The notes beneath the pieces are model-generated. The model did not search any database and was not told the origin of the DNA. It was given only the letters and a program-made list of their open reading frames with translations. A stretch of DNA of 64,000 nucleotides, taken from contig NZ_JFHR01000001.1 of NCBI RefSeq assembly GCF_000722875.1, forward strand, positions 1 to 64,000, written 5' to 3'. Positions 1 to 64,000 of the stretch are shown one piece after another. The DNA comes from Sphingobium chlorophenolicum. GTDB lineage: Bacteria; Pseudomonadota; Alphaproteobacteria; Sphingomonadales; Sphingomonadaceae. Made by a program: the position numbers and the translations under genes. Each line of letters starts with the position of its first letter. Within the stretch, counting starts at the first letter, position 1.

Positions 1-1
1 C

Positions 2-124
2 GAGAATATGTTCGGCAGGATCAAGGACTGGCGGCGCATCCACACGCGCTACGATCGTTGCGCCCATACCTTCATGTCCGCCATCTGCATCGCCGCGACC
101 GTCATATTCTGGATCAATCAATGA
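2..124 (+). CDS. IS5-family transposase, C-terminal end (partial)
   Basis: The last 40 codons of a transposase enter from the left edge and stop with TGA at 122-124. The translated tail has the RYDRCAHTFMSAICIAA motif followed by a hydrophobic IFW ending, which is characteristic of the C-terminus of IS5-group DDE transposases. The bases just after the stop (GTCCTGACCC then TA) look like the terminal inverted repeat and the TA target of this group, so the element probably ends near 135. The rest of the IS is outside the window, so I cannot tell whether it is intact. It lies between the integrase gene and the unseen part of the island. Confidence 0.75.
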   Translation, partial: ENMFGRIKDWRRIHTRYDRCAHTFMSAICIAATVIFWINQ

Positions 125-187
125 GTCCTGACCCTAGCGCGGCGCAGGATGTCCGCCGTAGGCCATCGGCGCTGCTGGTTAGCGTCC

Positions 188-1603
188 TCACGCATGGCTC
201 GCCTCCTTTGTCTCGTCGCGCTTAGTACCGGGAGGGACGGCACGGTTTTCCCCGGCGCGATGACGGAACGGCCGATAGTTTCCGAGCTTGGTGCGCGAAG
301 CATACTGGCCATCCTCGAACCCAAGGGGCTTGCCGGCTGCCGTCAGCACCGGCTCTATCGCCTCGACTTCAGGCGCCACCGAAGGAACATCGACGACCGG
401 CGGCGGCACGGGGGGCGAGCTCGCGGGGCGTCCACCAAGCAACGCTTGCCGCCGCTGGTTCACTGCCTCCGCCGCAGCGCGCACGGGATCATCTTCGGTG
501 TGCACGTATTTCATGAACATGGTGACCGTCTTGTGGGCGGTGAGAGCCATACCGACCTTCACAGGGATGCCGGAGTTGGCGATGTCGGTCGCCGAGCGAT
601 GCCGAATGCCATGCGTTCCGATATGCGGGAGCCCGGCACGCTGAAGAATGCGCCGCCAGCCCTGGTAATAAGTGTGCTTCGACATCGGCAGTTTGGGGTC
701 GAAGACGGACGGGCAGACGAATGGCGATTCCTCGAGCAGCGGTGCGGTCTCGAAGAGCCGCTGCGCTTCTGCGCTCATGGGCTTGGACATGCCACCAGTC
801 TTGCTGTCGGGCCACACGACGCGCTGATTGTCGTAGTCGATCCAAGCCCACTCGAGCTGCAGGATCTCCGACATGCGCGCCGCGAATTCGAACTGGAGCC
901 GGATCGCCAGAAGGATGAACGGATGCTCAAGCCCCTCCGCCTCGGCGCGCGCGAGGTAGGCGAAGAGCTTCTTCATCTCGCTGTCAGTGATGAGGCGGGT
1001 CTTTCCCCGTTCCGGATACTTCGGGACGTGGCGGCACGGGTTCGACCCATCGGGGCGCATGCCCCAGACCTCGGCCATGTTGAACATCTTCCGCACGGCG
1101 GCGAGGACGCGGTTCGCGTTCGTGGGCTTCTTCGACATCTTCTTCATCAGATTCGAGATGTCGGCACGCGTGACGTCGGGTACCTTCAGCTGGCCGAGCA
1201 CTGGGATGATGTAGCGCTTGCCGTAACCGCGGTTCGAATGGACGGTGGATGGCTTGTTGCGGCTCTCCGAGTAGTCGGTGATGAACCGGTCGAAGAGTTC
1301 TTTGACCGTCGGCGCCTGCCGGGCCGTGGCCCGCTCGGCGCTGGGATCGACGCCACGGCGAACCTCGGCCAACCAGTCCTGGGCGATCCCTCGGGCTTGC
1401 TCGACGGTGATCTCGCCGTAGCGGCCGATAGCGGGCTTACGGCGCTGTCCGTTGTGGGCGACATAAGCCACCATGAAAATCTTGCGGCCGGCGGGCGTGA
1501 CCTTGACAAGGAACCCGGGTATCGTCGTATCCCGGAGTTCGTAATCGCGCTCCTGCGGGGTTGCGGCGTCTACAGCGGTCTTGGTGAGTTTGATTTTGGG
1601 CAT
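188..1603 (-). CDS. Tyrosine recombinase / phage-type integrase
   Basis: This site-specific recombinase of 471 residues probably integrates and excises the element at the neighbouring tRNA-Leu. Residues 1-90 match the arm-binding DUF4102-type domain of P4-like integrases, about 97-190 form the SAM-like core-binding domain, and about 200-385 the catalytic domain. The catalytic set is visible as Arg243 (AARMSE), Lys268 (SKTGG), His331 and Arg334 (HGIRHR), His357 (TAHKT) and nucleophile Tyr366 (MKYVH). About 85 residues beyond the catalytic domain are proline-rich and unusual in length. The start lies about 180 bp from the tRNA fragment and the gene reads into the element. It appears intact, so the element may still be mobile. 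Confidence 0.93.
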   Translation of the reverse strand: MPKIKLTKTAVDAATPQERDYELRDTTIPGFLVKVTPAGRKIFMVAYVAHNGQRRKPAIGRYGEITVEQARGIAQDWLAEVRRGVDPSAERATARQAPTVKELFDRFITDYSESRNKPSTVHSNRGYGKRYIIPVLGQLKVPDVTRADISNLMKKMSKKPTNANRVLAAVRKMFNMAEVWGMRPDGSNPCRHVPKYPERGKTRLITDSEMKKLFAYLARAEAEGLEHPFILLAIRLQFEFAARMSEILQLEWAWIDYDNQRVVWPDSKTGGMSKPMSAEAQRLFETAPLLEESPFVCPSVFDPKLPMSKHTYYQGWRRILQRAGLPHIGTHGIRHRSATDIANSGIPVKVGMALTAHKTVTMFMKYVHTEDDPVRAAAEAVNQRRQALLGGRPASSPPVPPPVVDVPSVAPEVEAIEPVLTAAGKPLGFEDGQYASRTKLGNYRPFRHRAGENRAVPPGTKRDETKEASHA

Positions 1604-1781
1604 TCCTAACCTCCGTTGAGGTCGGATTTCAGGTGCAGAATAGGTGCACCTAGAAAGCCAACCGTAGCGTACGTCCGGCTAGGTATGTGTGATCTGAGAA
1701 CCGAAAAAAGCTAGTGCTGACAATCGGTTATCGGGAAAACGGATACTGCCGGATACACAAAGGATAGGGCATATCCGGTCT

Positions 1782-1834
1782 CTCAAAATCCGGTTCCGAA
1801 AGGAGTGTCGGTTCGATTCCGACCGCCCGCACCA
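1782..1834 (+). other. tRNA-Leu(CAA) 3' fragment, attachment site
   Basis: The segment reads as the 3' part of a class II tRNA: anticodon loop CTCAAAA (1782-1788, anticodon CAA), 3' anticodon stem, a variable arm TCC-GAAA-GGA, a T-arm GTCGG-TTCGATT-CCGAC (1807-1823), acceptor strand CGCCCGC (1824-1830), discriminator A and encoded CCA (1832-1834). No matching GCGGGCG acceptor strand or D-arm lies upstream, so this is not a complete gene. It is best read as the duplicated core left by integrase-mediated insertion, with the reconstituted tRNA gene at the far end of the element. Confidence 0.8.
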
Positions 1835-1859
1835 TCCTTGATTTGGCTTCAGCCTTCGC

Positions 1860-2456
1860 TCAGGCCGTGGCGGACTTTTCCGGCGAATAATCATCAGCCA
1901 CGAACCGCGCCGCCGCCGTCAGGATTCGGCGCGACAATGTCTCGTCATTGACCGCTCGCGCCAGAGTGAGCGCTCCGACCAGCGTGGAAAGGATTATGGC
2001 TGCGTCATCGAAATCTTTGCGTTTGGGCGAGGAAGACAGGACGTCTTCGAATAATTCCAAATGCGCTTCCACGCCTTCGGTGAATTTGGAACGCACCCCA
2101 TCCCCTTCTCGCGCCGCATCGGATGCCAGCGCGGCGAGCGCGCAGCCCCCTGACGCGAAGTCGCGATGGGCCACCGACAGATAATAGTTGGCGAGCGCAG
2201 ACACGGGCCGGTCTGCGTCGGCGCAAGCCGCGTCGGCCAGCTTGTTCACGCTCTGGGTCAAGGCCCGTTCGCTCGCCTCCTCCGCCAGCGCCGCCTTGGA
2301 TGGAAATTGCCCGTAAAAAGCGCCGCGGGTGAGGCCCGCGCCCTTCATCAGGTCATCCAATCCGATCCCATCGAAACCATGCTCCCGGAACAGACGGCTC
2401 GCGACATCGATCACATGCTCCCGGTTCATTTCCGCCTGTTTTCGACTGACGCGCAT
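1860..2456 (-). CDS. TetR/AcrR-family transcriptional regulator
   Basis: A one-component repressor of 198 residues. Residues about 12-58 form the TetR helix-turn-helix (VIDVASRLFREHGFDGIGLDDL, then LTRGAFYGQFPSKAAL), followed by an all-helical ligand-binding domain resembling the AcrR C-terminal type. It is divergent from the alpha/beta hydrolase at 2550, with 93 bp between the starts. Two dyads lie in that gap, so the simplest reading is that it represses itself and the hydrolase. The ligand is unknown. It is the first chromosomal gene beyond the island attachment site. Confidence 0.9.
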   Translation of the reverse strand: MRVSRKQAEMNREHVIDVASRLFREHGFDGIGLDDLMKGAGLTRGAFYGQFPSKAALAEEASERALTQSVNKLADAACADADRPVSALANYYLSVAHRDFASGGCALAALASDAAREGDGVRSKFTEGVEAHLELFEDVLSSSPKRKDFDDAAIILSTLVGALTLARAVNDETLSRRILTAAARFVADDYSPEKSATA

Positions 2457-2486
2457 TTTCTCCCTTTCAGCCGCTTGACTCGTTAA

Positions 2487-2523
2487 ATGTCGAATGACAT
2501 CTATAATAAATGTTGATCATCAT
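2487..2523. promoter_or_regulatory. Two dyads between tetR and hydrolase (candidate operators)
   Basis: ATGTC-GAAT-GACAT (2487-2500) is a perfect inverted repeat, and ATGTTGATCATCAT (2510-2523) is a dyad with one mismatched pair. Both lie between the divergent starts at 2456 and 2550, where a TetR protein would be expected to bind. Assignment to this regulator is inferred from position. Confidence 0.45.
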
Positions 2524-2549
2524 GTAAACGCCTGGCTCGCGTCAGGCCG

Positions 2550-3413
2550 ATGAAAGTGAAAGGAACGCTCGTGTCGACGGCAGCAACTGCTCCAACCCAA
2601 TTCGTGGAGGTCGGCGGGCGCCGGCTGGCTTATAGAGACTTCGGCGCGGGCACCCCCTTGCTGCTCTGCCTCAGATTTCGGGGCACCATGGATAGCTGGG
2701 ATCCGGCCTTTCTCGACGGGCTTGCCGACAACGGATTCAGGGTCATCATCTTCGACTATAGCGGCCTGGGTTCCTCCACGGGGGAGCGCACCTACAACCC
2801 GGCCTCGCTCGCGCGGGACGCCGCGGACCTGCTCGGCGCGTTGCAGATCGAAAAAGCGGCCGTCGGCGGCTGGTCGGTCGGCGGAATCGCCGCGCAGATC
2901 CTGCTCGCAACGGCGCCGCAGCGCGTCAGCCACCTGGTCCTGATCGCCACCACGCCGCCGGGACAACTGGTCAAGAGCGGCGAGCCTCTATTCTACGAAC
3001 TGGCCAAGCGGGACAATGATTTCGAAGACGTCGTCGCCCTGTTCTTCGAACCCAAGTCGGCGGCGAGCCGCCTCGCCGCCGAGCAGTCCGAACAGCGGAT
3101 CGCCGGGCGGACGACGGACCTTTCTCCGGCCGTTCCCTACGAATGGGCTGGTCCGCAATTGGGCGACGGCCCGCGCAACCCGATGTTTCCGGCCGACGCG
3201 GTGTTGCAGGCGCTCAAGAACACGAAGGTTCCTGTCGTCCATATCGGCGGCGACCATGACATCATCTTTCCGGTGGAAAACTGGCACGCCCTGGCCGGTG
3301 AACTGCCGACCCTTCGGATAGTGACATTCCCTGAGACGGGCCATGGCCCGCAACATCAATATCCGAAGGAGAGCGCGGACTATATCGCCTCCTTCGTCAA
3401 AAACGCCCGCTAA
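2550..3413 (+). CDS. Alpha/beta hydrolase
   Basis: A 287-residue cytoplasmic alpha/beta-fold hydrolase. The nucleophile elbow is G-W-S-V-G with Ser109, an acidic residue follows in GGDHD (Asp235 or Asp237), and the catalytic His265 lies in ETGHGPQ. The usual HG oxyanion motif after the first core strand is replaced by LRFRGTMDSW, a variation also seen in bacterial members of this family. No signal peptide is evident. The gene is divergent from a TetR regulator and is probably its target. Substrate cannot be inferred; an ester, lactone or haloalkane are all possible. A hairpin follows the stop but its T-run belongs to the opposite strand. Confidence 0.88.
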   Translation: MKVKGTLVSTAATAPTQFVEVGGRRLAYRDFGAGTPLLLCLRFRGTMDSWDPAFLDGLADNGFRVIIFDYSGLGSSTGERTYNPASLARDAADLLGALQIEKAAVGGWSVGGIAAQILLATAPQRVSHLVLIATTPPGQLVKSGEPLFYELAKRDNDFEDVVALFFEPKSAASRLAAEQSEQRIAGRTTDLSPAVPYEWAGPQLGDGPRNPMFPADAVLQALKNTKVPVVHIGGDHDIIFPVENWHALAGELPTLRIVTFPETGHGPQHQYPKESADYIASFVKNAR

Positions 3414-3420
3414 CGCAGCC

Positions 3421-3451
3421 AAAAAAGCCCGGCAGCCATTGGCTGCCGGGC
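3421..3451 (-). terminator. Intrinsic terminator of the aminotransferase gene
   Basis: A perfect 11-bp stem (GCCCGGCAGCC / GGCTGCCGGGC) with a 3-nt loop at 3427-3451 is followed on the minus strand by six T residues (complement of 3421-3426). It lies downstream of the aminotransferase stop at 3551, separated by about 100 bp. Confidence 0.8.
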
Positions 3452-3550
3452 AGGCGAGCTTTCACAAAGTAAAAGCTTCGGGTCGCGGCGCGGCGATTAA
3501 CCATAAATATTTAGAATGCCAGCGAAATTCCGCGATACATCCAAAATGGA

Positions 3551-4696
3551 TCAATCCCCTGCCGCGCCGCCCTGCAATCTGAACCACGGGATCATCCGCG
3601 CAATCGCATCCTCCACCCTGTCAGTGGAAACGGCAAAGCTGAACCGCACATGCCGATGCCCGTCCACCGGATCGAAATCGATCCCCGGCGCCGTCGCCAC
3701 CCCCGTCTCCCGCAACAGCCGCTGACAGAAGGACAGGCTGTCATTGGTCAGATGCCCCACATCCGCATAAATGTAGAAGGCCCCATCCGGCGGCGCGATC
3801 TCCTTCAAACCCAGCGCAGGCAACGCCGCCAGCAGCAACTCCCGATTACGGCGGTAGGTCGCGACATGCCCCTCCAGCTCATCGATGCAGTCGAACGCCT
3901 TCAACCCCGCATGCTGCGCCAGGGAAGGCGGCGTCAGGAACAAATTCCCCATCCGCGCCCGCGCCGCGTCGATCAGGTCGGGCGGAAACACCACCCAGCC
4001 CAGCCGCCACCCGGCCATGGAAAAATATTTGGAAAAGCTGTTCACGACCACCGCGTCCGGCGCGAATTCCAGCATCGACCGCGCCGCTTCCCCGTAACTC
4101 AGTCCATGATAAATCTCGTCCGACACGATCCGGATGCCCCGCGCCCGGCAAACCCCGGCGATCCGCGCCATCTCCTCCGCCGGGATGATGGTCCCGGTAG
4201 GATTGGCCGGACTGGCGATGATCACGCCATCGGGCGCGGGTGCCCTGGCCTCCAAAGCCGCCGCACCGATCTGATAGCGCTCGGCAGGCCCGCAATCGAC
4301 CTCCAGCGGCTCCAGATACATCGCCTTCAACGTGTTCCGATAGGCCACATAACCGGGCCGCGCCGTAGCCACCCGCGCTCCCGGCGCGAACAGGCTGCTC
4401 AGCGCCAGCACCAACCCCGGCGAAGCCCCGCAGGTCAGCAATATCTGCTCCGCCTCCACCGCCACGCCGTACCGTTCCCGATAATGCAGCGCGATCCGCT
4501 CCTTTAGCGTGGGGCTTTCCCAATAGCCCATCGGATCGCGGTCCAGCACGGCATGGGCCTCCGCAATCGCGGCGGATGGCGCCCCGGTGGAAGGCTGGCC
4601 GAATTCCATATGCAGGATGGACCGCCCCTCCGCCTCCAGCCTGTGGGCTTCCCGGCTGATGGCGATGGCGTGAAAAGGATCAATATTGGCAACCAT
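3551..4696 (-). CDS. PLP-dependent aminotransferase, class I/II
   Basis: A fold-type I aminotransferase of 381 residues that would swap an amino group between an amino acid and a 2-oxo acid. Signature positions are visible: ASPANPTG (Asn165), SDEIYHGL (Asp193 binding the pyridine nitrogen, Tyr196), SFSKYFSMAGWRLGW with the Schiff-base Lys223, and an arginine near the C-terminus in HVRFSF for substrate carboxylate binding. The length fits aspartate/aromatic-type enzymes. It is divergent from a small membrane protein gene 54 bp away and ends at a clear terminator, so it is probably monocistronic. Exact amino-donor specificity cannot be assigned. Confidence 0.9.
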   Translation of the reverse strand: MVANIDPFHAIAISREAHRLEAEGRSILHMEFGQPSTGAPSAAIAEAHAVLDRDPMGYWESPTLKERIALHYRERYGVAVEAEQILLTCGASPGLVLALSSLFAPGARVATARPGYVAYRNTLKAMYLEPLEVDCGPAERYQIGAAALEARAPAPDGVIIASPANPTGTIIPAEEMARIAGVCRARGIRIVSDEIYHGLSYGEAARSMLEFAPDAVVVNSFSKYFSMAGWRLGWVVFPPDLIDAARARMGNLFLTPPSLAQHAGLKAFDCIDELEGHVATYRRNRELLLAALPALGLKEIAPPDGAFYIYADVGHLTNDSLSFCQRLLRETGVATAPGIDFDPVDGHRHVRFSFAVSTDRVEDAIARMIPWFRLQGGAAGD

Positions 4697-4750
4697 GCGC
4701 CGCCTCTTACCCGCCCCGCAACCTTGTCACAATTGCCGCGTTGGACGTGG

Positions 4751-5014
4751 GTGAACGAAACCATCCTCGACGCCCTGCAATATTATGGCGCCGCCGCCGC
4801 GACCATCGCCGCCCTCATCGTATCGCTGAACCTCGGCCGCCGCATCACCGGCTGGGCGTTCATATTGTTCGTGACTTCCTCGATCGCCCTGATCGCCTGG
4901 GGTTTCCTGTCCGAAGACAGCGAAGGCATCGGCTTCCAGAATATCGCCCTGCTCGGTATCAACATGGTCGGCGTCTGGCGCTACCTTTTCTCAAAGCACA
5001 AACCCCGCGACTAA
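4751..5014 (+). CDS. Small integral membrane protein, unknown function
   Basis: I do not recognise a named family. With the GTG start at 4751 the product is 87 residues, with hydrophobic segments at roughly 12-30 and 36-53 and a third weaker one near 62-80 that ends in a basic tail (YLFSKHKPRD). The frame stays open upstream, but the composition changes from arginine-rich antisense-type sequence to membrane protein exactly at this GTG, which supports the start. No strong ribosome-binding site is visible. It is divergent from the aminotransferase and followed by an intergenic hairpin repeat. Confidence 0.65.
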   Translation: MNETILDALQYYGAAAATIAALIVSLNLGRRITGWAFILFVTSSIALIAWGFLSEDSEGIGFQNIALLGINMVGVWRYLFSKHKPRD

Positions 5015-5019
5015 ATTCC

Positions 5020-5110
5020 CGTCATTCCCGCGAAGGCGGGAATCCATCTCCTGACCGTCCCGCCTTACTCAACTGATGTGAGATGGATTCCCGCCTACGC
5101 GGGAATGACG
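5020..5110. repeat. Long inverted-repeat intergenic element
   Basis: CGTCATTCCCGCG at 5020-5032 is mirrored by CGCGGGAATGACG at 5098-5110, and inner arms GGGAATCCATCTC / GAGATGGATTCCC extend the pairing. The element fills the gap between two convergent genes. Related hairpins with the same GCGAAGGC-type tip occur near 36868 and 38552. Confidence 0.85.
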
Positions 5111-5124
5111 ATTCAGAAGCGGCA

Positions 5125-5814
5125 TCACTCCGAAATCCACACCTCCACCGAAACCGCATGCTGGCAAAGCGCCACCCGGATCGGTAATTCCTCCACCGGC
5201 CCTCCCGCCAAAGCCCGGTCATAAACCGCCTTCTTCGCCGCCCCGCCAATCTGCAAAAACACATGACGGCTCGCCAATATAGCCGCCGCGCTCATCGACA
5301 TGCGCTGATGCGGCGCGGCGGGCGGCGTCACCGCCAGCGTCAAGGCTACGGTCGAAAGCCCCTCCGCCAATTCTCCGGCCCCCGGAAACAGCGAAGCCGT
5401 ATGCCCATCCTCCCCCATGCCCAACAGCACGATATCCAACGGCCAGGGCAGGGCCGCAAAAGCCGCCTCGCACTCGGCCTGCCCGGCATAGGAGTCCGCC
5501 GCCTTATTCTTCATCGGAACGAACCGCGCCGCCGCAGCCTTACCCTGCAACAAAGTCTCACGCACCAGCCGCTCATTGCTGTCCGCATGGTCCGGCGCGA
5601 CCCAACGCTCATCGACCAGCGTCACGATCACCTTGCCCCAATCGAGCGCCGCGCCCGCCAAAGCCTCCAGCACCGGCCTGGGCGACCGTCCGCCCGACAA
5701 GGCGATGGTCGCCACCCCCCGCTGCGCGACGGCGTCGCCCAGTATCAGGGCGATCCGCCGCGCCATATCCGCCGCCGCCAGCGCCCCATCTACGAAAAGA
5801 TGTTCGGTCGGCAT
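5125..5814 (-). CDS. pgl: 6-phosphogluconolactonase
   Basis: This enzyme hydrolyses 6-phosphogluconolactone to 6-phosphogluconate in the pentose-phosphate and Entner-Doudoroff routes. The 229-residue length is typical. Family signatures are ALSGGRSPRPVLEAL near residues 39-53, VDERWVAPDHADSNE near 67-81, and LLGMGEDGHTASLFPG near 128-143, which contains the catalytic histidine region. It begins 4 bp downstream of galE on the same strand, so the two are probably cotranscribed. It ends at an intergenic hairpin repeat. Confidence 0.95.
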   Translation of the reverse strand: MPTEHLFVDGALAAADMARRIALILGDAVAQRGVATIALSGGRSPRPVLEALAGAALDWGKVIVTLVDERWVAPDHADSNERLVRETLLQGKAAAARFVPMKNKAADSYAGQAECEAAFAALPWPLDIVLLGMGEDGHTASLFPGAGELAEGLSTVALTLAVTPPAAPHQRMSMSAAAILASRHVFLQIGGAAKKAVYDRALAGGPVEELPIRVALCQHAVSVEVWISE

Positions 5815-5818
5815 GGCG

Positions 5819-6823
5819 TTACTCCCCGCGTATCTCCGTCAGCCTGCGCTCCCATGCCAGTGCATGGGTCACGATCTGATCGAGATCGGCATAAAGCGGC
5901 GTCCAGGGAAATTCCCCCATGATCGCCCGATTGTCGGAAATCAGCGCATCCGGATCGCCCGCGCGCCGCCCCTCCATCCGCCGGTCGATCTTCAGGTTCG
6001 TCACCCGGTCCACGGCGTCCAGCACCTCCAGCACCGAAAAACCGCGCCCATAACCGCAATTCAGCAGATAATTCTGCTCCGGTTTCGCCATCAAAGCCTC
6101 CAGCGCCAGCACATGCGCCGCCGCCAGATCGGTGACATGGATATAGTCGCGCACCCCGGTCCCGTCCGGCGTATCGAAATCCGTCCCGAACACCGAAACA
6201 TGGCTCCGCTTGCCGAGCGCTGCCTCGACGGCCACCTTGATCAAGTGCGTCGCCCCCGCCGTAGACTGCCCCGTCCGCCCCGCCGGATCGGCCCCGGCGA
6301 CGTTGAAATAACGCAGCGCGCAGAAATTCATCGCATGCGCCGCGCTCACGTCGCGCAGCATATATTCGGTCATCAGCTTCGACATGCCATAGGGATTGAT
6401 CGGCCGCTGTGGCGTCGTTTCCCTGACCGGACTTTCCTCCGGAATCCCATAGGTCGCCGCCGTCGAGGAAAAGATGAAATGCGGCACGCCCACCGTCACC
6501 ACGCTCTCGATCAGGTCGCGGGTCTTGGCGCTGTTGTTATGATAATATTTCAGCGGATTTTCGACCGATTCCGGCACCACGACCGATCCGGCGAAATGCA
6601 TCACCGCCTTCACCCCATGGTCGCGCAGCGTCTGCTGCACCAGCGGCTGGTCAGCAATATCCCCCTGAACGAAGGCCACATCGCCCGGCACCGCCCAACG
6701 GAAACCCGTCACCAGATTGTCGATCACCACGACGCCATAACCCGCGTCGCGCAGCGCCAACACGGCATGGCTGCCAATATAGCCGGCCCCGCCCGTGACC
6801 AGAACCGTCGGCTTGTCGCTCAT
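5819..6823 (-). CDS. galE: UDP-glucose 4-epimerase
   Basis: An extended short-chain dehydrogenase that interconverts UDP-glucose and UDP-galactose for polysaccharide synthesis. The NAD-binding TGGAGYIGSH sits at residues 9-18, the catalytic Tyr-Lys pair lies in NPYGMSKLMTE, and a serine-threonine stretch (SSTAATYG) precedes it. I start at ATG 6823 because GGGAG precedes it and the frame upstream only translates a repeat. The protein is 334 residues, as expected for GalE. It is upstream of pgl with a 4-bp gap. Confidence 0.95.
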   Translation of the reverse strand: MSDKPTVLVTGGAGYIGSHAVLALRDAGYGVVVIDNLVTGFRWAVPGDVAFVQGDIADQPLVQQTLRDHGVKAVMHFAGSVVVPESVENPLKYYHNNSAKTRDLIESVVTVGVPHFIFSSTAATYGIPEESPVRETTPQRPINPYGMSKLMTEYMLRDVSAAHAMNFCALRYFNVAGADPAGRTGQSTAGATHLIKVAVEAALGKRSHVSVFGTDFDTPDGTGVRDYIHVTDLAAAHVLALEALMAKPEQNYLLNCGYGRGFSVLEVLDAVDRVTNLKIDRRMEGRRAGDPDALISDNRAIMGEFPWTPLYADLDQIVTHALAWERRLTEIRGE

Positions 6824-6862
6824 AAAATCTCCCTGTGACACGCGCTGCCATACCCTTTTACC

Positions 6863-6950
6863 GTCATGCTGAACTTGTTTCAGCATCCATCGTGCCTCCA
6901 GCGCAATTCTTGCAAGAGGCACGATGGACCCGAACCAGGTTCAGGATGCC
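6863..6950. repeat. Inverted pair of intergenic repeat arms
   Basis: The arm at 6863-6898 (starting GTCATGCTGAAC) is followed by its approximate reverse complement at 6916-6950. The inner 12 bp CCATCGTGCCTC / GAGGCACGATGG pair perfectly. It fills the gap between galE and the end of the FadJ-type gene. Confidence 0.8.
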
Positions 6951-7015
6951 GACAAGGCGGCAAGCCCGTTCTTTATCAGGGGACTAGATCAGCTTCGCGA
7001 CGATTCCCACCCCAT

Positions 7016-9193
7016 TCATGCCGCGGCGCGGGACGAAACGGGCCGATAGAAGGTCGCCCCGCTGGCCGCCATCTCCCGCAACTGCGCGGTGGGGGCGAAC
7101 CGTCCCCCATGCGCCGCCGCCAGCCGGTCCAGCACCGCCACGACAGCAGCGATGCCGACCGTATCCATATGGCTGAACGGCCCGCCGGTATAGGGCGCGA
7201 AGCCCCATCCGAAGATCGCGCCGATATCGCCATCCTCCGGCGTTTCCAGCACGCCTTCCTCGAAACAGCGGGCGCATTCGATCAACTGGCGATAGAGCAG
7301 CCGCTCCATCACCGCCTCGACATCGGGCTGCGCGTCGGCGCGGGGGAACATCTCCGCCAGCCCCGGCCACAAATGCTTCTTCCCGCCTTCGGGATAGTCA
7401 TACCAGCCCTTGGCGCTCTTGCGCCCCAGTCGCCCCAGTCCGACCATCCGCTCCATCACCGCATCGGACGGCTGGGCGACATAGGCGTCGCCCAGTTCCT
7501 TGCGCGCCGCGACCATGATCTTGTGGCCCAGTTCCAGCGAAACCTCGTCGCCCACGGCCAGCGGCCCAACGGGCATGCCCAGTTGCCGCCCGGCATTTTC
7601 GATCAGCGCCGGGCTGATCCCCTCCGCCACCATCTCCACGCCTTCCTGCACATAGGTGGCGAAGCAGCGCGAGGTATAGAAACCGCGCGCATCATTGACG
7701 ACAATGGGCGTCTTCTTGATCTGGCTGACGAAATCCAGCGCCTTGGCGATAGCGGCCGGGCCGGTTTCCTTGCCCAGGATGATCTCCACCAACGGCATCT
7801 TCTCTACGGGCGAGAAGAAGTGGACGCCGATGAAATTCTCCGGCTTGCTCCACGCCCTGGCCAGCTTGGTGATCGGCAGGGTAGAGGTGTTGGACCCGAA
7901 GATGATGTCCGCGCCCAGCACTTCCTCGACCTTCTTCGTCACCTCCGCCTTGATGGCGACATCCTCGAACACCGCCTCGATCACGAAGTCCGCCCCGGCC
8001 AGCGCCGCATAGTCGGTGGTCGGCGTCACGCGGGCCAGCGTTTCCGCCATCTTCTCCGACGTCAGCCCCTTGCCCAGCCGCTTCTGCAACACCGCCTCGA
8101 CATGCGCCTTGCCCTTTTCGGCATAGGCCTGGTCGCGGTCGAACAGCACGACCTCCATGCCCGCCTGCGCGGCCACGGTGGCGATCCCCGCGCCCATCAT
8201 GCCCGCGCCCAGCATGGCCAGCTTCTTCGTCGGCGCCTTGGGCTGGTCCTTGGGCCGCCGCGCCCCGCGTTCGGCCGCCTGCTTGTTGACGAACAGGCTG
8301 CGGATCATGTTGGCCGCCTGCGGGTCCGCCGCGACCTTGGCGAAATATTTGCTCTCGATCCGAACGGCGCGATCCATGGGCAGGGTGATGCCTTCATAGA
8401 CGGCGGACAGCAGCGCGACCGGCGCATTCATGTTGCGCTGGGTCTGCTTCAACGTCATCGGCAGCGCGCCCGCCATGGTCTGCGCGAAGCCGGGGTTGAA
8501 CCCGCCCGCGCCGCCCGGCACCTTGAATCCCTTGACGTCCCATGGCTGCACCGACGCGTTGGGGTTGGCCTTCACCCAGTCCCTGGCCTTTTCGACCGCC
8601 GTGCCCTGCGGCACGACCTCATCGACGACCTTCATCATCGCGGCCTCTGCGGGACGGAACAGCTTGCCCTGCAACATGTACATCAGCGACGCCTGCACAC
8701 CCATGATGCGCGGCAGACGCTGCGACCCGCCGCCGCCGGGGAACAGGCCGATCAATATTTCCGGCAGGCCAAGCTGCGTCTTCGCACTGTCGCCCACCAC
8801 GCGGCGGTGACAGGCCAGCGCCAGTTCGAACCCGCCGCCGACGCACGTGCCCTCGATGGCGCAGGCGACCGGCTTGCCGCAGGTTTCCAGCCGCCGGAAC
8901 AACTGGTTCAGCATGAAAACCTTGTCGAAGATCGCGGCGGGGGAGGGGGCCTTTCCGCCTTCGCTGCCCAGCATCGACCCGAAATATTTAAGGTCCATGC
9001 CCGCCATGAACCCGCTGTCCTTGCCCGACGCGATCACCGCGCCCTTGATCGCCTCCTCGGACGAAATGCGCGTGATCGCCGCGTCCAGATCGGCCATGAA
9101 ATCCGGGCCGATGACGTTCATGGACTGGCCGGGAACGTCGATGGTCAGCGTGGCGATGCCGTCGCCGTCTATGTCGAAATTGATGCTCTGCAT
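7016..9193 (-). CDS. fadJ: 3-hydroxyacyl-CoA dehydrogenase / enoyl-CoA hydratase (FadJ/FadB type)
   Basis: The alpha subunit of a fatty-acid beta-oxidation complex, 725 residues. Residues 1-190 form the crotonase domain, with glutamates in GGGFELALACHR and GLPEILIGLFPGGG. From about 315 comes the NAD-binding domain (AMLGAGMMGAGIAT), then the 3-hydroxyacyl-CoA dehydrogenase helical domains with FSPVEKMPLVEII and a second C-terminal copy. I start at 9193 (MQSINFDI) after AGGAAAGG; the longer frame only adds repeat sequence. It lies downstream of a thiolase gene on the same strand, as in fadBA-type operons. Choosing between FadJ and FadB names is judged from domain order and length only. Confidence 0.92.
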   Translation of the reverse strand: MQSINFDIDGDGIATLTIDVPGQSMNVIGPDFMADLDAAITRISSEEAIKGAVIASGKDSGFMAGMDLKYFGSMLGSEGGKAPSPAAIFDKVFMLNQLFRRLETCGKPVACAIEGTCVGGGFELALACHRRVVGDSAKTQLGLPEILIGLFPGGGGSQRLPRIMGVQASLMYMLQGKLFRPAEAAMMKVVDEVVPQGTAVEKARDWVKANPNASVQPWDVKGFKVPGGAGGFNPGFAQTMAGALPMTLKQTQRNMNAPVALLSAVYEGITLPMDRAVRIESKYFAKVAADPQAANMIRSLFVNKQAAERGARRPKDQPKAPTKKLAMLGAGMMGAGIATVAAQAGMEVVLFDRDQAYAEKGKAHVEAVLQKRLGKGLTSEKMAETLARVTPTTDYAALAGADFVIEAVFEDVAIKAEVTKKVEEVLGADIIFGSNTSTLPITKLARAWSKPENFIGVHFFSPVEKMPLVEIILGKETGPAAIAKALDFVSQIKKTPIVVNDARGFYTSRCFATYVQEGVEMVAEGISPALIENAGRQLGMPVGPLAVGDEVSLELGHKIMVAARKELGDAYVAQPSDAVMERMVGLGRLGRKSAKGWYDYPEGGKKHLWPGLAEMFPRADAQPDVEAVMERLLYRQLIECARCFEEGVLETPEDGDIGAIFGWGFAPYTGGPFSHMDTVGIAAVVAVLDRLAAAHGGRFAPTAQLREMAASGATFYRPVSSRAAA

Positions 9194-9214
9194 TTTGGGC
9201 AACCTTTCCTGCCT

Positions 9215-9318
9215 CCGTTCGTGCTGAGTAGGGGCTGAGCTTGTCGAAGACCCGTATCGAAGCATTGATCCTTCGATACGCCATTTCGACGGGCTCAATG
9301 GCTACTCAGGACGAACGG
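9215..9318. repeat. Long imperfect hairpin repeat between fadJ and thiolase
   Basis: CCGTTCGTGCTGAGTA (9215-9230) pairs with TACTCAGGACGAACGG (9303-9318) with one mismatch. Inner arms GTATCGAAG / CTTCGATAC form the tip. It sits inside the thiolase-fadJ operon and would be transcribed as a roughly 100-nt hairpin. A related copy lies at 59818. Confidence 0.85.
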
Positions 9319-9327
9319 CTCGAATGT

Positions 9328-10536
9328 TCAAACGCGCTCGATGATGATCCCGGTGCCCATACCCGCGCCGACGCACAGGTTGATGAGCGCGGTGCCCTTG
9401 CCGGACCGCTCCAGCTCGTCCAGCGCGGTGCCCAGCACCATCGCCCCGGTCGCGCCCAGCGGATGGCCCATGGCGATGGCGCCGCCATTGACGTTGATCC
9501 TGTCATGATCGATGTCCATCGCCTGCATGTAGCGCAGCACGACGCTGGCGAAGGCCTCGTTCAATTCCCAGATGTCGATGTCGGACTTGCTCATGCCCGC
9601 CCGCTTCAACAGCTTGCCCGCGACATATTCCGGTCCGGTCAGCATGATCAGCGGCTCCGATCCGATGGATGCCATGGCCCTGATCCGGGCGCGGGGCTTC
9701 AACCCGTATTTCTCGCCCATCTCCCGGTTGCCGACCAGCACCGCCGCCGCACCGTCGACGATGCCGCTGCTGTTCCCGGCATGGTGGACGTGATTGATCT
9801 TCTCCACTTCCGGATAGCGCAGCAGCGCCACCGCGTCGAAACCGGGCATATCCTCGCCCAGCGCGGCGAAGCTGGGTTTCAGGCTGGCGAGCGACTGCAT
9901 CGTCGTGTCCGGCCGCATATGTTCGTCATGGTCCAGCACGACCGATCCGATGACGTCCTTCACCGGCACGACCGACCTTGCGAAACGCTTCTCGTCCCAG
10001 GCGGCCTTGGCGCGCTTCTGGCTTTCCACCGCATAGGCGTCGACATCGTCGCGGCTGATGCCGAATTTGGTCGCGATCAGGTCCGCGCCGATGCCCTGCG
10101 GCGCGAAATAGGTCTTGTAGGCGACCGCCGGGTCCATCGCCCATGCGCCGCCGTCCGAACCCATGGGCACGCGGCTCATCGATTCGACGCCGCCGCCGAT
10201 GGCGAAGCCCGCCTCGCCCGAATGGACCTTCGCGGCGGCCATGTTCACCGCCTCCAGCCCCGACGCGCAGAAACGGTTGATCTGCACCCCCGGCACGGTC
10301 TGCGCATAATCCGCGTTCAGCGCCGCGACGCGGGCGATGTCCGCGCCCTGTTCGCCCACGGGACTGACGCAGCCCAATATCACGTCGTCGACGTCGGCGG
10401 TGTCGATCTCCGTCCGGTCGCGCACCGCCTGCAACATCTGCGTCGCAAGCTGAATGGGGGTGATTTCGTGCAGCGACCCGTCGGCCTTGCCCTTGCCGCG
10501 GGGCGTTCTGACGGCATCGTAGATAAAGGGTTCCAT
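9328..10536 (-). CDS. fadA: Acetyl-CoA C-acyltransferase (thiolase)
   Basis: This enzyme cleaves 3-ketoacyl-CoA in beta-oxidation. The 402-residue protein carries the nucleophilic Cys90 ([10 protein letters not shown]), His358 in [14 protein letters not shown] and Cys388 in [11 protein letters not shown], the complete thiolase triad. The start is ATG 10536 ([12 protein letters not shown]), which matches family N-termini. Translation from the upstream frame would cross the promoter. It is the first gene of an operon with the FadJ-type gene, and a 16-bp perfect palindrome lies 47 bp upstream. Confidence 0.94.
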
Positions 10537-10582
10537 GACTTTCCAATCCTCTCCGCAGGGCGGGATAACGCGGCTGAATGTA

Positions 10583-10598
10583 TTTACGTTTACGTAAA
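10583..10598. promoter_or_regulatory. 16-bp palindrome TTTACGT-TT-ACGTAAA upstream of thiolase
   Basis: The two 7-bp half sites are exact reverse complements around a 2-bp centre. The site lies 47-62 bp before the thiolase start. Palindromes with ACGT in each half-site resemble sites described for regulators of acyl-CoA and branched-chain catabolism such as LiuR (MerR family) or FadR-type TetR proteins. No regulator gene is adjacent, so the binding protein is unknown. Confidence 0.6.
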
Positions 10599-10717
10599 GT
10601 GCAAGCCTCAATCGTCGACCCGCGCCGCCGTTACGGCATCTTCCTTTTGCGCTCCGCCAACCCGCTTCAATTCTTTTAATGCTTCATGGATTTGACCCCG
10701 CCGCCTTATTCCGCTTC

Positions 10718-12388
10718 ATGGGGCCGGTGTCAGACTCGGACCCCTCGCAAGCGCCGTCGCCCCTTTCGATTCCGATCTTCCGGGCGATCTGGTGGGCCAG
10801 CCTCGCCTCCAACTTCGGCGGCCTGATCCAGTCGGTCGGCGCGCAGTGGATGATGACCTCTCTCTCCGCCTCGCCCCAGATGATCGCGCTGGTCCCGGCG
10901 GCGACGACCCTGCCGATCATGCTGCTGTCGCTCTGGGCCGGGGCGGTGGCCGACAATAGCGACCGGCGGGTGGTGATGCTGCTTTGCCAGCTCTTCATGC
11001 TCGTCGTTTCCGCCCTGCTGTCGCTGTTCGCCTGGATGGGATGGGTGACGCCCTGGGCGTTGCTGGGCTTCACCTTCCTGGTCGGCTGCGCCACCGCCAT
11101 CAACGGTCCCGCCTGGCAGGCGTCGGTCGGCGACATGGTGCCCCGCGCCGCCTTGCCCCACGCGGTCTCGCTCAACTCCATGGGCTTCAACATGGCGCGC
11201 AGCATCGGCCCGGCGCTGGGCGGCATCATCGTCGCCGCCGCCGGAGCGGCCGCCGCCTTCCTGGTCAATGCGGTCAGCTATATCGGCCTGGTCGCGGTGC
11301 TGGCCCGCTGGCGGCCCGAAGCCGTCCCCCAGCTTCTGCCCCGCGAACGCATCGGCATCGCGATGCGGGCGGGCGTCCGCTATGTCGCCATGTCCCCGAA
11401 GATCCAGGTCGTCCTGCTGCGAAGCGCCGCCTTCGGCATCGGCGCCAGCGCCGTTTCCGCGATGATGCCGCTGGTGGCCCGCGACCTGCTGGGCGGCGGC
11501 GCGCTGACCTTCGGCGCGCTCAGCGGCGCGTTCGGCGGCGGCGCGGTGCTGGGGGCGCTGTCGACGGAGCAGTTGCGCCGCCGCTTTTCGGTGGAGACCA
11601 TCGTGCGCTGCTCCGCCCTGGCGCTGGCGACGGGCACGGTGATGATGGCGGCCAGCGACTGGCTGGCCGTGGCGCTGGCGGGTCTTTTACTGGCGGGCGC
11701 GGGGTGGGTGATCGCCCTTTCGACCTTCAACGTCTCGGTCCAGATGTCCGCGCCGCGCTGGGTCGTGGCCCGCGCCGTCGCCCTGTATCAGATGATCGCA
11801 TTCGGCGGCATGGCCGTGGGCGCCTGGCTGTTCGGCACGCTGGCGGAGGATCATGGGGTCGTCATCGCCCTCTATGCCGCCGCCGCCGTCCAGTTCGTCT
11901 CCGCGATCATCGGCTATGTCCGGCCGCTGTCGCAGGCGGGCGAGGAAAATCTGGACCTCCAGAATCTGTGGCGGGAACCGGAGACCACCGTCCCCATCGA
12001 ACCCCGCAGCGGCCCTGTCGTCGTCACCATCGAATATCGCATAGCCGCCGGATCGGTCGTCCCCTTCCTCATCGCGATGAGCGAGCGCCGCCGCATCCGC
12101 CGCCGCGACGGCGCCCATGGCTGGTCGCTGCTGCGCGACCTGGGCGATCCCGAACTGTGGGTGGAACGCTATCATGTGTCGACCTGGCTGGACTATGTCC
12201 GCCACAACAGCCGCCGGACCGTCGCCGACAGGGCGAACACCGAAGCCATCAACGCCCTGCATCTTGGCCCCCATCCGCCGGTCGTCCATCGCATGGTGGA
12301 ACGGCAGACCGGATCGCTGCCCATCGGACGCTCGGTCGATCCCCGCGAGATGGGCGATCCGATGACCGACCCCACCCGGTCGAGCTGA
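10718..12388 (+). CDS. MFS transporter, MFS_3 (transmembrane secretion effector) type
   Basis: A major-facilitator permease of 556 residues if started at ATG 10718; ATG 10679 would add 13 residues, and neither has a clear ribosome-binding site. About 12 hydrophobic segments span residues roughly 20-410, with the RAIWWASLASNFGG opening and loop motif WAGAVADNSDRR between segments 2 and 3. Some 140 soluble residues follow (from about NLDLQNLWREPE), the layout of the MFS_3 / EntS-like family. The tail contains the region VVVTIEYRIAAG...ERRRIRRRDGAHGW, which may be a small ferredoxin-like domain. The likely role is drug or siderophore export; the substrate is unknown. It is divergent from the thiolase operon. 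Confidence 0.85.
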   Translation: MGPVSDSDPSQAPSPLSIPIFRAIWWASLASNFGGLIQSVGAQWMMTSLSASPQMIALVPAATTLPIMLLSLWAGAVADNSDRRVVMLLCQLFMLVVSALLSLFAWMGWVTPWALLGFTFLVGCATAINGPAWQASVGDMVPRAALPHAVSLNSMGFNMARSIGPALGGIIVAAAGAAAAFLVNAVSYIGLVAVLARWRPEAVPQLLPRERIGIAMRAGVRYVAMSPKIQVVLLRSAAFGIGASAVSAMMPLVARDLLGGGALTFGALSGAFGGGAVLGALSTEQLRRRFSVETIVRCSALALATGTVMMAASDWLAVALAGLLLAGAGWVIALSTFNVSVQMSAPRWVVARAVALYQMIAFGGMAVGAWLFGTLAEDHGVVIALYAAAAVQFVSAIIGYVRPLSQAGEENLDLQNLWREPETTVPIEPRSGPVVVTIEYRIAAGSVVPFLIAMSERRRIRRRDGAHGWSLLRDLGDPELWVERYHVSTWLDYVRHNSRRTVADRANTEAINALHLGPHPPVVHRMVERQTGSLPIGRSVDPREMGDPMTDPTRSS

Positions 12389-12391
12389 CCG

Positions 12392-12982
12392 CTATTCCGG
12401 CCGTCGTTCGGTCAGATCGTCCGGCGTATCGATGTCGCGCAGGCTTGCGCCCATGGTCTCGATCTGCATCCCCCGGCTCAGCAGCGCCCGCGCCCCCTGG
12501 TCTCCGCGCAGCGCCAGCAGTTCGGGAAAATGCTTCCGCCCGATGAAGGCGGGGGGAGAGGAGGAGAAGCCGTCGGTGCTGGCCACGACGGACCGTACGT
12601 CCTTGGCCGCCATGCAGATGCGGTTATAATGGGTCTGCGGCACGTCGGGCATGTCGGCCAGGCAGATCAATATGCCCCTGCATTTGCGAATTGGCATGAC
12701 ATGTTCCACTGCGCGGATAATGCTGCCCGATATGCCGTCTTCCTGCCGGTCGTTGACCAATATGTTGTACCCGCGCCGCTCCAGGCGTCGGTGCAGCACC
12801 GGCGCCCGGTCGATGGGCCGGACCACCGCCACCAACTCGCCAAAGATCATGGACGCGATGGTTTCCAGCGCATGGACGGCGACCGGCTTTCCGCGCCATT
12901 CGGCCATCAGCTTGTCCTCTTCCCCGAAACGGGAGGAAGCGCCTGCTGCAAGGAGGACGGCGGCGATCTGTTCGGTCCGCAT
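12392..12982 (-). CDS. NTP transferase domain protein (MobA/MocA-like)
   Basis: A nucleotidyltransferase of 196 residues with the glycine-rich signature LLAAGASSRFGEEDKL at about residues 10-25 and a LADMPD metal-binding motif near 120, as in molybdenum cofactor cytidylyltransferases (MocA) and related proteins. The start at 12982 follows AGGGAA; the frame extends further upstream but without similarity. It is convergent with the MFS gene, with stops 3 bp apart, and divergent from folE. No molybdoenzyme or cofactor genes are nearby, so the exact nucleotide and acceptor remain open. Confidence 0.8.
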   Translation of the reverse strand: MRTEQIAAVLLAAGASSRFGEEDKLMAEWRGKPVAVHALETIASMIFGELVAVVRPIDRAPVLHRRLERRGYNILVNDRQEDGISGSIIRAVEHVMPIRKCRGILICLADMPDVPQTHYNRICMAAKDVRSVVASTDGFSSSPPAFIGRKHFPELLALRGDQGARALLSRGMQIETMGASLRDIDTPDDLTERRPE

Positions 12983-13133
12983 GGTTCCCTGTGAATGTTG
13001 GTTGCGACCCGGTTTATCCGGTTTGATACTCCTGTGCCATCGGGACGATTGCGTGTCCAGCGGGGCGAGGGGGCTGGCGTTCTCGCCGATCAGACGCCAT
13101 ATGCCCCAAAGCAACAGAGGAGTGGTGCCGTCC

Positions 13134-13742
13134 ATGGAATATGATCCCGATGCCGAAGCCGCTGGCGAGTCGGTCAAGATCCCGGTTCCGGCGGACGTGG
13201 CCGATGCGATCCGCACGCTGATCCGCTGGTCCGGCGACGATGCGGGGCGGGAAGGGCTGCTGGAAACGCCCGAACGCGTGGCGCGCGCGTGGAAGGAATA
13301 TTGCCGCGGCTATGGCGACGATCCGGCCTATCACCTCTCGCGCATCTTCCATGAGGTGGGCGGCTATGACGATATCGTCCTGTTGAAGGACATTCCGTTC
13401 CAGTCGCATTGCGAACATCATATGGCGCCCATCGTCGGCGTCGCCCATATCGCCTATCTTCCCGGCCAATATGTCGTCGGCATATCGAAACTGGCCCGCG
13501 TGCTGCATGCCTTCGCCCACCGGCTTCAGGTGCAGGAACGGCTGACATCCGAAGTCGCCAACTGCATCTGGGAGCATCTGAAGCCGGAAGGCGTGGCGGT
13601 CGTCATCGAAGCCACCCATGGTTGCATGACCGGGCGCGGCGTGCGCACCCCCAATGTCGTCATGAAGACCAGCCGCATGCTCGGCGTCTTCCGTGACGAT
13701 GTGAAGAGCCGCGAAGAAGTGCTGAAGCTGATCGGCGCGTGA
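13134..13742 (+). CDS. folE: GTP cyclohydrolase I
   Basis: This enzyme converts GTP to 7,8-dihydroneopterin triphosphate, the first step of folate and tetrahydropterin synthesis. The 202-residue protein has the zinc ligands Cys93 and His96 (SHCEHHMAP) and Cys164 (THGCMTGRG), plus the conserved ISKLARVLHAFAHRLQVQERLT stretch. ATG 13134 follows AGAGGAG; an open frame further upstream is not supported. The stop overlaps the GTG of the next gene by 4 bp, so folE and the pteridine reductase-like gene are translationally coupled. Confidence 0.96.
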   Translation: MEYDPDAEAAGESVKIPVPADVADAIRTLIRWSGDDAGREGLLETPERVARAWKEYCRGYGDDPAYHLSRIFHEVGGYDDIVLLKDIPFQSHCEHHMAPIVGVAHIAYLPGQYVVGISKLARVLHAFAHRLQVQERLTSEVANCIWEHLKPEGVAVVIEATHGCMTGRGVRTPNVVMKTSRMLGVFRDDVKSREEVLKLIGA

Positions 13743-14581
13743 GCGAGGAGGATGCCCCCGCCTACCGCCCCCTGGGAGGGGCGAAGGCGCGTCCGGAACA
13801 GTCCGGCGCGCGTCCCTTGGCGCAAAAGCGGCTCGCGCTGGTGACGGGCGGCCATCGGCGGCTGGGCGGCATCATCGCCGCCGCCTTTGCGCGGGCGGGC
13901 TATTCGCTGGCGATCCACGGCAGCCACGACACCCGGCTCGATTCCCACCTGGCCCTGACGCTGGAGGAAAATGCGACCGAGTGGGAGGGGTTCACCGTCG
14001 ATTTCAGCGATCCGGAAAGCGCAGAGGAACTGGTGGCGCTGGTGGCGGAACGCTTCGGCCGTCCGCCCGACATCCTCGTCAACAGCGCGGCCTTGTTCGG
14101 GCAGGACCGGATCGACAATGTCAGCGCCGAAGATCTGATGCGCCACTATGCCGTCAATTGCGCCGCCCCCGCTTTGTTGACCAAGGCTTTCGCCACCATC
14201 CCGGCAGGGACCGGCGACCGGTGCATCGTCAACATATTGGACCAGCGGATCGACCATCCGCATGGCGATCAACTGGCCTATACGCTGTCGAAAATGGCGC
14301 TGGCGGGCCTGACGCGGCTGTCCGCCTCGACATTGGCGCCGCAGGTCCGCGTCAATGCCGTCGCGCCGGGCCTCACCATCGCGACGCCCGATTATGACGA
14401 CGGCCAGATGGAACGCCTGTCCGTCATGATGCCGCTGGAGCGGCTGCCGCAGGCGGAGCAGATCGCGGAGGCCGTCCTGTATCTGGCGGGCGCTGACGCG
14501 GTGACGGGGCAGACCCTCTATATCGACGGCGGCGCGCATCTGCGCAGCTATGACCGGGACTTCATGCATCTGTGCCGATAG
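13739..14581 (+). CDS. SDR oxidoreductase, FolM/PTR1-like pteridine reductase
   Basis: A short-chain dehydrogenase of 280 residues. After a roughly 28-residue extension comes the cofactor motif TGGHRRLGG (residues 36-44), whose R-R-L-G is the form seen in pteridine reductases. The active site has Tyr181 and Lys185 (YTLSK), while the usual catalytic serine is an aspartate, Asp168 (NILDQR), exactly 13 residues before the tyrosine. That matches the Asp-Tyr-Lys set of Leishmania PTR1 and bacterial FolM. Overlap with folE supports a role in reducing dihydropterin, such as dihydromonapterin, or dihydrofolate. The GTG start at 13739 is shared with the folE stop. Confidence 0.88.
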   Translation: MSEEDAPAYRPLGGAKARPEQSGARPLAQKRLALVTGGHRRLGGIIAAAFARAGYSLAIHGSHDTRLDSHLALTLEENATEWEGFTVDFSDPESAEELVALVAERFGRPPDILVNSAALFGQDRIDNVSAEDLMRHYAVNCAAPALLTKAFATIPAGTGDRCIVNILDQRIDHPHGDQLAYTLSKMALAGLTRLSASTLAPQVRVNAVAPGLTIATPDYDDGQMERLSVMMPLERLPQAEQIAEAVLYLAGADAVTGQTLYIDGGAHLRSYDRDFMHLCR

Positions 14582-14670
14582 CGGCTGCGAAGATGCGGCC
14601 CGGCGGGACTGGCCAAGCACCGTCGCCGTGCATAGAGCGATAGCAAATGCTCGCATGAATGGAGACGGCA

Positions 14671-15447
14671 ATGGCTTATGAAACGATCCTGGTGGAACAG
14701 CGCGACGCGGTCACGCTGGTCACGCTCAACCGTCCGCAGGCGCTGAATGCCCTGAACGCCCAGGTGCTGAAGGATTTGAGCGCGGCCTTCGCCGCCTATG
14801 ACGCCGATCCGACGCAGCGCTGCCTGGTCCTGACGGGCAGCGAAAAGGCGTTCGCGGCAGGCGCCGACATCAAGGAAATGGTGGAAAAGGAAGCGGCGGA
14901 CTTCTTCCTGGAGGATTTCTTCTCCGGCTGGCAGAGCAATGTCGTCGCCACCCGCAAGCCGTGGATCGCGGCAGTCGCCGGTTTCGCGCTGGGCGGCGGG
15001 TGCGAACTGGCGATGATGGCGGACTTCATCCTGGCGGCCGACACCGCGAAATTCGGCCAGCCCGAAATCAAGCTGGGCGTTGCGCCGGGCATGGGCGGAT
15101 CGCAGCGCCTGACCCGCGCCGTCGGCAAGGCGAAGGCGATGGAAATGTGCCTGACCGGCCGCATGATGGGCGCGCAGGAAGCGGAAAGCGCCGGTCTGGC
15201 GGCACGGATCGTCCCGGCGGCGGACCTGCTGGATGACGCACTCAAGACCGCCGCGACCATCGCAGGCATGCCGCCCATGGCCGCGATGGTGAACAAGGAA
15301 ATGGTCAATCTGGCGTTCGAGACAGGGCTGGCTCAGGGCATATTGACCGAACGCCGCCTGTTCCAGATCCTGACCGCGACCGAAGACAAGAAGGAAGGCA
15401 TGGAAGCCTTCGTCGAGAAGCGCGCCGGAGTGTGGAAGGGCCGCTAA
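14671..15447 (+). CDS. Enoyl-CoA hydratase
   Basis: A crotonase of 258 residues that hydrates 2-enoyl-CoA. The oxyanion and catalytic region [14 protein letters not shown] and the second glutamate in [19 protein letters not shown] are both present, as in mitochondrial short-chain enoyl-CoA hydratase. ATG 14671 follows GGAGA with 5-nt spacing, which favours it over the in-frame ATG 12 bp earlier. It is convergent with the isobutyrate-pathway operon at 15640-18777 and supplies the hydration step (methacrylyl-CoA to 3-hydroxyisobutyryl-CoA) missing from it. A 143-bp modular repeat separates the two units. Confidence 0.92.
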
Positions 15448-15460
15448 GGCTGCCTGATCA

Positions 15461-15603
15461 AATCCTCCCTACGCGCAGCGTGGGGAGGGGGACCGCCGCC
15501 GAAGGCGGTGGTGGAGGGGAAATACGCAGGTCGCGCCCATTCCCCTCCACCAGCCTTCGGCCGGTCCCCCTCCCCATCTCCCGATGGGGAGGAATAGGAT
15601 AGG
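15461..15603. repeat. Modular intergenic repeat, copy 1
   Basis: About 143 bp with nested inverted arms: CCTCCCTACGCG and TGGGGAGG at the left, a central GGTGGAGGGGAA / TTCCCCTCCACC dyad, and GATGGGGAGGAATAGG at the right. Two further copies lie at 22275-22418 and 28323-28467, always between genes. Copies 1 and 3 have the same arm order. Confidence 0.9.
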
Positions 15604-15639
15604 TCCGCCTACCACCCACGATATCCAAAGCGAGGGGAG

Positions 15640-16524
15640 CTACTTCCCCTCCAACATCTCAATCATCAGCGAAAAGTCCCGCCCAGCTTCGCCCCGATTG
15701 GCGAGCAGTTGATAAAGCGACTCCGCCGCATTCCCCATCGGCACGCTCGCCCCGACCAAAGCCGCCGCTTCGCTCGCCAGCTTCAAATCCTTCAGCATCA
15801 GCCCCACGGCGAAACCGCCCTGATAGCCATTGTCCGACGGACTTTGCGGCCCCACGCCCGGCACCGGGCAATAGCTGGTCATCGACCAGCTCTGCCCCGA
15901 AGACACGCTGGAAATATCGTAGAAGGTCTGCGGGTCCAGCCCCAGCTTCTTCGCCATGGCGAACGTCTCGCATGTCGCCACCATCGTCGCGCCCAGAAGC
16001 ATGTTATTGCAGATCTTGGCCGCCTGCCCATTGCCCGCGCCGCCGGCATGGATCACCGCCTTGCCCATCGCCGACAATATCGGCCTCGCCCGACCGAAAG
16101 CCTGCTCCGTACCGCCGACCATGAAGGTCAGCGTGCCGCCGTTCGCCGCCGCGATGCCGCCCGAAACCGGCGCGTCGACCATCTCGAACCCCTTGGCGAC
16201 GGCGGCTTCCTCGACCCGCCGCGCCGTTGCGACGTCGATGGTCGAACAATCCAGCAACAGCGCATCCGCCTTCGCCGCGCCGAACACCTCGCCCTGATAG
16301 ACGCCCTCCACATGCTTGCCCGCAGGCAGCATGGTGACGACCGCATCGGCGGCCGTCACAGCCTCCGCCGCGCTGGCGCAGCGCACCGCGCCTGCTTCGG
16401 CCGCCTTGGCCAGCGCCTCTTCCGACAGGTCGAAGGCCCGCACGGCAAAGCCGTTCTTCAGCAGATTGGCGGCCATGCCGCCGCCCATATTGCCCAGCCC
16501 GATAAAGGCGATGGTCTGGCTCAT
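15640..16524 (-). CDS. mmsB: 3-hydroxyisobutyrate dehydrogenase
   Basis: This enzyme oxidises 3-hydroxyisobutyrate to methylmalonate semialdehyde in valine breakdown. The 294-residue protein has the N-terminal Rossmann motif FIGLGNMGGGMAANLL, the family signature DAPVSGGIAAANGGTL and the catalytic-lysine region GNGQAAKICNNMLLG. The length is standard. It is last in a minus-strand operon behind a 3-hydroxyisobutyryl-CoA hydrolase (22-bp gap) and an acyl-CoA dehydrogenase. The next enzyme, methylmalonate semialdehyde dehydrogenase (mmsA), is not in the window. Confidence 0.93.
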   Translation of the reverse strand: MSQTIAFIGLGNMGGGMAANLLKNGFAVRAFDLSEEALAKAAEAGAVRCASAAEAVTAADAVVTMLPAGKHVEGVYQGEVFGAAKADALLLDCSTIDVATARRVEEAAVAKGFEMVDAPVSGGIAAANGGTLTFMVGGTEQAFGRARPILSAMGKAVIHAGGAGNGQAAKICNNMLLGATMVATCETFAMAKKLGLDPQTFYDISSVSSGQSWSMTSYCPVPGVGPQSPSDNGYQGGFAVGLMLKDLKLASEAAALVGASVPMGNAAESLYQLLANRGEAGRDFSLMIEMLEGK

Positions 16525-16546
16525 CTCAAGGCACTCCTCTTATCCA

Positions 16547-17605
16547 TCAGCCGCGCAATTCGGGCAGCGGCGTCCATTCCTTTTCCGGGGGCAGGGGCGC
16601 GAACAGGCTGTCGACCAGTGCATCGGTCACATCCTCCGCCCGCGCCGGATTCCATCGCGGCGCATTGTCCTTGTCGAAGATCACCGCCCGCACACCCTCG
16701 ACGAAATCGGGACGGCGGATAACATGATGGCCGATGCGATATTCGTTGCGCATATTGTCGGCAAAGTCGGTGAAGCCCGCACCCTCCACCATCTGCCGCA
16801 GCGCGACCTTGATGGTCTGCGGCGACTTGGTGGCCAGGGTGGCAAGCTGCTCCCGCGCCCAGTCCGACCCGTCCGCCTCCAGCGCCGCCAATATGTCCTC
16901 GAACCGGTCCGAAGCGAACAGCCGGTCGATCTCGTCCCGATGCGCTTCCCAGGCGGAGGGCGGCGGCGTATCGGCCATCCCGTCCAATATCTCGGCCAGT
17001 CCGTCCGGATCGGCGATGATCCGCGCCTTCACCGCCTCCAGCTTGTCCGAAGCCATATAATGGGTCGCGATGCCGATGGCCGCGCAATCCGCGCCCTTTA
17101 CCCGCGCCCCAGTGGTGGCGAGCCACGCCCCCGTCCGCCCCGGCATGCGCGGCAGGAACCAGCCGCCGCCCACATCGGGAAACAGCCCGATGCCCGTCTC
17201 CGGCATGGCATAGGTCGTCCGCTCCGTCGCCACGCGATAGCGCGCCGGATCGGAAATCCCCACGCCCCCACCCATGACGATGCCGTCGATAAAGGCGACG
17301 ATCGGCTTTTCATAGACGAACAGCAGGTGGTTCATCCGATATTCGGTGAAGAAGAACTGCTCCGCCTCCGAACAGTCGCCCTTGGCGCTGTTGGCGATCA
17401 TGGCGATGTCCCCGCCCGCGCAGAAACCGCGACCCTCGGCATGATCCAGCATGACAGCCACGACCGAGTCATCGACCCGCCACGCCAGCAGCGCATCGAT
17501 GATCGCGCCGCACATTTCGGTGGTCAGCGCATGGATCGCCTTGGGCCGGTTCAGCCTTATCCGCCCCACGCCATTGTCGAGGGAAATCAGCACCTGATCA
17601 GTCAT
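16547..17605 (-). CDS. 3-hydroxyisobutyryl-CoA hydrolase (enoyl-CoA hydratase/isomerase family)
   Basis: A crotonase-superfamily protein of 352 residues, longer than simple hydratases and with the HIBCH layout: RIRLNRPKAIHALT at the N-terminus, FCAGGDIAM for the oxyanion hole, and MPETGIGLFPDVGGGWFLPRM as in HIBCH enzymes. It would release free 3-hydroxyisobutyrate from its CoA ester. ATG 17605 follows GGGAG; a second in-frame ATG 18 bp upstream is possible. It lies between the acyl-CoA dehydrogenase (14-bp gap) and mmsB, which fits valine catabolism. Confidence 0.92.
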   Translation of the reverse strand: MTDQVLISLDNGVGRIRLNRPKAIHALTTEMCGAIIDALLAWRVDDSVVAVMLDHAEGRGFCAGGDIAMIANSAKGDCSEAEQFFFTEYRMNHLLFVYEKPIVAFIDGIVMGGGVGISDPARYRVATERTTYAMPETGIGLFPDVGGGWFLPRMPGRTGAWLATTGARVKGADCAAIGIATHYMASDKLEAVKARIIADPDGLAEILDGMADTPPPSAWEAHRDEIDRLFASDRFEDILAALEADGSDWAREQLATLATKSPQTIKVALRQMVEGAGFTDFADNMRNEYRIGHHVIRRPDFVEGVRAVIFDKDNAPRWNPARAEDVTDALVDSLFAPLPPEKEWTPLPELRG

Positions 17606-17619
17606 AAAATCTCCCGCGC

Positions 17620-18777
17620 TCACTGTCGCAGCATGTCGCGGGCGATGATCATCCGCATAACCTGATTGGTGCCTTCCAGGATCGAATGCACGCGCAGATC
17701 GCGCCAGAAACGCTCGACCGGATAGTCCATCAGATAGCCGTAACCGCCATGCAGTTGCAGCGCCCGGTCCACCACCGAAGACCCCGTATCCGTCGCCAGC
17801 CGCTTCGCCATGGCGGCGAAGCGCGTCTTGTCCGGCGCATTCTCCGTCACCTTGACCGCCGCGGCGTAGAGCAAGGTCCGCGCCGCCTGCAATTCCGTCT
17901 CCATATCCGCCAGCATGAACTGCGTATTCTGGAAATCGGCGATGCTCTGCCCGAACTGCTTGCGGTCCTTGGTGTAGGCCAGCGCCTCGTCGATGCAGCG
18001 CTGCGCCCCGCCCAACGAGCAGGCGCCGATATTCAGCCGCCCGCCGTCCAACCCCATCATCGCGATGCGGAAGCCTTCGCCTTCGCCGCCGACCAGATTT
18101 TCCACCGGCACCCGCACGCCGTCGAAATTCACCTGCGCCGTCGGCTGCGAATGCCAGCCCAGCTTGCGCTCCTGCGCGCCAAAGCTGACGCCCGCCATAT
18201 CCTTCTCGATGACCAGGCAGCTTATGCCCTTCGGCCCCTCATCGCCGGTCCGCACCATGACGACATAAATCTCATTCTCCCCGCCGCCGGAGATGAACTG
18301 CTTGGACCCCGTGACCACATAATGATCGCCGTCCTTCACCGCCCGCGTCTTCAGCGCCGCCGCGTCGGACCCCGAACCGGCCTCGGTCAGGCAATAGCTG
18401 CCGATCCGCTCCATCGGCACCATGGAGGGCAGATATTTGTCCTTCACCGCCTTGCCGCCGAACCGGTCGATCATCCAGGACGCCATATTGTGGATGGAGA
18501 TGAAGGCGCTGGTCGACGGACAGCCATAGGCCATCGCCTCCATGATCAGCGCCGCTTCCAATCGGCCCAGCCCGATCCCGCCCGCTTCCTCCGACACATA
18601 GATGCTGCCAAAGCCCAGCTCCGCCGCGGCGCGGATGGTCTCGCGTGGGAAGATGTGCTTTTCGTCCCATTCCGCCGCGAAGGGCGTGATCGCATCGGCG
18701 GTGAACCGGCGGGCCATCTCCTGAATGGCCAACTGGTCCTCGGTGAGATCGAACTGGCTCACAAACTCTCCTGACAT
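17620..18777 (-). CDS. Isobutyryl-CoA dehydrogenase-type acyl-CoA dehydrogenase
   Basis: An FAD acyl-CoA dehydrogenase of 385 residues. It has YCLTEAGSGSDAAAL for FAD binding, the LHGGYGYLMDYPVER segment, and the catalytic glutamate in HSILEGTNQVMRM near residue 367, the position used by short and branched-chain enzymes. With the two genes downstream it fits isobutyryl-CoA to methacrylyl-CoA. The start at 18777 (MSGEFVSQFDL) follows a GGAG-like sequence; the frame extends into the promoter. A LysR gene is divergent, with CTGCAT/ATGCAG dyads between. Confidence 0.9.
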   Translation of the reverse strand: MSGEFVSQFDLTEDQLAIQEMARRFTADAITPFAAEWDEKHIFPRETIRAAAELGFGSIYVSEEAGGIGLGRLEAALIMEAMAYGCPSTSAFISIHNMASWMIDRFGGKAVKDKYLPSMVPMERIGSYCLTEAGSGSDAAALKTRAVKDGDHYVVTGSKQFISGGGENEIYVVMVRTGDEGPKGISCLVIEKDMAGVSFGAQERKLGWHSQPTAQVNFDGVRVPVENLVGGEGEGFRIAMMGLDGGRLNIGACSLGGAQRCIDEALAYTKDRKQFGQSIADFQNTQFMLADMETELQAARTLLYAAAVKVTENAPDKTRFAAMAKRLATDTGSSVVDRALQLHGGYGYLMDYPVERFWRDLRVHSILEGTNQVMRMIIARDMLRQ

Positions 18778-18815
18778 GCGCTTTGAACTTTCCCTTAGAT
18801 ATAATGCGGAATTGC

Positions 18816-18858
18816 CTGCAACAACGCAGTTCTGCATAGCGATGCAGCAATTTTGCAG
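18816..18858. promoter_or_regulatory. CTGCAT-AGCG-ATGCAG dyad array between lysR and acyl-CoA dehydrogenase
   Basis: CTGC-N6-GCAG (18816-18829), the perfect 16-bp dyad CTGCATAGCGATGCAG (18832-18847) and another TGCAG (18854-18858) cluster just upstream of the LysR start at 18876. Such dyads in a divergent lysR promoter are typical binding sites of the adjacent regulator. Confidence 0.55.
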
Positions 18859-18875
18859 ACGGGGCAGGGCGAGCG

Positions 18876-19754
18876 ATGTTCGATTGGGACGATCTCAGGG
18901 TCTTTCTGGCGGTGGCGCGTACGCGCAAGATCGCCCCGGCGGCCCGCGCCCTGGGCATCGACGCGACCACCATCGCCCGGCGTCTCGCCCGGCTGGAACG
19001 CACGCTCGGCCCCGAATTGTTCGAGATGGGGGCAGGGGAGCGCACCCTGACCGCCCATGGCCAGGCGCTGCTCCACCATGCCGAAAGCATCGAAAGCGCC
19101 GCCCTGGCCGCCATGGAGGAGGCGACCGGCCGCGAACATCATCTGAGCGGCCAGGTGCGCCTCTCGGTGGCGGAGGGCTTCGGAACCTGGGTGCTGGCGC
19201 CGGGCCTCGCCGATTTCAGCCGTCGCCATCCCGGCATCCGGCTGGACCTCATCACCGCGTCGGGCTTCCTCAACCCGTCCAAGCGGGAAGCGGACATGGC
19301 GGTCATGCTCGCCCGGCCCCAGCGGGGTCGGCTGTCGGTCCGGCGCATGGGCGACTATCGCCTGCACCTCTACGCGTCCCCCGACTATCTGGAGCAGGCC
19401 GGCGCGCCCGGCAGCACCGCCGCCCTGCGCGGCCATGTGCTGGTCGGCTATGTGCCCGAATTCATCTTCTCGCCCGAACTCGACTATCTGGACGAAGTGG
19501 AGGCGGGACTGGAGGCCAGCCTGCGCGCCACCAGCATCAACATGCAGCATCGCATGATCGCGGAAGGTGCGGGTATCGGCGTGCTGCCGGACTTCATCGC
19601 CGGGCGCGATTCCGCGCTGACGCCGGTCATGGCGGATCAGGTGGAGATCATGCGCAGTTTCTGGCTCGTCACCCATGGCGACCTTAAGAAACTGCCCCGC
19701 ATCGCGGCCGTGGCCCAATGGTTGCAAGAGCGCATCGAAACCTTGAAAGCGTGA
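18876..19754 (+). CDS. LysR-family transcriptional regulator
   Basis: A 292-residue regulator. Residues 1-62 form the winged helix-turn-helix (FDWDDLRVFLAVARTRKIAPAARALGIDATTIARRLARLE), and about 90-290 the periplasmic-binding-protein-like sensor domain (SGQVRLSVAEGFG, then GIGVLPDFIAG). It is divergent from the isobutyryl-CoA dehydrogenase operon, with 98 bp between starts, so it probably controls that operon. The effector is unknown but could be a branched-chain acyl-CoA or acid. No ribosome-binding site stronger than GGGCGAGCG precedes the start. Confidence 0.9.
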   Translation: MFDWDDLRVFLAVARTRKIAPAARALGIDATTIARRLARLERTLGPELFEMGAGERTLTAHGQALLHHAESIESAALAAMEEATGREHHLSGQVRLSVAEGFGTWVLAPGLADFSRRHPGIRLDLITASGFLNPSKREADMAVMLARPQRGRLSVRRMGDYRLHLYASPDYLEQAGAPGSTAALRGHVLVGYVPEFIFSPELDYLDEVEAGLEASLRATSINMQHRMIAEGAGIGVLPDFIAGRDSALTPVMADQVEIMRSFWLVTHGDLKKLPRIAAVAQWLQERIETLKA

Positions 19755-19831
19755 TCGGCCTTCGCCAAATGGCGGGAAAGCGTTCCTAAAACCCATCGAC
19801 GCCATCCATCCGGCCCGCTAAGGGAGTCTCC

Positions 19832-19870
19832 ATGACAGCAAAATGGTCGCATCTCGCTCATGCAGCATAA
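19832..19870 (+). CDS. Twelve-residue leader ORF overlapping the methyltransferase start
   Basis: ATG 19832 follows GGGAG with 5-nt spacing and encodes [12 protein letters not shown] before TAA at 19868-19870. The frame differs from the methyltransferase and overlaps its ATG at 19860, which itself lacks a good ribosome-binding site. It may couple translation or regulate it, or the pair may hide a shifted N-terminus. Confidence 0.3.
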   Translation: MTAKWSHLAHAA

Positions 19871-20489
19871 GACGAAGTGCAGCCGGGCGATCGCCTTGCC
19901 CAACAGCGAATTTCGCACGCGGGCGACCGAATATCTGGACTTTCTGGCCGCCTGGGTGAAGAAGCCGCGCCAGACCGCCTCGGTCGTGCCCAGCAGCCGT
20001 TATCTCGCCCGCCTGATGGTCGAACATATCGTCCCGGACGACGGGCGCGTGATCGAACTGGGCGGCGGCACGGGCGTCTTCACCCGTGCCATATTGCGCA
20101 CCGGACTGCCCCCCGAAAAGCTGGAGGTGGTGGAGATCAATCCCGCCTTCGCGCGCGGGCTGCGGCGTCATTTTCCCCATGTCTCCGTACTCGAAACCCC
20201 GGCGCAGATCGTTTCCACGGCGACGGCTGGCGAAGCGGGCGAATATCAGTCGGTGATCAGCGGCCTGCCGCTGCTGGCCATGGACCGCCAACTGCATTCC
20301 GACATCTTGTCGGAAAGCTTCCGCATGTTGCGGCCGGGCGGGGCCTTCATCCAGTTCACCTATTCCCTGCGCCCCCCGGTCAACCGCGAGATATTGGACG
20401 CGCTGGACCTGGACGTCGTCCGCGTCGGCCAGACCGTCCGCAACTTTCCGCCCGCCACCGTCTTCCGCTTTTTCCGCAAGGGAGAATAG
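19860..20489 (+). CDS. Class I SAM methyltransferase, PmtA-like (phospholipid N-methyltransferase)
   Basis: A methyltransferase of 209 residues. Motif I is [16 protein letters not shown] (about 63-78), an acidic residue follows in [12 protein letters not shown], and SGLPLLAM occupies the post-II position seen in the PmtA/rRNA dimethylase-like family that methylates phosphatidylethanolamine to phosphatidylcholine. The N-terminal [19 protein letters not shown] segment also fits that family. The start has no clear ribosome-binding site and overlaps a 12-codon leader ORF. It lies 65 bp ahead of an ABC exporter. Substrate assignment is by family similarity only. Confidence 0.8.
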
Positions 20490-20554
20490 AGCCGGTTGCA
20501 CGGCGCGGGCGGCACCCTATCTTTGCGCCTCAGCAAAAGGGGGCAATGCCGCGC

Positions 20555-21487
20555 ATGGCATCCATCATCACCGTTTCCGGCCTGACCAAAAGCTATGCTT
20601 CGGGTTTCCAGGCGCTCAAGGGCGTCGACCTGGAGATAGAGGAGGGCGAGATTTTCGCGCTGCTCGGCCCCAATGGCGCGGGCAAGACCACCATGATCTC
20701 CATCATCTGCGGCAATGTCAGGGCGACCGGCGGCAGCGTCACCGTGGCGGGACATGACATCGTCCGCGACTATCGCGGATCGCGCTCCGCCATCGGCCTC
20801 GTGCCGCAGGAACTGCATACCGACGCGTTCGAACGGGTGATCGACACCGTCACCTTCTCCCGCGGCCTGTTCGGCAAGCCGCGCAACGACGCCTATATCG
20901 AGAAGATATTGCGCGACCTGTCGCTGTGGGACAAGCGCCACAGCAAGATATTGGAACTGTCCGGCGGCATGAAGCGCCGCGTGATGATCGCCAAGGCGCT
21001 GTCCCACGAACCCCGTATACTGTTCCTGGACGAGCCTACAGCGGGCGTCGATGTCGAACTGCGCCGCGACATGTGGAAGCTGATCGGCGAACTGCGCCAG
21101 ACCGGCGTCACGATCATCCTCACCACCCATTATATAGAGGAGGCGGAGGAGATGGCCGACCGGGTCGGCGTCATCGACAAGGGCGAATTGATCCTGGTCG
21201 AAGAAAAGACCGCCCTCATGAAAAAGCTGGGCAAGAAGTCGCTGACCGTCGTGCTGGCCGAACCGCTTGCCGCCGTGCCGCCGGAACTGGCCGAATGGCA
21301 GGTCGCGCTGAAGGCGGACGGCCATGAGATCGAATATCTGTTCGACACACAGGCGGAGCGGACCGGCGTGTCGTCGCTGCTGCGCAAGCTGGGCGACCTC
21401 GGCATCGGCTACAAGGATCTCAATACGCAGCAGAGCAGCCTGGAGGACATTTTCGTCAGTCTGGTCCATCAGGAGAAGGCGGCATGA
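20555..21487 (+). CDS. ABC-2 type exporter, ATP-binding protein
   Basis: An ATPase of 310 residues that powers the permease encoded next. Walker A is GPNGAGKT, the signature is [15 protein letters not shown], Walker B is [12 protein letters not shown], and the switch histidine lies in [13 protein letters not shown]. About 80 residues follow the nucleotide-binding domain, as in the CcmA/DrrA-type subfamily. ATG 20555 (MASIITV) is chosen; ATG 20546 is also in frame, and the AGGGGG ribosome-binding site lies between the best spacings for the two. The stop overlaps the permease start by 4 bp. Possible cargoes include polysaccharide, lipid or drug. Confidence 0.92.
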
Positions 21488-22254
21488 GCGGCTTCAATTA
21501 CCGCGCCATCTGGTCGATCTACAGGTTCGAACTGCACCGCTTCCGCCGCACGCTGCTGACCGGCCTGCTGGTGCCGGTGATCACGACTTCGCTCTATTTC
21601 GTGGTGTTCGGCGGCGCGATCGGTTCGCGCATGACGCAGATCGACGGCATAGCATATGCCGCCTTCATCGTCCCCGGCCTCATCATGATGTCGATGTTCA
21701 CGGAAAGCATCTTCAACGCCAGCTTCGGCATCTACATGCCCAAATTCACCGGCACCATCTATGAACTGCTGTCGGCGCCGGTATCGGCGGCGGAAACGAT
21801 CATCGCCTATGTCGGTGCGGCGGCCACCAAGTCGCTGATCGTCGGCACGATCATCTTCCTGACCGCGCATCTGTTCGTGGACCTGCCCGTCGCCCATCCG
21901 CTGGCGATGATCGGGTTCATGCTGCTGATCGCGATCAGCTTCTGCCTGTTCGGCTTCATCCTGGGCATCTGGGCGCAGAGTTTCGAACAGTTGCAGGTGA
22001 TCCCGATGCTGATCGTCATGCCGATGACCTTCCTGGGCGGGGCCTTCTATTCCATCCATATGCTGGCTGAACCGTGGCGGACGATCACCCTGTTCAATCC
22101 CATCGTCTACCTGATCTCCGGCTTCCGCTGGACCTTCTTCGGACGCGGCGACGTGGGCATCGAACTCAGCCTGCTCTTCGTCGCGGGCATGCTGGTCCTG
22201 TGCCTGGCCATCATCGGCTGGATGTTCCGCACCGGCTACCGCATCAAGAAATAG
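21484..22254 (+). CDS. ABC-2 type exporter, permease
   Basis: An inner-membrane protein of 256 residues with about six hydrophobic segments, starting with a basic amphipathic stretch ([15 protein letters not shown]). It ends with the ABC-2 signature region containing [14 protein letters not shown] and [14 protein letters not shown], as in YadH/NodJ-type permeases. ATG 21484 overlaps the stop of the ATPase gene (ATGA), so the two subunits are coupled. It closes the operon before modular repeat copy 2. The transported molecule is not identifiable. Confidence 0.92.
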
Positions 22255-22274
22255 GCAGGCGCGACAAAAGCGAA

Positions 22275-22418
22275 CCTATCCTATTCCTCCCCATCGAAAG
22301 ATGGGGAGGGGGACCGCCGCCAAAGGCGGTGGTGGAGGGGAAATACGCAGGTCACGCCATTTCCCCTCCACCAGCCTGCGGCCGGTCCCCCTCCCCACGC
22401 TTCGCGTAGGGAGGAATT
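22275..22418. repeat. Modular intergenic repeat, copy 2 (arms exchanged)
   Basis: About 144 bp. The central block, from GGACCGCCGCC through the GGTGGAGGGGAA dyad to GGCCGGTCCCCCTCCCCA, has the same orientation as in copies 1 and 3. The outer arms are swapped and inverted: the ATAGG/GATGGGG arm is on the left and the ACGC/GTAGGGAGG arm on the right. Confidence 0.88.
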
Positions 22419-22457
22419 AATGTCCGCTATAGGCCATCTCCCGCCATCCAAATTCGT

Positions 22458-22913
22458 TCAACTCAACCGATCGATCGCATCCGCATCCAACCCGCCGGGA
22501 ATGATCATCAGCGGGCAGGGCAACTTCCCCGCATCTGCGCCCGCGAAGTGAGACACCAGAACGCCCGGATGCCCGCTGGCCGCCGCGCCCAGCACCAGCG
22601 CCGCAACATCGTCCATCTCCTCCAGCGTATGCCGCACCACCGTCACCGGATCGCCCTGCCGTACGGTGATGCTGGGGCGGATGCCCGATTCGTCGGTCAA
22701 CGTACCCGCCGCGCTCATCACCAGCGCCTCGGCGCGTTGCAGCGCCTCATCCTCCATCGTCGCCTGCACGCCGCCCCATTGCACGAATTCGGCGGGCGGG
22801 ATCAGCGCCAGGATGCGGATCGCGCCCGCCGTCTTGGCGGCGCGCCGGGCGGCGAAGCGAAGGGCGGTCTCCGCCTCCGCCGATTCGTCCACGACAACCA
22901 GATATGTCCGCAT
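22458..22913 (-). CDS. Universal stress protein family
   Basis: A single-domain UspA-fold protein of 151 residues. The N-terminal VVVDESAEAETALRFAARRA holds the first strand and acidic residue that bind the nucleotide ribose. The C-terminal VLGAAASGHPGV and LPCPLMIIPGG correspond to the G-x2-G-x9-G-S/T region, although the consensus is degenerate here, so ATP binding is uncertain. The start at 22913 (MRTYLVV) has GAGG upstream. It stands alone between an ABC operon and pdhC. Confidence 0.82.
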   Translation of the reverse strand: MRTYLVVVDESAEAETALRFAARRAAKTAGAIRILALIPPAEFVQWGGVQATMEDEALQRAEALVMSAAGTLTDESGIRPSITVRQGDPVTVVRHTLEEMDDVAALVLGAAASGHPGVLVSHFAGADAGKLPCPLMIIPGGLDADAIDRLS

Positions 22914-23115
22914 AACCTGCATCCTCATAGCGTAGCGACTATCCGGCCAGCATGCCACGAATCGTTTTTCGAACCGATATGGTTTGTCATGAACCAGTCT
23001 GGTGAAATCTGTTCGATTATCGGCCTGCGCGCAAGGCTTGGCTTGACCGGCCCCGCCAAAGCGCCGAAACGAAGCGCATTGCCCCATAGCGGATAAAAAT
23101 GAGAGGCCCTCTTCC

Positions 23116-24378
23116 ATGAGCAAAACGATCCAGATGCCTGCCCTGTCCCCGACCATGGAGGAAGGGACGCTGGCGAAATGGCTGGTGAAGGAGGGCGACA
23201 GGGTTTCCTCCGGCGATCTGCTGGCGGAGATTGAGACCGACAAGGCGACGATGGAATTCGAAGCCGTGGACGAAGGCGTCGTGGCCCAGATATTGGTGGC
23301 CGAAGGGTCCGAAGGGGTGAAGGTCGGCACCGTCATCGCCATCATCGCGGAGGAGGGCGAGGATAGCGCCCAAGCCGCCAAGACGGCCCCCGCGCCAAAG
23401 GCCGACCCCGTTCCTCCAAAGGCGGAGGCACCTGCTCCCGCCCCGGCCCCCACGGCCAAGGCCGCACCCGCCAAGTCCACCGGCGACCGCGTAAAGGCCA
23501 GCCCGCTCGCCCGCCGTCTTGCGGAGGCGAAGGGCCTCGACCTTTCCACCATATCCGGTTCCGGCCCCAACGGCCGCATCGTGAAGGCCGATCTTGAAGG
23601 AAGCGCGCCCGCCGCACCGGCCCCCGCTCGGGTTTCGGCCCCCGCCACTATTCCCGCCGCCGCCCCGGCCGCCGCGCAGGATTTCGGCATCCCGCACGAA
23701 GTCATCAAGCTCAGCGGCATGCGCAAGACCATCGCGCGCCGCCTGACCGAATCCAAGCAGCAGGTGCCGCACATCTACCTGACCGTGGACGTGCAACTCG
23801 ACAAGTTGCTCAAGCTGCGCAGCGAACTGAACGCAGGCCTGGCCTCGCGCAACGTCAAGCTGTCGGTCAACGACCTGCTGATCAAGGCGCTGGGCGTGGC
23901 GCTGATCCAGGTGCCAGAATGCAACGTGCAGTTCGCGGGCGACCAGATGCTGCAGTTCAAGCGCGCCGACATCTCCGTGGCCGTGTCCATCCCCGGCGGC
24001 CTCATCACGCCCATCGTGACCGAAGCCGACAGCAAGGGCGTCGCCGCCATCTCCACCGCGATGAAGGATCTCGCCGCCCGCGCCAAGGACGGCAAGCTCA
24101 AGCCGGAGGAATATCAGGGCGGCACCGCCTCGCTTTCCAACATGGGCATGTTCGGCATCAGGCAGTTCGAGGCGGTCATCAACCCGCCCCAGGGCATGAT
24201 CCTGGCGATCGGCGCGGGCGAAAAGCGGCCCTTCGTGATCGACGACTCGCTCCAGATCGCGACCGTCATGTCCGCCACCGGCAGCTTCGACCACCGCGCC
24301 ATCGACGGCGCCGACGGCGCCCGACTGATGCAGGTGTTCAGGGAACTGGTCGAAAACCCGATGGGGATGCTCGCCTGA
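23116..24378 (+). CDS. pdhC: Dihydrolipoamide acetyltransferase, E2 of pyruvate dehydrogenase
   Basis: The acyltransferase core of the pyruvate dehydrogenase complex, 420 residues. One lipoyl domain spans 1-80 with the lipoylated Lys43 (ETDKATMEF), then an Ala/Pro-rich linker, a peripheral subunit-binding domain near 125-165 ([17 protein letters not shown]), a second linker and a catalytic domain from about 195. The active-site histidine lies in [34 protein letters not shown] is typical of pyruvate E2. The E1 genes are not adjacent. Its stop overlaps the start of a thioesterase gene (TGATG), with lpdA next. Confidence 0.94.
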
Positions 24379-24785
24379 TGTCCGCGCTGGACGAACTGCC
24401 GCCGACGGACAGCCCGTCGGTGCGCGTCATCGCCATGCCCGCCGACACCAATCCCTATGGGGATATTTTCGGCGGCTGGCTGATGAGCCTGATGGATTCG
24501 GCCGCCGGTTCCGTCGCCGCCCGCCACAGCCACGGCCGCGCCGTAACCATAGCGGTGGAGGGCATGACCTTCCTGCGCCCCGTGGTCGTGGGCGATGAAG
24601 TGTCGGTCTTCGCGCAACTGGTTTCCGTCGGACGCACGTCGATGAGCATCGCCGTAGAGGCGTGGCGCCGCGCGCGCCACGACGACCGCTCCTATCGCGT
24701 GACGAAGGCGACCTTCACCTTCGTCGCCATAGGGGAGGATCGCCAGCCCCGTTCGGTGCCGCCCATCGTCCCTGCGGCGGCGTGA
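24378..24785 (+). CDS. Acyl-CoA thioesterase, YciA-type hotdog
   Basis: A single hotdog-domain protein of 135 residues. DTNPYGDIFGGWLMSLMDSAAG carries the catalytic aspartate region, and GMTFLRPVVVGDEVSVFAQL is also typical of YciA/BACH-type acyl-CoA hydrolases. It would hydrolyse acyl-CoA to free acid and CoA in the cytoplasm. ATG 24378 overlaps the pdhC stop by one base, and lpdA follows 27 bp later. It therefore sits inside a pyruvate dehydrogenase operon, which suggests a role in acetyl- or acyl-CoA balance; that role is inference. Confidence 0.9.
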   Translation: MSALDELPPTDSPSVRVIAMPADTNPYGDIFGGWLMSLMDSAAGSVAARHSHGRAVTIAVEGMTFLRPVVVGDEVSVFAQLVSVGRTSMSIAVEAWRRARHDDRSYRVTKATFTFVAIGEDRQPRSVPPIVPAAA

Positions 24786-24812
24786 CATATTTCAAGAAAA
24801 GCGAGTTTGATC

Positions 24813-26207
24813 ATGGCTGAGAATTACGACGTCATCGTCCTGGGCTCCGGCCCCGGCGGCTATGTGGCCGCGATCCGCGCCGCCCAACTGGGCCTGAAGA
24901 CCGCCATCGTCGAGCGCGAGAATCTGGGCGGCATCTGCCTCAACTGGGGCTGCATCCCGACCAAGGCGCTGCTGCGCTCGGCGGAAATCTACCATTATAT
25001 GCAGCATGCGAAGGATTACGGCCTGGTTGCCGAGAAGATCAGCGCCGACATCGAAGCGGTGGTGAAGCGCTCTCGCGGCGTCGCGAAGCAACTCAATCAG
25101 GGCGTCACGCACCTGATGAAGAAGAACAAGATCACCGTCCATATGGGTGAAGGCAAGCTGGTCGCAAAGGGCAGGCTCAGCGTCACCAAAGACGGCAAGA
25201 CCGAAGAACTGACGGCGAAGAACATCATCGTCGCCACCGGCGCCCGCGCCCGCGACCTGCCCTTCGCCCCGGCGGACGGCAAGCGCGTCTGGACCTACCG
25301 CCACGCCATGACCCCGCCGGAAATGCCCGGCAAGCTGCTGGTCATCGGCTCCGGCGCGATCGGCATCGAATTCGCCAGCTTCTATAATGACATGGGCGCG
25401 GAAGTCACCGTGGTCGAGATGATGGACCGCGTCGTCCCGGTCGAGGATGCGGACGTCTCCGCTTTCCTGGAAAAGGCGCTCAAGAAGCAGGGCATGACCA
25501 TCATGACCGGCGCGGGCGTGGAGAAGCTGGAGGTTGCCGCCAACGGCGTGAAGGCCGCGATCAAGGGCAAGGACGGCAAGATCGTCAACGGCGAATATAG
25601 CCATGTCATCGTCGCCATCGGCATCGTCCCCAACACCGAAAATATCGGTCTGGAAGCCTTAGGCGTGAAGACCGAACGCGGCCATATCGTCACCGACCCC
25701 GCCTGCAAGACCAATGTCGAGGGCATCTGGGCCATCGGCGACGTCACCGCCCCACCATGGCTGGCGCACAAGGCGAGCCATGAGGGCGTGATCGCGGCGG
25801 AGGCGATTGCGGGCCAGCATCCCCACGCGATGGACGTGCGCAACATCCCCGGCTGCACTTATTGCCACCCGCAGATCGCCAGCGTCGGCCTGACCGAAGC
25901 CAAGGCGAAGGAGGCGGGCTATGAAGTGAAGGTCGGCATGTTCCCCTTCATCGGCAACGGTAAGGCGATTGCGCTGGGCGAGGCGGAGGGCTTCACCAAG
26001 ACGGTGTTTGACGCCAAGACCGGCGAATTGCTGGGCGCGCATATGGTGGGCGCGGAAGTGACCGAGATGATCCAGGGCTTCACCATCGGCAAGACGCTGG
26101 AAACGACCGAGGCGGAACTGATGCACACGGTCTTCCCGCATCCGACCATCTCCGAATCCATGCATGAAAGCGTGCTGGCGGCCTATGGGCGCGCGCTCCA
26201 TATCTGA
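24813..26207 (+). CDS. lpdA: Dihydrolipoyl dehydrogenase (E3)
   Basis: This flavoprotein reoxidises dihydrolipoyl groups of 2-oxoacid dehydrogenase complexes with NAD. It is 464 residues long. The FAD motif VLGSGPGGYVAAIRAAQLG is followed by the redox disulfide in LGGICLNWGCIPTKALL, the NAD motif VIGSGAIGIEFASFY, the FAD motif IWAIGDV, and the C-terminal catalytic His-Glu in HTVFPHPTISE. ATG 24813 is preferred; an in-frame TTG lies 6 bp upstream. It shares an operon with pdhC and the thioesterase. Confidence 0.96.
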   Translation: MAENYDVIVLGSGPGGYVAAIRAAQLGLKTAIVERENLGGICLNWGCIPTKALLRSAEIYHYMQHAKDYGLVAEKISADIEAVVKRSRGVAKQLNQGVTHLMKKNKITVHMGEGKLVAKGRLSVTKDGKTEELTAKNIIVATGARARDLPFAPADGKRVWTYRHAMTPPEMPGKLLVIGSGAIGIEFASFYNDMGAEVTVVEMMDRVVPVEDADVSAFLEKALKKQGMTIMTGAGVEKLEVAANGVKAAIKGKDGKIVNGEYSHVIVAIGIVPNTENIGLEALGVKTERGHIVTDPACKTNVEGIWAIGDVTAPPWLAHKASHEGVIAAEAIAGQHPHAMDVRNIPGCTYCHPQIASVGLTEAKAKEAGYEVKVGMFPFIGNGKAIALGEAEGFTKTVFDAKTGELLGAHMVGAEVTEMIQGFTIGKTLETTEAELMHTVFPHPTISESMHESVLAAYGRALHI

Positions 26208-26916
26208 TCGGCGCAAAGCCGTGGCAAAAGGCGCGGGGGCTTTGGCTTTCGCGCTTTTTTGCATTCTGGCGATTGCGCTGGCGCAGCGGCACGGATGGCT
26301 GGAGTGTCTGAACATCGGCCTGATGGGAATGGCCGGACGAGCGCGAGGAAGCAGCGCGGGCATCCCTATCACCTGGATCATGCAACTGGCCTCGATGATC
26401 GGCGGCACGGCGGCGCGTTTCGCCCTATTGGCCGCCTGCGTCATCCTTCTCTGGAGCAGCGCCCGAACCCGCGCCTATTGGCTGCTGTGGGTGACGGTCG
26501 GCGGAACGCTGCTCAATATCGCGCTCAAACAGGTCTTCGCCGCGCCCCGGCCAGACCTGCTGCCGCATCTCGACATCGTGCACAGCTACAGCTTCCCCAG
26601 CGGCCACGCGGCGGGAAACATGATCCTCTTCGGCGCGCTGGCGATGCTGGCGGGGCGGCGATCCGCCCATGCCGCCGCAGCGCTGGCGATTGCGCTGATC
26701 GGCACCAGCCGCGTGTGGCTGGGCGTCCACTGGCCCAGCGACGTGCTCGCCGGATGGATCGAAGGGCTGGGCTGGCTGGCGTTCTGCCGCGTCTGGCTAC
26801 CAGCGGGGCGAGGGCAGGGCGAGGGCGCGGATCAGGCTGCTATGCGGCGGCATGCCGTCGGCGGTGACGAAGCCATGGACCCAGAAACTGTCGAACACGG
26901 TCGCGGCGGCGATTGA
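26185..26916 (+). CDS. PAP2-family membrane phosphatase
   Basis: A lipid-phosphatase-like membrane protein of about 243 residues. The three phosphatase motifs are clear: KQVFAAPRP, YSFPSGHAAGN and SRVWLGVHWPSDV, holding the conserved Lys/Arg, His, and Arg/His/Asp residues. Several hydrophobic segments flank them. The chosen ATG 26185 overlaps the lpdA end and gives a basic N-terminus before the first membrane segment; GTG 26221 is an alternative. The last 40 codons run antisense through the 3' end of the convergent DUF2142 gene. Substrates could be undecaprenyl pyrophosphate or phosphatidate. Confidence 0.85.
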   Translation: MGARSISDRRKAVAKGAGALAFALFCILAIALAQRHGWLECLNIGLMGMAGRARGSSAGIPITWIMQLASMIGGTAARFALLAACVILLWSSARTRAYWLLWVTVGGTLLNIALKQVFAAPRPDLLPHLDIVHSYSFPSGHAAGNMILFGALAMLAGRRSAHAAAALAIALIGTSRVWLGVHWPSDVLAGWIEGLGWLAFCRVWLPAGRGQGEGADQAAMRRHAVGGDEAMDPETVEHGRGGD

Positions 26917-28230
26917 CAGCAGCAGCAGCGCCGATCCGGCGAACAGCATGCGCGCCCACCGGACCGGTTCTTCCGGCATGAACGCCATCAACGCCAGCGG
27001 CAACATCGGCAGGAAATAGCGCCCCTGCGTCCCTTGGATATAATCGGCCCCCAACGGCGTCCCGGTCAGATACATGGCGGTTTCGATCAACAGCGCCACC
27101 CCCGCGACGATGCCAAGCCACCACAGCCTCTGCCCCCAGCCAAAACGCTCGCCCGATCCGCTGAAGACCGCCGCGCCCAGCATCAGCAACGCCAGTGGAT
27201 AGGCCATCAACGGCAACAATATCGCGTTCCACCCGAAGCGGCCCACGATCTGGAGCGCATAGACCGGCGCGCGTTCAGCCACGCTGCCCGCCAGCACATG
27301 CAGAAAGGCGAGGGGATCATGAAGGATCACGGCCAATTGCTCGCCCAGCGGCGCGGTCATGACCGTCTTGCCGGTCTTGCGCGACACGATATGATAGAGC
27401 GCCTGACTGCCCCCGGAAAATTTCATCCAGAACAGGAAGGCCAGTGCGCCAAGCGCCATCGCGGCCAAAATCGCCAGAGCGCGAAAATCGCGGCGCCTCT
27501 CAGGCCAGCGCAGCCCGGCCGCCATCAACGGCAGATAGACGCCCTTCGCCAGCGCCAGCAGCGGAGCCGCCAGATACAGCGCAAAACCGCGCCCGCCGGT
27601 CCATCCCATGAAACCCACCCGCAAGGCCAGGGCAAGGCCCAGAAATCCCAGGCCATTGATCACCGCGTCAGGCGAAAGCGATCCATTCTGATAACAAAAT
27701 GTCGGCAACAGGGCGGCGGCCAACATGGCATTCCGTCCAAAGGGAAGAAGACCAATGGCGACGCCGAGAAGGATCAGGGAAAACAGCGCGTTGACGACCC
27801 GCCCTGCATAAAATGCGCCAAGCCTTGGCAAGCCCAGATCATCCCCAATGGTCAATCCCACCGCACCCGGAGCGTAAAGCGTCGGCGCATAATTGGCGAC
27901 ATTGGGAAAATCGGCAAAACGCCGCGCATCGGCATGAGGACCGTCAGCCTCCCAGGCCGCCGCCAACATCCCCTTGTCGAAGCTGCGCGGCGTGGAAGAC
28001 ATGCCTGTCGGAAAATGCACGTCATGCAGGTCGACCGCCGCACGCGGCAACTCCGCGCCGATTATCGCTCCCCGCCGTTCCGTCAGGACACGCCCTTCGG
28101 ACAGCAGCAGCGCCTTCATATAATGCTGATTTTCGTCCGGAGCCTGAAAGGGCGGCGTGACGCAGGAAAAGAACAAAGTCGCCACGCAAACCAGCGCGTA
28201 GAGCAGCCTTTCCCATCCCGTCCATGGCAT
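26797..28230 (-). CDS. DUF2142 family multi-pass membrane protein
   Basis: A polytopic inner-membrane protein of 477 residues with roughly 11-12 hydrophobic segments. The first extracytoplasmic loop has TPPFQAPDENQHYMKALLL, matching the P-x-x-PDE-x-x-H hallmark of DUF2142. The fold resembles GT-C glycosyltransferases, where an acidic first loop is catalytic, so a role in cell-surface glycan assembly is plausible but unproven. A late loop has GTQGRYFLPMLPL, also typical. The gene is convergent with, and overlaps by 120 bp, the PAP2 gene, a pairing that would make sense in polyprenyl-phosphate-dependent glycan transfer. Confidence 0.85.
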   Translation of the reverse strand: MPWTGWERLLYALVCVATLFFSCVTPPFQAPDENQHYMKALLLSEGRVLTERRGAIIGAELPRAAVDLHDVHFPTGMSSTPRSFDKGMLAAAWEADGPHADARRFADFPNVANYAPTLYAPGAVGLTIGDDLGLPRLGAFYAGRVVNALFSLILLGVAIGLLPFGRNAMLAAALLPTFCYQNGSLSPDAVINGLGFLGLALALRVGFMGWTGGRGFALYLAAPLLALAKGVYLPLMAAGLRWPERRRDFRALAILAAMALGALAFLFWMKFSGGSQALYHIVSRKTGKTVMTAPLGEQLAVILHDPLAFLHVLAGSVAERAPVYALQIVGRFGWNAILLPLMAYPLALLMLGAAVFSGSGERFGWGQRLWWLGIVAGVALLIETAMYLTGTPLGADYIQGTQGRYFLPMLPLALMAFMPEEPVRWARMLFAGSALLLLSIAAATVFDSFWVHGFVTADGMPPHSSLIRALALPSPRW

Positions 28231-28322
28231 CGATCAAATCCCGTCCGTCCACGGCGGTGGAGCGCAAGACGCCGGATTAGGCCCAAGCCGTTAATATTTC
28301 CCAAGAGTGTCCGGCCCTACCA

Positions 28323-28467
28323 AATCCTCCCTACGCGAAGCGTGGGGAGGGGGACCGCCGCTGAAAGCGGTGGTGGAGGGGAAATTCGGAGGTCGCGCCT
28401 TTTCCCCTCCACCAGCCTTCGGCCGGTCCCCCTCCCCATCTCTCGATGGGGAGGAATAGGACAGGTC
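28323..28467. repeat. Modular intergenic repeat, copy 3
   Basis: About 145 bp with the same arm order as copy 1 (AATCCTCCCTACGCG at the left, GATGGGGAGGAATAGG at the right) and the same central GGTGGAGGGGAA / TTCCCCTCCACC dyad. It lies between two minus-strand genes. Confidence 0.9.
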
Positions 28468-28483
28468 ACACCCCCAAAAAACC

Positions 28484-29431
28484 TCAGCCGTCCTCCTCAA
28501 CCTCCCGCCCAACCGGCGGATGCAGCCGCAACCGGCTGACCCGGCGTCCGTCGCTGGCCAATATCTCCAGCTTCCAGCCGCTTTCCTCATGCTCGACGAT
28601 TTCGCCCGGTTCCGGAACCCGGCCCGCAATCACGAAAGCCAGCCCGCCCAACGTGTCGACATCCTCCTCGACATCGGCCAGCTTCCCGTCGATCTCCTTG
28701 GCAACATCCTCCAGCTCGGCGCGGGCGTCGGCCTCCCAAAGCCCGCCCTCCAGCGGCACGAGCATCGCCTCCGGCTCCTCGTCATGCTCATCCTCGACCT
28801 CGCCGACGATTTCCTCGACCAGATCCTCGAAGGTGAGCAGCCCTTCCGTCCCCGAATATTCGTCCAGCACAATGGCCAGATGGGTGCGCTTAGCCCGCAT
28901 TTCGGCCAGCAGGTCCAGCGCCCCCATGCTTTCCGGCACATAGAGCGGCTGGCGGATCAGCGGTTCCAGACTGTCGGGCACCGGCGCCTTGCCCGCCAAT
29001 ATGGCGAAGGCGTCGCGGATGTGGATCATGCCGACAATGGTGTCGAGCGTGTCGCGATAGACCGGAATACGGCTGTGTCCCGCCTCCGCGAACAGGGCGG
29101 CCAGGTCGGCGAAGCTCGCCTTTTCCTCGATGGCGACGATGTCGGCGCGGGGCACCGCCACGTCATCGACCGTATGTTCGGAAAAATGCAACAGGTTGCG
29201 GACCATCTGGCGCTCGATCGCCGACAGGTCGCCCTTGGCAGGCGGTGCCGCGCCCTCATCCTGCTCCTCCTCATCATATTCGTCGAGCGTATCCTCCAGC
29301 TCGCGGCGCAGGCTGGGGCTTTCTTCCTCGCCGAAAAGCAGCGACTTCAGGCCGCTCCATAAACCGCCTTCGTGGCTACTACTGTCCGATTCCTTGGAAC
29401 CGTTGCCGTCCTTCGGACTGCCTTCAGCCAT
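28484..29431 (-). CDS. corC: CorC/HlyC-family CBS-domain protein
   Basis: A cytoplasmic protein of 315 residues. A polar acidic N-terminus is followed by two CBS domains (about 90-220; VPRADIVAIE and GMIHIRDAFAIL, then THLAIVLDEYSGTEGLLTFEDLVEEIVGEVEDEHD), and a C-terminal CorC_HlyC/TerC-associated domain (DTLGGLAFVIAGRVPEPGE). Members lacking the DUF21 membrane domain, such as CorC/YbeX, are tied to magnesium or cobalt homeostasis and, through ybeY linkage, to ribosome maturation. It lies 18 bp downstream of ybeY in the conserved phoH-ybeY-corC order. The molecular role is inferred from the family. Confidence 0.92.
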   Translation of the reverse strand: MAEGSPKDGNGSKESDSSSHEGGLWSGLKSLLFGEEESPSLRRELEDTLDEYDEEEQDEGAAPPAKGDLSAIERQMVRNLLHFSEHTVDDVAVPRADIVAIEEKASFADLAALFAEAGHSRIPVYRDTLDTIVGMIHIRDAFAILAGKAPVPDSLEPLIRQPLYVPESMGALDLLAEMRAKRTHLAIVLDEYSGTEGLLTFEDLVEEIVGEVEDEHDEEPEAMLVPLEGGLWEADARAELEDVAKEIDGKLADVEEDVDTLGGLAFVIAGRVPEPGEIVEHEESGWKLEILASDGRRVSRLRLHPPVGREVEEDG

Positions 29432-29449
29432 GTTCGTTCATTATCCCTG

Positions 29450-29950
29450 TTATCGATCCCCATAGGGATCGGAAATGCCCAGGCTGACCAGCGATTGCGT
29501 CTCAAGAGCCTCCATCGCTTCCGCCTCTGCGTCCTCCATATGATCATATCCCAGCAAATGGAAAGTCCCATGAACGATCAGATGGGTCGCATGATCCGCG
29601 ACGGAGATGCCCTTTTCGGCCGCTTCGGCGGCGCAAACCCCCTCCGCCAGCACGATATCGCCCAATATCACCTCGCCATCGTCGGTGTTGGCGGTGGCTT
29701 CCAGCAGGTCGGCCTGCACCATCGGGAAGGACAGGACGTTGGTCGGCTTGTCCTTGTCCCGATAGGCGCGGTTGAGTTGATGGACCTCCTCGTCGCTGGT
29801 CAGCTTCACCGCGACCTCGTACAGCGCCTCGTCCGCCGCGAAGGCTGCATAGGGGCTGTGCTTGATCGCCGCGACGACGGCCCGCTGGGCCAGCAATTCC
29901 CAGTCGGTATCGGGCCAGCCCTGTTCATGGAGCACGGCGACTTCAATCAT
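29450..29950 (-). CDS. ybeY: Endoribonuclease YbeY
   Basis: A metal-dependent endoribonuclease of 166 residues involved in 16S rRNA maturation and ribosome quality control. The zinc motif H-x3-H-x5-H is complete as His127, His131 and His137 in HGTFHLLGYDH, and the family segment NRAYRDKDKPTNVLSFP is at about 60-76. ATG 29950 gives the usual YbeY N-terminus. It is between phoH (225 bp upstream, across a tandem-repeat block) and corC. The phoH-ybeY distance is unusually long because of those repeats. Confidence 0.95.
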   Translation of the reverse strand: MIEVAVLHEQGWPDTDWELLAQRAVVAAIKHSPYAAFAADEALYEVAVKLTSDEEVHQLNRAYRDKDKPTNVLSFPMVQADLLEATANTDDGEVILGDIVLAEGVCAAEAAEKGISVADHATHLIVHGTFHLLGYDHMEDAEAEAMEALETQSLVSLGISDPYGDR

Positions 29951-29953
29951 CTG

Positions 29954-30079
29954 TTTTCATTCCCATCCGGGCCGATTTTTTTCACTCCCGTTCGGGACGA
30001 TGCTTTCTTCCCTGTCCGGGCTGATGCTTTCATCCAGTTCGGGCTGATTTTCCCCCTCCGTTCGGGCTGAGCGAAGTCG
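29954..30079. repeat. Degenerate tandem array, five 23-25 bp units
   Basis: On the minus strand the unit reads CCCGRAC-GGR-n-GAAARCATCRG. The CGGG anchors lie at 29968, 29993, 30017, 30040 and 30063, giving spacings of 25, 24, 23 and 23 bp. The array lies between phoH and ybeY and runs up to the ybeY start codon. The first unit merges with the common CCGTTCGGGCTGAGCGAAG repeat arm, from which the array may have grown. Confidence 0.8.
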
Positions 30080-30084
30080 AAGCC

Positions 30085-30141
30085 CCTGCCTGAGCGCCAG
30101 CGAAGGCACCCCCCTCCGCCTGCCTGAGCGCCAGCGAAGGC
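30085..30141. repeat. 23-bp direct repeat pair
   Basis: The 23-bp unit starting CCTGCCTGAGCGCCAGC and ending GAAGGC occurs exactly at 30085-30107 and 30119-30141, a period of 34 bp. It adjoins the tandem array and lies just downstream of the phoH stop at 30176. Confidence 0.9.
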
Positions 30142-30175
30142 GCCCCGCTCCACCCGCCAACATCCTTCGACAGCT

Positions 30176-31180
<1,005 letters not shown>

Positions 31181-31302
31181 TCAGCAGCCTCCCTTCCCTA
31201 TAGCCATATCCGCGTGGGCGGATATCCATCTCCTGTCCTTTATGCCTGGCGGACAGGCCGGGAGATGGGTTCCCGACTGCGCGGGAACGACTTTGAGTTG
31301 GT

Positions 31303-32652
31303 TCAAGCGGCCTTCCTCCTGCTGGGTTCGCCGGCCAGACTGTTCGGGCCGGCGCTGATGATATCGACTTCGATCATGTCGCCGATGGAAAGTTCCGGCG
31401 CGGTGACATGGACGGACTGGAGCCACGGCGTCTTGCCGATCAACTGGCCGGGATGGCGACCCTTGCGCTCCAGCAAGATGTCGGTGGTGCGCCCGACCGT
31501 GGCGGCGTTGAACTCCACCTGATGCCGGTTGATCACCGCCTGAAGGCGGGCCAGCCGTTCGTCCATCACTTCGGCCGGAATCTGATGATCCATGTCGGCG
31601 GCCGGGGTGCCGGGACGCGGGCTATATTTGAAAGAATAGCATTGCGCATAACGCACTTGCTCGACGATCTTCAGAGTATCTTCGAACTCTGCATCAGTCT
31701 CCCCAGGGAAGCCGACAATGAAATCCCCAGACAGCGCCATATCGCCACGACATTCACGGACTCGCTCGATAATGCGAAGATAGCTGTCGGTGCTGTGACT
31801 GCGGTTCATCGCCTTCAATATGCGGTCATTGCCCGACTGCACCGGCAGATGCAGAAACGGCATCAGCTTGGGCTCGTCACCATGCGCCGCGATCAGCCCG
31901 TCGCTCATGTCATTGGGGTGGCTGGTGGTGTAGCGGATGCGCTTCAACGCGTCGATCTTCGCCAGTTCGCGGACCAGCCCGTCCATTCCCTGCATCCGGC
32001 CCTTGCCGTCCTCGCCCGTCCAGGCGTTGACATTCTGGCCCAGCAGCGTGATCTCCCGCACCCCGCCATCGACCAGCGCCTTCGCTTCATCCAGGATCGC
32101 GGACCATGTCCGGCTGATTTCCGCCCCCCGCGTATAAGGAACCACGCAATAAGTGCAGAATTTGTCGCACCCTTCCATGATCGTCAGGAATGCGGTGGGT
32201 CGCGCCTGCTGGGTGCGGCCGGGCAGGGCGGCGAATTTCGACGCCAACGGCATGTCGGTGTCGACCGCCTGCTCCCCTCGGCCCGCCTTGTCGATCAGGT
32301 CCGGCAGGCGGTGATAGGCCTGCGGGCCGACGACGATGTCGACATTGCGGGCGCGCCGCTGGATCTCGCCGCCCTCAGCCTGCGCGACGCAGCCCGCGAC
32401 GGCGATCATTGGGCGGCTGCCGTCTTCCCGCGTCATGCGGCCGATGTCGGAATAGACCTTGTCCACCGCCTTTTCGCGGATGTGGCAGGTGTTCAGGATG
32501 ACCAGATCGGCCTCTGCCCCCTCCGCGGCGGCGGTCATGCCGCGTGTCCCAAGCATCTCGGCCATGCGCTCGCCATCATAGACGTTCATCTGGCAGCCGA
32601 AGGATTTGACGTGGAAAGTCGCTGGAGTCTTTTGGGCGTCGTTACGATTCAT
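31303..32652 (-). CDS. miaB: tRNA-2-methylthio-N6-dimethylallyladenosine synthase
   Basis: A radical-SAM methylthiotransferase of 449 residues that modifies A37 of tRNAs reading UNN codons. The N-terminal MTTase domain has cluster cysteines in SFGCQMN, NTCHIREKA and VAGCVAQAEG. The radical SAM motif C-x3-C-x2-C lies in MEGCDKFCTYCVVPYTRG, and a TRAM domain closes the protein (GRHPGQLIGKTPWLQSV). The start at 32652 overlaps the plsC stop by 11 bp. It leads into phoH-ybeY-corC, a conserved gene order. Confidence 0.96.
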   Translation of the reverse strand: MNRNDAQKTPATFHVKSFGCQMNVYDGERMAEMLGTRGMTAAAEGAEADLVILNTCHIREKAVDKVYSDIGRMTREDGSRPMIAVAGCVAQAEGGEIQRRARNVDIVVGPQAYHRLPDLIDKAGRGEQAVDTDMPLASKFAALPGRTQQARPTAFLTIMEGCDKFCTYCVVPYTRGAEISRTWSAILDEAKALVDGGVREITLLGQNVNAWTGEDGKGRMQGMDGLVRELAKIDALKRIRYTTSHPNDMSDGLIAAHGDEPKLMPFLHLPVQSGNDRILKAMNRSHSTDSYLRIIERVRECRGDMALSGDFIVGFPGETDAEFEDTLKIVEQVRYAQCYSFKYSPRPGTPAADMDHQIPAEVMDERLARLQAVINRHQVEFNAATVGRTTDILLERKGRHPGQLIGKTPWLQSVHVTAPELSIGDMIEVDIISAGPNSLAGEPSRRKAA

Positions 32653-33409
32653 GCGGTTCAGCTATACAGGGCGCGGCGCCGGAGTGAAAGTGCGCGATGC
32701 TGGCGGCGATCCTTTGCCGCGTCATCGCCGCCAAAGCCTTGCGATCCGGGCAGATGGCGGGGTCGAACGGCTCCAGAAAGCGCAGCGTGACGTCCAGCCT
32801 GCCCTTGCGTTCAAGCAATCTCTTGACGTTCGCGCCCGCCGGTTCGTCGCTATGCCAACTAATCTCGGCGGTGGCCGGGCCATAGTCGATATGCACCGGT
32901 TGAATCCGCACCGATCGGGGAGGGGGCAGCAGGACGGCCAGCAGGGATGGCTTGAACGGCAGCAGGCCGGAGCCGTCGCTGGTCGTGCCTTCGGGGAAAA
33001 GCGCGACCGGTTGATGCCCCGCGAGCGCCGCCCGCAAGGCATCAAGCTGTGACGAAAGCGCACCCCGCCGGTCGCGGGCGACGAACAGCGTGTTGTTCTG
33101 CGCGGCGAGCCAGCCGATGACCGGCCAGCCCGCTATGCCGTCATGCGCGACGAAGGCCGATCCGGTCGCGCCGCCCAGCGCCAATATATCGACCCAACTG
33201 ACATGATTGGCGATGATGAAGCTGTCGCCATGAAAGGGATGCCCCTCGATCCGAACGCGAGCCCCCACGGATCGCGCCGCCATGCCCAGAAAGCGTCGCG
33301 GCCAGGGCGAATGCCGCCCAGCGGCGCTCCAGAGCAGATGCAGGGGAAGGCAGATCAGCAGGCTGGCGGCCAGCGCTCCTATGCGCGCTATGCGGCGGAA
33401 TCGGGACAA
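32642..33409 (-). CDS. plsC: 1-acyl-sn-glycerol-3-phosphate acyltransferase-like protein
   Basis: A membrane-bound acyltransferase of 255 residues that would add the second acyl chain to lysophosphatidate in phospholipid synthesis. After an N-terminal hydrophobic segment (ALAASLLICLPLHLLW) come the HX4D motif NHVSWVD near residues 67-73 and the glycerophosphate-binding FPEGTTSDG near 139-147. It lies 6 bp downstream of the fur-like gene and overlaps miaB. A role in ornithine-lipid synthesis (OlsA) is an alternative. Confidence 0.9.
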   Translation of the reverse strand: MSRFRRIARIGALAASLLICLPLHLLWSAAGRHSPWPRRFLGMAARSVGARVRIEGHPFHGDSFIIANHVSWVDILALGGATGSAFVAHDGIAGWPVIGWLAAQNNTLFVARDRRGALSSQLDALRAALAGHQPVALFPEGTTSDGSGLLPFKPSLLAVLLPPPRSVRIQPVHIDYGPATAEISWHSDEPAGANVKRLLERKGRLDVTLRFLEPFDPAICPDRKALAAMTRQRIAASIAHFHSGAAPCIAEPHES

Positions 33410-33415
33410 GCCGCC

Positions 33416-33838
33416 TCAGTTCTTGCGGTCGAGCGCGACGCCGTACAATTCCATCCGATGGTCGACCAGACGGAAGCCCAGCTTTTCCGCGATCTGCTTT
33501 TGCAACTGTTCCAGCTCGGGGTCGACAAATTCGATCACATTGCCGGTTTCGACATCGATTAGATGGTCGTGATGGGACTCGGGCGCCGCTTCATAGCGGG
33601 CGCGGCCGTCGCCGAAATCATGACGATCCAATATGCCCGCTTCCTCGAACAGGCGGACGGTGCGGTAGACGGTGGCGATGGAAATGCCCGGATCGATCGC
33701 GGCCGAGCGCCTGTGCAACTCCTCCACATCCGGATGATCGGTGGCGTCGCTCAATACCTGGGCGATGACGCGGCGCTGTTCGGTGATGCGCAGACCCTTT
33801 TCATGGCAAAGGGCTTCGACGTCGATCTTGCGGTTCAT
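33416..33838 (-). CDS. fur: Fur/Mur-family metalloregulator
   Basis: A transcriptional repressor of 140 residues controlling iron or manganese homeostasis. The winged-helix domain (about 1-80) holds RITEQRRVIAQVL and ISIATVYRTVRLFEEAGILDRHDFGDGRARYE. The metal-binding region is HHDHLIDVETGNVIEF, which lacks the CxxC of enterobacterial Fur, as usual for alphaproteobacterial Fur/Mur. Whether iron or manganese is sensed cannot be told. It precedes plsC and is separated from mucR by a terminator, so it probably has its own promoter within 33839-33900. Confidence 0.9.
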   Translation of the reverse strand: MNRKIDVEALCHEKGLRITEQRRVIAQVLSDATDHPDVEELHRRSAAIDPGISIATVYRTVRLFEEAGILDRHDFGDGRARYEAAPESHHDHLIDVETGNVIEFVDPELEQLQKQIAEKLGFRLVDHRMELYGVALDRKN

Positions 33839-33900
33839 GCAGGCTCACTTGGCTGAAATGTGCGTAAGTCTGAGAAGAGCCTAGCGGCTTTTATCCCAGT

Positions 33901-33931
33901 ATAAAAGGGGCGCGCGGTAGGCGCACCCCTT
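33901..33931 (-). terminator. Intrinsic terminator of mucR
   Basis: On the minus strand AAGGGGTGCGC and GCGCGCCCCTT (33905-33915 with 33921-33931) form an 11-bp stem with one G-T pair and a 5-nt loop, followed by TTTTAT. It lies 30 bp after the mucR stop and before the fur-like gene. Confidence 0.75.
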
Positions 33932-33960
33932 GCATGGACTTTTACGTGCTGGGCGAGCGC

Positions 33961-34386
33961 TTATTTGGGCGCGCGGACGCGACGGCGCTTGGTGCCAAGG
34001 CCGATCTTCTTCGCCAGGCTGCGGCGCTGTTCGGCATAGTTGGGGGCGACCATTGGATAATCGGCCGGCAGGCCCCACTTCGCCCGATAATCTTCCGGCG
34101 TCATCTGATAATGAGTCATCAGGTGGCGCTTCAGCATCTTCAGCTTCTTGCCGTCTTCCAGGCAGATGATGTAGTCCGGCTTGATCGAGGATCGGACCGA
34201 AACGGCAGGTTCCGGCTTCACTTCCGGCGCGGCGGCCGGCGTGGCCAGACCGGAAAGCGCGGCGTGCACATTCTGGATCAGTGTAGATACGTCCGAGACG
34301 GCGACGCTGTTGTTCGAGACATGGGCCGCGACAATGTCCGACGTCAAAGTAATGAGCAATTCGCTCTGCGCTGATTCGATTTCCAT
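33961..34386 (-). CDS. mucR: MucR/Ros-family zinc-finger regulator
   Basis: A 141-residue DNA-binding protein of the alphaproteobacterial Ros/MucR group, which controls exopolysaccharide, motility and cell-cycle genes. The prokaryotic zinc finger is Cys-x-n-His in IICLEDGKKLKMLKRHLMTHY, followed by the conserved MTPEDYRAKWGLPADYPMVAPNYAEQR and a basic tail. The N-terminal 40 residues resemble the oligomerisation region of MucR proteins. It has a terminator behind it and a 112-bp upstream gap, so it is probably monocistronic. Confidence 0.94.
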   Translation of the reverse strand: MEIESAQSELLITLTSDIVAAHVSNNSVAVSDVSTLIQNVHAALSGLATPAAAPEVKPEPAVSVRSSIKPDYIICLEDGKKLKMLKRHLMTHYQMTPEDYRAKWGLPADYPMVAPNYAEQRRSLAKKIGLGTKRRRVRAPK

Positions 34387-34498
34387 TTCTTTTCCCTGCG
34401 AAGGCTATTGATTGCGCGACCCGCCCTAGGAAAATCATTTCAGGAGCGGTATGGGTCAGCTATACCCGTGGTTTCTTTTTTGCAAGGGCTGATTTAAG

Positions 34499-34978
34499 TC
34501 ATCTAAGCATATCGATACGAAAGCTAAGCGCATCATGAAGTTGTCCGTCGATGCCGCGATAGTAACCGGGGCGACGGTGTACATATTCGAACCCGGTTTT
34601 TTCATATAGGCTTATTGCCGTATTGGATGCGCGGACTTCCAGATTCATCGACGTAATGCCCCGCCTGCGCGCCGTGCCGAGGCTGTCGAGCAGCAGGGCT
34701 TCCCCGATGCCCCGGCCGCGCCAGAGTGGACTGACCGCCAGCAACAGCAGTTCGCATTCGTCGAGAACCGAGCGGACCAGGGCGAATCCCAGCGGAGCGG
34801 CATCGACGCGGGCGATGGTCAGCCATGTGCCGGGCATCGTCATCACCCCCGCAAGCTGGGGCAGCGTCCATGCCTCCCCGAAGGCGGGATCGAAGGCGCG
34901 GACCATCACATCCATGGCGTCGCTCATCGCGTTGCGCTCGCCTTCTTCATAGGTATCGAGGACGAGGCCGGGGATCAT
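34499..34978 (-). CDS. rimI: Ribosomal-protein-alanine N-acetyltransferase-like GNAT
   Basis: A GNAT acetyltransferase of 159 residues. The acetyl-CoA-binding motif is VSPLWRGRGIGEALLLDSL (about 94-112), and the C-terminal LEVRASNTAISLYEKTGFEYVHRRPGYYR is characteristic of RimI, which acetylates the N-terminus of ribosomal protein S18. ATG 34978 overlaps the tsaB stop by 4 bp (ATGA), a coupling seen widely for tsaB-rimI. MucR follows on the same strand. Confidence 0.9.
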   Translation of the reverse strand: MIPGLVLDTYEEGERNAMSDAMDVMVRAFDPAFGEAWTLPQLAGVMTMPGTWLTIARVDAAPLGFALVRSVLDECELLLLAVSPLWRGRGIGEALLLDSLGTARRRGITSMNLEVRASNTAISLYEKTGFEYVHRRPGYYRGIDGQLHDALSFRIDMLR

Positions 34979-35601
34979 GACGGCGCCCGGTCCGCCATCG
35001 GCCGCGCATCGGCGTCGCGACAGTAGATGGGTGAGGGGGGAAGCGGCGGAAGTCCGGCGATCAGCGGATAGTCGGCGGCGTCGGGATAAAGGCTGATGGC
35101 CGCGCCATGACCGCGCGCCGTCACCAGTGCTTCGGCGCCTGTGCCGTAAAACTGCGCATGGGCAAGCCGCTCCGCCAGCGCGGCGATCGGCGTGGAGGCG
35201 GGCTGGGTCAGCGGGTAAAGCCCGTCAGTGGAGAATGTCTGCCAGAACAATTCGCCATGGCCGCCGGTGATGGTGGCGACCACCTCTCCATCGCGATGTT
35301 CCGCCGCCGCCCTGGCCGCGATCAGGTTCAGCGCGCCATAGCCGTGCAGGGGGACGTTCCAGGCAAGCGCCAATGCGCGGGCGGCGGCTATGCCGATGCG
35401 GACGCCGGTGAAGCTGCCAGGCCCCACATCGACGGCGATCGCATCCGCCTTGCCGCCGTGGGGCAGGGCGGTGATGGCGGGCAACAGCGCCTCGGCATGG
35501 CCGCGTCCGACGATTTCGTGAAAATGGCCCACCAGCGCGCCGTCATCGAGCAGCGCCACGGACAGCGCCTGCGTCGCGGTATCGATGACCAATATGCGCA
35601 A
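34975..35601 (-). CDS. tsaB: tRNA threonylcarbamoyladenosine synthesis protein TsaB
   Basis: A non-catalytic ASKHA-fold partner of TsaD in making t6A37 of tRNAs. The 208-residue product starts with MRILVIDTATQALSVALL and has the GHAEALLPAI and VDVGPGSFTGVRIGIAAARALAL signatures of TsaB/YeaZ. It sits 87 bp downstream of nfuA and overlaps rimI. The C-terminal third is variable, as usual for this family. Confidence 0.94.
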   Translation of the reverse strand: MRILVIDTATQALSVALLDDGALVGHFHEIVGRGHAEALLPAITALPHGGKADAIAVDVGPGSFTGVRIGIAAARALALAWNVPLHGYGALNLIAARAAAEHRDGEVVATITGGHGELFWQTFSTDGLYPLTQPASTPIAALAERLAHAQFYGTGAEALVTARGHGAAISLYPDAADYPLIAGLPPLPPSPIYCRDADARPMADRAPS

Positions 35602-35688
35602 AGAAAACCCCTGTGGACCGCCCGCCCGATGCGATGCGTAAATCAGCGGTTAGTCGATCGGCGCGGGTTTGCCAATTGGTCCCGGCCT

Positions 35689-36261
35689 TCAGACGGCGCG
35701 AACCTCGGTCACTTCGGGGACATAATGTTTAAGCAACTGCTCTATGCCGTTTTTCAACGTCGCGGTGGACGATGGGCAGCCCGAACAGGCGCCCTGCATC
35801 CTGAGATAGACCGTGCCCTTGTCGAAGCCGCGATAGACGATGTCGCCGCCATCGTTCGCCACCGCTGGACGGACGCGGGTGTCGATCAGTTCGCGGATTT
35901 GCGAGACGATTTCCGCGTCTTCGGGATCGTCGGCGAATTCCTCCTCTTCCGGCACGAAGATGTCCCCGGCGGAACCCGGCGCAAATAGAGGCATATTGGC
36001 CGAAAAATGCTCCAGCAAGATCGAGAGTATGTCGGGCTTCACGTCGTTCCACTGCGCGCCCGGCGCGATGGTCACGGAGATGAAATCGCCGCCGAAGAAC
36101 ACGCCCGTCACGTCGCCCAGGCCGAACAGCGCATCGGCGAGGGGGGAAGCTTCCGCCTCTTCGGGCGTGGCGAAATCGCGGGTGCCCATTCCCATGACCA
36201 CGCGGCCGGGAAGGAATTTGACGGTGGCCGGATTGGGCGTCGCTTCGGTCTCTATCAACAT
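35689..36261 (-). CDS. nfuA: NfuA-like Fe-S scaffold protein
   Basis: A 190-residue iron-sulfur carrier. The N-terminal Nfu_N domain (about 1-87, MLIETEATPNPATVKFLPG) is followed by an acidic linker and a NifU C-terminal domain with Cys159 and Cys162 in GACSGCPSST, which binds a 4Fe-4S cluster at the dimer interface. This is the mitochondrial NFU1-like arrangement common in alphaproteobacteria. It is the first gene of the housekeeping run leading to tsaB and is divergent from the FMN-binding split-barrel gene at 36378. Confidence 0.94.
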   Translation of the reverse strand: MLIETEATPNPATVKFLPGRVVMGMGTRDFATPEEAEASPLADALFGLGDVTGVFFGGDFISVTIAPGAQWNDVKPDILSILLEHFSANMPLFAPGSAGDIFVPEEEEFADDPEDAEIVSQIRELIDTRVRPAVANDGGDIVYRGFDKGTVYLRMQGACSGCPSSTATLKNGIEQLLKHYVPEVTEVRAV

Positions 36262-36377
36262 GCGCGCTATGTGGAGAGAAGAGTGCGCAAGATCAAGCTT
36301 TCGTGCTAAATTGCGTGTCGGAACTTCGCTTGATGCCGTCGATTGAGTCCCTGTGAAAGATCGAATGGAGAGAGAAG

Positions 36378-36848
36378 ATGAACAACGAGTCCGACATCCG
36401 CCATCGTTTCTGGTCAGAGCTGTCGCAAAGCCCGTTTGTGATGATCGGCTTGCAGGGTTCCCATGACCATAGCATGCCGATGACCGCCCAACTCGATCCC
36501 GGCGCCAACCATTGTTTCTGGTTCTATACGACGCGGGAAAACCGTTTGGCGGCTGGCGGCCCCGCTATGGCGCAGTTCGTCGCCAAGGGGCATTTCCTCT
36601 TCGCTTGCATCGACGGCACGCTGGTGGAGGAGACGGACCCGGCAGTGATTGATCGCTATTGGACCCATGAGGTGGCGAGCTGGTATCCGGGCGGGAGGCA
36701 GGACCCCCATCTGCTGATGTTGCGTTTCGACTTGGGCAGGGCGGAAATCTGGCGGGCAGACATGTCGCTGGGTGGCATGTTCCGGCAGATGTTCGGCGGT
36801 GATGTCCGCGATGAGATGCGCGGCAAGCATGTGGAAGTAACGCTTTAA
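36378..36848 (+). CDS. Pyridoxamine 5'-phosphate oxidase-like (general stress protein 26 type)
   Basis: An FMN-binding split-barrel protein of 156 residues. MIGLQGSHDHSMPMTAQL, CFWFYTTRENRL and FACIDGTLVEETDPAVIDRYWTHEVASWYPGG follow the pattern of general stress protein 26 homologues, which bind FMN or FAD but lack an established reaction. A ribosome-binding site GGAGAGAG precedes ATG 36378. It is divergent from nfuA and stands alone, with a CGTCATCCCGGC hairpin after its stop. Confidence 0.88.
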   Translation: MNNESDIRHRFWSELSQSPFVMIGLQGSHDHSMPMTAQLDPGANHCFWFYTTRENRLAAGGPAMAQFVAKGHFLFACIDGTLVEETDPAVIDRYWTHEVASWYPGGRQDPHLLMLRFDLGRAEIWRADMSLGGMFRQMFGGDVRDEMRGKHVEVTL

Positions 36849-36867
36849 ATCACTGGGACAGGCGGAC

Positions 36868-36895
36868 CGTCATCCCGGCGCTCGCCGGGATGACG
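36868..36895. repeat. Short perfect hairpin repeat, 12-bp stem
   Basis: CGTCATCCCGGC (36868-36879) and GCCGGGATGACG (36884-36895) pair perfectly around GCTC. It may also terminate the upstream gene, but no T-run follows. The rest of the 283-bp gap up to the helicase start at 37132 holds nothing I can assign. Confidence 0.8.
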
Positions 36896-37131
36896 AACTA
36901 TCTTGATTTTCCCCGGCATTCCCGCCATATGCGCTGCAGCGCAGCAGACGGGCTTCATTTGCCCCATCAGCGATTGGCAGCGTGATCGCTCCGGCCGGAC
37001 AGGCATCGGGGCCGGCCAATGAAAGTCTGCGCCAAGCTTTGAGGCTTCCCTTTTCACGCGGGTCGTTTCGTAACCCGCCTTGCGTCCCGGCCATGCCGGA
37101 TGACGCCGGGGCCGATTGTGAGTTATCATTC

Positions 37132-38514
37132 ATGCAATTTACCGACCTTGGCCTTGCCGAGCCGATCCTGAAGGCGCTCGCCGCCAAGAAATATGGTTCG
37201 CCCACGCCCATCCAGGCGCAGGCCATCCCGATGCTGCTCAAGGGCAAGGATCTGTGCGGCATCGCGCAGACCGGCACGGGCAAGACGGCGGCCTTCGCGC
37301 TGCCCAGCCTTGACCATTTCGCCCGCAATCCCAAGCCGACGCTGCTCCAGGGCTGCCGGATGCTGGTGCTGTCCCCGACCCGCGAACTGGCCGCTCAGAT
37401 CGCGCAGAGCTTCCGCGATTATGGCCGCTTCCTGAAGCTGTCGGTCGAAGTGGTGTTCGGCGGCGTACCGATCAACCGGCAGATCCGGGCGCTGGGACGC
37501 GGCGTCGACATCGTCGTCGCCACGCCGGGCCGCCTGCTCGACCTGATCGACCAGCGCGCCTTCACCATCAAGGACACGGAAATCTTCGTCCTCGACGAAG
37601 CCGATCAGATGATGGACATGGGCTTCATCCACCCCCTGAAGCGCATCGCCAAGCTGCTGCCGAAGGAAAGGCAGAACCTCTTCTTTTCCGCCACCATGCC
37701 GTCAGAGATCGAGGCGCTGGCCGCCCAGTTCCTGCACGATCCGGTGAAGGTCAGTGTCGCGCCCCAGTCGACCACGGCGGAACGGGTGCGCCAGCAGGCG
37801 ACCTTCGTCAACCAGATGGAAAAGCAGGCGCTGCTGAACCTGACGATCAGGAACGAGGATATCGACCGCGCCTTGATCTTCACCCGGACCAAGCATGGCG
37901 CTGACCGCGTCGTGCGCTTTCTGGAGGGGGCGGGGATTCAGGCCGTCGCGATCCACGGCAACAAGAGCCAGGCGCAGCGGACCACCGCGCTCCAGGCATT
38001 CCGCCACGGCCATGTGAAACTGCTGGTGGCGACCGACATCGCGGCGCGGGGGATCGACGTTTCGGGCGTGTCTCACGTCATCAATTTCGAACTGCCCAAC
38101 GTGCCGGAACAATATGTCCACCGCATCGGCCGCACCGCGCGTGCTGGGGCCGAGGGTATCGCGATCAGCTTCGTGGCGGACGATGAGCGACCCTATCTGA
38201 AGGCCATCGAACGCACGACCAAGGTGAAGCTGGACGTCGTGCCGCTGCCGGAGAATTTCGTGGAGGCGGTACGCAATCTTCCCAAGGCGGCGCCGCAGCG
38301 CAAGGGCCGCGAGCAGACGCCGGAGCAGAAGGCGCGGCGCGCCGATGGCCAGCGCCGTTATCAGGACCAGCAGAAGCAGCAGCGCGGCAATGCCGAACGC
38401 GCGCATCGCCCCGATGGCGAAGCAGCGCCTGCAAAGAAGAATTTCCGCCGCCGCCGCGGTGGGAGCAGCGTTGGCGCGCATAAGGGCGCAGTGCAAAAGA
38501 CCGGCGGGCGGTGA
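37132..38514 (+). CDS. rhlE: DEAD-box RNA helicase, RhlE type
   Basis: An ATP-dependent RNA helicase of 460 residues. The Q motif GSPTPIQAQAIP, motif I AQTGTGKT, Ia PTRELAAQI, Ib TPGRLLD, II VLDEADQM, III SATMP, IV-VI (ALIFTRTKHGADR, ATDIAARGID, HRIGRTARAG) are all present. The C-terminal 85 residues are basic and Gln/Arg-rich (RRYQDQQKQQRG, KKNFRRRRGG), an RNA-binding tail usual for RhlE. The start at ATG 37132 (MQFTDLGL) matches family N-termini; a longer open frame lies upstream without similarity. Confidence 0.94.
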   Translation: MQFTDLGLAEPILKALAAKKYGSPTPIQAQAIPMLLKGKDLCGIAQTGTGKTAAFALPSLDHFARNPKPTLLQGCRMLVLSPTRELAAQIAQSFRDYGRFLKLSVEVVFGGVPINRQIRALGRGVDIVVATPGRLLDLIDQRAFTIKDTEIFVLDEADQMMDMGFIHPLKRIAKLLPKERQNLFFSATMPSEIEALAAQFLHDPVKVSVAPQSTTAERVRQQATFVNQMEKQALLNLTIRNEDIDRALIFTRTKHGADRVVRFLEGAGIQAVAIHGNKSQAQRTTALQAFRHGHVKLLVATDIAARGIDVSGVSHVINFELPNVPEQYVHRIGRTARAGAEGIAISFVADDERPYLKAIERTTKVKLDVVPLPENFVEAVRNLPKAAPQRKGREQTPEQKARRADGQRRYQDQQKQQRGNAERAHRPDGEAAPAKKNFRRRRGGSSVGAHKGAVQKTGGR

Positions 38515-38551
38515 GCTGATCCGAACGCGCTTGGTTGAAGTGACAGGCTTT

Positions 38552-38636
38552 GTGCTCCTGCGAAGGCAGGAGCCCAGTCCCGCCGTCTGATTGCGTTTCT
38601 ACCATTTGAACTGGGTTCCTGCCTTCGCAGGAACAC
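38552..38636. repeat. Intergenic inverted repeat before the M16 peptidase gene
   Basis: GTGCTCCTGCGAAGGCAGGAGCCCAG at the left is mirrored with few mismatches by CTGGGTTCCTGCCTTCGCAGGAACAC at 38611-38636. The tip GCGAAGGC is shared with the element at 5020. It lies in the 196-bp gap after rhlE. Confidence 0.85.
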
Positions 38637-38710
38637 GCCATGTTGAGATCGCCGCGTCCCCCGCTCTTTGTCAGTGGCCATTCAGGAAAATCTCTTTAGG
38701 CTGCGCGGCC

Positions 38711-41602
38711 ATGAGCTTTTCCTTCCGGCGTTCCGCCGCTTCGCTGTCCGTTCTCGCCTTGCTGCTTTCGGGAATATCCGCGCCTCTCGGTGCGAGGACG
38801 GACCCGACGGTCGCCCCCGCAACGCCGGGTTCGACCAAGGCGCAGGTCAGGCCCTGGCTCTATGAGAATAGCGATGTGCCGATCGATCCGGCCTGGCGCT
38901 TTGGCGAATTGTCCAACGGCCTGCGCTATGCCATCCGCCGCAACGGGGTGCCGCCGGGGCAGGTTTCGGTAAGGCTGCGGATCGACGCCGGCTCGCTGAT
39001 GGAGCAGCCCGACGAACTGGGTTACGCCCATTTCATGGAGCATCTGACCTTCCGCGGCTCCCGCCATGTGCCCGACGGCGAGTCCAAGCGCATCTGGCAG
39101 CGGCTGGGCGTCACCTTCGGCAGCGACAGCAATGCGCAGACCACGCCCACCGGCACCACCTATGCGCTCGATCTGCCGCAGGCGACCCAGACCAGCCTGG
39201 GGGAGAGCCTGAAAATCCTGGCGGGCATGATGATCGATCCGAACATCGTGGACAGCGCCGTCAATGCCGAGCGCGCCGTGGTGCTGGCGGAAAAGCGGGA
39301 GGGCGACGGGCCGCAGATGCGAATCTCCGATGCCACGCGCAGCCACTTCTTTGCTGGCCAGCCGCTGGCCGACCACAGCCCGATCGGCACGGTGGCGACG
39401 CTCAATGCAGTGACGGCGACGAAGATGGAGGCGTTTCATCAGCGCTGGTATCGGCCGGAAAATGCCGTGATCTCGATTGCGGGCGATATCGATCCGGCCA
39501 TGGCCGAACAGTTGATCAAGGATCATTTCGCGCCCTGGACCGTGGCTGGAAAGGGCGCGCCGCTCCCCGATTTCGGGGAACCGGACGCCAAGGCGCCCGC
39601 GACCAAGGTGACGGTGGAACCCGGTGCGCCGACGGGCCTCACCATGGCCTGGCTGCGGCCGTGGAGGCCGCATGCCGACACCGTCATCTATAATCAGGAC
39701 AAGCTGACCGACATGTTGGCGCTGCAGATCATCAGCCGTCGGTTGGAGCAGGCGGCGCGTGGCGGCGGCAGTTTCCTGCAGGCCAGCGTGGATCAGCAGG
39801 ATGTCAGCCGATCCGCCGACGGCACCTTCGTCACCATCGTGCCCACCGGCGACAATTGGGAACGGGCGCTGGCCGATGTCCGCGCCATCATAGAGGATGC
39901 CAAGGCCGCACCGCCAAGCCAGATCGAGATCGACCGCGAATATGCGCAGATGGACACGGCGCTGGCGATCCAGGTCGAAAATGCCGATACCGAAGCAGGC
40001 GCCAAGCAGGCGAGCGATCTGGTGAGCGCGGTCGATATCCGCGAAACTACGGTCAGCCCGCAGGCCGCGCTGGACATTTTCCGCTCGGGCAAGCCGGCGA
40101 TGACCCCGCAGAAGATATTGGATTCGACCCGGCGGCTGTTTTCGGCGGGCGTCTTCCGCGCGCATCTGATTACCGGCAAGATACTGCCCGGCGTCGATGC
40201 GAAGCTGGCGGCGGCGGTCGCGGCACCGGTCAAGGCGGCGACCAATGCGCGGCTGGGCGACAAGGTGGTGACCATGGCCGACCTGCCCACGCTGGGCGCG
40301 CCGGGCAAAGTCGTTTCGCGCACCCCGGTAGGCCTGCCGGGGATGGAAAGCATCGTCTTTTCCAACGGGGTGAAACTGACCCTCTTCGCCAATGATGCGG
40401 AAACGGAGAAGGTGCGGATCAACGTCCGCTTCGGCCATGGGCAACAGGCTTTCTCTCCCACCAGGCCCGTGCCGGGCTGGGCGGCGGATTATGCGCTGGT
40501 GGCGAGCGGGATCGGCAAGCTTGGCCAGCGGGAATTGGACGATTTGACCAACGGGCGGCGCATGGGGATGGACTTTTCCATCGACGACGACGCCTTCGAA
40601 CTGCAGGCGGTGACGCGCCCCGCCGATTATAAGGACCAGTTGCGGCTGTTCGCGACCAAGCTGGCGGCGCCCGGCTGGGATCCTGCGCCGATTGCGCGGG
40701 TCAAGACCGGCGCGGGGGTCGCCTATGATGCGATGGCGCGGGCGCCGGACTCCGTGCTGGCCCGCGACCTCAATTGGCTGCTGCGCGACAAGGACGTCCG
40801 TTTCCGCACGCCGTCGCGGGCGGAGATCGATGGGCTGACGCCGCAGGCCTTCCGGGCGACATGGGAACCGCTGCTGGCTTCCGGGCCGATCGAAATCCAG
40901 ATTTTCGGACAGGTGAAGGCGGATGACGCCATAGCGGCGGTCGCGTCGACCTTCGGCGCCTTGCCGCCGCGCTCCGATGATCCGGTTCCGGCGGCGAACA
41001 GGCGGATGCGTTTCCCCGCCCATGTCGAAACCCCGGTCGTGCTGCGGCACAAGGGCGACAAGGAACAGGCTGCGGCGGTCATGGCCTGGCCGACGGCAGG
41101 CGGCTTTACGCTGAGCAAGGAGGCGCGGCAATTGGAGATATTGACGCAAATCTTCAACGACCGGCTGTTTGACAAGTTGCGATCGACCGAGGGGGCGGCC
41201 TATTCGCCCAGCGTCCAGAATAATTGGTCCTTTTCCTATGAAAGCGGCGGCTACATATTGGTAACGAGCCAGGTGCGGCCGGATCGCATCGGATATTTTT
41301 ACGGCGTGGTGAAGGATATGGCGGCGGACCTCGCCAAAAATCCCGTCAGCGAGGATGAATTGCAGCGGGCGGTCGCTCCGATGCGGCAATTGCTGATGCG
41401 CGCCGGCACCGGAAACGCGTTCTGGATGAACCAGATGGAAGGGGCGACCCATGATCCCCGCTATGTGCAGGCGATGCAGACCATGGCGCAGGATATGCTG
41501 ACGGTTACTCCGGCCGATCTTCAAGCTCTGGCGGCCAAATATCTGGTGCCCGGCAAAAGCTGGTCGGCGGTGGTCCTGCCGGAAGGGGTGGCCGCGCGAT
41601 AG
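38711..41602 (+). CDS. M16-family zinc peptidase, exported
   Basis: A periplasmic insulinase-type peptidase of 963 residues. A signal peptide (about 1-29, SVLALLLSGISAPLGA) precedes the first M16 domain with the inverted zinc motif H-F-M-E-H in YAHFMEHLTF and the distal glutamate region VLAEKREGDG about 75 residues later. Further M16-type domains follow, for example GVKLTLFANDAETEKVRINVRFGHG and QIFNDRLFDKLRSTEGAAYSPSV, so active and inactive halves are fused in one chain. ATG 38711 is chosen because the upstream frame translates a repeat. Two-domain enzymes of this kind degrade small periplasmic peptides. Confidence 0.92.
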   Translation: MSFSFRRSAASLSVLALLLSGISAPLGARTDPTVAPATPGSTKAQVRPWLYENSDVPIDPAWRFGELSNGLRYAIRRNGVPPGQVSVRLRIDAGSLMEQPDELGYAHFMEHLTFRGSRHVPDGESKRIWQRLGVTFGSDSNAQTTPTGTTYALDLPQATQTSLGESLKILAGMMIDPNIVDSAVNAERAVVLAEKREGDGPQMRISDATRSHFFAGQPLADHSPIGTVATLNAVTATKMEAFHQRWYRPENAVISIAGDIDPAMAEQLIKDHFAPWTVAGKGAPLPDFGEPDAKAPATKVTVEPGAPTGLTMAWLRPWRPHADTVIYNQDKLTDMLALQIISRRLEQAARGGGSFLQASVDQQDVSRSADGTFVTIVPTGDNWERALADVRAIIEDAKAAPPSQIEIDREYAQMDTALAIQVENADTEAGAKQASDLVSAVDIRETTVSPQAALDIFRSGKPAMTPQKILDSTRRLFSAGVFRAHLITGKILPGVDAKLAAAVAAPVKAATNARLGDKVVTMADLPTLGAPGKVVSRTPVGLPGMESIVFSNGVKLTLFANDAETEKVRINVRFGHGQQAFSPTRPVPGWAADYALVASGIGKLGQRELDDLTNGRRMGMDFSIDDDAFELQAVTRPADYKDQLRLFATKLAAPGWDPAPIARVKTGAGVAYDAMARAPDSVLARDLNWLLRDKDVRFRTPSRAEIDGLTPQAFRATWEPLLASGPIEIQIFGQVKADDAIAAVASTFGALPPRSDDPVPAANRRMRFPAHVETPVVLRHKGDKEQAAAVMAWPTAGGFTLSKEARQLEILTQIFNDRLFDKLRSTEGAAYSPSVQNNWSFSYESGGYILVTSQVRPDRIGYFYGVVKDMAADLAKNPVSEDELQRAVAPMRQLLMRAGTGNAFWMNQMEGATHDPRYVQAMQTMAQDMLTVTPADLQALAAKYLVPGKSWSAVVLPEGVAAR

Positions 41603-41608
41603 GCGGCG

Positions 41609-41773
41609 TCAGGCGGGGGCAGGGGCCGCCTGTTCCAGCAACTGGCTGTACAGGCGGACATATTCCAGATGGATAGCGCGGATTTGCGGATTGCGGGAAC
41701 GGGCCGCGAGCCTGCGGTTGCGATCCAGCCTTGCTTCGAAATAGCTGCGATCGAACGACGCGCTGATGATCAT
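41609..41773 (-). CDS. Small hypothetical protein, 54 residues
   Basis: I know no function for this ORF. ATG 41773 is preceded by GGGAGG at 7-nt spacing, a near-ideal ribosome-binding site. The product is compact, basic and rich in Arg, Tyr and Leu (FDRSYFEARLDRNRRLAAR, then HLEYVRLYSQLL), which suggests two helices. Its composition looks like a real protein rather than antisense sequence. It is convergent with the M16 peptidase gene (6 bp between stops) and lies downstream of the TetR gene on the same strand, 119 bp away. Confidence 0.65.
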   Translation of the reverse strand: MIISASFDRSYFEARLDRNRRLAARSRNPQIRAIHLEYVRLYSQLLEQAAPAPA

Positions 41774-41892
41774 TATCTGGCCTCCCGGAACGATTTGGGA
41801 GCGAGAATGCCTGGCCGCGGCGGAAAGTTGCCGCACCGCACCCATATTCCTGCCGCGACGCGACAGGATGGACGAAAGGCGCGGCGTGCCGA

Positions 41893-42471
41893 TCAGTGCA
41901 TGGCGCGGAGAGCGGTGACGATCATGAAGGCGGCCTGCGGCGCCATGCGTTCGGCGCTGATCTGCGGCGCCGACAGGCTGCGATGGGCCAGACCGAAGAG
42001 GCAGGCTAGGATGATCTCCTCGGCGCTTTTCAGCGCTTCGCCCGAAAGGTTCGGATTGGCGGCGCAGGCAAAATCGCTCAGCGACTTGCGCACGATCTGA
42101 CACATTTCCGTGATGGTGCCGCCGACCCGTTCGTTGCGGAACGCTTCGGCCAAAATGTCGAAGGACAAGGCTTCGTGCTTGCTGTCCATGACTTCCAGCA
42201 GCAGCAGTTCGAAGGTTTGCTCGATGCTGATCTCTCCCGCGTCCAGCCGGTTCCGCAGGTTCAGGATCATCGCCTCGCGTTCGCTCATGTCGTACTTTAC
42301 GATGGCTTCGATAATGTCTTCCTTGCCCTTGAACAGGCGGTATATCTGGCCCACGGAGACATGGGCCGCGGCGGCCAGTTCGGCCATCGCGCTTTGATGA
42401 AACCCATGAGCGGCGAACAGATCGCGGGCCGCATTCAATATGCGGTCCCGGCCCGTCTGTTCATGCTGCAT
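41893..42471 (-). CDS. TetR-family repressor of the RND efflux operon
   Basis: A 192-residue regulator. The helix-turn-helix spans about 8-54 (RILNAARDLFAAHGFHQSAMAELAAAAHVSVGQIYRLFKGKEDII), with a helical ligand-binding domain behind. It is divergent from the RND membrane-fusion gene. A perfect 18-bp palindrome between them is the natural operator, so it probably represses the pump and itself. ATG 42471 is chosen; an in-frame TTG at 42480 has a better spaced ribosome-binding site and is possible. Confidence 0.9.
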   Translation of the reverse strand: MQHEQTGRDRILNAARDLFAAHGFHQSAMAELAAAAHVSVGQIYRLFKGKEDIIEAIVKYDMSEREAMILNLRNRLDAGEISIEQTFELLLLEVMDSKHEALSFDILAEAFRNERVGGTITEMCQIVRKSLSDFACAANPNLSGEALKSAEEIILACLFGLAHRSLSAPQISAERMAPQAAFMIVTALRAMH

Positions 42472-42544
42472 CGCAATCAAAAATCTTCACCCGGCTTTTT
42501 TACTCTTGAACAAATTGTGCCATGTTCCAACCTGCGCCGCAAGC

Positions 42545-42562
42545 GGAATGAACGTTCATTCC
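42545..42562. promoter_or_regulatory. 18-bp perfect palindrome, TetR operator candidate
   Basis: GGAATGAAC-GTTCATTCC is a perfect dyad between the TetR start (42471) and the membrane-fusion protein start (42598). Its size and symmetry are typical of TetR/AcrR operators controlling RND pumps. The link to the adjacent repressor is inferred from position. Confidence 0.75.
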
Positions 42563-42597
42563 AAATGATCATAGATGCGAAGACGGAGCGCCGGCCG

Positions 42598-43761
42598 ATG
42601 CAAAAGGGGATATTCGTCGGACTGTTGGCCTGTGCGTCGGCCCTGGTTGTGGGCGGTTGCGGCCAGCAGCAGCAACCGGCGCCGCCGCCCCCGGCCGTGG
42701 GCGTGGTGAAGGTGGCGGTGGACTCGGTGCCTCTTGTCGTGGAACTTCCCGGCCGCGTCGCAGCGGTGGAAACCGCCGAAGTCCGTCCCCAGATCAGCGG
42801 CGTCATCCGGCGGCGCCTGTTTACGGAAGGGGCCCTGGTGCGGGCCGGTCAGTTGCTCTACGAGATTGAGGATGCGCCCTATCGCGCCGCCCTGGGCCAG
42901 GCGCAGGGCGCGCTGGCGCGGGCGCAGGCGTCGATCCGGGCCACGGGATTGCAGGCGCAGCGCTACAAGGATCTGGTCGGCATCAATGCGGTCAGCCGTC
43001 AGGAGGCGGACAACGCCGCCGCCGCCGCCCAACAGGCGAACGCGGACGTCGCGGCGCAGCGGGCAGCGGTTCAGGCGGCCCAGGTGAATCAGGACTTCAC
43101 GCGCATAAGGGCGCCGATCTCCGGACGCATCGGCCGTTCCCTGTTCACGCCGGGCGCGCTGGTGCAGGCGGGGCAGGCCGCTGCACTGGCTACGATCCAG
43201 CGGACGGACGTTGTGCATGTGGACGTGACCCAGTCGGCCGCGCAGATCATCGACCTCAAACAGGCGATGCAGGCGGGCGGCGTCAGCGCCGCCGACGGCG
43301 CGCGGGTGCAGTTGCTGCTGCCCAACGGCAGCGTCTATCCCATTGAGGGGCGGCTGCAATTTTCCGAGGTGACGGTCGATCCCAGTTCGGGCGCGGTGAC
43401 CCTGCGCGCAACCTTTGCCAATCCGGACGGCCTGTTGCTGCCGGGCATGTATGTCCGCGCCAAGCTGGTGGAGGGGCGGCGCAGCCAGGCGATCCTGGCG
43501 CCGCAGCAGGGCATCTCCCGCGATGCGCGCGGCCGGGCCACGGCCATGGTCGTGGGGGCAGGGGACAAGGTCGAACTGCGTCAGGTCGAAACCGACCGGT
43601 TCGTGGGCGACAAGTGGATCGTCACGAAGGGGTTGAAGGCGGGCGACAGGTTGATTGTCGAGGGGCTGGTCAACCTGCGCCCCGGAACGGTCGTGAAGCC
43701 CGGCGCGCCGCAACAGGTGACGGCGGCCGGCAACCAGGCCAATGCCGGCGGGGCGAAATAA
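42598..43761 (+). CDS. RND efflux periplasmic adaptor (membrane fusion protein)
   Basis: A lipoprotein adaptor of 387 residues joining the inner-membrane pump and outer-membrane channel. A lipobox (LVVGGC, Cys21) ends the signal peptide. Then come a barrel-sandwich/lipoyl half (VVELPGRVAAVETAEVRPQISGVI), a coiled-coil hairpin (about 95-165, Ala/Gln-rich), FTRIRAPISGRIGRSLFTPGALV and beta-barrel and membrane-proximal domains. This is the AcrA/MexA type. ATG 42598 follows GGAG. It is followed by the pump gene 3 bp later. Confidence 0.94.
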   Translation: MQKGIFVGLLACASALVVGGCGQQQQPAPPPPAVGVVKVAVDSVPLVVELPGRVAAVETAEVRPQISGVIRRRLFTEGALVRAGQLLYEIEDAPYRAALGQAQGALARAQASIRATGLQAQRYKDLVGINAVSRQEADNAAAAAQQANADVAAQRAAVQAAQVNQDFTRIRAPISGRIGRSLFTPGALVQAGQAAALATIQRTDVVHVDVTQSAAQIIDLKQAMQAGGVSAADGARVQLLLPNGSVYPIEGRLQFSEVTVDPSSGAVTLRATFANPDGLLLPGMYVRAKLVEGRRSQAILAPQQGISRDARGRATAMVVGAGDKVELRQVETDRFVGDKWIVTKGLKAGDRLIVEGLVNLRPGTVVKPGAPQQVTAAGNQANAGGAK

Positions 43762-43764
43762 GCG

Positions 43765-46700
43765 ATGGCCCGTTATTTCATCGACAGGCCCATCTTTGCA
43801 TGGGTCATCGCCATCGTCATCATGCTGGCGGGCGTGCTGGCGCTGCGGTCGTTGGCCGTCGCGCAATTTCCTGAAATCGCACCGCCCGCGGTGACGGTGA
43901 CGACCTCCTATCCCGGTGCGAATGCCCAAACGCTGGAAAGCACGACGACGCAGATCATCGAGCAGCAGCTAAAGGGCATCGATCGCCTCCGCTATTTTTC
44001 GTCGAGCAGCGATTCCGCCGGCAACCTGACCATCACCCTGACCTTCGAACAGGGCACCGACGCCGACATCGCGCAGGTGCAGGTGCAGAACAAGCTGGCC
44101 CAGGCAACCCCGCTCCTGCCCCAGGAAGTGCAGCAGCAGGGCCTGCGCGTCACCAAATCGTCCTCCACCTTCCTGATGGTCATGGCCGTCTATTCGGAGG
44201 ATGGCATTCACGATCAACTGGATGCGGGCGATTTCGTCGCCTCCACGCTCCAGGATCCCATCAGCCGCGTCGACGGCGTGGGCGACACCCAGTTGTTCGG
44301 CTCGCAATATGCGATGCGCATCTGGCTCGACCCTTATAAAATGGCCAATCTGGGCATCACCACCGGGGACGTGAAATCGGCCATCCGGGCGCAGAATGCG
44401 CAGGTTTCCGCAGGGCAGATCGGCGCTGCGCCCTCGCCCAAGGGGCAGGCGCTGAACGCGACGGTGACGGCGCAGTCGCGGCTGAAGACTCCCGAAGAGT
44501 TTCGCCAGATCAGATTGCGCGACAATGGCGACGGCTCCGTCGTCTACCTGTCGGATGTCGCCAGGGTGGAGATGGGCGCGGACACCTACAGTTTCGCCGC
44601 CAGGTTCAACGGCCATCCCGCCGCCGGTTTCGCCATCAAGCTTGCGCCCGGCGCCAATGCGCTGGACACTGTCGAAGGGGTCAAGAGCCGGGTCGCCGAA
44701 CTGTCCAAATCCTTTCCGTCCTGGGTCAAATATGATTTCCCGGTCGACAATTCGACCTTCGTGAAGCTGTCGGTGGAACAGGTCATCAGCACTTTGTTCG
44801 AGGCGATCCTGCTCGTCTTCGTGGTGATGTTCATTTTCCTGCAGAACTGGCGCGCCACGTTGATCCCGACCATCGCGGTGCCGGTGGTGTTGCTGGGGTC
44901 GCTCGCAGTTCTCTATGCGGCGGGTTTCACCATCAACACGCTGACCCTGTTCGGGATGGTGCTGGCCATCGGCCTGCTGGTCGACGACGCCATCGTCGTG
45001 GTCGAGAATGTCGAGCGCATCATCCAGGAGGAGGGCCTAAGCCCTAGGGAAGCGGCGAAAAAGTCGATGGACGAAATCAGCGGCGCGTTGATTGGCATCG
45101 GCCTGGTGTTGTCGGCGGTGTTCCTGCCAATGGCGTTCTTCGGCGGGTCGACCGGCGTGATCTTCCGCCAATTCTCCATCACCATCGTTTCGGCCATGGT
45201 GCTGTCGGTGCTGGTGGCCTTGATCCTGACTCCGGCGCTCTGCGCGACCATCCTGCGGCCAAGGGGGCAAAGCCATATCTGGACCGGCTTTTTCGGTTCG
45301 CGTTTCGGCCGCTTCTTCGACTGGTTCAACCGGACCTTCGACCGCAGCGTCGTCCGTTACGGCAAGTCGGTGGAAAAGGTGGAGCGCCGCTGGGGCCGCA
45401 CGATGCTGGTCTACGGGCTGATCGTGATCGGCATGGGGCTGATCTTCCTGCGCCTGCCGGGCGGTTTCCTGCCCGACGAGGATCAGGGCTTCATCGTCAA
45501 CCAGGTTTCCCTGCCGACCGGATCGACGCTGGAGGAGACGGAGCGGACTCTGGCCAGGATGCGCGATCATTATCTGATCGACGAAAAGAAGAATGTCGCC
45601 GCCGTCTTCACCATTCCGGGCTTCGGTTTCGTGGGGCAGGGGCAGAATGTCGGCATCGTCTTCGTCCGGATGAAGGACTGGTCGGAACGCAAGGGCGCCG
45701 ATAATAATGTGTCCGACATCGCGCTTCGCGCCAATGGCGCCTTCCGCAAGATATCCGCCGGCATGGCGATCGCCTTCGTGCCGCCCGCCGTGCAGGAATT
45801 GGGCAATGCGACCGGCTTCGACTTCCAACTCGTGGACCGGGGCAATCTGGGCCATGACAAGATGGTGGAGGCGCGCAACCAGTTGCTGGGCATGGCGATG
45901 ACCGACAAGCGGCTGGCGCAGGTGCGTCCCAACGGCCTGGAGGATACGCCGCAGATCAAGCTGAACGTCGATCAAGCGGCGGCTGGCGCGCTGGGCGTGG
46001 CCCAGGCCGACGTCAACGACACGATCAGCACGGCAATGGGCAGCAGTTACATCAATGACTTCATAGACCGCGACCGGGTGAAGCGCGTCTATGTGCAGGC
46101 CGACGCGCCCTTCCGCACCGCGCCCGATTCCATTGGCGCGTTGCATGTGCGGGGCAGCGGTGGCGTGATGGCGCCAATCTCCTCCTTCGCGACCACCGAG
46201 TGGATCCATGGTCCGGCCAAGCTGGAGCGCTTCAACGGCGTGCCGTCGATGCAGATCATGGGCGCGCCCGCGCCGGGCGTTTCGACCGGCGAGGCGATGA
46301 AGGCGATGGAGGAAATGGCGGCCAAGCTGCCCGCGGGCGTCGGCTATGAATGGAACGGCATTTCCTATGAGGAAAAGACCTCCGGCGGACAGGCCGCGCC
46401 TCTCTATGCGCTGTCGATGCTGATCGTCTTCCTGTGCCTTGCCGCGCTCTACGAAAGCTGGTCGGTGCCGATCGCGGTCATGCTGGTGGTGCCGCTGGGC
46501 GTGTTCGGCGCGGTGCTGGCGGCGATGATGGTGGGACTGAACAACGACATCTACCTTCAGGTCGGGTTGATCACGACCATCGGCGTGTCGGCCAAGAACG
46601 CGATCCTGATCGTGGAATTCGCCGAGGAAAAGATGCGCGAAGGCCTGCCGCCCGCACAGGCGGCCCTGGAGGCGGGCAAGCTGCGTCTGCGTCCGATCCT

Positions 46701-46938
46701 GATGACCAGCTTCGCCTTCATCTTCGGCGTGCTGCCGCTGGCGGTGGCGAACGGAGCGGGCGCGGGCGGTCAGAACGCCATCGGCACGGCCGTGGTCGGC
46801 GGCATGCTGGCCGCGACGGTACTCGCCATCTTTTTCGTGCCGGTCTTCTTCACCGTGGTGAAGCGGCTGTTCCGCGAACATCATGGCCGCGGTGAAGGCG
46901 GTCATGAGGGCGCGCCGTCCGTGCCGCAGGAGGCATAA
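43765..46938 (+). CDS. RND efflux pump, HAE1 (AcrB-like)
   Basis: A proton-driven multidrug exporter of 1057 residues, the usual HAE1 length. The N-terminus [23 protein letters not shown] opens the first transmembrane helix, large periplasmic porter loops follow, and the proton-relay aspartates lie in [19 protein letters not shown] of helix 4. The second half repeats the layout, with [16 protein letters not shown] and [19 protein letters not shown]. It sits between the adaptor and outer-membrane genes with gaps of 3 and 2 bp, forming a complete tripartite pump. Substrates are probably hydrophobic drugs or solvents. Confidence 0.96.
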
Positions 46939-46940
46939 GC

Positions 46941-48344
46941 ATGGACAAGATCAAGCTCTTCCCTGCGGCCGCCCTGGCGCTGTCGCTCGCCGCCTGCGAC
47001 ATGGCCCCCAAATATGTGCGGCCCGCGCTGCCTGTGCCGGATGCCAGCCCGCAAGGGCCGGCCTATGCCGGGGCGGACGGGCAGGCGATCGTTCCGGCGG
47101 ATACGGCCTGGAAGGATTTCTTCGTCGATCCGCGCCTTGTCAGGGTGATCGAAACGTCGCTCGCCAATAATCGCGACCTTCGCGTGGCGCTCGCCAATGT
47201 CGAGCAGGCGCGGGCGCAATATCGGGTTCGTCGGGCGGATATCTTTCCAACCCTCGGCGTCAACGGCGGCGCGACCTTTCAGGACCAGCCCTTCGCCCAG
47301 CAGGGCGTTTCGGGGCGGACGGACATATACACCGCTTCGGTGGGCGTCTCGGCCTGGGAAATCGACCTGTTCGGGCGGGTGCGCAACCTGACAAAGGCAG
47401 CGCAGGAGCAATATTTCGCCTCGGTCGAGAACCGCAACGCCGCGCAGACCGCCTTGGTCGCGGAGGTGGCCAACGCCTGGCTCGGCATGGCGGCGGATCA
47501 GGAAAGGCTGAAGATCGCCCGCAATCTGGAAAGCGCCTTCGGCCAGACGCTGGACCTTACCAAGGCGCGCTTCGCCAAGGGGATCGCGTCGGAACTGGAG
47601 GTGCGCCAGGCGCAGACCAGCTATGATCAGGCGCGATCCGATATCGCCCAGGCGACGACGCTGGTGGCGCAGGACCAGAATGCGCTGAATCTGCTGGCGG
47701 GCGGAACCGTGCCCGTCGAAGACCTGCCGACGGCGATGCCGGAAGAGGATGTGACTCTGGTCAACCTGCCCGCCGACCTGCCCTCCATGGCCTTGCTGCG
47801 CCGCCCCGACATCATGGCGGCGGAACATCAATTGCTGGCCGCCAATGCCGATATCGGCGCGGCGCGGGCTGCCTTCTTTCCGAAAATCTCGCTGACGGCG
47901 GCTTTCGGGACGATCAGCCTCGGCCTTTCGAACCTGTTCAAGTCGGGCAGCGACTATTGGTCCGTCGCCCCCTCGGCCAACCTGCCAATCTTCGATTTCG
48001 GGCGCAATCGGGGCAATCTGCGCTATGCGCGGGCGACGTACGATGCGATGGTCGCGACCTATGAAAAGAGCGTGCAGACCGGCTTTCGCGAAGTGGCCGA
48101 TGCCCTGGCCCGTCGCGGCACGATGACGGCGCAGATGGAGGCGCAGACATCCTTGCGGGATTCGGCACGGGTCGGCTATCGCCTGTCCGAAGCGCGGTTC
48201 AAGGCAGGCGTGGATGCTTTCCTGACCACGCTGGACGCGCAGCGCACGCTCTACGGCGCGGAGCAAAGCCTGCTCGCGACTCGCCTTGCGCGGGCGACGA
48301 ACATGGTCGAACTATATCGCGCCATGGGCGGCGGCCTGCGATAA
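46941..48344 (+). CDS. RND efflux outer-membrane factor (NodT/OprM family)
   Basis: A TolC-type channel lipoprotein of 467 residues. The lipobox LSLAAC puts Cys19 as the acylated residue, followed by DMAPKYVRPALP, a hallmark of NodT-family factors. Two OEP repeats carry the periplasmic coiled coils (SLANNRDLRVALANVEQARAQYR and later AEHQLLAANADIGAARAAFFPKISLTA). It is the last gene of the TetR-controlled efflux operon. An inverted repeat overlapping the next gene follows its stop. Confidence 0.94.
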   Translation: MDKIKLFPAAALALSLAACDMAPKYVRPALPVPDASPQGPAYAGADGQAIVPADTAWKDFFVDPRLVRVIETSLANNRDLRVALANVEQARAQYRVRRADIFPTLGVNGGATFQDQPFAQQGVSGRTDIYTASVGVSAWEIDLFGRVRNLTKAAQEQYFASVENRNAAQTALVAEVANAWLGMAADQERLKIARNLESAFGQTLDLTKARFAKGIASELEVRQAQTSYDQARSDIAQATTLVAQDQNALNLLAGGTVPVEDLPTAMPEEDVTLVNLPADLPSMALLRRPDIMAAEHQLLAANADIGAARAAFFPKISLTAAFGTISLGLSNLFKSGSDYWSVAPSANLPIFDFGRNRGNLRYARATYDAMVATYEKSVQTGFREVADALARRGTMTAQMEAQTSLRDSARVGYRLSEARFKAGVDAFLTTLDAQRTLYGAEQSLLATRLARATNMVELYRAMGGGLR

Positions 48345-48380
48345 TCTTTGACCGCAAGGGGCGGGAAGCGCTTTGCCTGT

Positions 48381-48426
48381 CATGCTCTATGCTGACCCTG
48401 TCATGGGATGGAAAGCATAGAGCATG
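48381..48426 (+). promoter_or_regulatory. 13-bp inverted repeat that includes the ogt start codon
   Basis: CATGCTCTATGCT (48381-48393) and AGCATAGAGCATG (48414-48426) are perfect reverse complements with a 20-nt spacer. The ATG of ogt (48424-48426) is the last triplet of the right arm. In mRNA this hairpin would bury the start codon; in DNA it could be an operator. Confidence 0.65.
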
Positions 48427-48918
48427 AATTACACATATCGGACGATGGCCTCGCCCGTGGGCGAACTGACGCTGTTGGCGAGCGAAAGGGGGCTGGCGGC
48501 GGTCCTGTGGGAAGATGACGCCCCCGGACGCGTTCGGCTGGAGCCGCGAATCGAAAGCAGCGATCATCCCCTGCTCGATGCGGCCGGACGGCAGTTAGGC
48601 GAATATTTCGCCGGGCAGCGGCAGGCGTTCGACCTGCCGCTGGATTTCAAGGGCACGGATTTCCAGAAGCGCGTTTGGGCGGCTCTGCTGACCATTCCCT
48701 ATGGCGAAACGCGCAGCTATGCCGATATTGCGCGCCAGATCGGCAAACCCTCCGCCTGCCGGGCGGTAGGGGCGGCGAACGGACGCAATCCGATTTCGAT
48801 CGTCGCGCCCTGCCACCGCGTCGTGGGCGCCAACGGCGCGCTCACCGGCTTTGCGGGCGGTTTGAATGCCAAGCGCTATTTGCTTGAGCTTGAGGGAAGA
48901 TCGTTCGCCGCCGATTAA
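48424..48918 (+). CDS. ogt: Methylated-DNA-protein-cysteine methyltransferase
   Basis: A suicide DNA-repair protein of 164 residues that removes alkyl groups from O6-alkylguanine. The acceptor Cys130 is in the invariant PCHRVVG, preceded by the helix-turn-helix region YGETRSYADIARQIGKPSACRAVGAANGRNP with the arginine finger. There is no Ada-type N-terminal domain, so it is the Ogt class. It follows the efflux operon with a 79-bp gap, and a 13-bp inverted repeat overlaps its start. Confidence 0.95.
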   Translation: MNYTYRTMASPVGELTLLASERGLAAVLWEDDAPGRVRLEPRIESSDHPLLDAAGRQLGEYFAGQRQAFDLPLDFKGTDFQKRVWAALLTIPYGETRSYADIARQIGKPSACRAVGAANGRNPISIVAPCHRVVGANGALTGFAGGLNAKRYLLELEGRSFAAD

Positions 48919-49053
48919 AATGGCCTGTCGGGGCCGGTCGAACCCTCTCACCTCATGAAACCATAACGGGCGGCGGATGGGAGCCGGATTGAACATCCGC
49001 CCAGGCCTTGCCGCTCTGCCTGTTTGGCAACTCCCCACTCCCTCAATAGCCAT

Positions 49054-49083
49054 AAACCGGCGCCTTGATCGGCGCCCGTTTAA
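49054..49083. terminator. Probable terminator after ogt
   Basis: AAACCGGCGCC and GGCGCCCGTTT pair over 11 positions with one mismatch around TTGATC. A short T-rich tail follows on the plus strand and an A-rich one precedes. The 370-bp gap 48919-49288 otherwise holds only the shared promoter/operator at 49123 and no gene I can support. Confidence 0.5.
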
Positions 49084-49122
49084 CAATATGCTATGTTAAT
49101 TTGATATATCGTCGAAATCGCT

Positions 49123-49151
49123 TTGACAGTTTCGATATATGAAACTATAAC
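49123..49151 (+). promoter_or_regulatory. Promoter with operator in the spacer, TonB receptor
   Basis: TTGACA (49123-49128), exactly 17 bp, then TATAAC (49146-49151) form a strong sigma-70-like promoter. The spacer is occupied by AGTTTC-N7-GAAACT (49128-49146). A 30-bp block (49120-49149) is repeated identically before the GMC oxidoreductase gene. IclR-family proteins bind sites of this kind, and an IclR gene lies between the two copies. Confidence 0.82.
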
Positions 49152-49288
49152 CATATCAGAGTTCATCTTATGGATGGACGTCGGGCATATATTAGCGGAT
49201 AAAGGCGGCAGGGTCGCTGGGTCCGTCTGGACATATGCGCGGCCTGAAATGGTTGACGATGCAAAAAAGAGGGGAATGGGAGATGGGT

Positions 49289-51541
49289 ATGAATAAAAGG
49301 GCAAAGCTTCGTTTGCAGGGAAGGCTGGTTTTTGCGGCGGCGTCGGCTGCGGTCGCGCTGGCAGCCGCTGCATCGGCCCAGGCGCAATCGGCGGGCGCTC
49401 CGGAGGGGGCTTCGGCTCCAAAGGATGAGGGCCAGAACATCATCGTGACCGCGCAGAAGCGCGCATCGCGCCTGGCGGACGTTCCGGCTGCGATCTCGGC
49501 CTTCAGCGGCACCTATATTCAGGAGCGCGGCGTCAACGACTTCGAAGGGCTCGTGGAGCAGACGCCCGGCGTCAGCATGACGTCCGACTTCGGGGGCAGC
49601 GCGTCCAAGGTGATCTCGGTCCGCGGCCTGGGCGGCAGCGACGATTATCGTCCGAACGGCAGTTCTTCGGCGGCGCTGCATATCGATGACGTCTATCAGA
49701 CGTCGAACCTCTTCCTCTCGCTCCCCTTCTTCGACGTGGAACGCGTCGAAGTGCTCAAGGGGCCGCAGGGCACGCTCTATGGCCGCAACAGCACGGCGGG
49801 CGTGATCAACGTCCTCACCCGCGATCCTACCAAGGATCTCGATGGATATGTAACGGGCGAAATCGGCAGCTACGATCGCTATCGCATAGAGGCTGCTGTC
49901 GGAGGGGCGCTCACGCAGGATATCTCGGCTCGCATCGCCGTTCTGCGCGAATGGGGCGGCGGTTACATGGACGGCAAGGGCGCCGGCTACCTCGCCGGCA
50001 CGCGGGTCTTCGCGGGTACGCCGGTCGTCCCCGATCCGGGCGCCCGCAGCGGATGGGGTGACCGCAACATGCTGGCGTTGCGCGGCACGCTCCTCTGGAA
50101 CATGCCCACCGACGGCAAGTTGAAGCTCAAGGCCTTCATGAGCCGCGACAAGGGCGAGAACCAGATCACGGACAGCGTTCAGGGCATTGCGAACAACGGC
50201 TGGCTGGAACCGGACAACGATCCCTACACCTTCTATTCGTCCCGTTATCCGATGCGCGACATCCGGATGTACGGCGGTTCGCTTAACTATGAGCAGCCGC
50301 TGACGGACGACATCACCCTCACCACCATCCTCGGCTACCAATATGGCAAGCGCTTCGTGGAGGGCGCCACCGGCGGTCCGGCTCGCGTATTCGATTGGGA
50401 TTTCAACGACCGCGTGCGGCAGAAGTCGTTTGAAACCCGTCTGGCGGGCAATATCGGCACGATCGACTGGGTGGTCGGCCTCTATGCGATCAACGACAAG
50501 GTCAAGTTCAGGACGGATCTCGACTATACCGATGTCGGTGCGACCCGCGTTCGAACCAATTATATGCAGACGCGCAAAAGCCGCGCGGTCTTCGGTCAGG
50601 TCGATTGGCCGATCACCGACAAGTTCACTGTTACCGGCGGTCTTCGCTATACGGATGACAAGGCGCGGTTCGCCGGATCGACGATCGATCTCAATCCCTA
50701 CGGCATCACGCAGGGCGCCACCCGCTTTCCCGCAGTGCCCGTATTCTTCGACAACCGGGCGCACGACAACAACGTTTCGGGCCGCCTGACCCTGGCTTAC
50801 AAGCCGATTGAAGAGGTCAAGGTCTATGTGTCCTACGGCACCGGCTACAAGGCGGGCGGTTTCGACGGATCGTCGATCTTCAGCGCGGTCGAGGCGCTGC
50901 CGCTGAAGCCAGAAAACGTCAAGGCCTATGAAGCAGGGTTGAAGGTTTCGACCGACAGCGGCTTCTTCGCCTCGGTCGACGGCTTCTATTACGATCTGTC
51001 GGAATTGCAGGCTTTCACGATCCTTGCGCCCAATACGCCGAACATCCGCGTCAACGTCGGCAAATCGATCCTCTACGGCGTCGATTTGCAGGTCGGGGTC
51101 AAGCTGTTCGACAATGACCTGCATAGCCTTCGTCTGGAAGCGGGCGGCACGCTGCTCGACAGCCGGATCACCGAATTCCAGGGAACGGCTGCACAGGTCG
51201 CCGCGAATCTGGGCAATGATCTGCCTGCCGCGCCGCATCGCACCGCGAACGCGTCACTGGTCCACAATCTTCAGCTCGGCGGGGGGCTGGAGTTCAAGAC
51301 GACATTCGATGTTCGTTACAAGAGCGCCGAATTCAAGCGTCTGAACAACGTCGCGACCTCCAGGGTTCCGACATATGCATTGTTCGGATTGCGCGGGGAA
51401 CTGTCGTCGGATGCCGGCTGGTCGGTATACGCCTTTGTTCGCAACCTTACGGACGAAGTCTACGCGCTCGACCGCAACCTGGCGCAGCGCCTGGTTGGAT
51501 CGCCGCGGCTCTTCGGCGGCGGCGTGCGGTATGAATTCTAA
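49289..51541 (+). CDS. TonB-dependent outer-membrane receptor
   Basis: A 750-residue energised outer-membrane transporter. A signal peptide ending ASAQAQ (about 31-36) precedes the plug domain with the TonB-box-like NIIVTAQKR, VSMTSDFGGSASKVISVRGLGG and VEVLKGPQGTLYGRNSTAGVINVLTRDP. A 22-strand barrel follows, ending with GGGVRYEF and a terminal aromatic. The class is the FecA-like receptor expanded in sphingomonads for organic nutrients. ATG 49289 has GGGAG 6 nt upstream; ATG 49283 is possible. It is the first gene behind the shared operator-promoter and probably imports the substrate of the cluster. Confidence 0.93.
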   Translation: MNKRAKLRLQGRLVFAAASAAVALAAAASAQAQSAGAPEGASAPKDEGQNIIVTAQKRASRLADVPAAISAFSGTYIQERGVNDFEGLVEQTPGVSMTSDFGGSASKVISVRGLGGSDDYRPNGSSSAALHIDDVYQTSNLFLSLPFFDVERVEVLKGPQGTLYGRNSTAGVINVLTRDPTKDLDGYVTGEIGSYDRYRIEAAVGGALTQDISARIAVLREWGGGYMDGKGAGYLAGTRVFAGTPVVPDPGARSGWGDRNMLALRGTLLWNMPTDGKLKLKAFMSRDKGENQITDSVQGIANNGWLEPDNDPYTFYSSRYPMRDIRMYGGSLNYEQPLTDDITLTTILGYQYGKRFVEGATGGPARVFDWDFNDRVRQKSFETRLAGNIGTIDWVVGLYAINDKVKFRTDLDYTDVGATRVRTNYMQTRKSRAVFGQVDWPITDKFTVTGGLRYTDDKARFAGSTIDLNPYGITQGATRFPAVPVFFDNRAHDNNVSGRLTLAYKPIEEVKVYVSYGTGYKAGGFDGSSIFSAVEALPLKPENVKAYEAGLKVSTDSGFFASVDGFYYDLSELQAFTILAPNTPNIRVNVGKSILYGVDLQVGVKLFDNDLHSLRLEAGGTLLDSRITEFQGTAAQVAANLGNDLPAAPHRTANASLVHNLQLGGGLEFKTTFDVRYKSAEFKRLNNVATSRVPTYALFGLRGELSSDAGWSVYAFVRNLTDEVYALDRNLAQRLVGSPRLFGGGVRYEF

Positions 51542-51642
51542 AGCGCGCTTCGCTTCCTGGAATATGGTTTAATAATGTCTTCCAAGCCGTCCGGTATTCA
51601 TCTCCCCGGGCGGCTTGGAGGACGCCTTGGGAAGGCCGAATA

Positions 51643-52926
51643 ATGTCGATCAAACGCATATTGCTTTTGTTGCTTGCCGTTGTCGGCGCATCGGCTGCGC
51701 AGGCCGAGGACGGCAAATTCACGATCGCGGTCATTCCCGACACTCAATATTATACCGACTATCGCCATCAGACCGAAGAAGGTTTCCCGTTCGATGCGCG
51801 GGAACTCTTCTTCGATCAGATGCGCTATATCGCGGAAAATGCGGAATCGCAGGGCGGCGACATCGCCTTCGCAACCGCGCTCGGCGATGTCTGGCAACAT
51901 GCCAGCCAGCGCATGACCCCTGAATATGCTGCGAAGGGGTACAAGCATATCAAGACATTCCTGACCGAGCTTCCGCAAATTTATCCGGATTCTCGCGTGC
52001 TTACGGTTGAAATGCCGACGGCGCGCCGCGGATATCAGATGATTTCGGGGAAATTGCCTTTCTCGGTGGTGCCCGGCAATCACGATTATGACTCGAACTG
52101 GGCCGATTCACGCTGGCCGGAGGGGGCGGGGGGCTTGCCCAACGGCATGCTCGCTTATGGCGGGCTTAAGAACTGGACGTCTATATTCGGCTCGGACACG
52201 TCCTTCTTCAAGAAGAAGTCCTGGTATGTCTCCAGCTATAATGGCGGCGCGGACAGCGCGCAGGTCTTCGATGCGGGCGGATACCGTTTCCTGCATATCG
52301 GGTTTGAGATGGCGCCGTCCGACGCGGTGCTGAAATGGGCGGAGGGCGTGATCAAGCGCTATCCGGGTCTGCCCACGATCATCAGCACGCACAGCTTCCT
52401 CAACCGCGCAGGCGAAAGGCGGGAGAATCCCGCGGTCGATTTCAAGGCGGTCGATCCGGTCCATAACAATCCGCAGGATGTCTGGGACAAGTTCCTGTCG
52501 CAGCACGACCAGATTTTCCTGATGCTGAGCGGCCACCAATATGGGCAGGCCCATCGCGTTGACCTCAACAAATTCGGCCACAAGGTCTATCAGGTGTTGT
52601 CCGACTATCAGGGGCGCCGGCAGACTTTCGTGACCGCCGCGCCCGCCCGCGCCAATGAGCGCGAAACGATAGGCGACGGATGGATGCGGCTGATGCAATT
52701 CGACCTGTCGGGTCCGAAGGCCAGCGTGCAGGTGAAGACCATTTCCACTTATTATAAGAGCACGGCTTCCAAGTTGCCGACCTATTCGGCATTCTACAAG
52801 GAAAAGGAAAAGCCGACCGCGACGGATGAGGAGTTCATCGCGTCAGACGAGTTCGCGCTGGATCTCGACGATTTCCATGCCCGGTTCGCCCCCGTGCGGG
52901 GCAAGCCCAGCGGCAAGCGTCAGTAA
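51643..52926 (+). CDS. Exported calcineurin-like metallophosphoesterase
   Basis: A periplasmic phosphoesterase of 427 residues. The signal peptide spans about 1-21 (ILLLLLAVVGASAAQA). Dimetal-binding motifs are present: IPDTQYY (Asp33; the usual D-x-H is D-x-Q here), GDVWQHA (Asp82), VVPGNHDYD (Asn-His), ISTHSFLN and LSGHQYGQAH. The enzyme would act on phosphate mono- or diesters outside the cytoplasm. It is 101 bp downstream of the TonB receptor and upstream of an MFS permease, so it may process the imported compound before inner-membrane uptake. Nothing shows the real substrate. Confidence 0.88.
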   Translation: MSIKRILLLLLAVVGASAAQAEDGKFTIAVIPDTQYYTDYRHQTEEGFPFDARELFFDQMRYIAENAESQGGDIAFATALGDVWQHASQRMTPEYAAKGYKHIKTFLTELPQIYPDSRVLTVEMPTARRGYQMISGKLPFSVVPGNHDYDSNWADSRWPEGAGGLPNGMLAYGGLKNWTSIFGSDTSFFKKKSWYVSSYNGGADSAQVFDAGGYRFLHIGFEMAPSDAVLKWAEGVIKRYPGLPTIISTHSFLNRAGERRENPAVDFKAVDPVHNNPQDVWDKFLSQHDQIFLMLSGHQYGQAHRVDLNKFGHKVYQVLSDYQGRRQTFVTAAPARANERETIGDGWMRLMQFDLSGPKASVQVKTISTYYKSTASKLPTYSAFYKEKEKPTATDEEFIASDEFALDLDDFHARFAPVRGKPSGKRQ

Positions 52927-53178
52927 CCGCCATGGGGGTCGGGCGCTTCATTGTCCGGCCTGAGCTTCGATACGATGGCAAGGGTGCGGGCGAGCTGCCC
53001 CTCCGACGGCATGCTGGCGAGCCGGTCGAAGGCGCGCGCCCCGATAGTCATGGAAGGCATGTCCGCTCCCTTCATGGAAGAAAATCGGAAGCCGTAACCG
53101 AATGTGAAGCCAGTTTCGATGGACGCCGCCGGAACAAACCGCCCGCGACATCAGCGCCTATGGCGCCGGGAGAGAAAA
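52927..53178. other. Intergenic gap between phosphoesterase and MFS genes
   Basis: Short open frames exist on both strands, but none has a credible ribosome-binding site or protein-like composition. A GCCGGTCGAAGGCGCGCGCC segment resembles degraded repeat sequence. No promoter with the shared 30-bp block is present, so the MFS gene may be read through from the receptor promoter. Confidence 0.5.
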
Positions 53179-54483
53179 GTGGATCAGATTAAACAAGTTG
53201 GGACCCCTGCGCCCGCCGCCACGTCGCGGGGTGCGTCAGGCACTCGGACGATGCTCGGCGTATTGCTCGTGGTCTATATCCTCAACTTCCTCGATCGGCA
53301 GATCGTCAACATTCTGGCTGAACCCATTGCCAGGGATCTTTCGCTGTCGGATACCGAAATCGGCTTGATGACCGGGCTGGCCTTCGCGCTTTTCTATACC
53401 GTGCTGGGCATTCCCATCGCCCGCTATGCTGACCGGCCGTCGACCAATCGGGTCGGGCTGATCTCCGCCTCGCTCGTGATCTGGTCGGGGATGACCGTAT
53501 TGTGCGGCATGGCCCATAATTTCGTCCAGCTCCTGCTCGCGCGCATCGGCGTCGGGGTGGGGGAGGCCGGCTGCACCCCGGCGGCGCACTCCTTGATCAG
53601 CTCCACGGTCGAGCCGTCGAAGCGCGCGTCGGCCATCGCCTTTTACGGCCTGGGCATTCCGATCGGCACCCTGTTGGGGCTGGCCATTGGCGGTTTCGCC
53701 AGCGACCTGTGGGGCTGGCGTACCGCGTTCATGCTTGTGGGCGCTCCGGGCGTCCTGATGGCGTTGATCCTGCCTCTCATGATCCGGGATGTGCGGCAAA
53801 AGCCGACAGCCGCATCGCCAGCCCCGACAGCCGATCTGACCGTGATCGGGGCGCTGCGCGAGGTATTCGGCACCCGCACCTTCCTTCACTTGGCCATTGG
53901 CGCGTCTTTCACCGCCTTCCTCACCTATGGCAAGAATGTGTGGGCGCTGATCCTGTTTCAACGCTCGCACGGCCTCAGCGTGGGGGAAACGGGGCTGCTG
54001 CTCGGCATCGCCATCGGCGCCGCAGGGATCGTCGGCACCTGGCTTGGCGGTTATCTGGCGGACCGTTACGGCAGCGTGAACAGGCAGCATATGCTGACCA
54101 CGCCCGTGATCGGCATGGCGCTTGGCGCGCCTGTTCTCTTCCTCGGCTATTGGATCGACGAATGGCATATTGCCCTCGTGCTGATCTTCATCCCGACGGT
54201 GTTCAACGCATCCTATTATGGTCCGACCTTCGCCTGCCTGCACGGGCTCGTGCGGCCGGAGGCGCGCGCCATGGCCAGCGCCATACTTCTCTTCATGCAA
54301 AATCTTGTTGGATTGGGACTGGGCCCGCTGCTGTTCGGGATCATGTCGGAAATGCTGAAGCCAGCGGTCGGGGCGGAGAGCGTGCGCTACGTCCTTTACG
54401 GCGCCGCGTGGCTGGGCCTGATCCCCGCCTACTTCCTGTGGCGCGCCAGCCTGCGCCTGAATGCCGAACTGAAATCAGGCTGA
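53179..54483 (+). CDS. MFS transporter (spinster-like)
   Basis: An inner-membrane permease of 434 residues with 12 predicted helices. The first helix region VYILNFLDRQIVNILAEPIARDLSLSDTEIGLMTG is characteristic of the spinster-like MFS proteins common in sphingomonad catabolic clusters; RYADRPSTNRVGLISASLVIWS follows. GTG 53179 is preceded by GGGAGAG at good spacing, while the ATG at 53104 would add 25 residues with no membrane character. It probably carries the cluster substrate or its hydrolysis product into the cytoplasm. Confidence 0.9.
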   Translation: MDQIKQVGTPAPAATSRGASGTRTMLGVLLVVYILNFLDRQIVNILAEPIARDLSLSDTEIGLMTGLAFALFYTVLGIPIARYADRPSTNRVGLISASLVIWSGMTVLCGMAHNFVQLLLARIGVGVGEAGCTPAAHSLISSTVEPSKRASAIAFYGLGIPIGTLLGLAIGGFASDLWGWRTAFMLVGAPGVLMALILPLMIRDVRQKPTAASPAPTADLTVIGALREVFGTRTFLHLAIGASFTAFLTYGKNVWALILFQRSHGLSVGETGLLLGIAIGAAGIVGTWLGGYLADRYGSVNRQHMLTTPVIGMALGAPVLFLGYWIDEWHIALVLIFIPTVFNASYYGPTFACLHGLVRPEARAMASAILLFMQNLVGLGLGPLLFGIMSEMLKPAVGAESVRYVLYGAAWLGLIPAYFLWRASLRLNAELKSG

Positions 54484-54529
54484 AGCGGAATATCGGCGCC
54501 TGGGCATCCCTGCGATGGCCAGGCGCTGA

Positions 54530-55393
54530 CTATACCCCGTTGGCAAGCGCCCTGATCCGGGCGGCGAGCGACACCAGGCGCGGCCCGACATCGCCCCGCA
54601 TCTCATTTTCATTGGTTCGGAAAGCAGGCACGGCGCACACCAGCGCCAGGCATTCCCCATCCGCCGTCCGCAGCAGCGGAGCCGCCACCGCGAGAGTTTC
54701 GGCCCGCCAGGAGGAAGCGAAACAGAAGCCATCCGTCTTGCAGTCTTCCACGCCCTGGTCCGCTTCGCCCTTTCCATCGGCAAGATGGGGAGCCGTCTCC
54801 AGGGTCCGTTGATGAAGCGCGGCACGCTCCTCCGGCGACTTGAGTGACAGGATCGCGCGGCCGATGGCGGTGCGATAGAGCGGGACGGAAAATCCTATAT
54901 CGGAAATATAGTCGGGCAGCGCCGTATCGTCCGACCGCGTGACGTCCAGCATGATCGCATTCAGGTCATTCGACATGGCGATCGAAACATTGCCGCCGGC
55001 GCGCACTGCGAAATCCCGCATGAAGGGCCGCGCGATCTGGCGGATCTTGAACCGCGCCAGCAGCGGATAGGCCACCGAAAGAACCTGGGAGCCCACGCGA
55101 TAGGCTCCGCTTTCGTTGAGGCCGAGATAGCCGAGTTGAACCAGGGTGTTGGTCAGGCGCGAAACGGAGGATCGCGGCATTCCCGTCCGGGAGGAAATCT
55201 CCGAATTGCTCAGCCATGCGTCGTCCGGGCCAAAGGCCGCAAGAACCCGCAAGCCCCGTTCGAGCGTCGTGGCGAAGAAGGGGTCGGAATTCTTGGAGGA
55301 ACGCTGCCTTGAGGTCGAACCCTGCTTCTCGTCCGTCACAGATTTTCCCACTTCATTTTCCCTCGCGCCCGATTCGCACGGCGGCGTTCGCAT
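54530..55393 (-). CDS. IclR-family transcriptional regulator
   Basis: A regulator of 287 residues. A basic, polar leader of about 35 residues precedes the winged helix (FFATTLERGLRVLAAFGPDDAWLSNSEISSRTGMPRSSVSRLTNTLVQLGYL), and a C-terminal GAF-like ligand domain runs from about 110 (ARPFMRDFAVRAGGNVSIAM, GRAILSL). It is convergent with the MFS gene and divergent from the GMC gene. The two identical operator blocks flank its neighbourhood at 49128 and 55500. It most likely controls both promoters. An alternative GTG start lies about 54 bp inside. Confidence 0.9.
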   Translation of the reverse strand: MRTPPCESGARENEVGKSVTDEKQGSTSRQRSSKNSDPFFATTLERGLRVLAAFGPDDAWLSNSEISSRTGMPRSSVSRLTNTLVQLGYLGLNESGAYRVGSQVLSVAYPLLARFKIRQIARPFMRDFAVRAGGNVSIAMSNDLNAIMLDVTRSDDTALPDYISDIGFSVPLYRTAIGRAILSLKSPEERAALHQRTLETAPHLADGKGEADQGVEDCKTDGFCFASSWRAETLAVAAPLLRTADGECLALVCAVPAFRTNENEMRGDVGPRLVSLAARIRALANGV

Positions 55394-55442
55394 AGCAGTT
55401 CCGCAATTACACAGGAACTGAACCCGTCAAAAGCATCCCTTG

Positions 55443-55457
55443 TCGATGGCCCATCGA
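55443..55457. promoter_or_regulatory. 15-bp palindrome upstream of the IclR gene
   Basis: TCGATGG-C-CCATCGA is a perfect dyad 50 bp upstream of the IclR start and 38 bp before the -35 box of the GMC promoter. It differs from the AGTTTC/GAAACT operator, so it may bind another factor or serve autoregulation. Confidence 0.4.
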
Positions 55458-55494
55458 GAAAATTTAAAAGTTCCAACATACCGACGATAATGCT

Positions 55495-55523
55495 TTGACA
55501 GTTTCGATATATGAAACTATATC
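55495..55523 (+). promoter_or_regulatory. Promoter with operator in the spacer, GMC oxidoreductase
   Basis: TTGACA (55495-55500), 17 bp, TATATC (55518-55523). The operator AGTTTC-N7-GAAACT (55500-55518) fills the spacer. The 30-bp block 55492-55521 is identical to 49120-49149. It lies about 100 bp before the GMC start and faces away from the IclR gene. Confidence 0.82.
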
Positions 55524-55625
55524 AGATTATCATTCAAGTTCAAATGCGCATGGGGTGCCGTGTGCAGAAATCTGCACTCGGTCCGTCCTGGGCCGCGCGG
55601 TCGCACGAAATGGAATATTGCCGGT

Positions 55626-57260
55626 ATGGATATGGCCCATAATGATGTCGGGAATTCGTACGACTATGTCGTGATCGGCGCTGGATCGTCAGGATGCGTC
55701 GTGGCCAATCGGCTCAGCGAAGACGGAACGCATTCGGTCCTGCTGATCGAAGCTGGCGGCCCGGACAATCTCTTCTGGATGCGCGCCCCGCTGGGAACGG
55801 GGCAGATGCTTCGCCGCACCGACGTGATCTGGCCCTATGAGACGGAGGGCGTGCCCGCGCTCAACGGCCGAAAGCTCAGATGGCCGCGAGGGAAGGTCGT
55901 CGGCGGTTCCAGTTCCGTCAATGGCACCATCTTCATTCGCGGCCTGCGCGAGGAATATGATCGCTGGCGGGAAATGGGCAATATCGGCTGGGGCTATGAC
56001 GACGTCCTGCCTTTCTTCAAGAAATTCGAGAATTTCAAGGATGGAGACCCGCGCTACAGGGGGAAGGGCGGTCCGATTTCGGTGGAACGCCTCCGGCTGA
56101 ATTTGCCGGTCACCAGCGCCTTTCTCGACGCCTGCGCGCAGGCCGGCATTCCGGGCAATGCCGATTATAACGGCGCGTCTATCGAGGGTGCGAGTCCGCT
56201 GCAGTTCAACACCCGCTATGGACGGAGGCAAAGCGCCGCCGTCGGATATCTGTCTTCCGCGGCGAAGCGCAAGAATCTGCATGTCCTGGCCAACACGCGG
56301 GTCAAGAAGATCGACGTCGTGGATGGAGCCGCCAGCGGTGTGGTCTTGCAGAACGCCGCCGGGGAACGGACCGTCCGCGCCAATCGCGAGATCATCATCA
56401 GCGCCGGGGCGATCGGGTCGCCGCAATTGCTGGAGCTTTCCGGGATTGGCAACGCGTTTATCCTCAAAAATGCCGGGCTATCCGTCGTCCACCATTTGCC
56501 CGGCGTCGGCGAGAATCTGATCGATCACCTTCAGACCCGCATCAGCCTGAAGGCGCAGAATACCGCGGGCTTGAACGAATTGGTCCGAAATTACCTGTTC
56601 CGCATGAAAGTGGGGGCGGAGTGGCTTTTCCTGGGCCGGGGGCTGATGTCGACACCGCTCGCGTCGGCGCATGCCATCGTGCGGTCCCGTCCGGATGCTC
56701 CCATGCCCGATCTGAAGCTGCAGCTTCACCATTTCAGCGGTCAGGACCGGATGGCCTATAGCAAGGATCTTGGGATCGACCCTCATCCGGGTCTGACGAT
56801 AGGCATCGTCCAATTGTCGCCTCGGTCGCGGGGGCATCTCCACATATCGTCGCCCGACGCGAACGTCGCACCCCTCATCTATCCCAACCAGTTCGAAGAT
56901 GAGGAGGATGTCCGCGTCCTGACGGCGGGGATCAGGATGGCGCGGACCATAGCGGCGCAGGATGCGCTTTCGAAATTCGTCGTGACGGAATTGCGACCGG
57001 GCGCGGCGGCTTCCTCCAATGACGAGATAAAGGAATATATCCGGCAGAGCGGGCAGACCTCCTACCATCCGATCGGCACTTGCAAGATGGGACGCGACGA
57101 CTGGGCGGTGGTCGACGATCAACTGCGGGTGCGGGGGGTCGACAGGCTTCGGGTCGTGGACGCTTCGATCATGCCCACCATGCCGTCGTCCAATACCAAC
57201 GCCGCCGCCTTGATGATCGGGGAAAAGGGGGCCGAACTCATCCGCCAGGCGGCGGCGTGA
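55626..57260 (+). CDS. GMC-family FAD oxidoreductase (alcohol/choline dehydrogenase type)
   Basis: A flavoprotein of 544 residues that would oxidise a primary alcohol to an aldehyde. The FAD motif is DYVVIGAGSSGCVVANRLSED (about 12-32). The GMC signatures follow: WPRGKVVGGSSSVNGTIFIRG, the second signature GAIGSPQLLELSGIG, and the catalytic His in SYHPIGTCKMG with Asn in MPSSNTNAAALMIGEKGAELI. It resembles PEG dehydrogenase and choline dehydrogenase in layout. ATG 55626 is chosen over the GTG at 55560 because the sequence before it lacks family character. It is first behind the second shared promoter, with the toroid protein and aldehyde dehydrogenase downstream. Confidence 0.92.
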   Translation: MDMAHNDVGNSYDYVVIGAGSSGCVVANRLSEDGTHSVLLIEAGGPDNLFWMRAPLGTGQMLRRTDVIWPYETEGVPALNGRKLRWPRGKVVGGSSSVNGTIFIRGLREEYDRWREMGNIGWGYDDVLPFFKKFENFKDGDPRYRGKGGPISVERLRLNLPVTSAFLDACAQAGIPGNADYNGASIEGASPLQFNTRYGRRQSAAVGYLSSAAKRKNLHVLANTRVKKIDVVDGAASGVVLQNAAGERTVRANREIIISAGAIGSPQLLELSGIGNAFILKNAGLSVVHHLPGVGENLIDHLQTRISLKAQNTAGLNELVRNYLFRMKVGAEWLFLGRGLMSTPLASAHAIVRSRPDAPMPDLKLQLHHFSGQDRMAYSKDLGIDPHPGLTIGIVQLSPRSRGHLHISSPDANVAPLIYPNQFEDEEDVRVLTAGIRMARTIAAQDALSKFVVTELRPGAAASSNDEIKEYIRQSGQTSYHPIGTCKMGRDDWAVVDDQLRVRGVDRLRVVDASIMPTMPSSNTNAAALMIGEKGAELIRQAAA

Positions 57261-57302
57261 GGGCAGGCTGAACCAAAAATTCTAAAATCCTGGAGAGGAT
57301 CA

Positions 57303-58274
57303 TTGGCAGAGATCGTTCAGCGTTGCGAGGAAGCAATATCGCTCGGCCTGAAATGGCTTGCCGGACGCGTATCCGACAAAGGCGAGCTTGAAGGCAGCGA
57401 GTCCATATTGTTCGGCTATTACAAGGCTCTCCTGACCTTCACCGCTACCGGCCGCTATCTGGAGGCGGGACGCGTCGCGCACAAGATCAAGCGGGACTTC
57501 TACAAGGACGGCCAGTTCGGCGGCGAACAATATCCCGCCGCGACGGTCGGGCCGATCTACCGGGATTCATGGCTGACCTGGGGAGCGCATCTCGCCGGAC
57601 GCTACGACATGTCCGTTCCGGCCGCGAACGCGATTCGCAGCCAGCTTTGCGGGATCACGGGCGGCGTCCTTGTCGACGGCCCGGGACGGATCATCGACGC
57701 CGGCCTGACATGCTGCGCGCTGACGGCCCTTCTCGCGGCGGGGAAGAGTGATGAGGTGATGAAAGGAGCCGAACTGGTTCGCGCCCTTGTCGAAGATCAG
57801 CCTGAACCCGAAGAGGCATTTTATTTCCGCTGGTCGCCTGAGACCGGCTATATAAAACCGGCGGTGGGCGAAGACGGAAAAGGCTGGACGGTCCGGCGGA
57901 CAGACAGCGGGCAGATTTACTGGTATATCGGATATCTGCTTGCGCTGATGGCCCAGATGAACCTGCTGACCGGCGAGCGCAAATGGATCAATGCGGCGGA
58001 GAAGTTGCTGGCGTTCGTGAACGGCTGCCTTCCCGAAATATTCGGATCGACCTCCAACGGCAAGATTGCCTGGGGCTGCGCCGAGTTGTTCGCGGTAACG
58101 GGGGACGAAAGGTTCAGGGATGTCGCCGCGCGCATGACGGAATGGATATGCGATGTGCAGGCGGCGGATGGCCGCTGGTACAGATCGCCCGACCAGTCGA
58201 TTCCTGTCGCGTTCGACGCTACATTTGAACGCGTTTTCTACCTCAGTCGGATTGCGCGGGCTCTCCAGCCGTAA
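57303..58274 (+). CDS. Predicted alpha/alpha-toroid protein, function unknown
   Basis: I do not recognise a named family. The 323-residue protein begins at TTG 57303 behind GGAGAGG. It is almost wholly helical, with repeated helix pairs of similar size: GYYKALLTFTATGRYLEAGRVAHKI, WLTWGAHLAGRYDMSVPAANAI, DAGLTCCALTALLAAGKSDEV, YWYIGYLLALMAQMNLLTGERKWINAAEKLL, WGCAELFAVTGDERFRDVAARM. Tryptophan, tyrosine and acidic residues at helix starts suggest a six-hairpin glycosidase, epimerase or terpenoid-cyclase-like toroid. There is no signal peptide. Set between a GMC oxidoreductase and an aldehyde dehydrogenase, it probably acts on the pathway intermediate. The fold claim is by eye. Confidence 0.6.
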   Translation: MAEIVQRCEEAISLGLKWLAGRVSDKGELEGSESILFGYYKALLTFTATGRYLEAGRVAHKIKRDFYKDGQFGGEQYPAATVGPIYRDSWLTWGAHLAGRYDMSVPAANAIRSQLCGITGGVLVDGPGRIIDAGLTCCALTALLAAGKSDEVMKGAELVRALVEDQPEPEEAFYFRWSPETGYIKPAVGEDGKGWTVRRTDSGQIYWYIGYLLALMAQMNLLTGERKWINAAEKLLAFVNGCLPEIFGSTSNGKIAWGCAELFAVTGDERFRDVAARMTEWICDVQAADGRWYRSPDQSIPVAFDATFERVFYLSRIARALQP

Positions 58275-58316
58275 ATAAGAGAAACAGGATCCGCGGTGCG
58301 CCGGGGATGTGGGAGA

Positions 58317-59759
58317 ATGGCCGTGATCAAACTCAACGACGTCTATCCGCTCTATCTCAACAACAGGGCGGTGCAGCCGAACGCCGACCTGGCGGTGACC
58401 GACAAATTCACCGGGGAAGTCGCTTTCCGCACCGCGCTCGCGACGCCGGAGATCATCTCGGAGGCCATCGCCGGGGCCGTGCGCGCTGCCGAGCCGATGG
58501 CGCGGCTGGCGAGCTTCGAACGACGCGACGTGCTCACCCATTGCGTCACGCGCTTTCAGGAGCGCTTCGACGAACTCGCCTATGCCTTGTGCGTGGAGGC
58601 AGGCAAACCCATCGCCGACAGCGAGGGAGAGGTGGGTCGCCTGATCGACACCTTCCGCATCGCCGCCGAGGAAGCGACCCGCAACTATGGCGAGGTCCAG
58701 CCGCTCGACATTTCAGCCCGCGCAAAGGGCTATATGGGGATGTGGAAGCGGGTGCCGATCGGCCCGTGCAGCTTCATCTCGCCCTTCAATTTCCCCCTCA
58801 ACCTCGCCGCGCACAAGATCGCCCCGGCCATCGCGATGGGCTGCCCCTTCGTGATGAAGCCCGCGTCGCTGACGCCTCTGGGCGCGATCATCATGGGGGA
58901 GGTTCTTGCCGAATGCGACATCCTGCCGGAGGGCGCGTTCAGCATCCTGCCCGCATCGCGCGCGGGCGCGGATCTGTTCACCACGGACGATCGGCTGAAG
59001 CTGCTCAGCTTCACGGGTTCGCCGGGCGTCGGCTGGGATTTGAAGGCGCGGGCGGGCAAGAAGAAGGTCGTGCTCGAACTGGGCGGCAATGCGGCGGTCG
59101 TGGTCGACAAGGACGCCGACCTCGACCATGCGCTCGCGCGGATTATCTTCGGCGGCTATTATCAGTCGGGACAAAGCTGCATCCATGTGCAGCGTGTGAT
59201 CATCCATGAGGATATTTACGACCGGTTCCGCGACATGCTCGCCGCGAAGGTCAAGGCGCTGAAATCAGGCGATCCCAAGCTTCGCGACACGTTCATCGGC
59301 CCCATGATCTCGGTCAATGAGGCCCAGCGGCTGAAAGGCTGGATCGACGATGCGGTCGCCGCGGGCGCGACCTTGCTCGCAGGGGGCGGATGCGAAGGCA
59401 ATATGCTGGAAGCCGCCTTGCTCGAAAACGTCCCCAGCGGCACCGACCTGGTGCAGGAGGAGGCTTTCGGCCCGGTGGTCATGCTGTCGAAATTCGCCGA
59501 CTGGAAGGCTGCGCTGGCCGAGGTCAACGACAGCAAGTTCGGACTTCAGGCCGGACTGTTCACGCGTGACATCCACAAGGTGCTGGATGCGTGGGATCAT
59601 CTCGACGTGGGCGGCATCGTCGTCAACGACGTGTCGAGCTACCGCGTCGACAACATGCCCTATGGCGGGGTCAAGGACAGCGGGCTCGGTCGCGAAGGCG
59701 TACGCTTCGCCATGGAGGATATGAGCGAAATCCGGAACCTGGTGATCCGCCGGGCCTGA
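58317..59759 (+). CDS. NAD(P)-dependent aldehyde dehydrogenase
   Basis: An aldehyde dehydrogenase of 480 residues. Catalytic Cys288 lies in QSGQSCIHVQR, general-base Glu254 in VVLELGGNAA, and Asn158 in FISPFNFPLNLA, all at the family spacing. It would oxidise the aldehyde made by the GMC enzyme to an acid. The start is uncertain: ATG 58317 is adjacent to GGGAG (too close), GTG 58323 has better spacing, and GTG 58296 has AGGA 6 nt upstream. It follows the toroid gene by about 40 bp and ends the operon before a repeat. Confidence 0.92.
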   Translation: MAVIKLNDVYPLYLNNRAVQPNADLAVTDKFTGEVAFRTALATPEIISEAIAGAVRAAEPMARLASFERRDVLTHCVTRFQERFDELAYALCVEAGKPIADSEGEVGRLIDTFRIAAEEATRNYGEVQPLDISARAKGYMGMWKRVPIGPCSFISPFNFPLNLAAHKIAPAIAMGCPFVMKPASLTPLGAIIMGEVLAECDILPEGAFSILPASRAGADLFTTDDRLKLLSFTGSPGVGWDLKARAGKKKVVLELGGNAAVVVDKDADLDHALARIIFGGYYQSGQSCIHVQRVIIHEDIYDRFRDMLAAKVKALKSGDPKLRDTFIGPMISVNEAQRLKGWIDDAVAAGATLLAGGGCEGNMLEAALLENVPSGTDLVQEEAFGPVVMLSKFADWKAALAEVNDSKFGLQAGLFTRDIHKVLDAWDHLDVGGIVVNDVSSYRVDNMPYGGVKDSGLGREGVRFAMEDMSEIRNLVIRRA

Positions 59760-59817
59760 TTGCATAGTCGCTGGGGGGATATGGGCGCGATCCTGCGCCC
59801 AATCGGAACCACCCCAT

Positions 59818-59917
59818 CCCGTTTGGGCTGAGCCTGTCGAAGCCCACTCCTTTCCTGAAGGGAAGAACAGCCCCCTTCGGCTCAGGACAGGCTTCGAACA
59901 ACTCAGGACGAACGGAG
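59818..59917. repeat. Intergenic hairpin repeat after aldehyde dehydrogenase
   Basis: CCCGTTTGGGCTGAGCCTGTCGAAG-type arms are mirrored by CTCAGGACAGGCTTCGAA and ACTCAGGACGAACGG. It belongs to the same family as 9215-9318. The 200-bp gap between two convergent units holds nothing else visible. Confidence 0.8.
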
Positions 59918-59959
59918 TGAGCCAGTTTTTCCCTGGCACCTCCGGATCGCTCCCATACG

Positions 59960-60595
59960 CTATATGTCGAAATCCGCTTCGGTAAGAGCGCGAACCTGAT
60001 CGGGATCGACGCCGGGCGCGCATTCGATCAGGCGGAAGCGGGCGCTTCGGTCAGCCCGCGCAAAGACGGCCAGATCGGTTATCAGCATGTCGACGACCGC
60101 CGAACCCGTCAGGGGAAGGGTGCAGCTCTTGCGGAACTTGGGCGTTCCGTCCCGCGAGACATGGTCCATCAGCACGATGATGCGCCGGACGCCCGCGACG
60201 AGATCCATCGCGCCGCCCATGCCCTTCACCATCTTTCCGGGGATCATCCAGTTGGCGATGTCGCCATTTTCCGCGACCTCCATCGCGCCCAGGACCGACA
60301 GGTCGATATGACCGCCCCGGATCATGCCGAAACTGTCGGCTGAAGACACATAGCTGGTGCCGGCGAGTTCGGTGATCGTCTCCTTCCCGGCGTTGATGAT
60401 GTCCGCGTCGACATGCGCGGCGTCGGGATAGGGACCCAGGCCGAGCATGCCGTTCTCCGACTGGAGCGTCACGTCCATGCCTTCGGGAATATTGTCCGCC
60501 ACCAGCGTTGGAATGCCGATGCCGAGATTGACGTAGAAACCGTCGCGCAGTTCGCGCGCGGCGCGGGCGGCCATGTCGTTCCGGGTCCAGGGCAT
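59960..60595 (-). CDS. scoB: 3-oxoacid CoA-transferase, subunit B
   Basis: The beta subunit of a family I CoA-transferase, 211 residues. The catalytic glutamate is Glu47 in [13 protein letters not shown], and [13 protein letters not shown] and [15 protein letters not shown]-like segments follow the succinyl-CoA:3-ketoacid transferase pattern. It works with the A subunit encoded just upstream (one base between frames) to move CoA from succinyl-CoA to an acid such as acetoacetate or 3-oxoadipate. Which acid is used here is unknown. The neighbourhood suggests a role in activating the acid end product of the cluster. Confidence 0.93.
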
Positions 60596-60596
60596 G

Positions 60597-61301
60597 TCAA
60601 ACCTCTCCGCGCACGATGCGCTTTTCTATGCGCTTCTCATTTCGTTCCGCCAATATCATCCGTTGCACGAAGATACTGGGGGTATGAACATGGTCGGGAT
60701 CGATCGCGCCCGCCGGGAGCAACTCCTCGACCTCGGCGACCGTGACGCGGCTGGATGTCGCCACCATCGGGTTGAAGTTGCGCGCCGTCTTCCGATAGAC
60801 GAGATTGCCCTTTTCGTCGCCCCGCCATGCCTTGACGATGGCAAGGTCGGCCGTCAGCCCGGTTTCCAATATATAGCGCTCGCCGCCGAAGATCTTTTCT
60901 TCCTTGCCGTCGGCCACGATCGTTCCGACGCCCGTCCGGGTGTAAAATCCGGCGATGCCCGCGCCGCCTGCGCGCAGCCGTTCCGCCAGCGTACCCTGCG
61001 GATTGAATTCCAATTCGAGGACGCCGGTTAGATATTGTCGCTCAAACTCCTTATTCTCCCCGACATAGGAGGAGATCATCTTGCGCACCTGCCGGCTCTG
61101 CAACAGCAGGCCCAGGCCGAAATCGTCCACCCCTGCATTGTTCGAGATGATGGTGAGATCCTTGACGCCGCTTCGGCGGATCTCGTCGATCAGCGTCTCC
61201 GGAATGCCGCAAAGGCCGAAGCCCCCGGCCGCGATGGTCATCCCGTCGAAAAGCAGGCCCGAAAGGGCATCGCGGGCCGTGTCGTGGAGTTTTCTCGCCA
61301 T
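60597..61301 (-). CDS. scoA: 3-oxoacid CoA-transferase, subunit A
   Basis: The alpha subunit of a family I CoA-transferase, 234 residues. [26 protein letters not shown] holds the oxyanion-hole glycine motif. [39 protein letters not shown] and [12 protein letters not shown] are standard. ATG 61301 (MARKLHDTA) agrees with family N-termini but has no good ribosome-binding site. Translation may be coupled to a 39-codon ORF that ends 10 bp upstream and has its own strong site. It is divergent from the GntR regulator. Confidence 0.93.
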
Positions 61302-61311
61302 GTCGTTGGAC

Positions 61312-61431
61312 TCACATGCTGCTGAGGAAGTGGCCGCCATCGGCGGAGGAGATGTCTAGAGCAACCGATCGGCATGCGTCGACAGCGAGGGCGATCACGG
61401 TCCTGCCGCCAGGGTTCAGCAAATTGTCCAT
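61312..61431 (-). CDS. 39-residue leader or remnant ORF upstream of scoA
   Basis: ATG 61431 is preceded by GGAGAG at 5-nt spacing and the frame stops 10 bp before scoA. The product starts MDNLLNPGGRTVIALAVDAC and ends SSADGGHFLSSM. The two ends look like the N-terminus and C-terminus of a short-chain dehydrogenase with the middle missing, so it may be a deletion remnant that survives because it feeds ribosomes to scoA. A true small protein cannot be excluded. Confidence 0.45.
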   Translation of the reverse strand: MDNLLNPGGRTVIALAVDACRSVALDISSADGGHFLSSM

Positions 61432-61462
61432 AGGCACTCTCCGTGGAAAAGTGTATGGAACA

Positions 61463-61479
61463 TGATTGTAGAACAATCA
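61463..61479. promoter_or_regulatory. 17-bp palindrome upstream of gntR, candidate operator
   Basis: TGATTGT-AGA-ACAATCA is a perfect dyad 12 bp before the GntR start at 61491 and 32 bp from the start of the divergent 39-codon ORF. TTGT-n-ACAA dyads are the usual target type of FadR/FCD-class GntR regulators, so control of both directions is likely. Confidence 0.65.
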
Positions 61480-61490
61480 AGAGGGCTAAT

Positions 61491-62171
61491 ATGGAGGCCG
61501 GGTTGGAATTCGAGCCGGCGGGCGCAGCGCGGAAGGTGGTCCTGGGCATCTTGTCGGGCCTGGACGAGCGGCAACTCGTTCCGGGACAGCGGCTTGCGGA
61601 AACGGAACTTGCTTTGCGCTATGATGTCGGCCGGAACGCGGTGCGGGAGGCTATGCAGCACCTGTCGGTGCGCGGCATCATCGAACTGGAGGCAAATCGT
61701 TCGCCCTCGATCCGGAAACTTGATCTGGCCGAGAGCATGGAGGTGCTCGACGTTGCCGAGGCGATGACCGCGCTCGCTGCCCGCACCGCGGCCGGCCGAT
61801 ATGAGGAGCGCCTGCACGGCAAGCTGCTGCGCGATGTTCTGCAGCGGCTGGATGTCGCAGCGGCCGAGCGGGAGGAGGGGGCCTTCAACGCGGCGCGGCG
61901 TCAATTCTACCGCGCTCTGCTCCGGATCGGCGACAATCGCGAGTTGCGCCGTCTCTTTCCATCCGTGGGCATGCACATCATCCACGTGCAATATTCGGCG
62001 TCCGACCTGCAACAGGTCCGGCATCGCGACTATGCCGACATGGCGGCCGCCATCATGAAGAAGGATGCGGGACCGGCGGAGGAGAGCGCGCGGCGCCACG
62101 TCGACAATGTCCGCACCGCCATCGCCGATTGGCATGCCCGGCGGAGCAGCAGAGTCATGGGGAGGCGCTGA
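61491..62171 (+). CDS. GntR-family regulator (FadR/FCD class)
   Basis: A 226-residue regulator. The winged helix spans about 8-75 (VVLGILSGLDERQLVPGQRLAETELALRYDVGRNAVREAMQHLSVRGIIEL), and a helical FCD-type sensor domain follows (FNAARRQFYRALLRIGDNRELRRLF). ATG 61491 follows GAGGG and lies just after a 17-bp palindrome; an earlier ATG at 61443 would run through that operator. It is divergent from the CoA-transferase genes and 2 bp ahead of a thioesterase gene. The effector is probably a short organic acid or acyl-CoA, by family precedent. Confidence 0.88.
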   Translation: MEAGLEFEPAGAARKVVLGILSGLDERQLVPGQRLAETELALRYDVGRNAVREAMQHLSVRGIIELEANRSPSIRKLDLAESMEVLDVAEAMTALAARTAAGRYEERLHGKLLRDVLQRLDVAAAEREEGAFNAARRQFYRALLRIGDNRELRRLFPSVGMHIIHVQYSASDLQQVRHRDYADMAAAIMKKDAGPAEESARRHVDNVRTAIADWHARRSSRVMGRR

Positions 62172-62173
62172 CC

Positions 62174-62620
62174 GTGCCCAGACCGGAAAGCTGGCGGCTC
62201 GACGCCACCAATTACCCCGTGCGCGGCGATTTCCAGACGCGTTTCCAGGATCTGGACGTCAACGGCCATATCAACAATGTCTCCTTCGCAGCGCTGTTCG
62301 AGGGCGGCCGCGTCATGTTGAACCGGCAGGTGGACGCCTTGACGAACCGGCCGTCGAACGAGCGCACGATGGTCGCCGACCTTCACATATGTTATCTGGG
62401 CGAGGGCAATTTCCCCGATCCTGTCGAGATCACGTCGGGTTTTGGCCGCCTTGGCGGCACAAGCTGGACGATCTGTCAGGCGATGTTCCAAAATGGCCGC
62501 GCCATCGCGACCTGCGATACCGTCATCGTGTGCCGCACGGATGATCAGGCGAAGCCGCTGCGCCCCGAACTGATAGCCGAACTGACCGCAAGGATGGTGA
62601 AGCAGTCGCGCAATGAATAA
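62174..62620 (+). CDS. Hotdog-fold acyl-CoA thioesterase (4HBT-like)
   Basis: A 148-residue hotdog protein. The active-site segment is FQDLDVNGHINNVSFAALFEGGR (about 22-44), the D-x-x-G-H-x-N-N form of FadM/YbgC-type thioesterases. VADLHICYLGEGNFPDPVEITSGF is the second typical strand region. GTG 62174 has GGGGAGG at suitable spacing and starts 2 bp after the GntR stop, so both are coexpressed. It may release CoA from a dead-end acyl-CoA of the same catabolic route. Confidence 0.88.
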   Translation: MPRPESWRLDATNYPVRGDFQTRFQDLDVNGHINNVSFAALFEGGRVMLNRQVDALTNRPSNERTMVADLHICYLGEGNFPDPVEITSGFGRLGGTSWTICQAMFQNGRAIATCDTVIVCRTDDQAKPLRPELIAELTARMVKQSRNE

Positions 62621-62663
62621 GGCCGCCGACAGGGGAAGCAAACGCCGTCCGGCATGGCAATTT

Positions 62664-62740
62664 TGGCGCACCCAAGAGGATTCGAACCTCTGGCCTTTGC
62701 CTTCGGAGGGCAACGCTCTATCCAGCTGAGCTATGGGTGC
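62664..62740 (-). tRNA. tRNA-Arg (CCG)
   Basis: A complete 77-nt cloverleaf on the minus strand. Acceptor GCACCCA pairs with TGGGTGC, the D-arm is GCTC-AGCTGGATA-GAGC, the anticodon arm TTGCC-CTCCGAA-GGCAA gives anticodon CCG, and the T-arm is CAGAGG-TTCGAAT-CCTCTTG. Discriminator G is followed by an encoded CCA at 62664-62666. It reads CGG arginine codons. Confidence 0.97.
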
Positions 62741-62814
62741 GTGTCGCTAGTGCGAAGGGCCGCTTAGCAAAGCCCAATCGCTCGCGCCAGCATCAAAATC
62801 GCCTCAGGCGAAAG

Positions 62815-63198
62815 TTATTTCGCCATTTTTTGCATCGGCTGGAATTTCCCCAGTCCGCAACTCGCGCCCGGTTGCAGCCCGCCGCCCTGATAGAGCACGG
62901 TGATGATGTCCACCGAACAAAGCTGGGACAGGCTGGTCTTGTAAAGGAAGCGCTTTTCGAAACCCAGGCTGGGGCAGCTATTGGGCAGCGTGTTGCGATA
63001 GACTTTGTTGCCGTTCATGATGAAGTCGATGGTGCGGTCGTCGCGGACCTGGGTGGAACTGATCGACCTGATCTGGACGCAATCGACCGGCTTGCCGACG
63101 GGCACCAGATTGTCGGGCGCGGTCTTGGCGCTGGCGAGGGTGGCGGTGCAGGCCAGCGCCATGGCCAGAGCCAGCCGGGGAATGGGGCGTGCGGACAT
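62815..63198 (-). CDS. Small exported protein, DUF6491-like
   Basis: A periplasmic protein of 127 residues with a signal peptide of about 22 residues (LALAMALACTATLASA). The mature part has DCVQIRSISSTQVRDDRTIDFIMNG, VYRNTLPNSCPSLGF and a third cysteine pair region (LCSVDIITVL, GASCGLG). The pattern agrees with a small family of uncharacterised proteobacterial proteins with conserved cysteines that I recall as DUF6491. ATG 63198 follows AGGAGAGA. Function is unknown; two disulfides seem likely. It stands alone between tRNA-Arg and nth. Confidence 0.75.
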   Translation of the reverse strand: MSARPIPRLALAMALACTATLASAKTAPDNLVPVGKPVDCVQIRSISSTQVRDDRTIDFIMNGNKVYRNTLPNSCPSLGFEKRFLYKTSLSQLCSVDIITVLYQGGGLQPGASCGLGKFQPMQKMAK

Positions 63199-63293
63199 GA
63201 TGTCTCTCCTTGTGACTAAGGGAATGACGGCGCGCCAACGCCTCATCCGTTAATCCGCTCCCTTTACCATCCTTCGGCTGAACGGCGCGATAA

Positions 63294-63944
63294 TCAGTTC
63301 GCGGTTCCGGGCGCCGGCGTCTTGGGCTTGAAGCGGCAGAGGTCGACCACGATGCAGCGCCAGCATTCGGGCTTGCGCGCCTTGCAGACATAGCGACCGT
63401 GCAGGATCAGCCAATGATGCGCATCGCGGCGAAAGGGACCGGGGACGCGCTTTTCCAGCTTTAGTTCGACCGCCAGCGGAGTCTTTCCGGGCGCCAGGCC
63501 GGTGCGGTTGCCGACGCGGAAGATATGAGTGTCGACCGCGAACGTCTCCTGCCCGAAGGCGGTGTTCATGACGACATTGGCCGTCTTGCGCCCGACGCCG
63601 GGCAGGGTGGTCAATATGTCGCGATCCTGCGGCACTTCTCCGCCGAAATCGCGGACCAATATTTCCGACAGGGCGATGACGTTCTTCGCCTTGGCGTTGA
63701 ACAGGCCGATCGTCTTGATGTGGGTCTTCAGGCCCTCTTCCCCCAGATCGACCATCTGCTGGGGCGTGAGCACCTCCCGGAACAGGGCGCGGGTCGCCTT
63801 GTTGACGCCAACGTCCGTGGCCTGCGCCGACAGGACCACCGCCACCAGAAGCTGATAGTCATTGTCATATTCCAGCTCCGTGCGAGGGGCTGGATTGGCC
63901 TCTGCAAGGCGGCTGAAAAAGTCGAATATCTGACCTTTGTTCAC
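63294..63944 (-). CDS. nth: Endonuclease III
   Basis: A DNA glycosylase/AP lyase of 216 residues that removes oxidised pyrimidines. The helix-hairpin-helix has the catalytic lysine in LPGVGRKTANVVMN, the catalytic aspartate is in FAVDTHIFRVGNR, and four cysteines for the 4Fe-4S cluster are spaced C-x6-C-x2-C-x5-C (YVCKARKPECWRCIVVDLC). The start is GTG 63944, two bases after the stop of the preceding dapB-like gene, so the pair is probably an operon. Confidence 0.95.
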   Translation of the reverse strand: MNKGQIFDFFSRLAEANPAPRTELEYDNDYQLLVAVVLSAQATDVGVNKATRALFREVLTPQQMVDLGEEGLKTHIKTIGLFNAKAKNVIALSEILVRDFGGEVPQDRDILTTLPGVGRKTANVVMNTAFGQETFAVDTHIFRVGNRTGLAPGKTPLAVELKLEKRVPGPFRRDAHHWLILHGRYVCKARKPECWRCIVVDLCRFKPKTPAPGTAN

Positions 63945-63946
63945 GA

Positions 63947-64000
63947 TCAGAGGCCCAGGACGCCCTTCATGTCGTATCGGCCTATGGGCTGGCCGATCAG
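63947..64000 (-). CDS. dapB: 4-hydroxy-tetrahydrodipicolinate reductase, C-terminal end (partial)
   Basis: Only the last 17 codons are in the window: LIGQPIGRYDMKGVLGL then TGA. The Y-x-M-x-x-VLGL ending is typical of DapB, the second enzyme of the lysine/diaminopimelate branch, and dapB-nth is a known sphingomonad neighbourhood. The assignment rests on this short tail and should be confirmed with the upstream sequence. Confidence 0.6.
   Translation of the reverse strand: MIGQPIGRYDMKGVLGL

Follow-up and report, generated by a model that had tools for sequence, protein, structure and literature searches.

Two transcription units of Sphingobium chlorophenolicum, one directed at the uptake of a compound and the other at its oxidation, appear to be joined in a single small regulon. 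Within the window, i.e., the whole stretch of 64,000 nucleotides that was analysed (contig NZ_JFHR01000001.1, positions 1 to 64,000), the two units are preceded by identical 30-bp blocks that look like promoters with a built-in operator, and it can be proposed with considerable confidence, based on the sequence, that the IclR-family regulator encoded between them represses both promoters until an inducer releases it, such that the two units are co-expressed. On this reading, two transcription units and a regulator gene become one small, testable two-promoter regulon, and an outer-membrane receptor is linked to an oxidation pathway in the cytoplasm, so that fewer candidates need be considered as the cargo of that receptor. 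A concrete predicted operator is also gained for a group of IclR proteins in whose relatives similar sites occur.

The repeated block and its place in two promoters

The blocks at 49120-49149 (copy 1) and 55492-55521 (copy 2), both on the plus strand, are identical over exactly 30 bp, with the match breaking off at both borders, just as an earlier note on this DNA had claimed. In a chance control consisting of 50 order-3 Markov sequences of the same length as the window, the longest repeat measured 15-20 bp, and a search of the genome for the 27-bp core of the block at up to three mismatches found no third copy. A chance origin is rejected on the grounds that the repeat is longer than those of the Markov controls and unique in the genome, and a multi-copy repeat is likewise rejected, as the genome contains no further copy at that threshold. 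The block is not the longest repeat of the window, since other exact repeats of 41 bp (at 15540/28402) and 31 bp (at 15502/22323) are also present. The motif AGTTTC-N7-GAAACT has two exact sites in the whole 4.79-Mb genome, both of them the blocks, where approximately 0.06 would be expected from the base composition of the window; with up to two mismatches allowed, the window contains no further site, and shuffles give 0.69 matches each. The genome scan that the earlier note had suggested as a means of listing the regulon thus points to just the two block promoters.

Both copies carry TTGACA (49123-49128 and 55495-55500) and, 17 bp downstream, a TATA-type -10 box, in agreement with what had been noticed before. 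Compared with TATAAT, the -10 hexamer of copy 1 (TATAAC, 49146-49151) agrees at five of six positions and that of copy 2 (TATATC, 55518-55523) at only four of six. Both hexamers begin in the block, which takes in just their first four bases, and the two -10 boxes are therefore not identical. A promoter scan of the sequence listed neither block promoter, because its rule requires a T at the last -10 position. Transcription would start near 49158 and 55530, both positions being estimates read off the -10 boxes. The palindrome GTTTC-N7-GAAAC (GTTTCGATATATGAAAC in copy 1) occupies the 17-bp spacer exactly in both cases (49129-49145 and 55501-55517). The claim that a palindrome fills the spacer holds for this form; the longer form for which the claim was originally made, AGTTTC-N7-GAAACT (49128-49146 and 55500-55518), oversteps the spacer by one base on each side, sharing the last base of the -35 box and the first base of the -10 box. 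In the spacer switch of MerR-type regulators, the palindrome lies in an over-long spacer of 19-20 bp; such a switch does not apply here, the 17-bp spacer being too short in both copies. A weak likeness of the two promoters reaches approximately 17 bp further upstream of the block, and this partly shared stretch 5' of both -35 boxes, conceivably a third half-site, is spaced differently from the three-box sites in the literature.

The IclR-family gene and the fit to IclR operators

The likely binder is encoded on the minus strand at 54530-55351, between the two copies and divergent from the second. Its earlier assignment to the IclR family is borne out by Pfam matches to an N-terminal HTH_IclR domain (PF09339, 60 bits against a cut-off of 22) and a C-terminal IclR_C domain (PF01614, 45.7 bits against a cut-off of 24). 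Translation probably begins at the GTG at 55351 rather than at the ATG at 55393, as far as which the open frame extends; the GTG is preferred because GAGGG lies 8 bp before it and because the related Sphingobium genome G049 carries an indel immediately ahead of it. The operator centre of copy 2 is 158 bp from this likely start. Near the same start, AGTTCC-N11-GGAACT (55397-55419) resembled an autoregulatory site, but in G049 the left half of this motif has changed.

In a comparison of 4,809 predicted IclR-family sites, one subgroup, with operators of the GTT-11-AAC type, has the consensus GTTYCRYW3RYGRAAC (PMC8222616). The palindrome agrees with this consensus at 16 of 17 positions in both copies, as do both copies in G049; there is one off-consensus position, and the centre is not symmetric. 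At up to two mismatches, the consensus occurs nowhere else in the window. At up to three mismatches, neither promoter contains the IclR group 2 motif TGRAACAN1-2TGTTYCA or the even-spaced group 1 motif. Genome-wide, the consensus is weakly selective, yielding five sites at up to one mismatch vs two for a reversed control. The three sites that are not the blocks fall on contigs C6, C16 and C26, the last within an open reading frame; no IclR-HTH match is listed on C6 or C16, and the nearest on C26 is approximately 39 kb off. Given the yield of the reversed control, these three sites are probably due to chance. What carries the operator case is the exactness of the repeat and its location in two promoters, not the consensus.

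Genes of the two units

Based on their same-strand and mostly close arrangement, the genes of each unit would be read as a single transcript. Unit 1 begins with a TonB-dependent receptor gene (49283-51541, plus strand), whose product has the Pfam plug and barrel domains and is 90 % identical in G049. It is followed by a gene (51643-52926, plus strand) for a metallophosphoesterase-like protein that has no match in Pfam or NCBIfam and whose relatives are annotated as metallophosphoesterase or phosphatase. An MFS transporter gene (53179-54483, plus strand; Pfam MFS_1; 88 % identical in G049) is likely part of the unit and probably its last member. The 252-bp gap before it contains no palindrome of the IclR class; approximately 150 bp of the gap do not align with G049, and the final part before the gene does, such that the MFS gene may have a separate promoter. 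Among plasmid records with relatives of the phosphoesterase, five of 37 matching records were examined, and one (L056) has the trio of phosphoesterase, MFS transporter and receptor genes. An IclR gene is listed in none of the four annotated records (the fifth, L055, carries no annotation), and the only palindrome site among the five loci, with two mismatches, is inside the receptor gene of L056.

Unit 2 starts, as previously proposed, with a GMC oxidoreductase gene (55626-57260, plus strand; Pfam GMC_oxred_N and GMC_oxred_C; 92 % identical in G049); it is larger than was said, including genes for an AprG-like protein (57303-58274, plus strand; 87 % identical in G049) and an aldehyde dehydrogenase (58296-59759, plus strand; Pfam Aldedh; 95 % identical in G049), the start of which may be further in. 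The GMC protein scores 542.8 bits against the NCBIfam choline dehydrogenase model, below its cut-off of 605; among solved structures, it matches a chloramphenicol-inactivating oxidoreductase best. The AprG-like protein matches solved AprG chains at E 2e-17 and, in a search of a sample of 397 family genomes at E 1e-25, was found in its own genome alone. AprG is termed an aldolase of apramycin synthesis (PMC11033246).

Conservation within the genus and family

The genus comparison comprised 94 Sphingobium genomes, i.e., that of S. chlorophenolicum and 93 others. The IclR gene at 95-100 % identity occurs in two of the 94, its own genome and G049, and the two blocks with their operators are found in these same two genomes only. 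Four other genomes of the genus contain IclR relatives of just 32-35 % identity at the cut-off used. A third genome, G514, has one site with two mismatches to the operator; the open reading frames of the 3-kb stretch around that site, read by eye, include no IclR gene, receptor gene or GMC gene, and its IclR relative (32 %) is on a different contig. When the 27-bp pattern was searched at two mismatches in the 397 family genomes, G049 not being among them, there were weak matches in G233 and G297 in addition to that in the own genome.

In G049, the gene order in both units is unchanged, and the proteins are 87-95 % identical; the IclR protein is 95 % identical. Before the receptor gene, 29 of the 30 block bases are kept vs 54 % outside the block, and the best 30-bp window elsewhere reaches 28. 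Before the GMC gene, 27 of 30 are kept vs 74 % outside, and 62 of 245 30-bp windows are equal to it; this whole region is well kept, and the block itself is not exceptional. The only palindrome change is an A to G at 55514 in copy 2, which the consensus permits, and the -10 hexamers of G049 are TATAAA and TATTAT.

Palindromes also occur beside more distant IclR relatives. The loci assessed numbered 49 (G049, seven other genus loci, 31 further loci and 10 of 97 plasmid records); the zone searched was the 350 bp upstream of each relative, and 904 segments from the same loci served as background, with the caveats that the loci are not independent and that the background segments are mostly coding. 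With at most one mismatch, the palindrome is present at 10 of the 49 loci vs eight of 904 background segments, and with at most two, at 15 vs 54 (6 %); when 60 mirror-permuted consensuses were run against these 49 segments, they averaged 2.3, and none exceeded seven. Sorted by identity to the IclR protein and with up to two mismatches, sites are found at 13 of 24 loci at 30 % or above (12 of 23 without G049) and at two of 25 below 30 %, a pattern in which the palindrome signal tracks relatedness to the IclR protein. At this threshold, 34 of the 49 loci have no site, including 11 of the 24 at 30 % identity or above. The region that separates the IclR gene from its divergent neighbour contains two such sites at L092 and L093 and, at L095, two sites 20 bp apart. 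Tandem sites 18-22 bp apart are described for 94 groups of IclR proteins (PMC8222616).

Proposed mode of control and its alternatives

Without inducer, a dimer or tetramer of the IclR protein would occupy GTTTC-N7-GAAAC, between -35 and -10, and deny RNA polymerase access to both promoters. Binding of a pathway substrate or intermediate to the C-terminal domain would then release the protein from the DNA, permitting joint expression of unit 1, whose receptor, phosphoesterase-like protein and MFS transporter would serve uptake, and of unit 2, whose GMC oxidoreductase, AprG-like protein and aldehyde dehydrogenase would carry out oxidation. Since a protein filling the gap between the -35 and -10 boxes should exclude RNA polymerase, the simplest proposal is that the IclR protein represses until an inducer releases it. 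The shape of the shared switch fits the regulator gene located between the two promoters, and the cell probably induces uptake and oxidation of a compound at the same time. Whereas the sequence, position, conservation and motif class of the blocks and their co-occurrence with the gene are shown, we infer that the IclR protein binds them, that it represses instead of activating, that an effector acts on it and how far the transcripts reach. The regulon envisaged in the earlier note, in which one IclR protein joins uptake to oxidation, is supported, through comparison, by the consensus fit, the co-occurrence of blocks and gene, the palindromes of relatives and the distinct palindrome of a neighbouring GntR gene.

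This neighbour, encoding a GntR/FCD protein (61491-62171, with the gene start near 61491), is the foremost candidate should the blocks be operators of another regulator, which we consider improbable. The GntR gene travels with the cluster, as GntR, CoA-transferase and thioesterase genes adjoin it in both genomes, at opposite ends, and the sequence would allow for a regulator elsewhere in the genome, where the IclR HTH model has 15 matches, the gene between the blocks included and several of them weak. However, a perfect palindrome, GATTGT-AGA-ACAATC (61464-61478), lies just before the GntR gene and is unchanged in G049, whereas no IclR-class palindrome is present there at up to three mismatches, and the block itself matches an IclR consensus. 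A relaxed search for the GntR palindrome in the window gave three matches with 1.44 expected, and so only the exact palindrome is worth noting. Being unlike the block, it speaks for a division of labour, with GntR acting on the CoA-transferase genes and IclR on the two units, and GntR is accordingly the less likely binder of the blocks.

Also unlikely, as an extension of the proposed repression, is that one IclR tetramer bridges the operators, which are 6.37 kb apart, with the uptake half looped and both promoters opening at once. The gated pathway would in that case be an undescribed one, in which an imported compound passes to the GMC oxidoreductase, to the AprG-like enzyme, acting in breakdown and not in antibiotic synthesis, and to the aldehyde dehydrogenase.

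Some IclR-family proteins activate or switch both ways, and the protein might bind the blocks as an activator or two-way switch; with both signs known in the family, this is conceivable, but it is less probable still, as a protein bound between -35 and -10 boxes with a normal 17-bp spacer should exclude polymerase. Least credible is that the identity reflects a recently copied strong promoter whose spacer palindrome serves no regulator: the likeness upstream of the block would suit it, but G049 has both copies at the same places despite unit proteins that differ by 5-13 %, which argues that the copies are not recent, its 17-bp spacers are kept save for one base, and promoter strength alone should need no such spacer sequence.

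Comparison with known IclR systems

As in the IclR group 1 operators of the GTT-11-AAC type, a 17-bp palindrome lies near the regulator gene and upstream of catabolic genes. Most sites in that collection lie at -20 to -80 (PMC8222616), whereas the block centres precede the likely gene starts by 146 and 117 bp. Among NCBIfam models, the IclR protein matches PcaR/PcaU/PobR (TIGR02431) best, at 108.9 bits, far under the cut-off of 284.75, and the sites of those regulators, in the site table of PMC8222616, are of the same general type as the block palindrome.

The open-licence literature, which takes in few subscription papers, yielded no paper on a receptor gene and a GMC gene with a common IclR site; it did yield a general regulon survey (PMC5343134) and a study of PheR of Sphingobium sp. 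SHPJ-2, a proven IclR-family repressor of phenanthrene breakdown (PMC13273656). In that case, a sphingomonad IclR repressor acts at a catabolic promoter, and loss of PheR raises TonB-dependent receptors, so that an IclR protein coupling uptake with breakdown is already in print (PMC13273656). The two systems differ in that the PheR motif GCAACG is absent from both strands of the 30-bp block, and in that the PheR footprint spans -21 to +23, whereas the predicted operator here lies between -35 and -10 (PMC13273656). Furthermore, the effect of PheR on receptors comes from transcript data, whereas here the receptor promoter itself carries a predicted operator (PMC13273656). The kind of bacterial control proposed is already known, and this example of it is new.

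Gene order and the AprG-like protein

In the window, genes for a CoA-transferase, a GntR regulator and a thioesterase (59960-62620) lie downstream of the TonB receptor/GMC oxidoreductase cluster, whereas in G049, another genome of the genus with a close IclR ortholog and both 30-bp blocks, they lie upstream of the receptor gene. Since the same parts occur in a different order, the gene arrangement suggests that the cluster and these neighbours form an accessory, rearranged island. Among 397 family genomes sampled (E 1e-25), a sample that excludes G049, the AprG-like protein (57303-58274), a relative of AprG of apramycin synthesis, was detected only in its own genome; the G049 copy is 87% identical to it. 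This rare protein is encoded within an operon of breakdown type.

Candidate regulatory sequences

Immediately upstream of the GntR/FCD gene is a perfect palindrome, GATTGT-AGA-ACAATC (61464-61478), found by sequence comparison to be identical in G049, and a candidate operator through which that regulator would act on the divergent CoA-transferase genes. A weaker likeness, A.ATA.CG.CGA.A, is common to 49103-49119 and 55475-55491, 5' of both -35 boxes, and recurs in G049; it may represent an additional half-site, or else an upstream promoter element. Elsewhere in the window, 15477-15580, 22302-22353 and 28339-28442 share exact repeats of 20-41 bp, the longest exceeding the 30-bp block.

In genome G031, two IclR-class palindromes 20 bp apart (L095:9304-9342) separate an IclR gene from a divergent aldehyde dehydrogenase relative, an arrangement resembling the tandem IclR sites described in PMC8222616.
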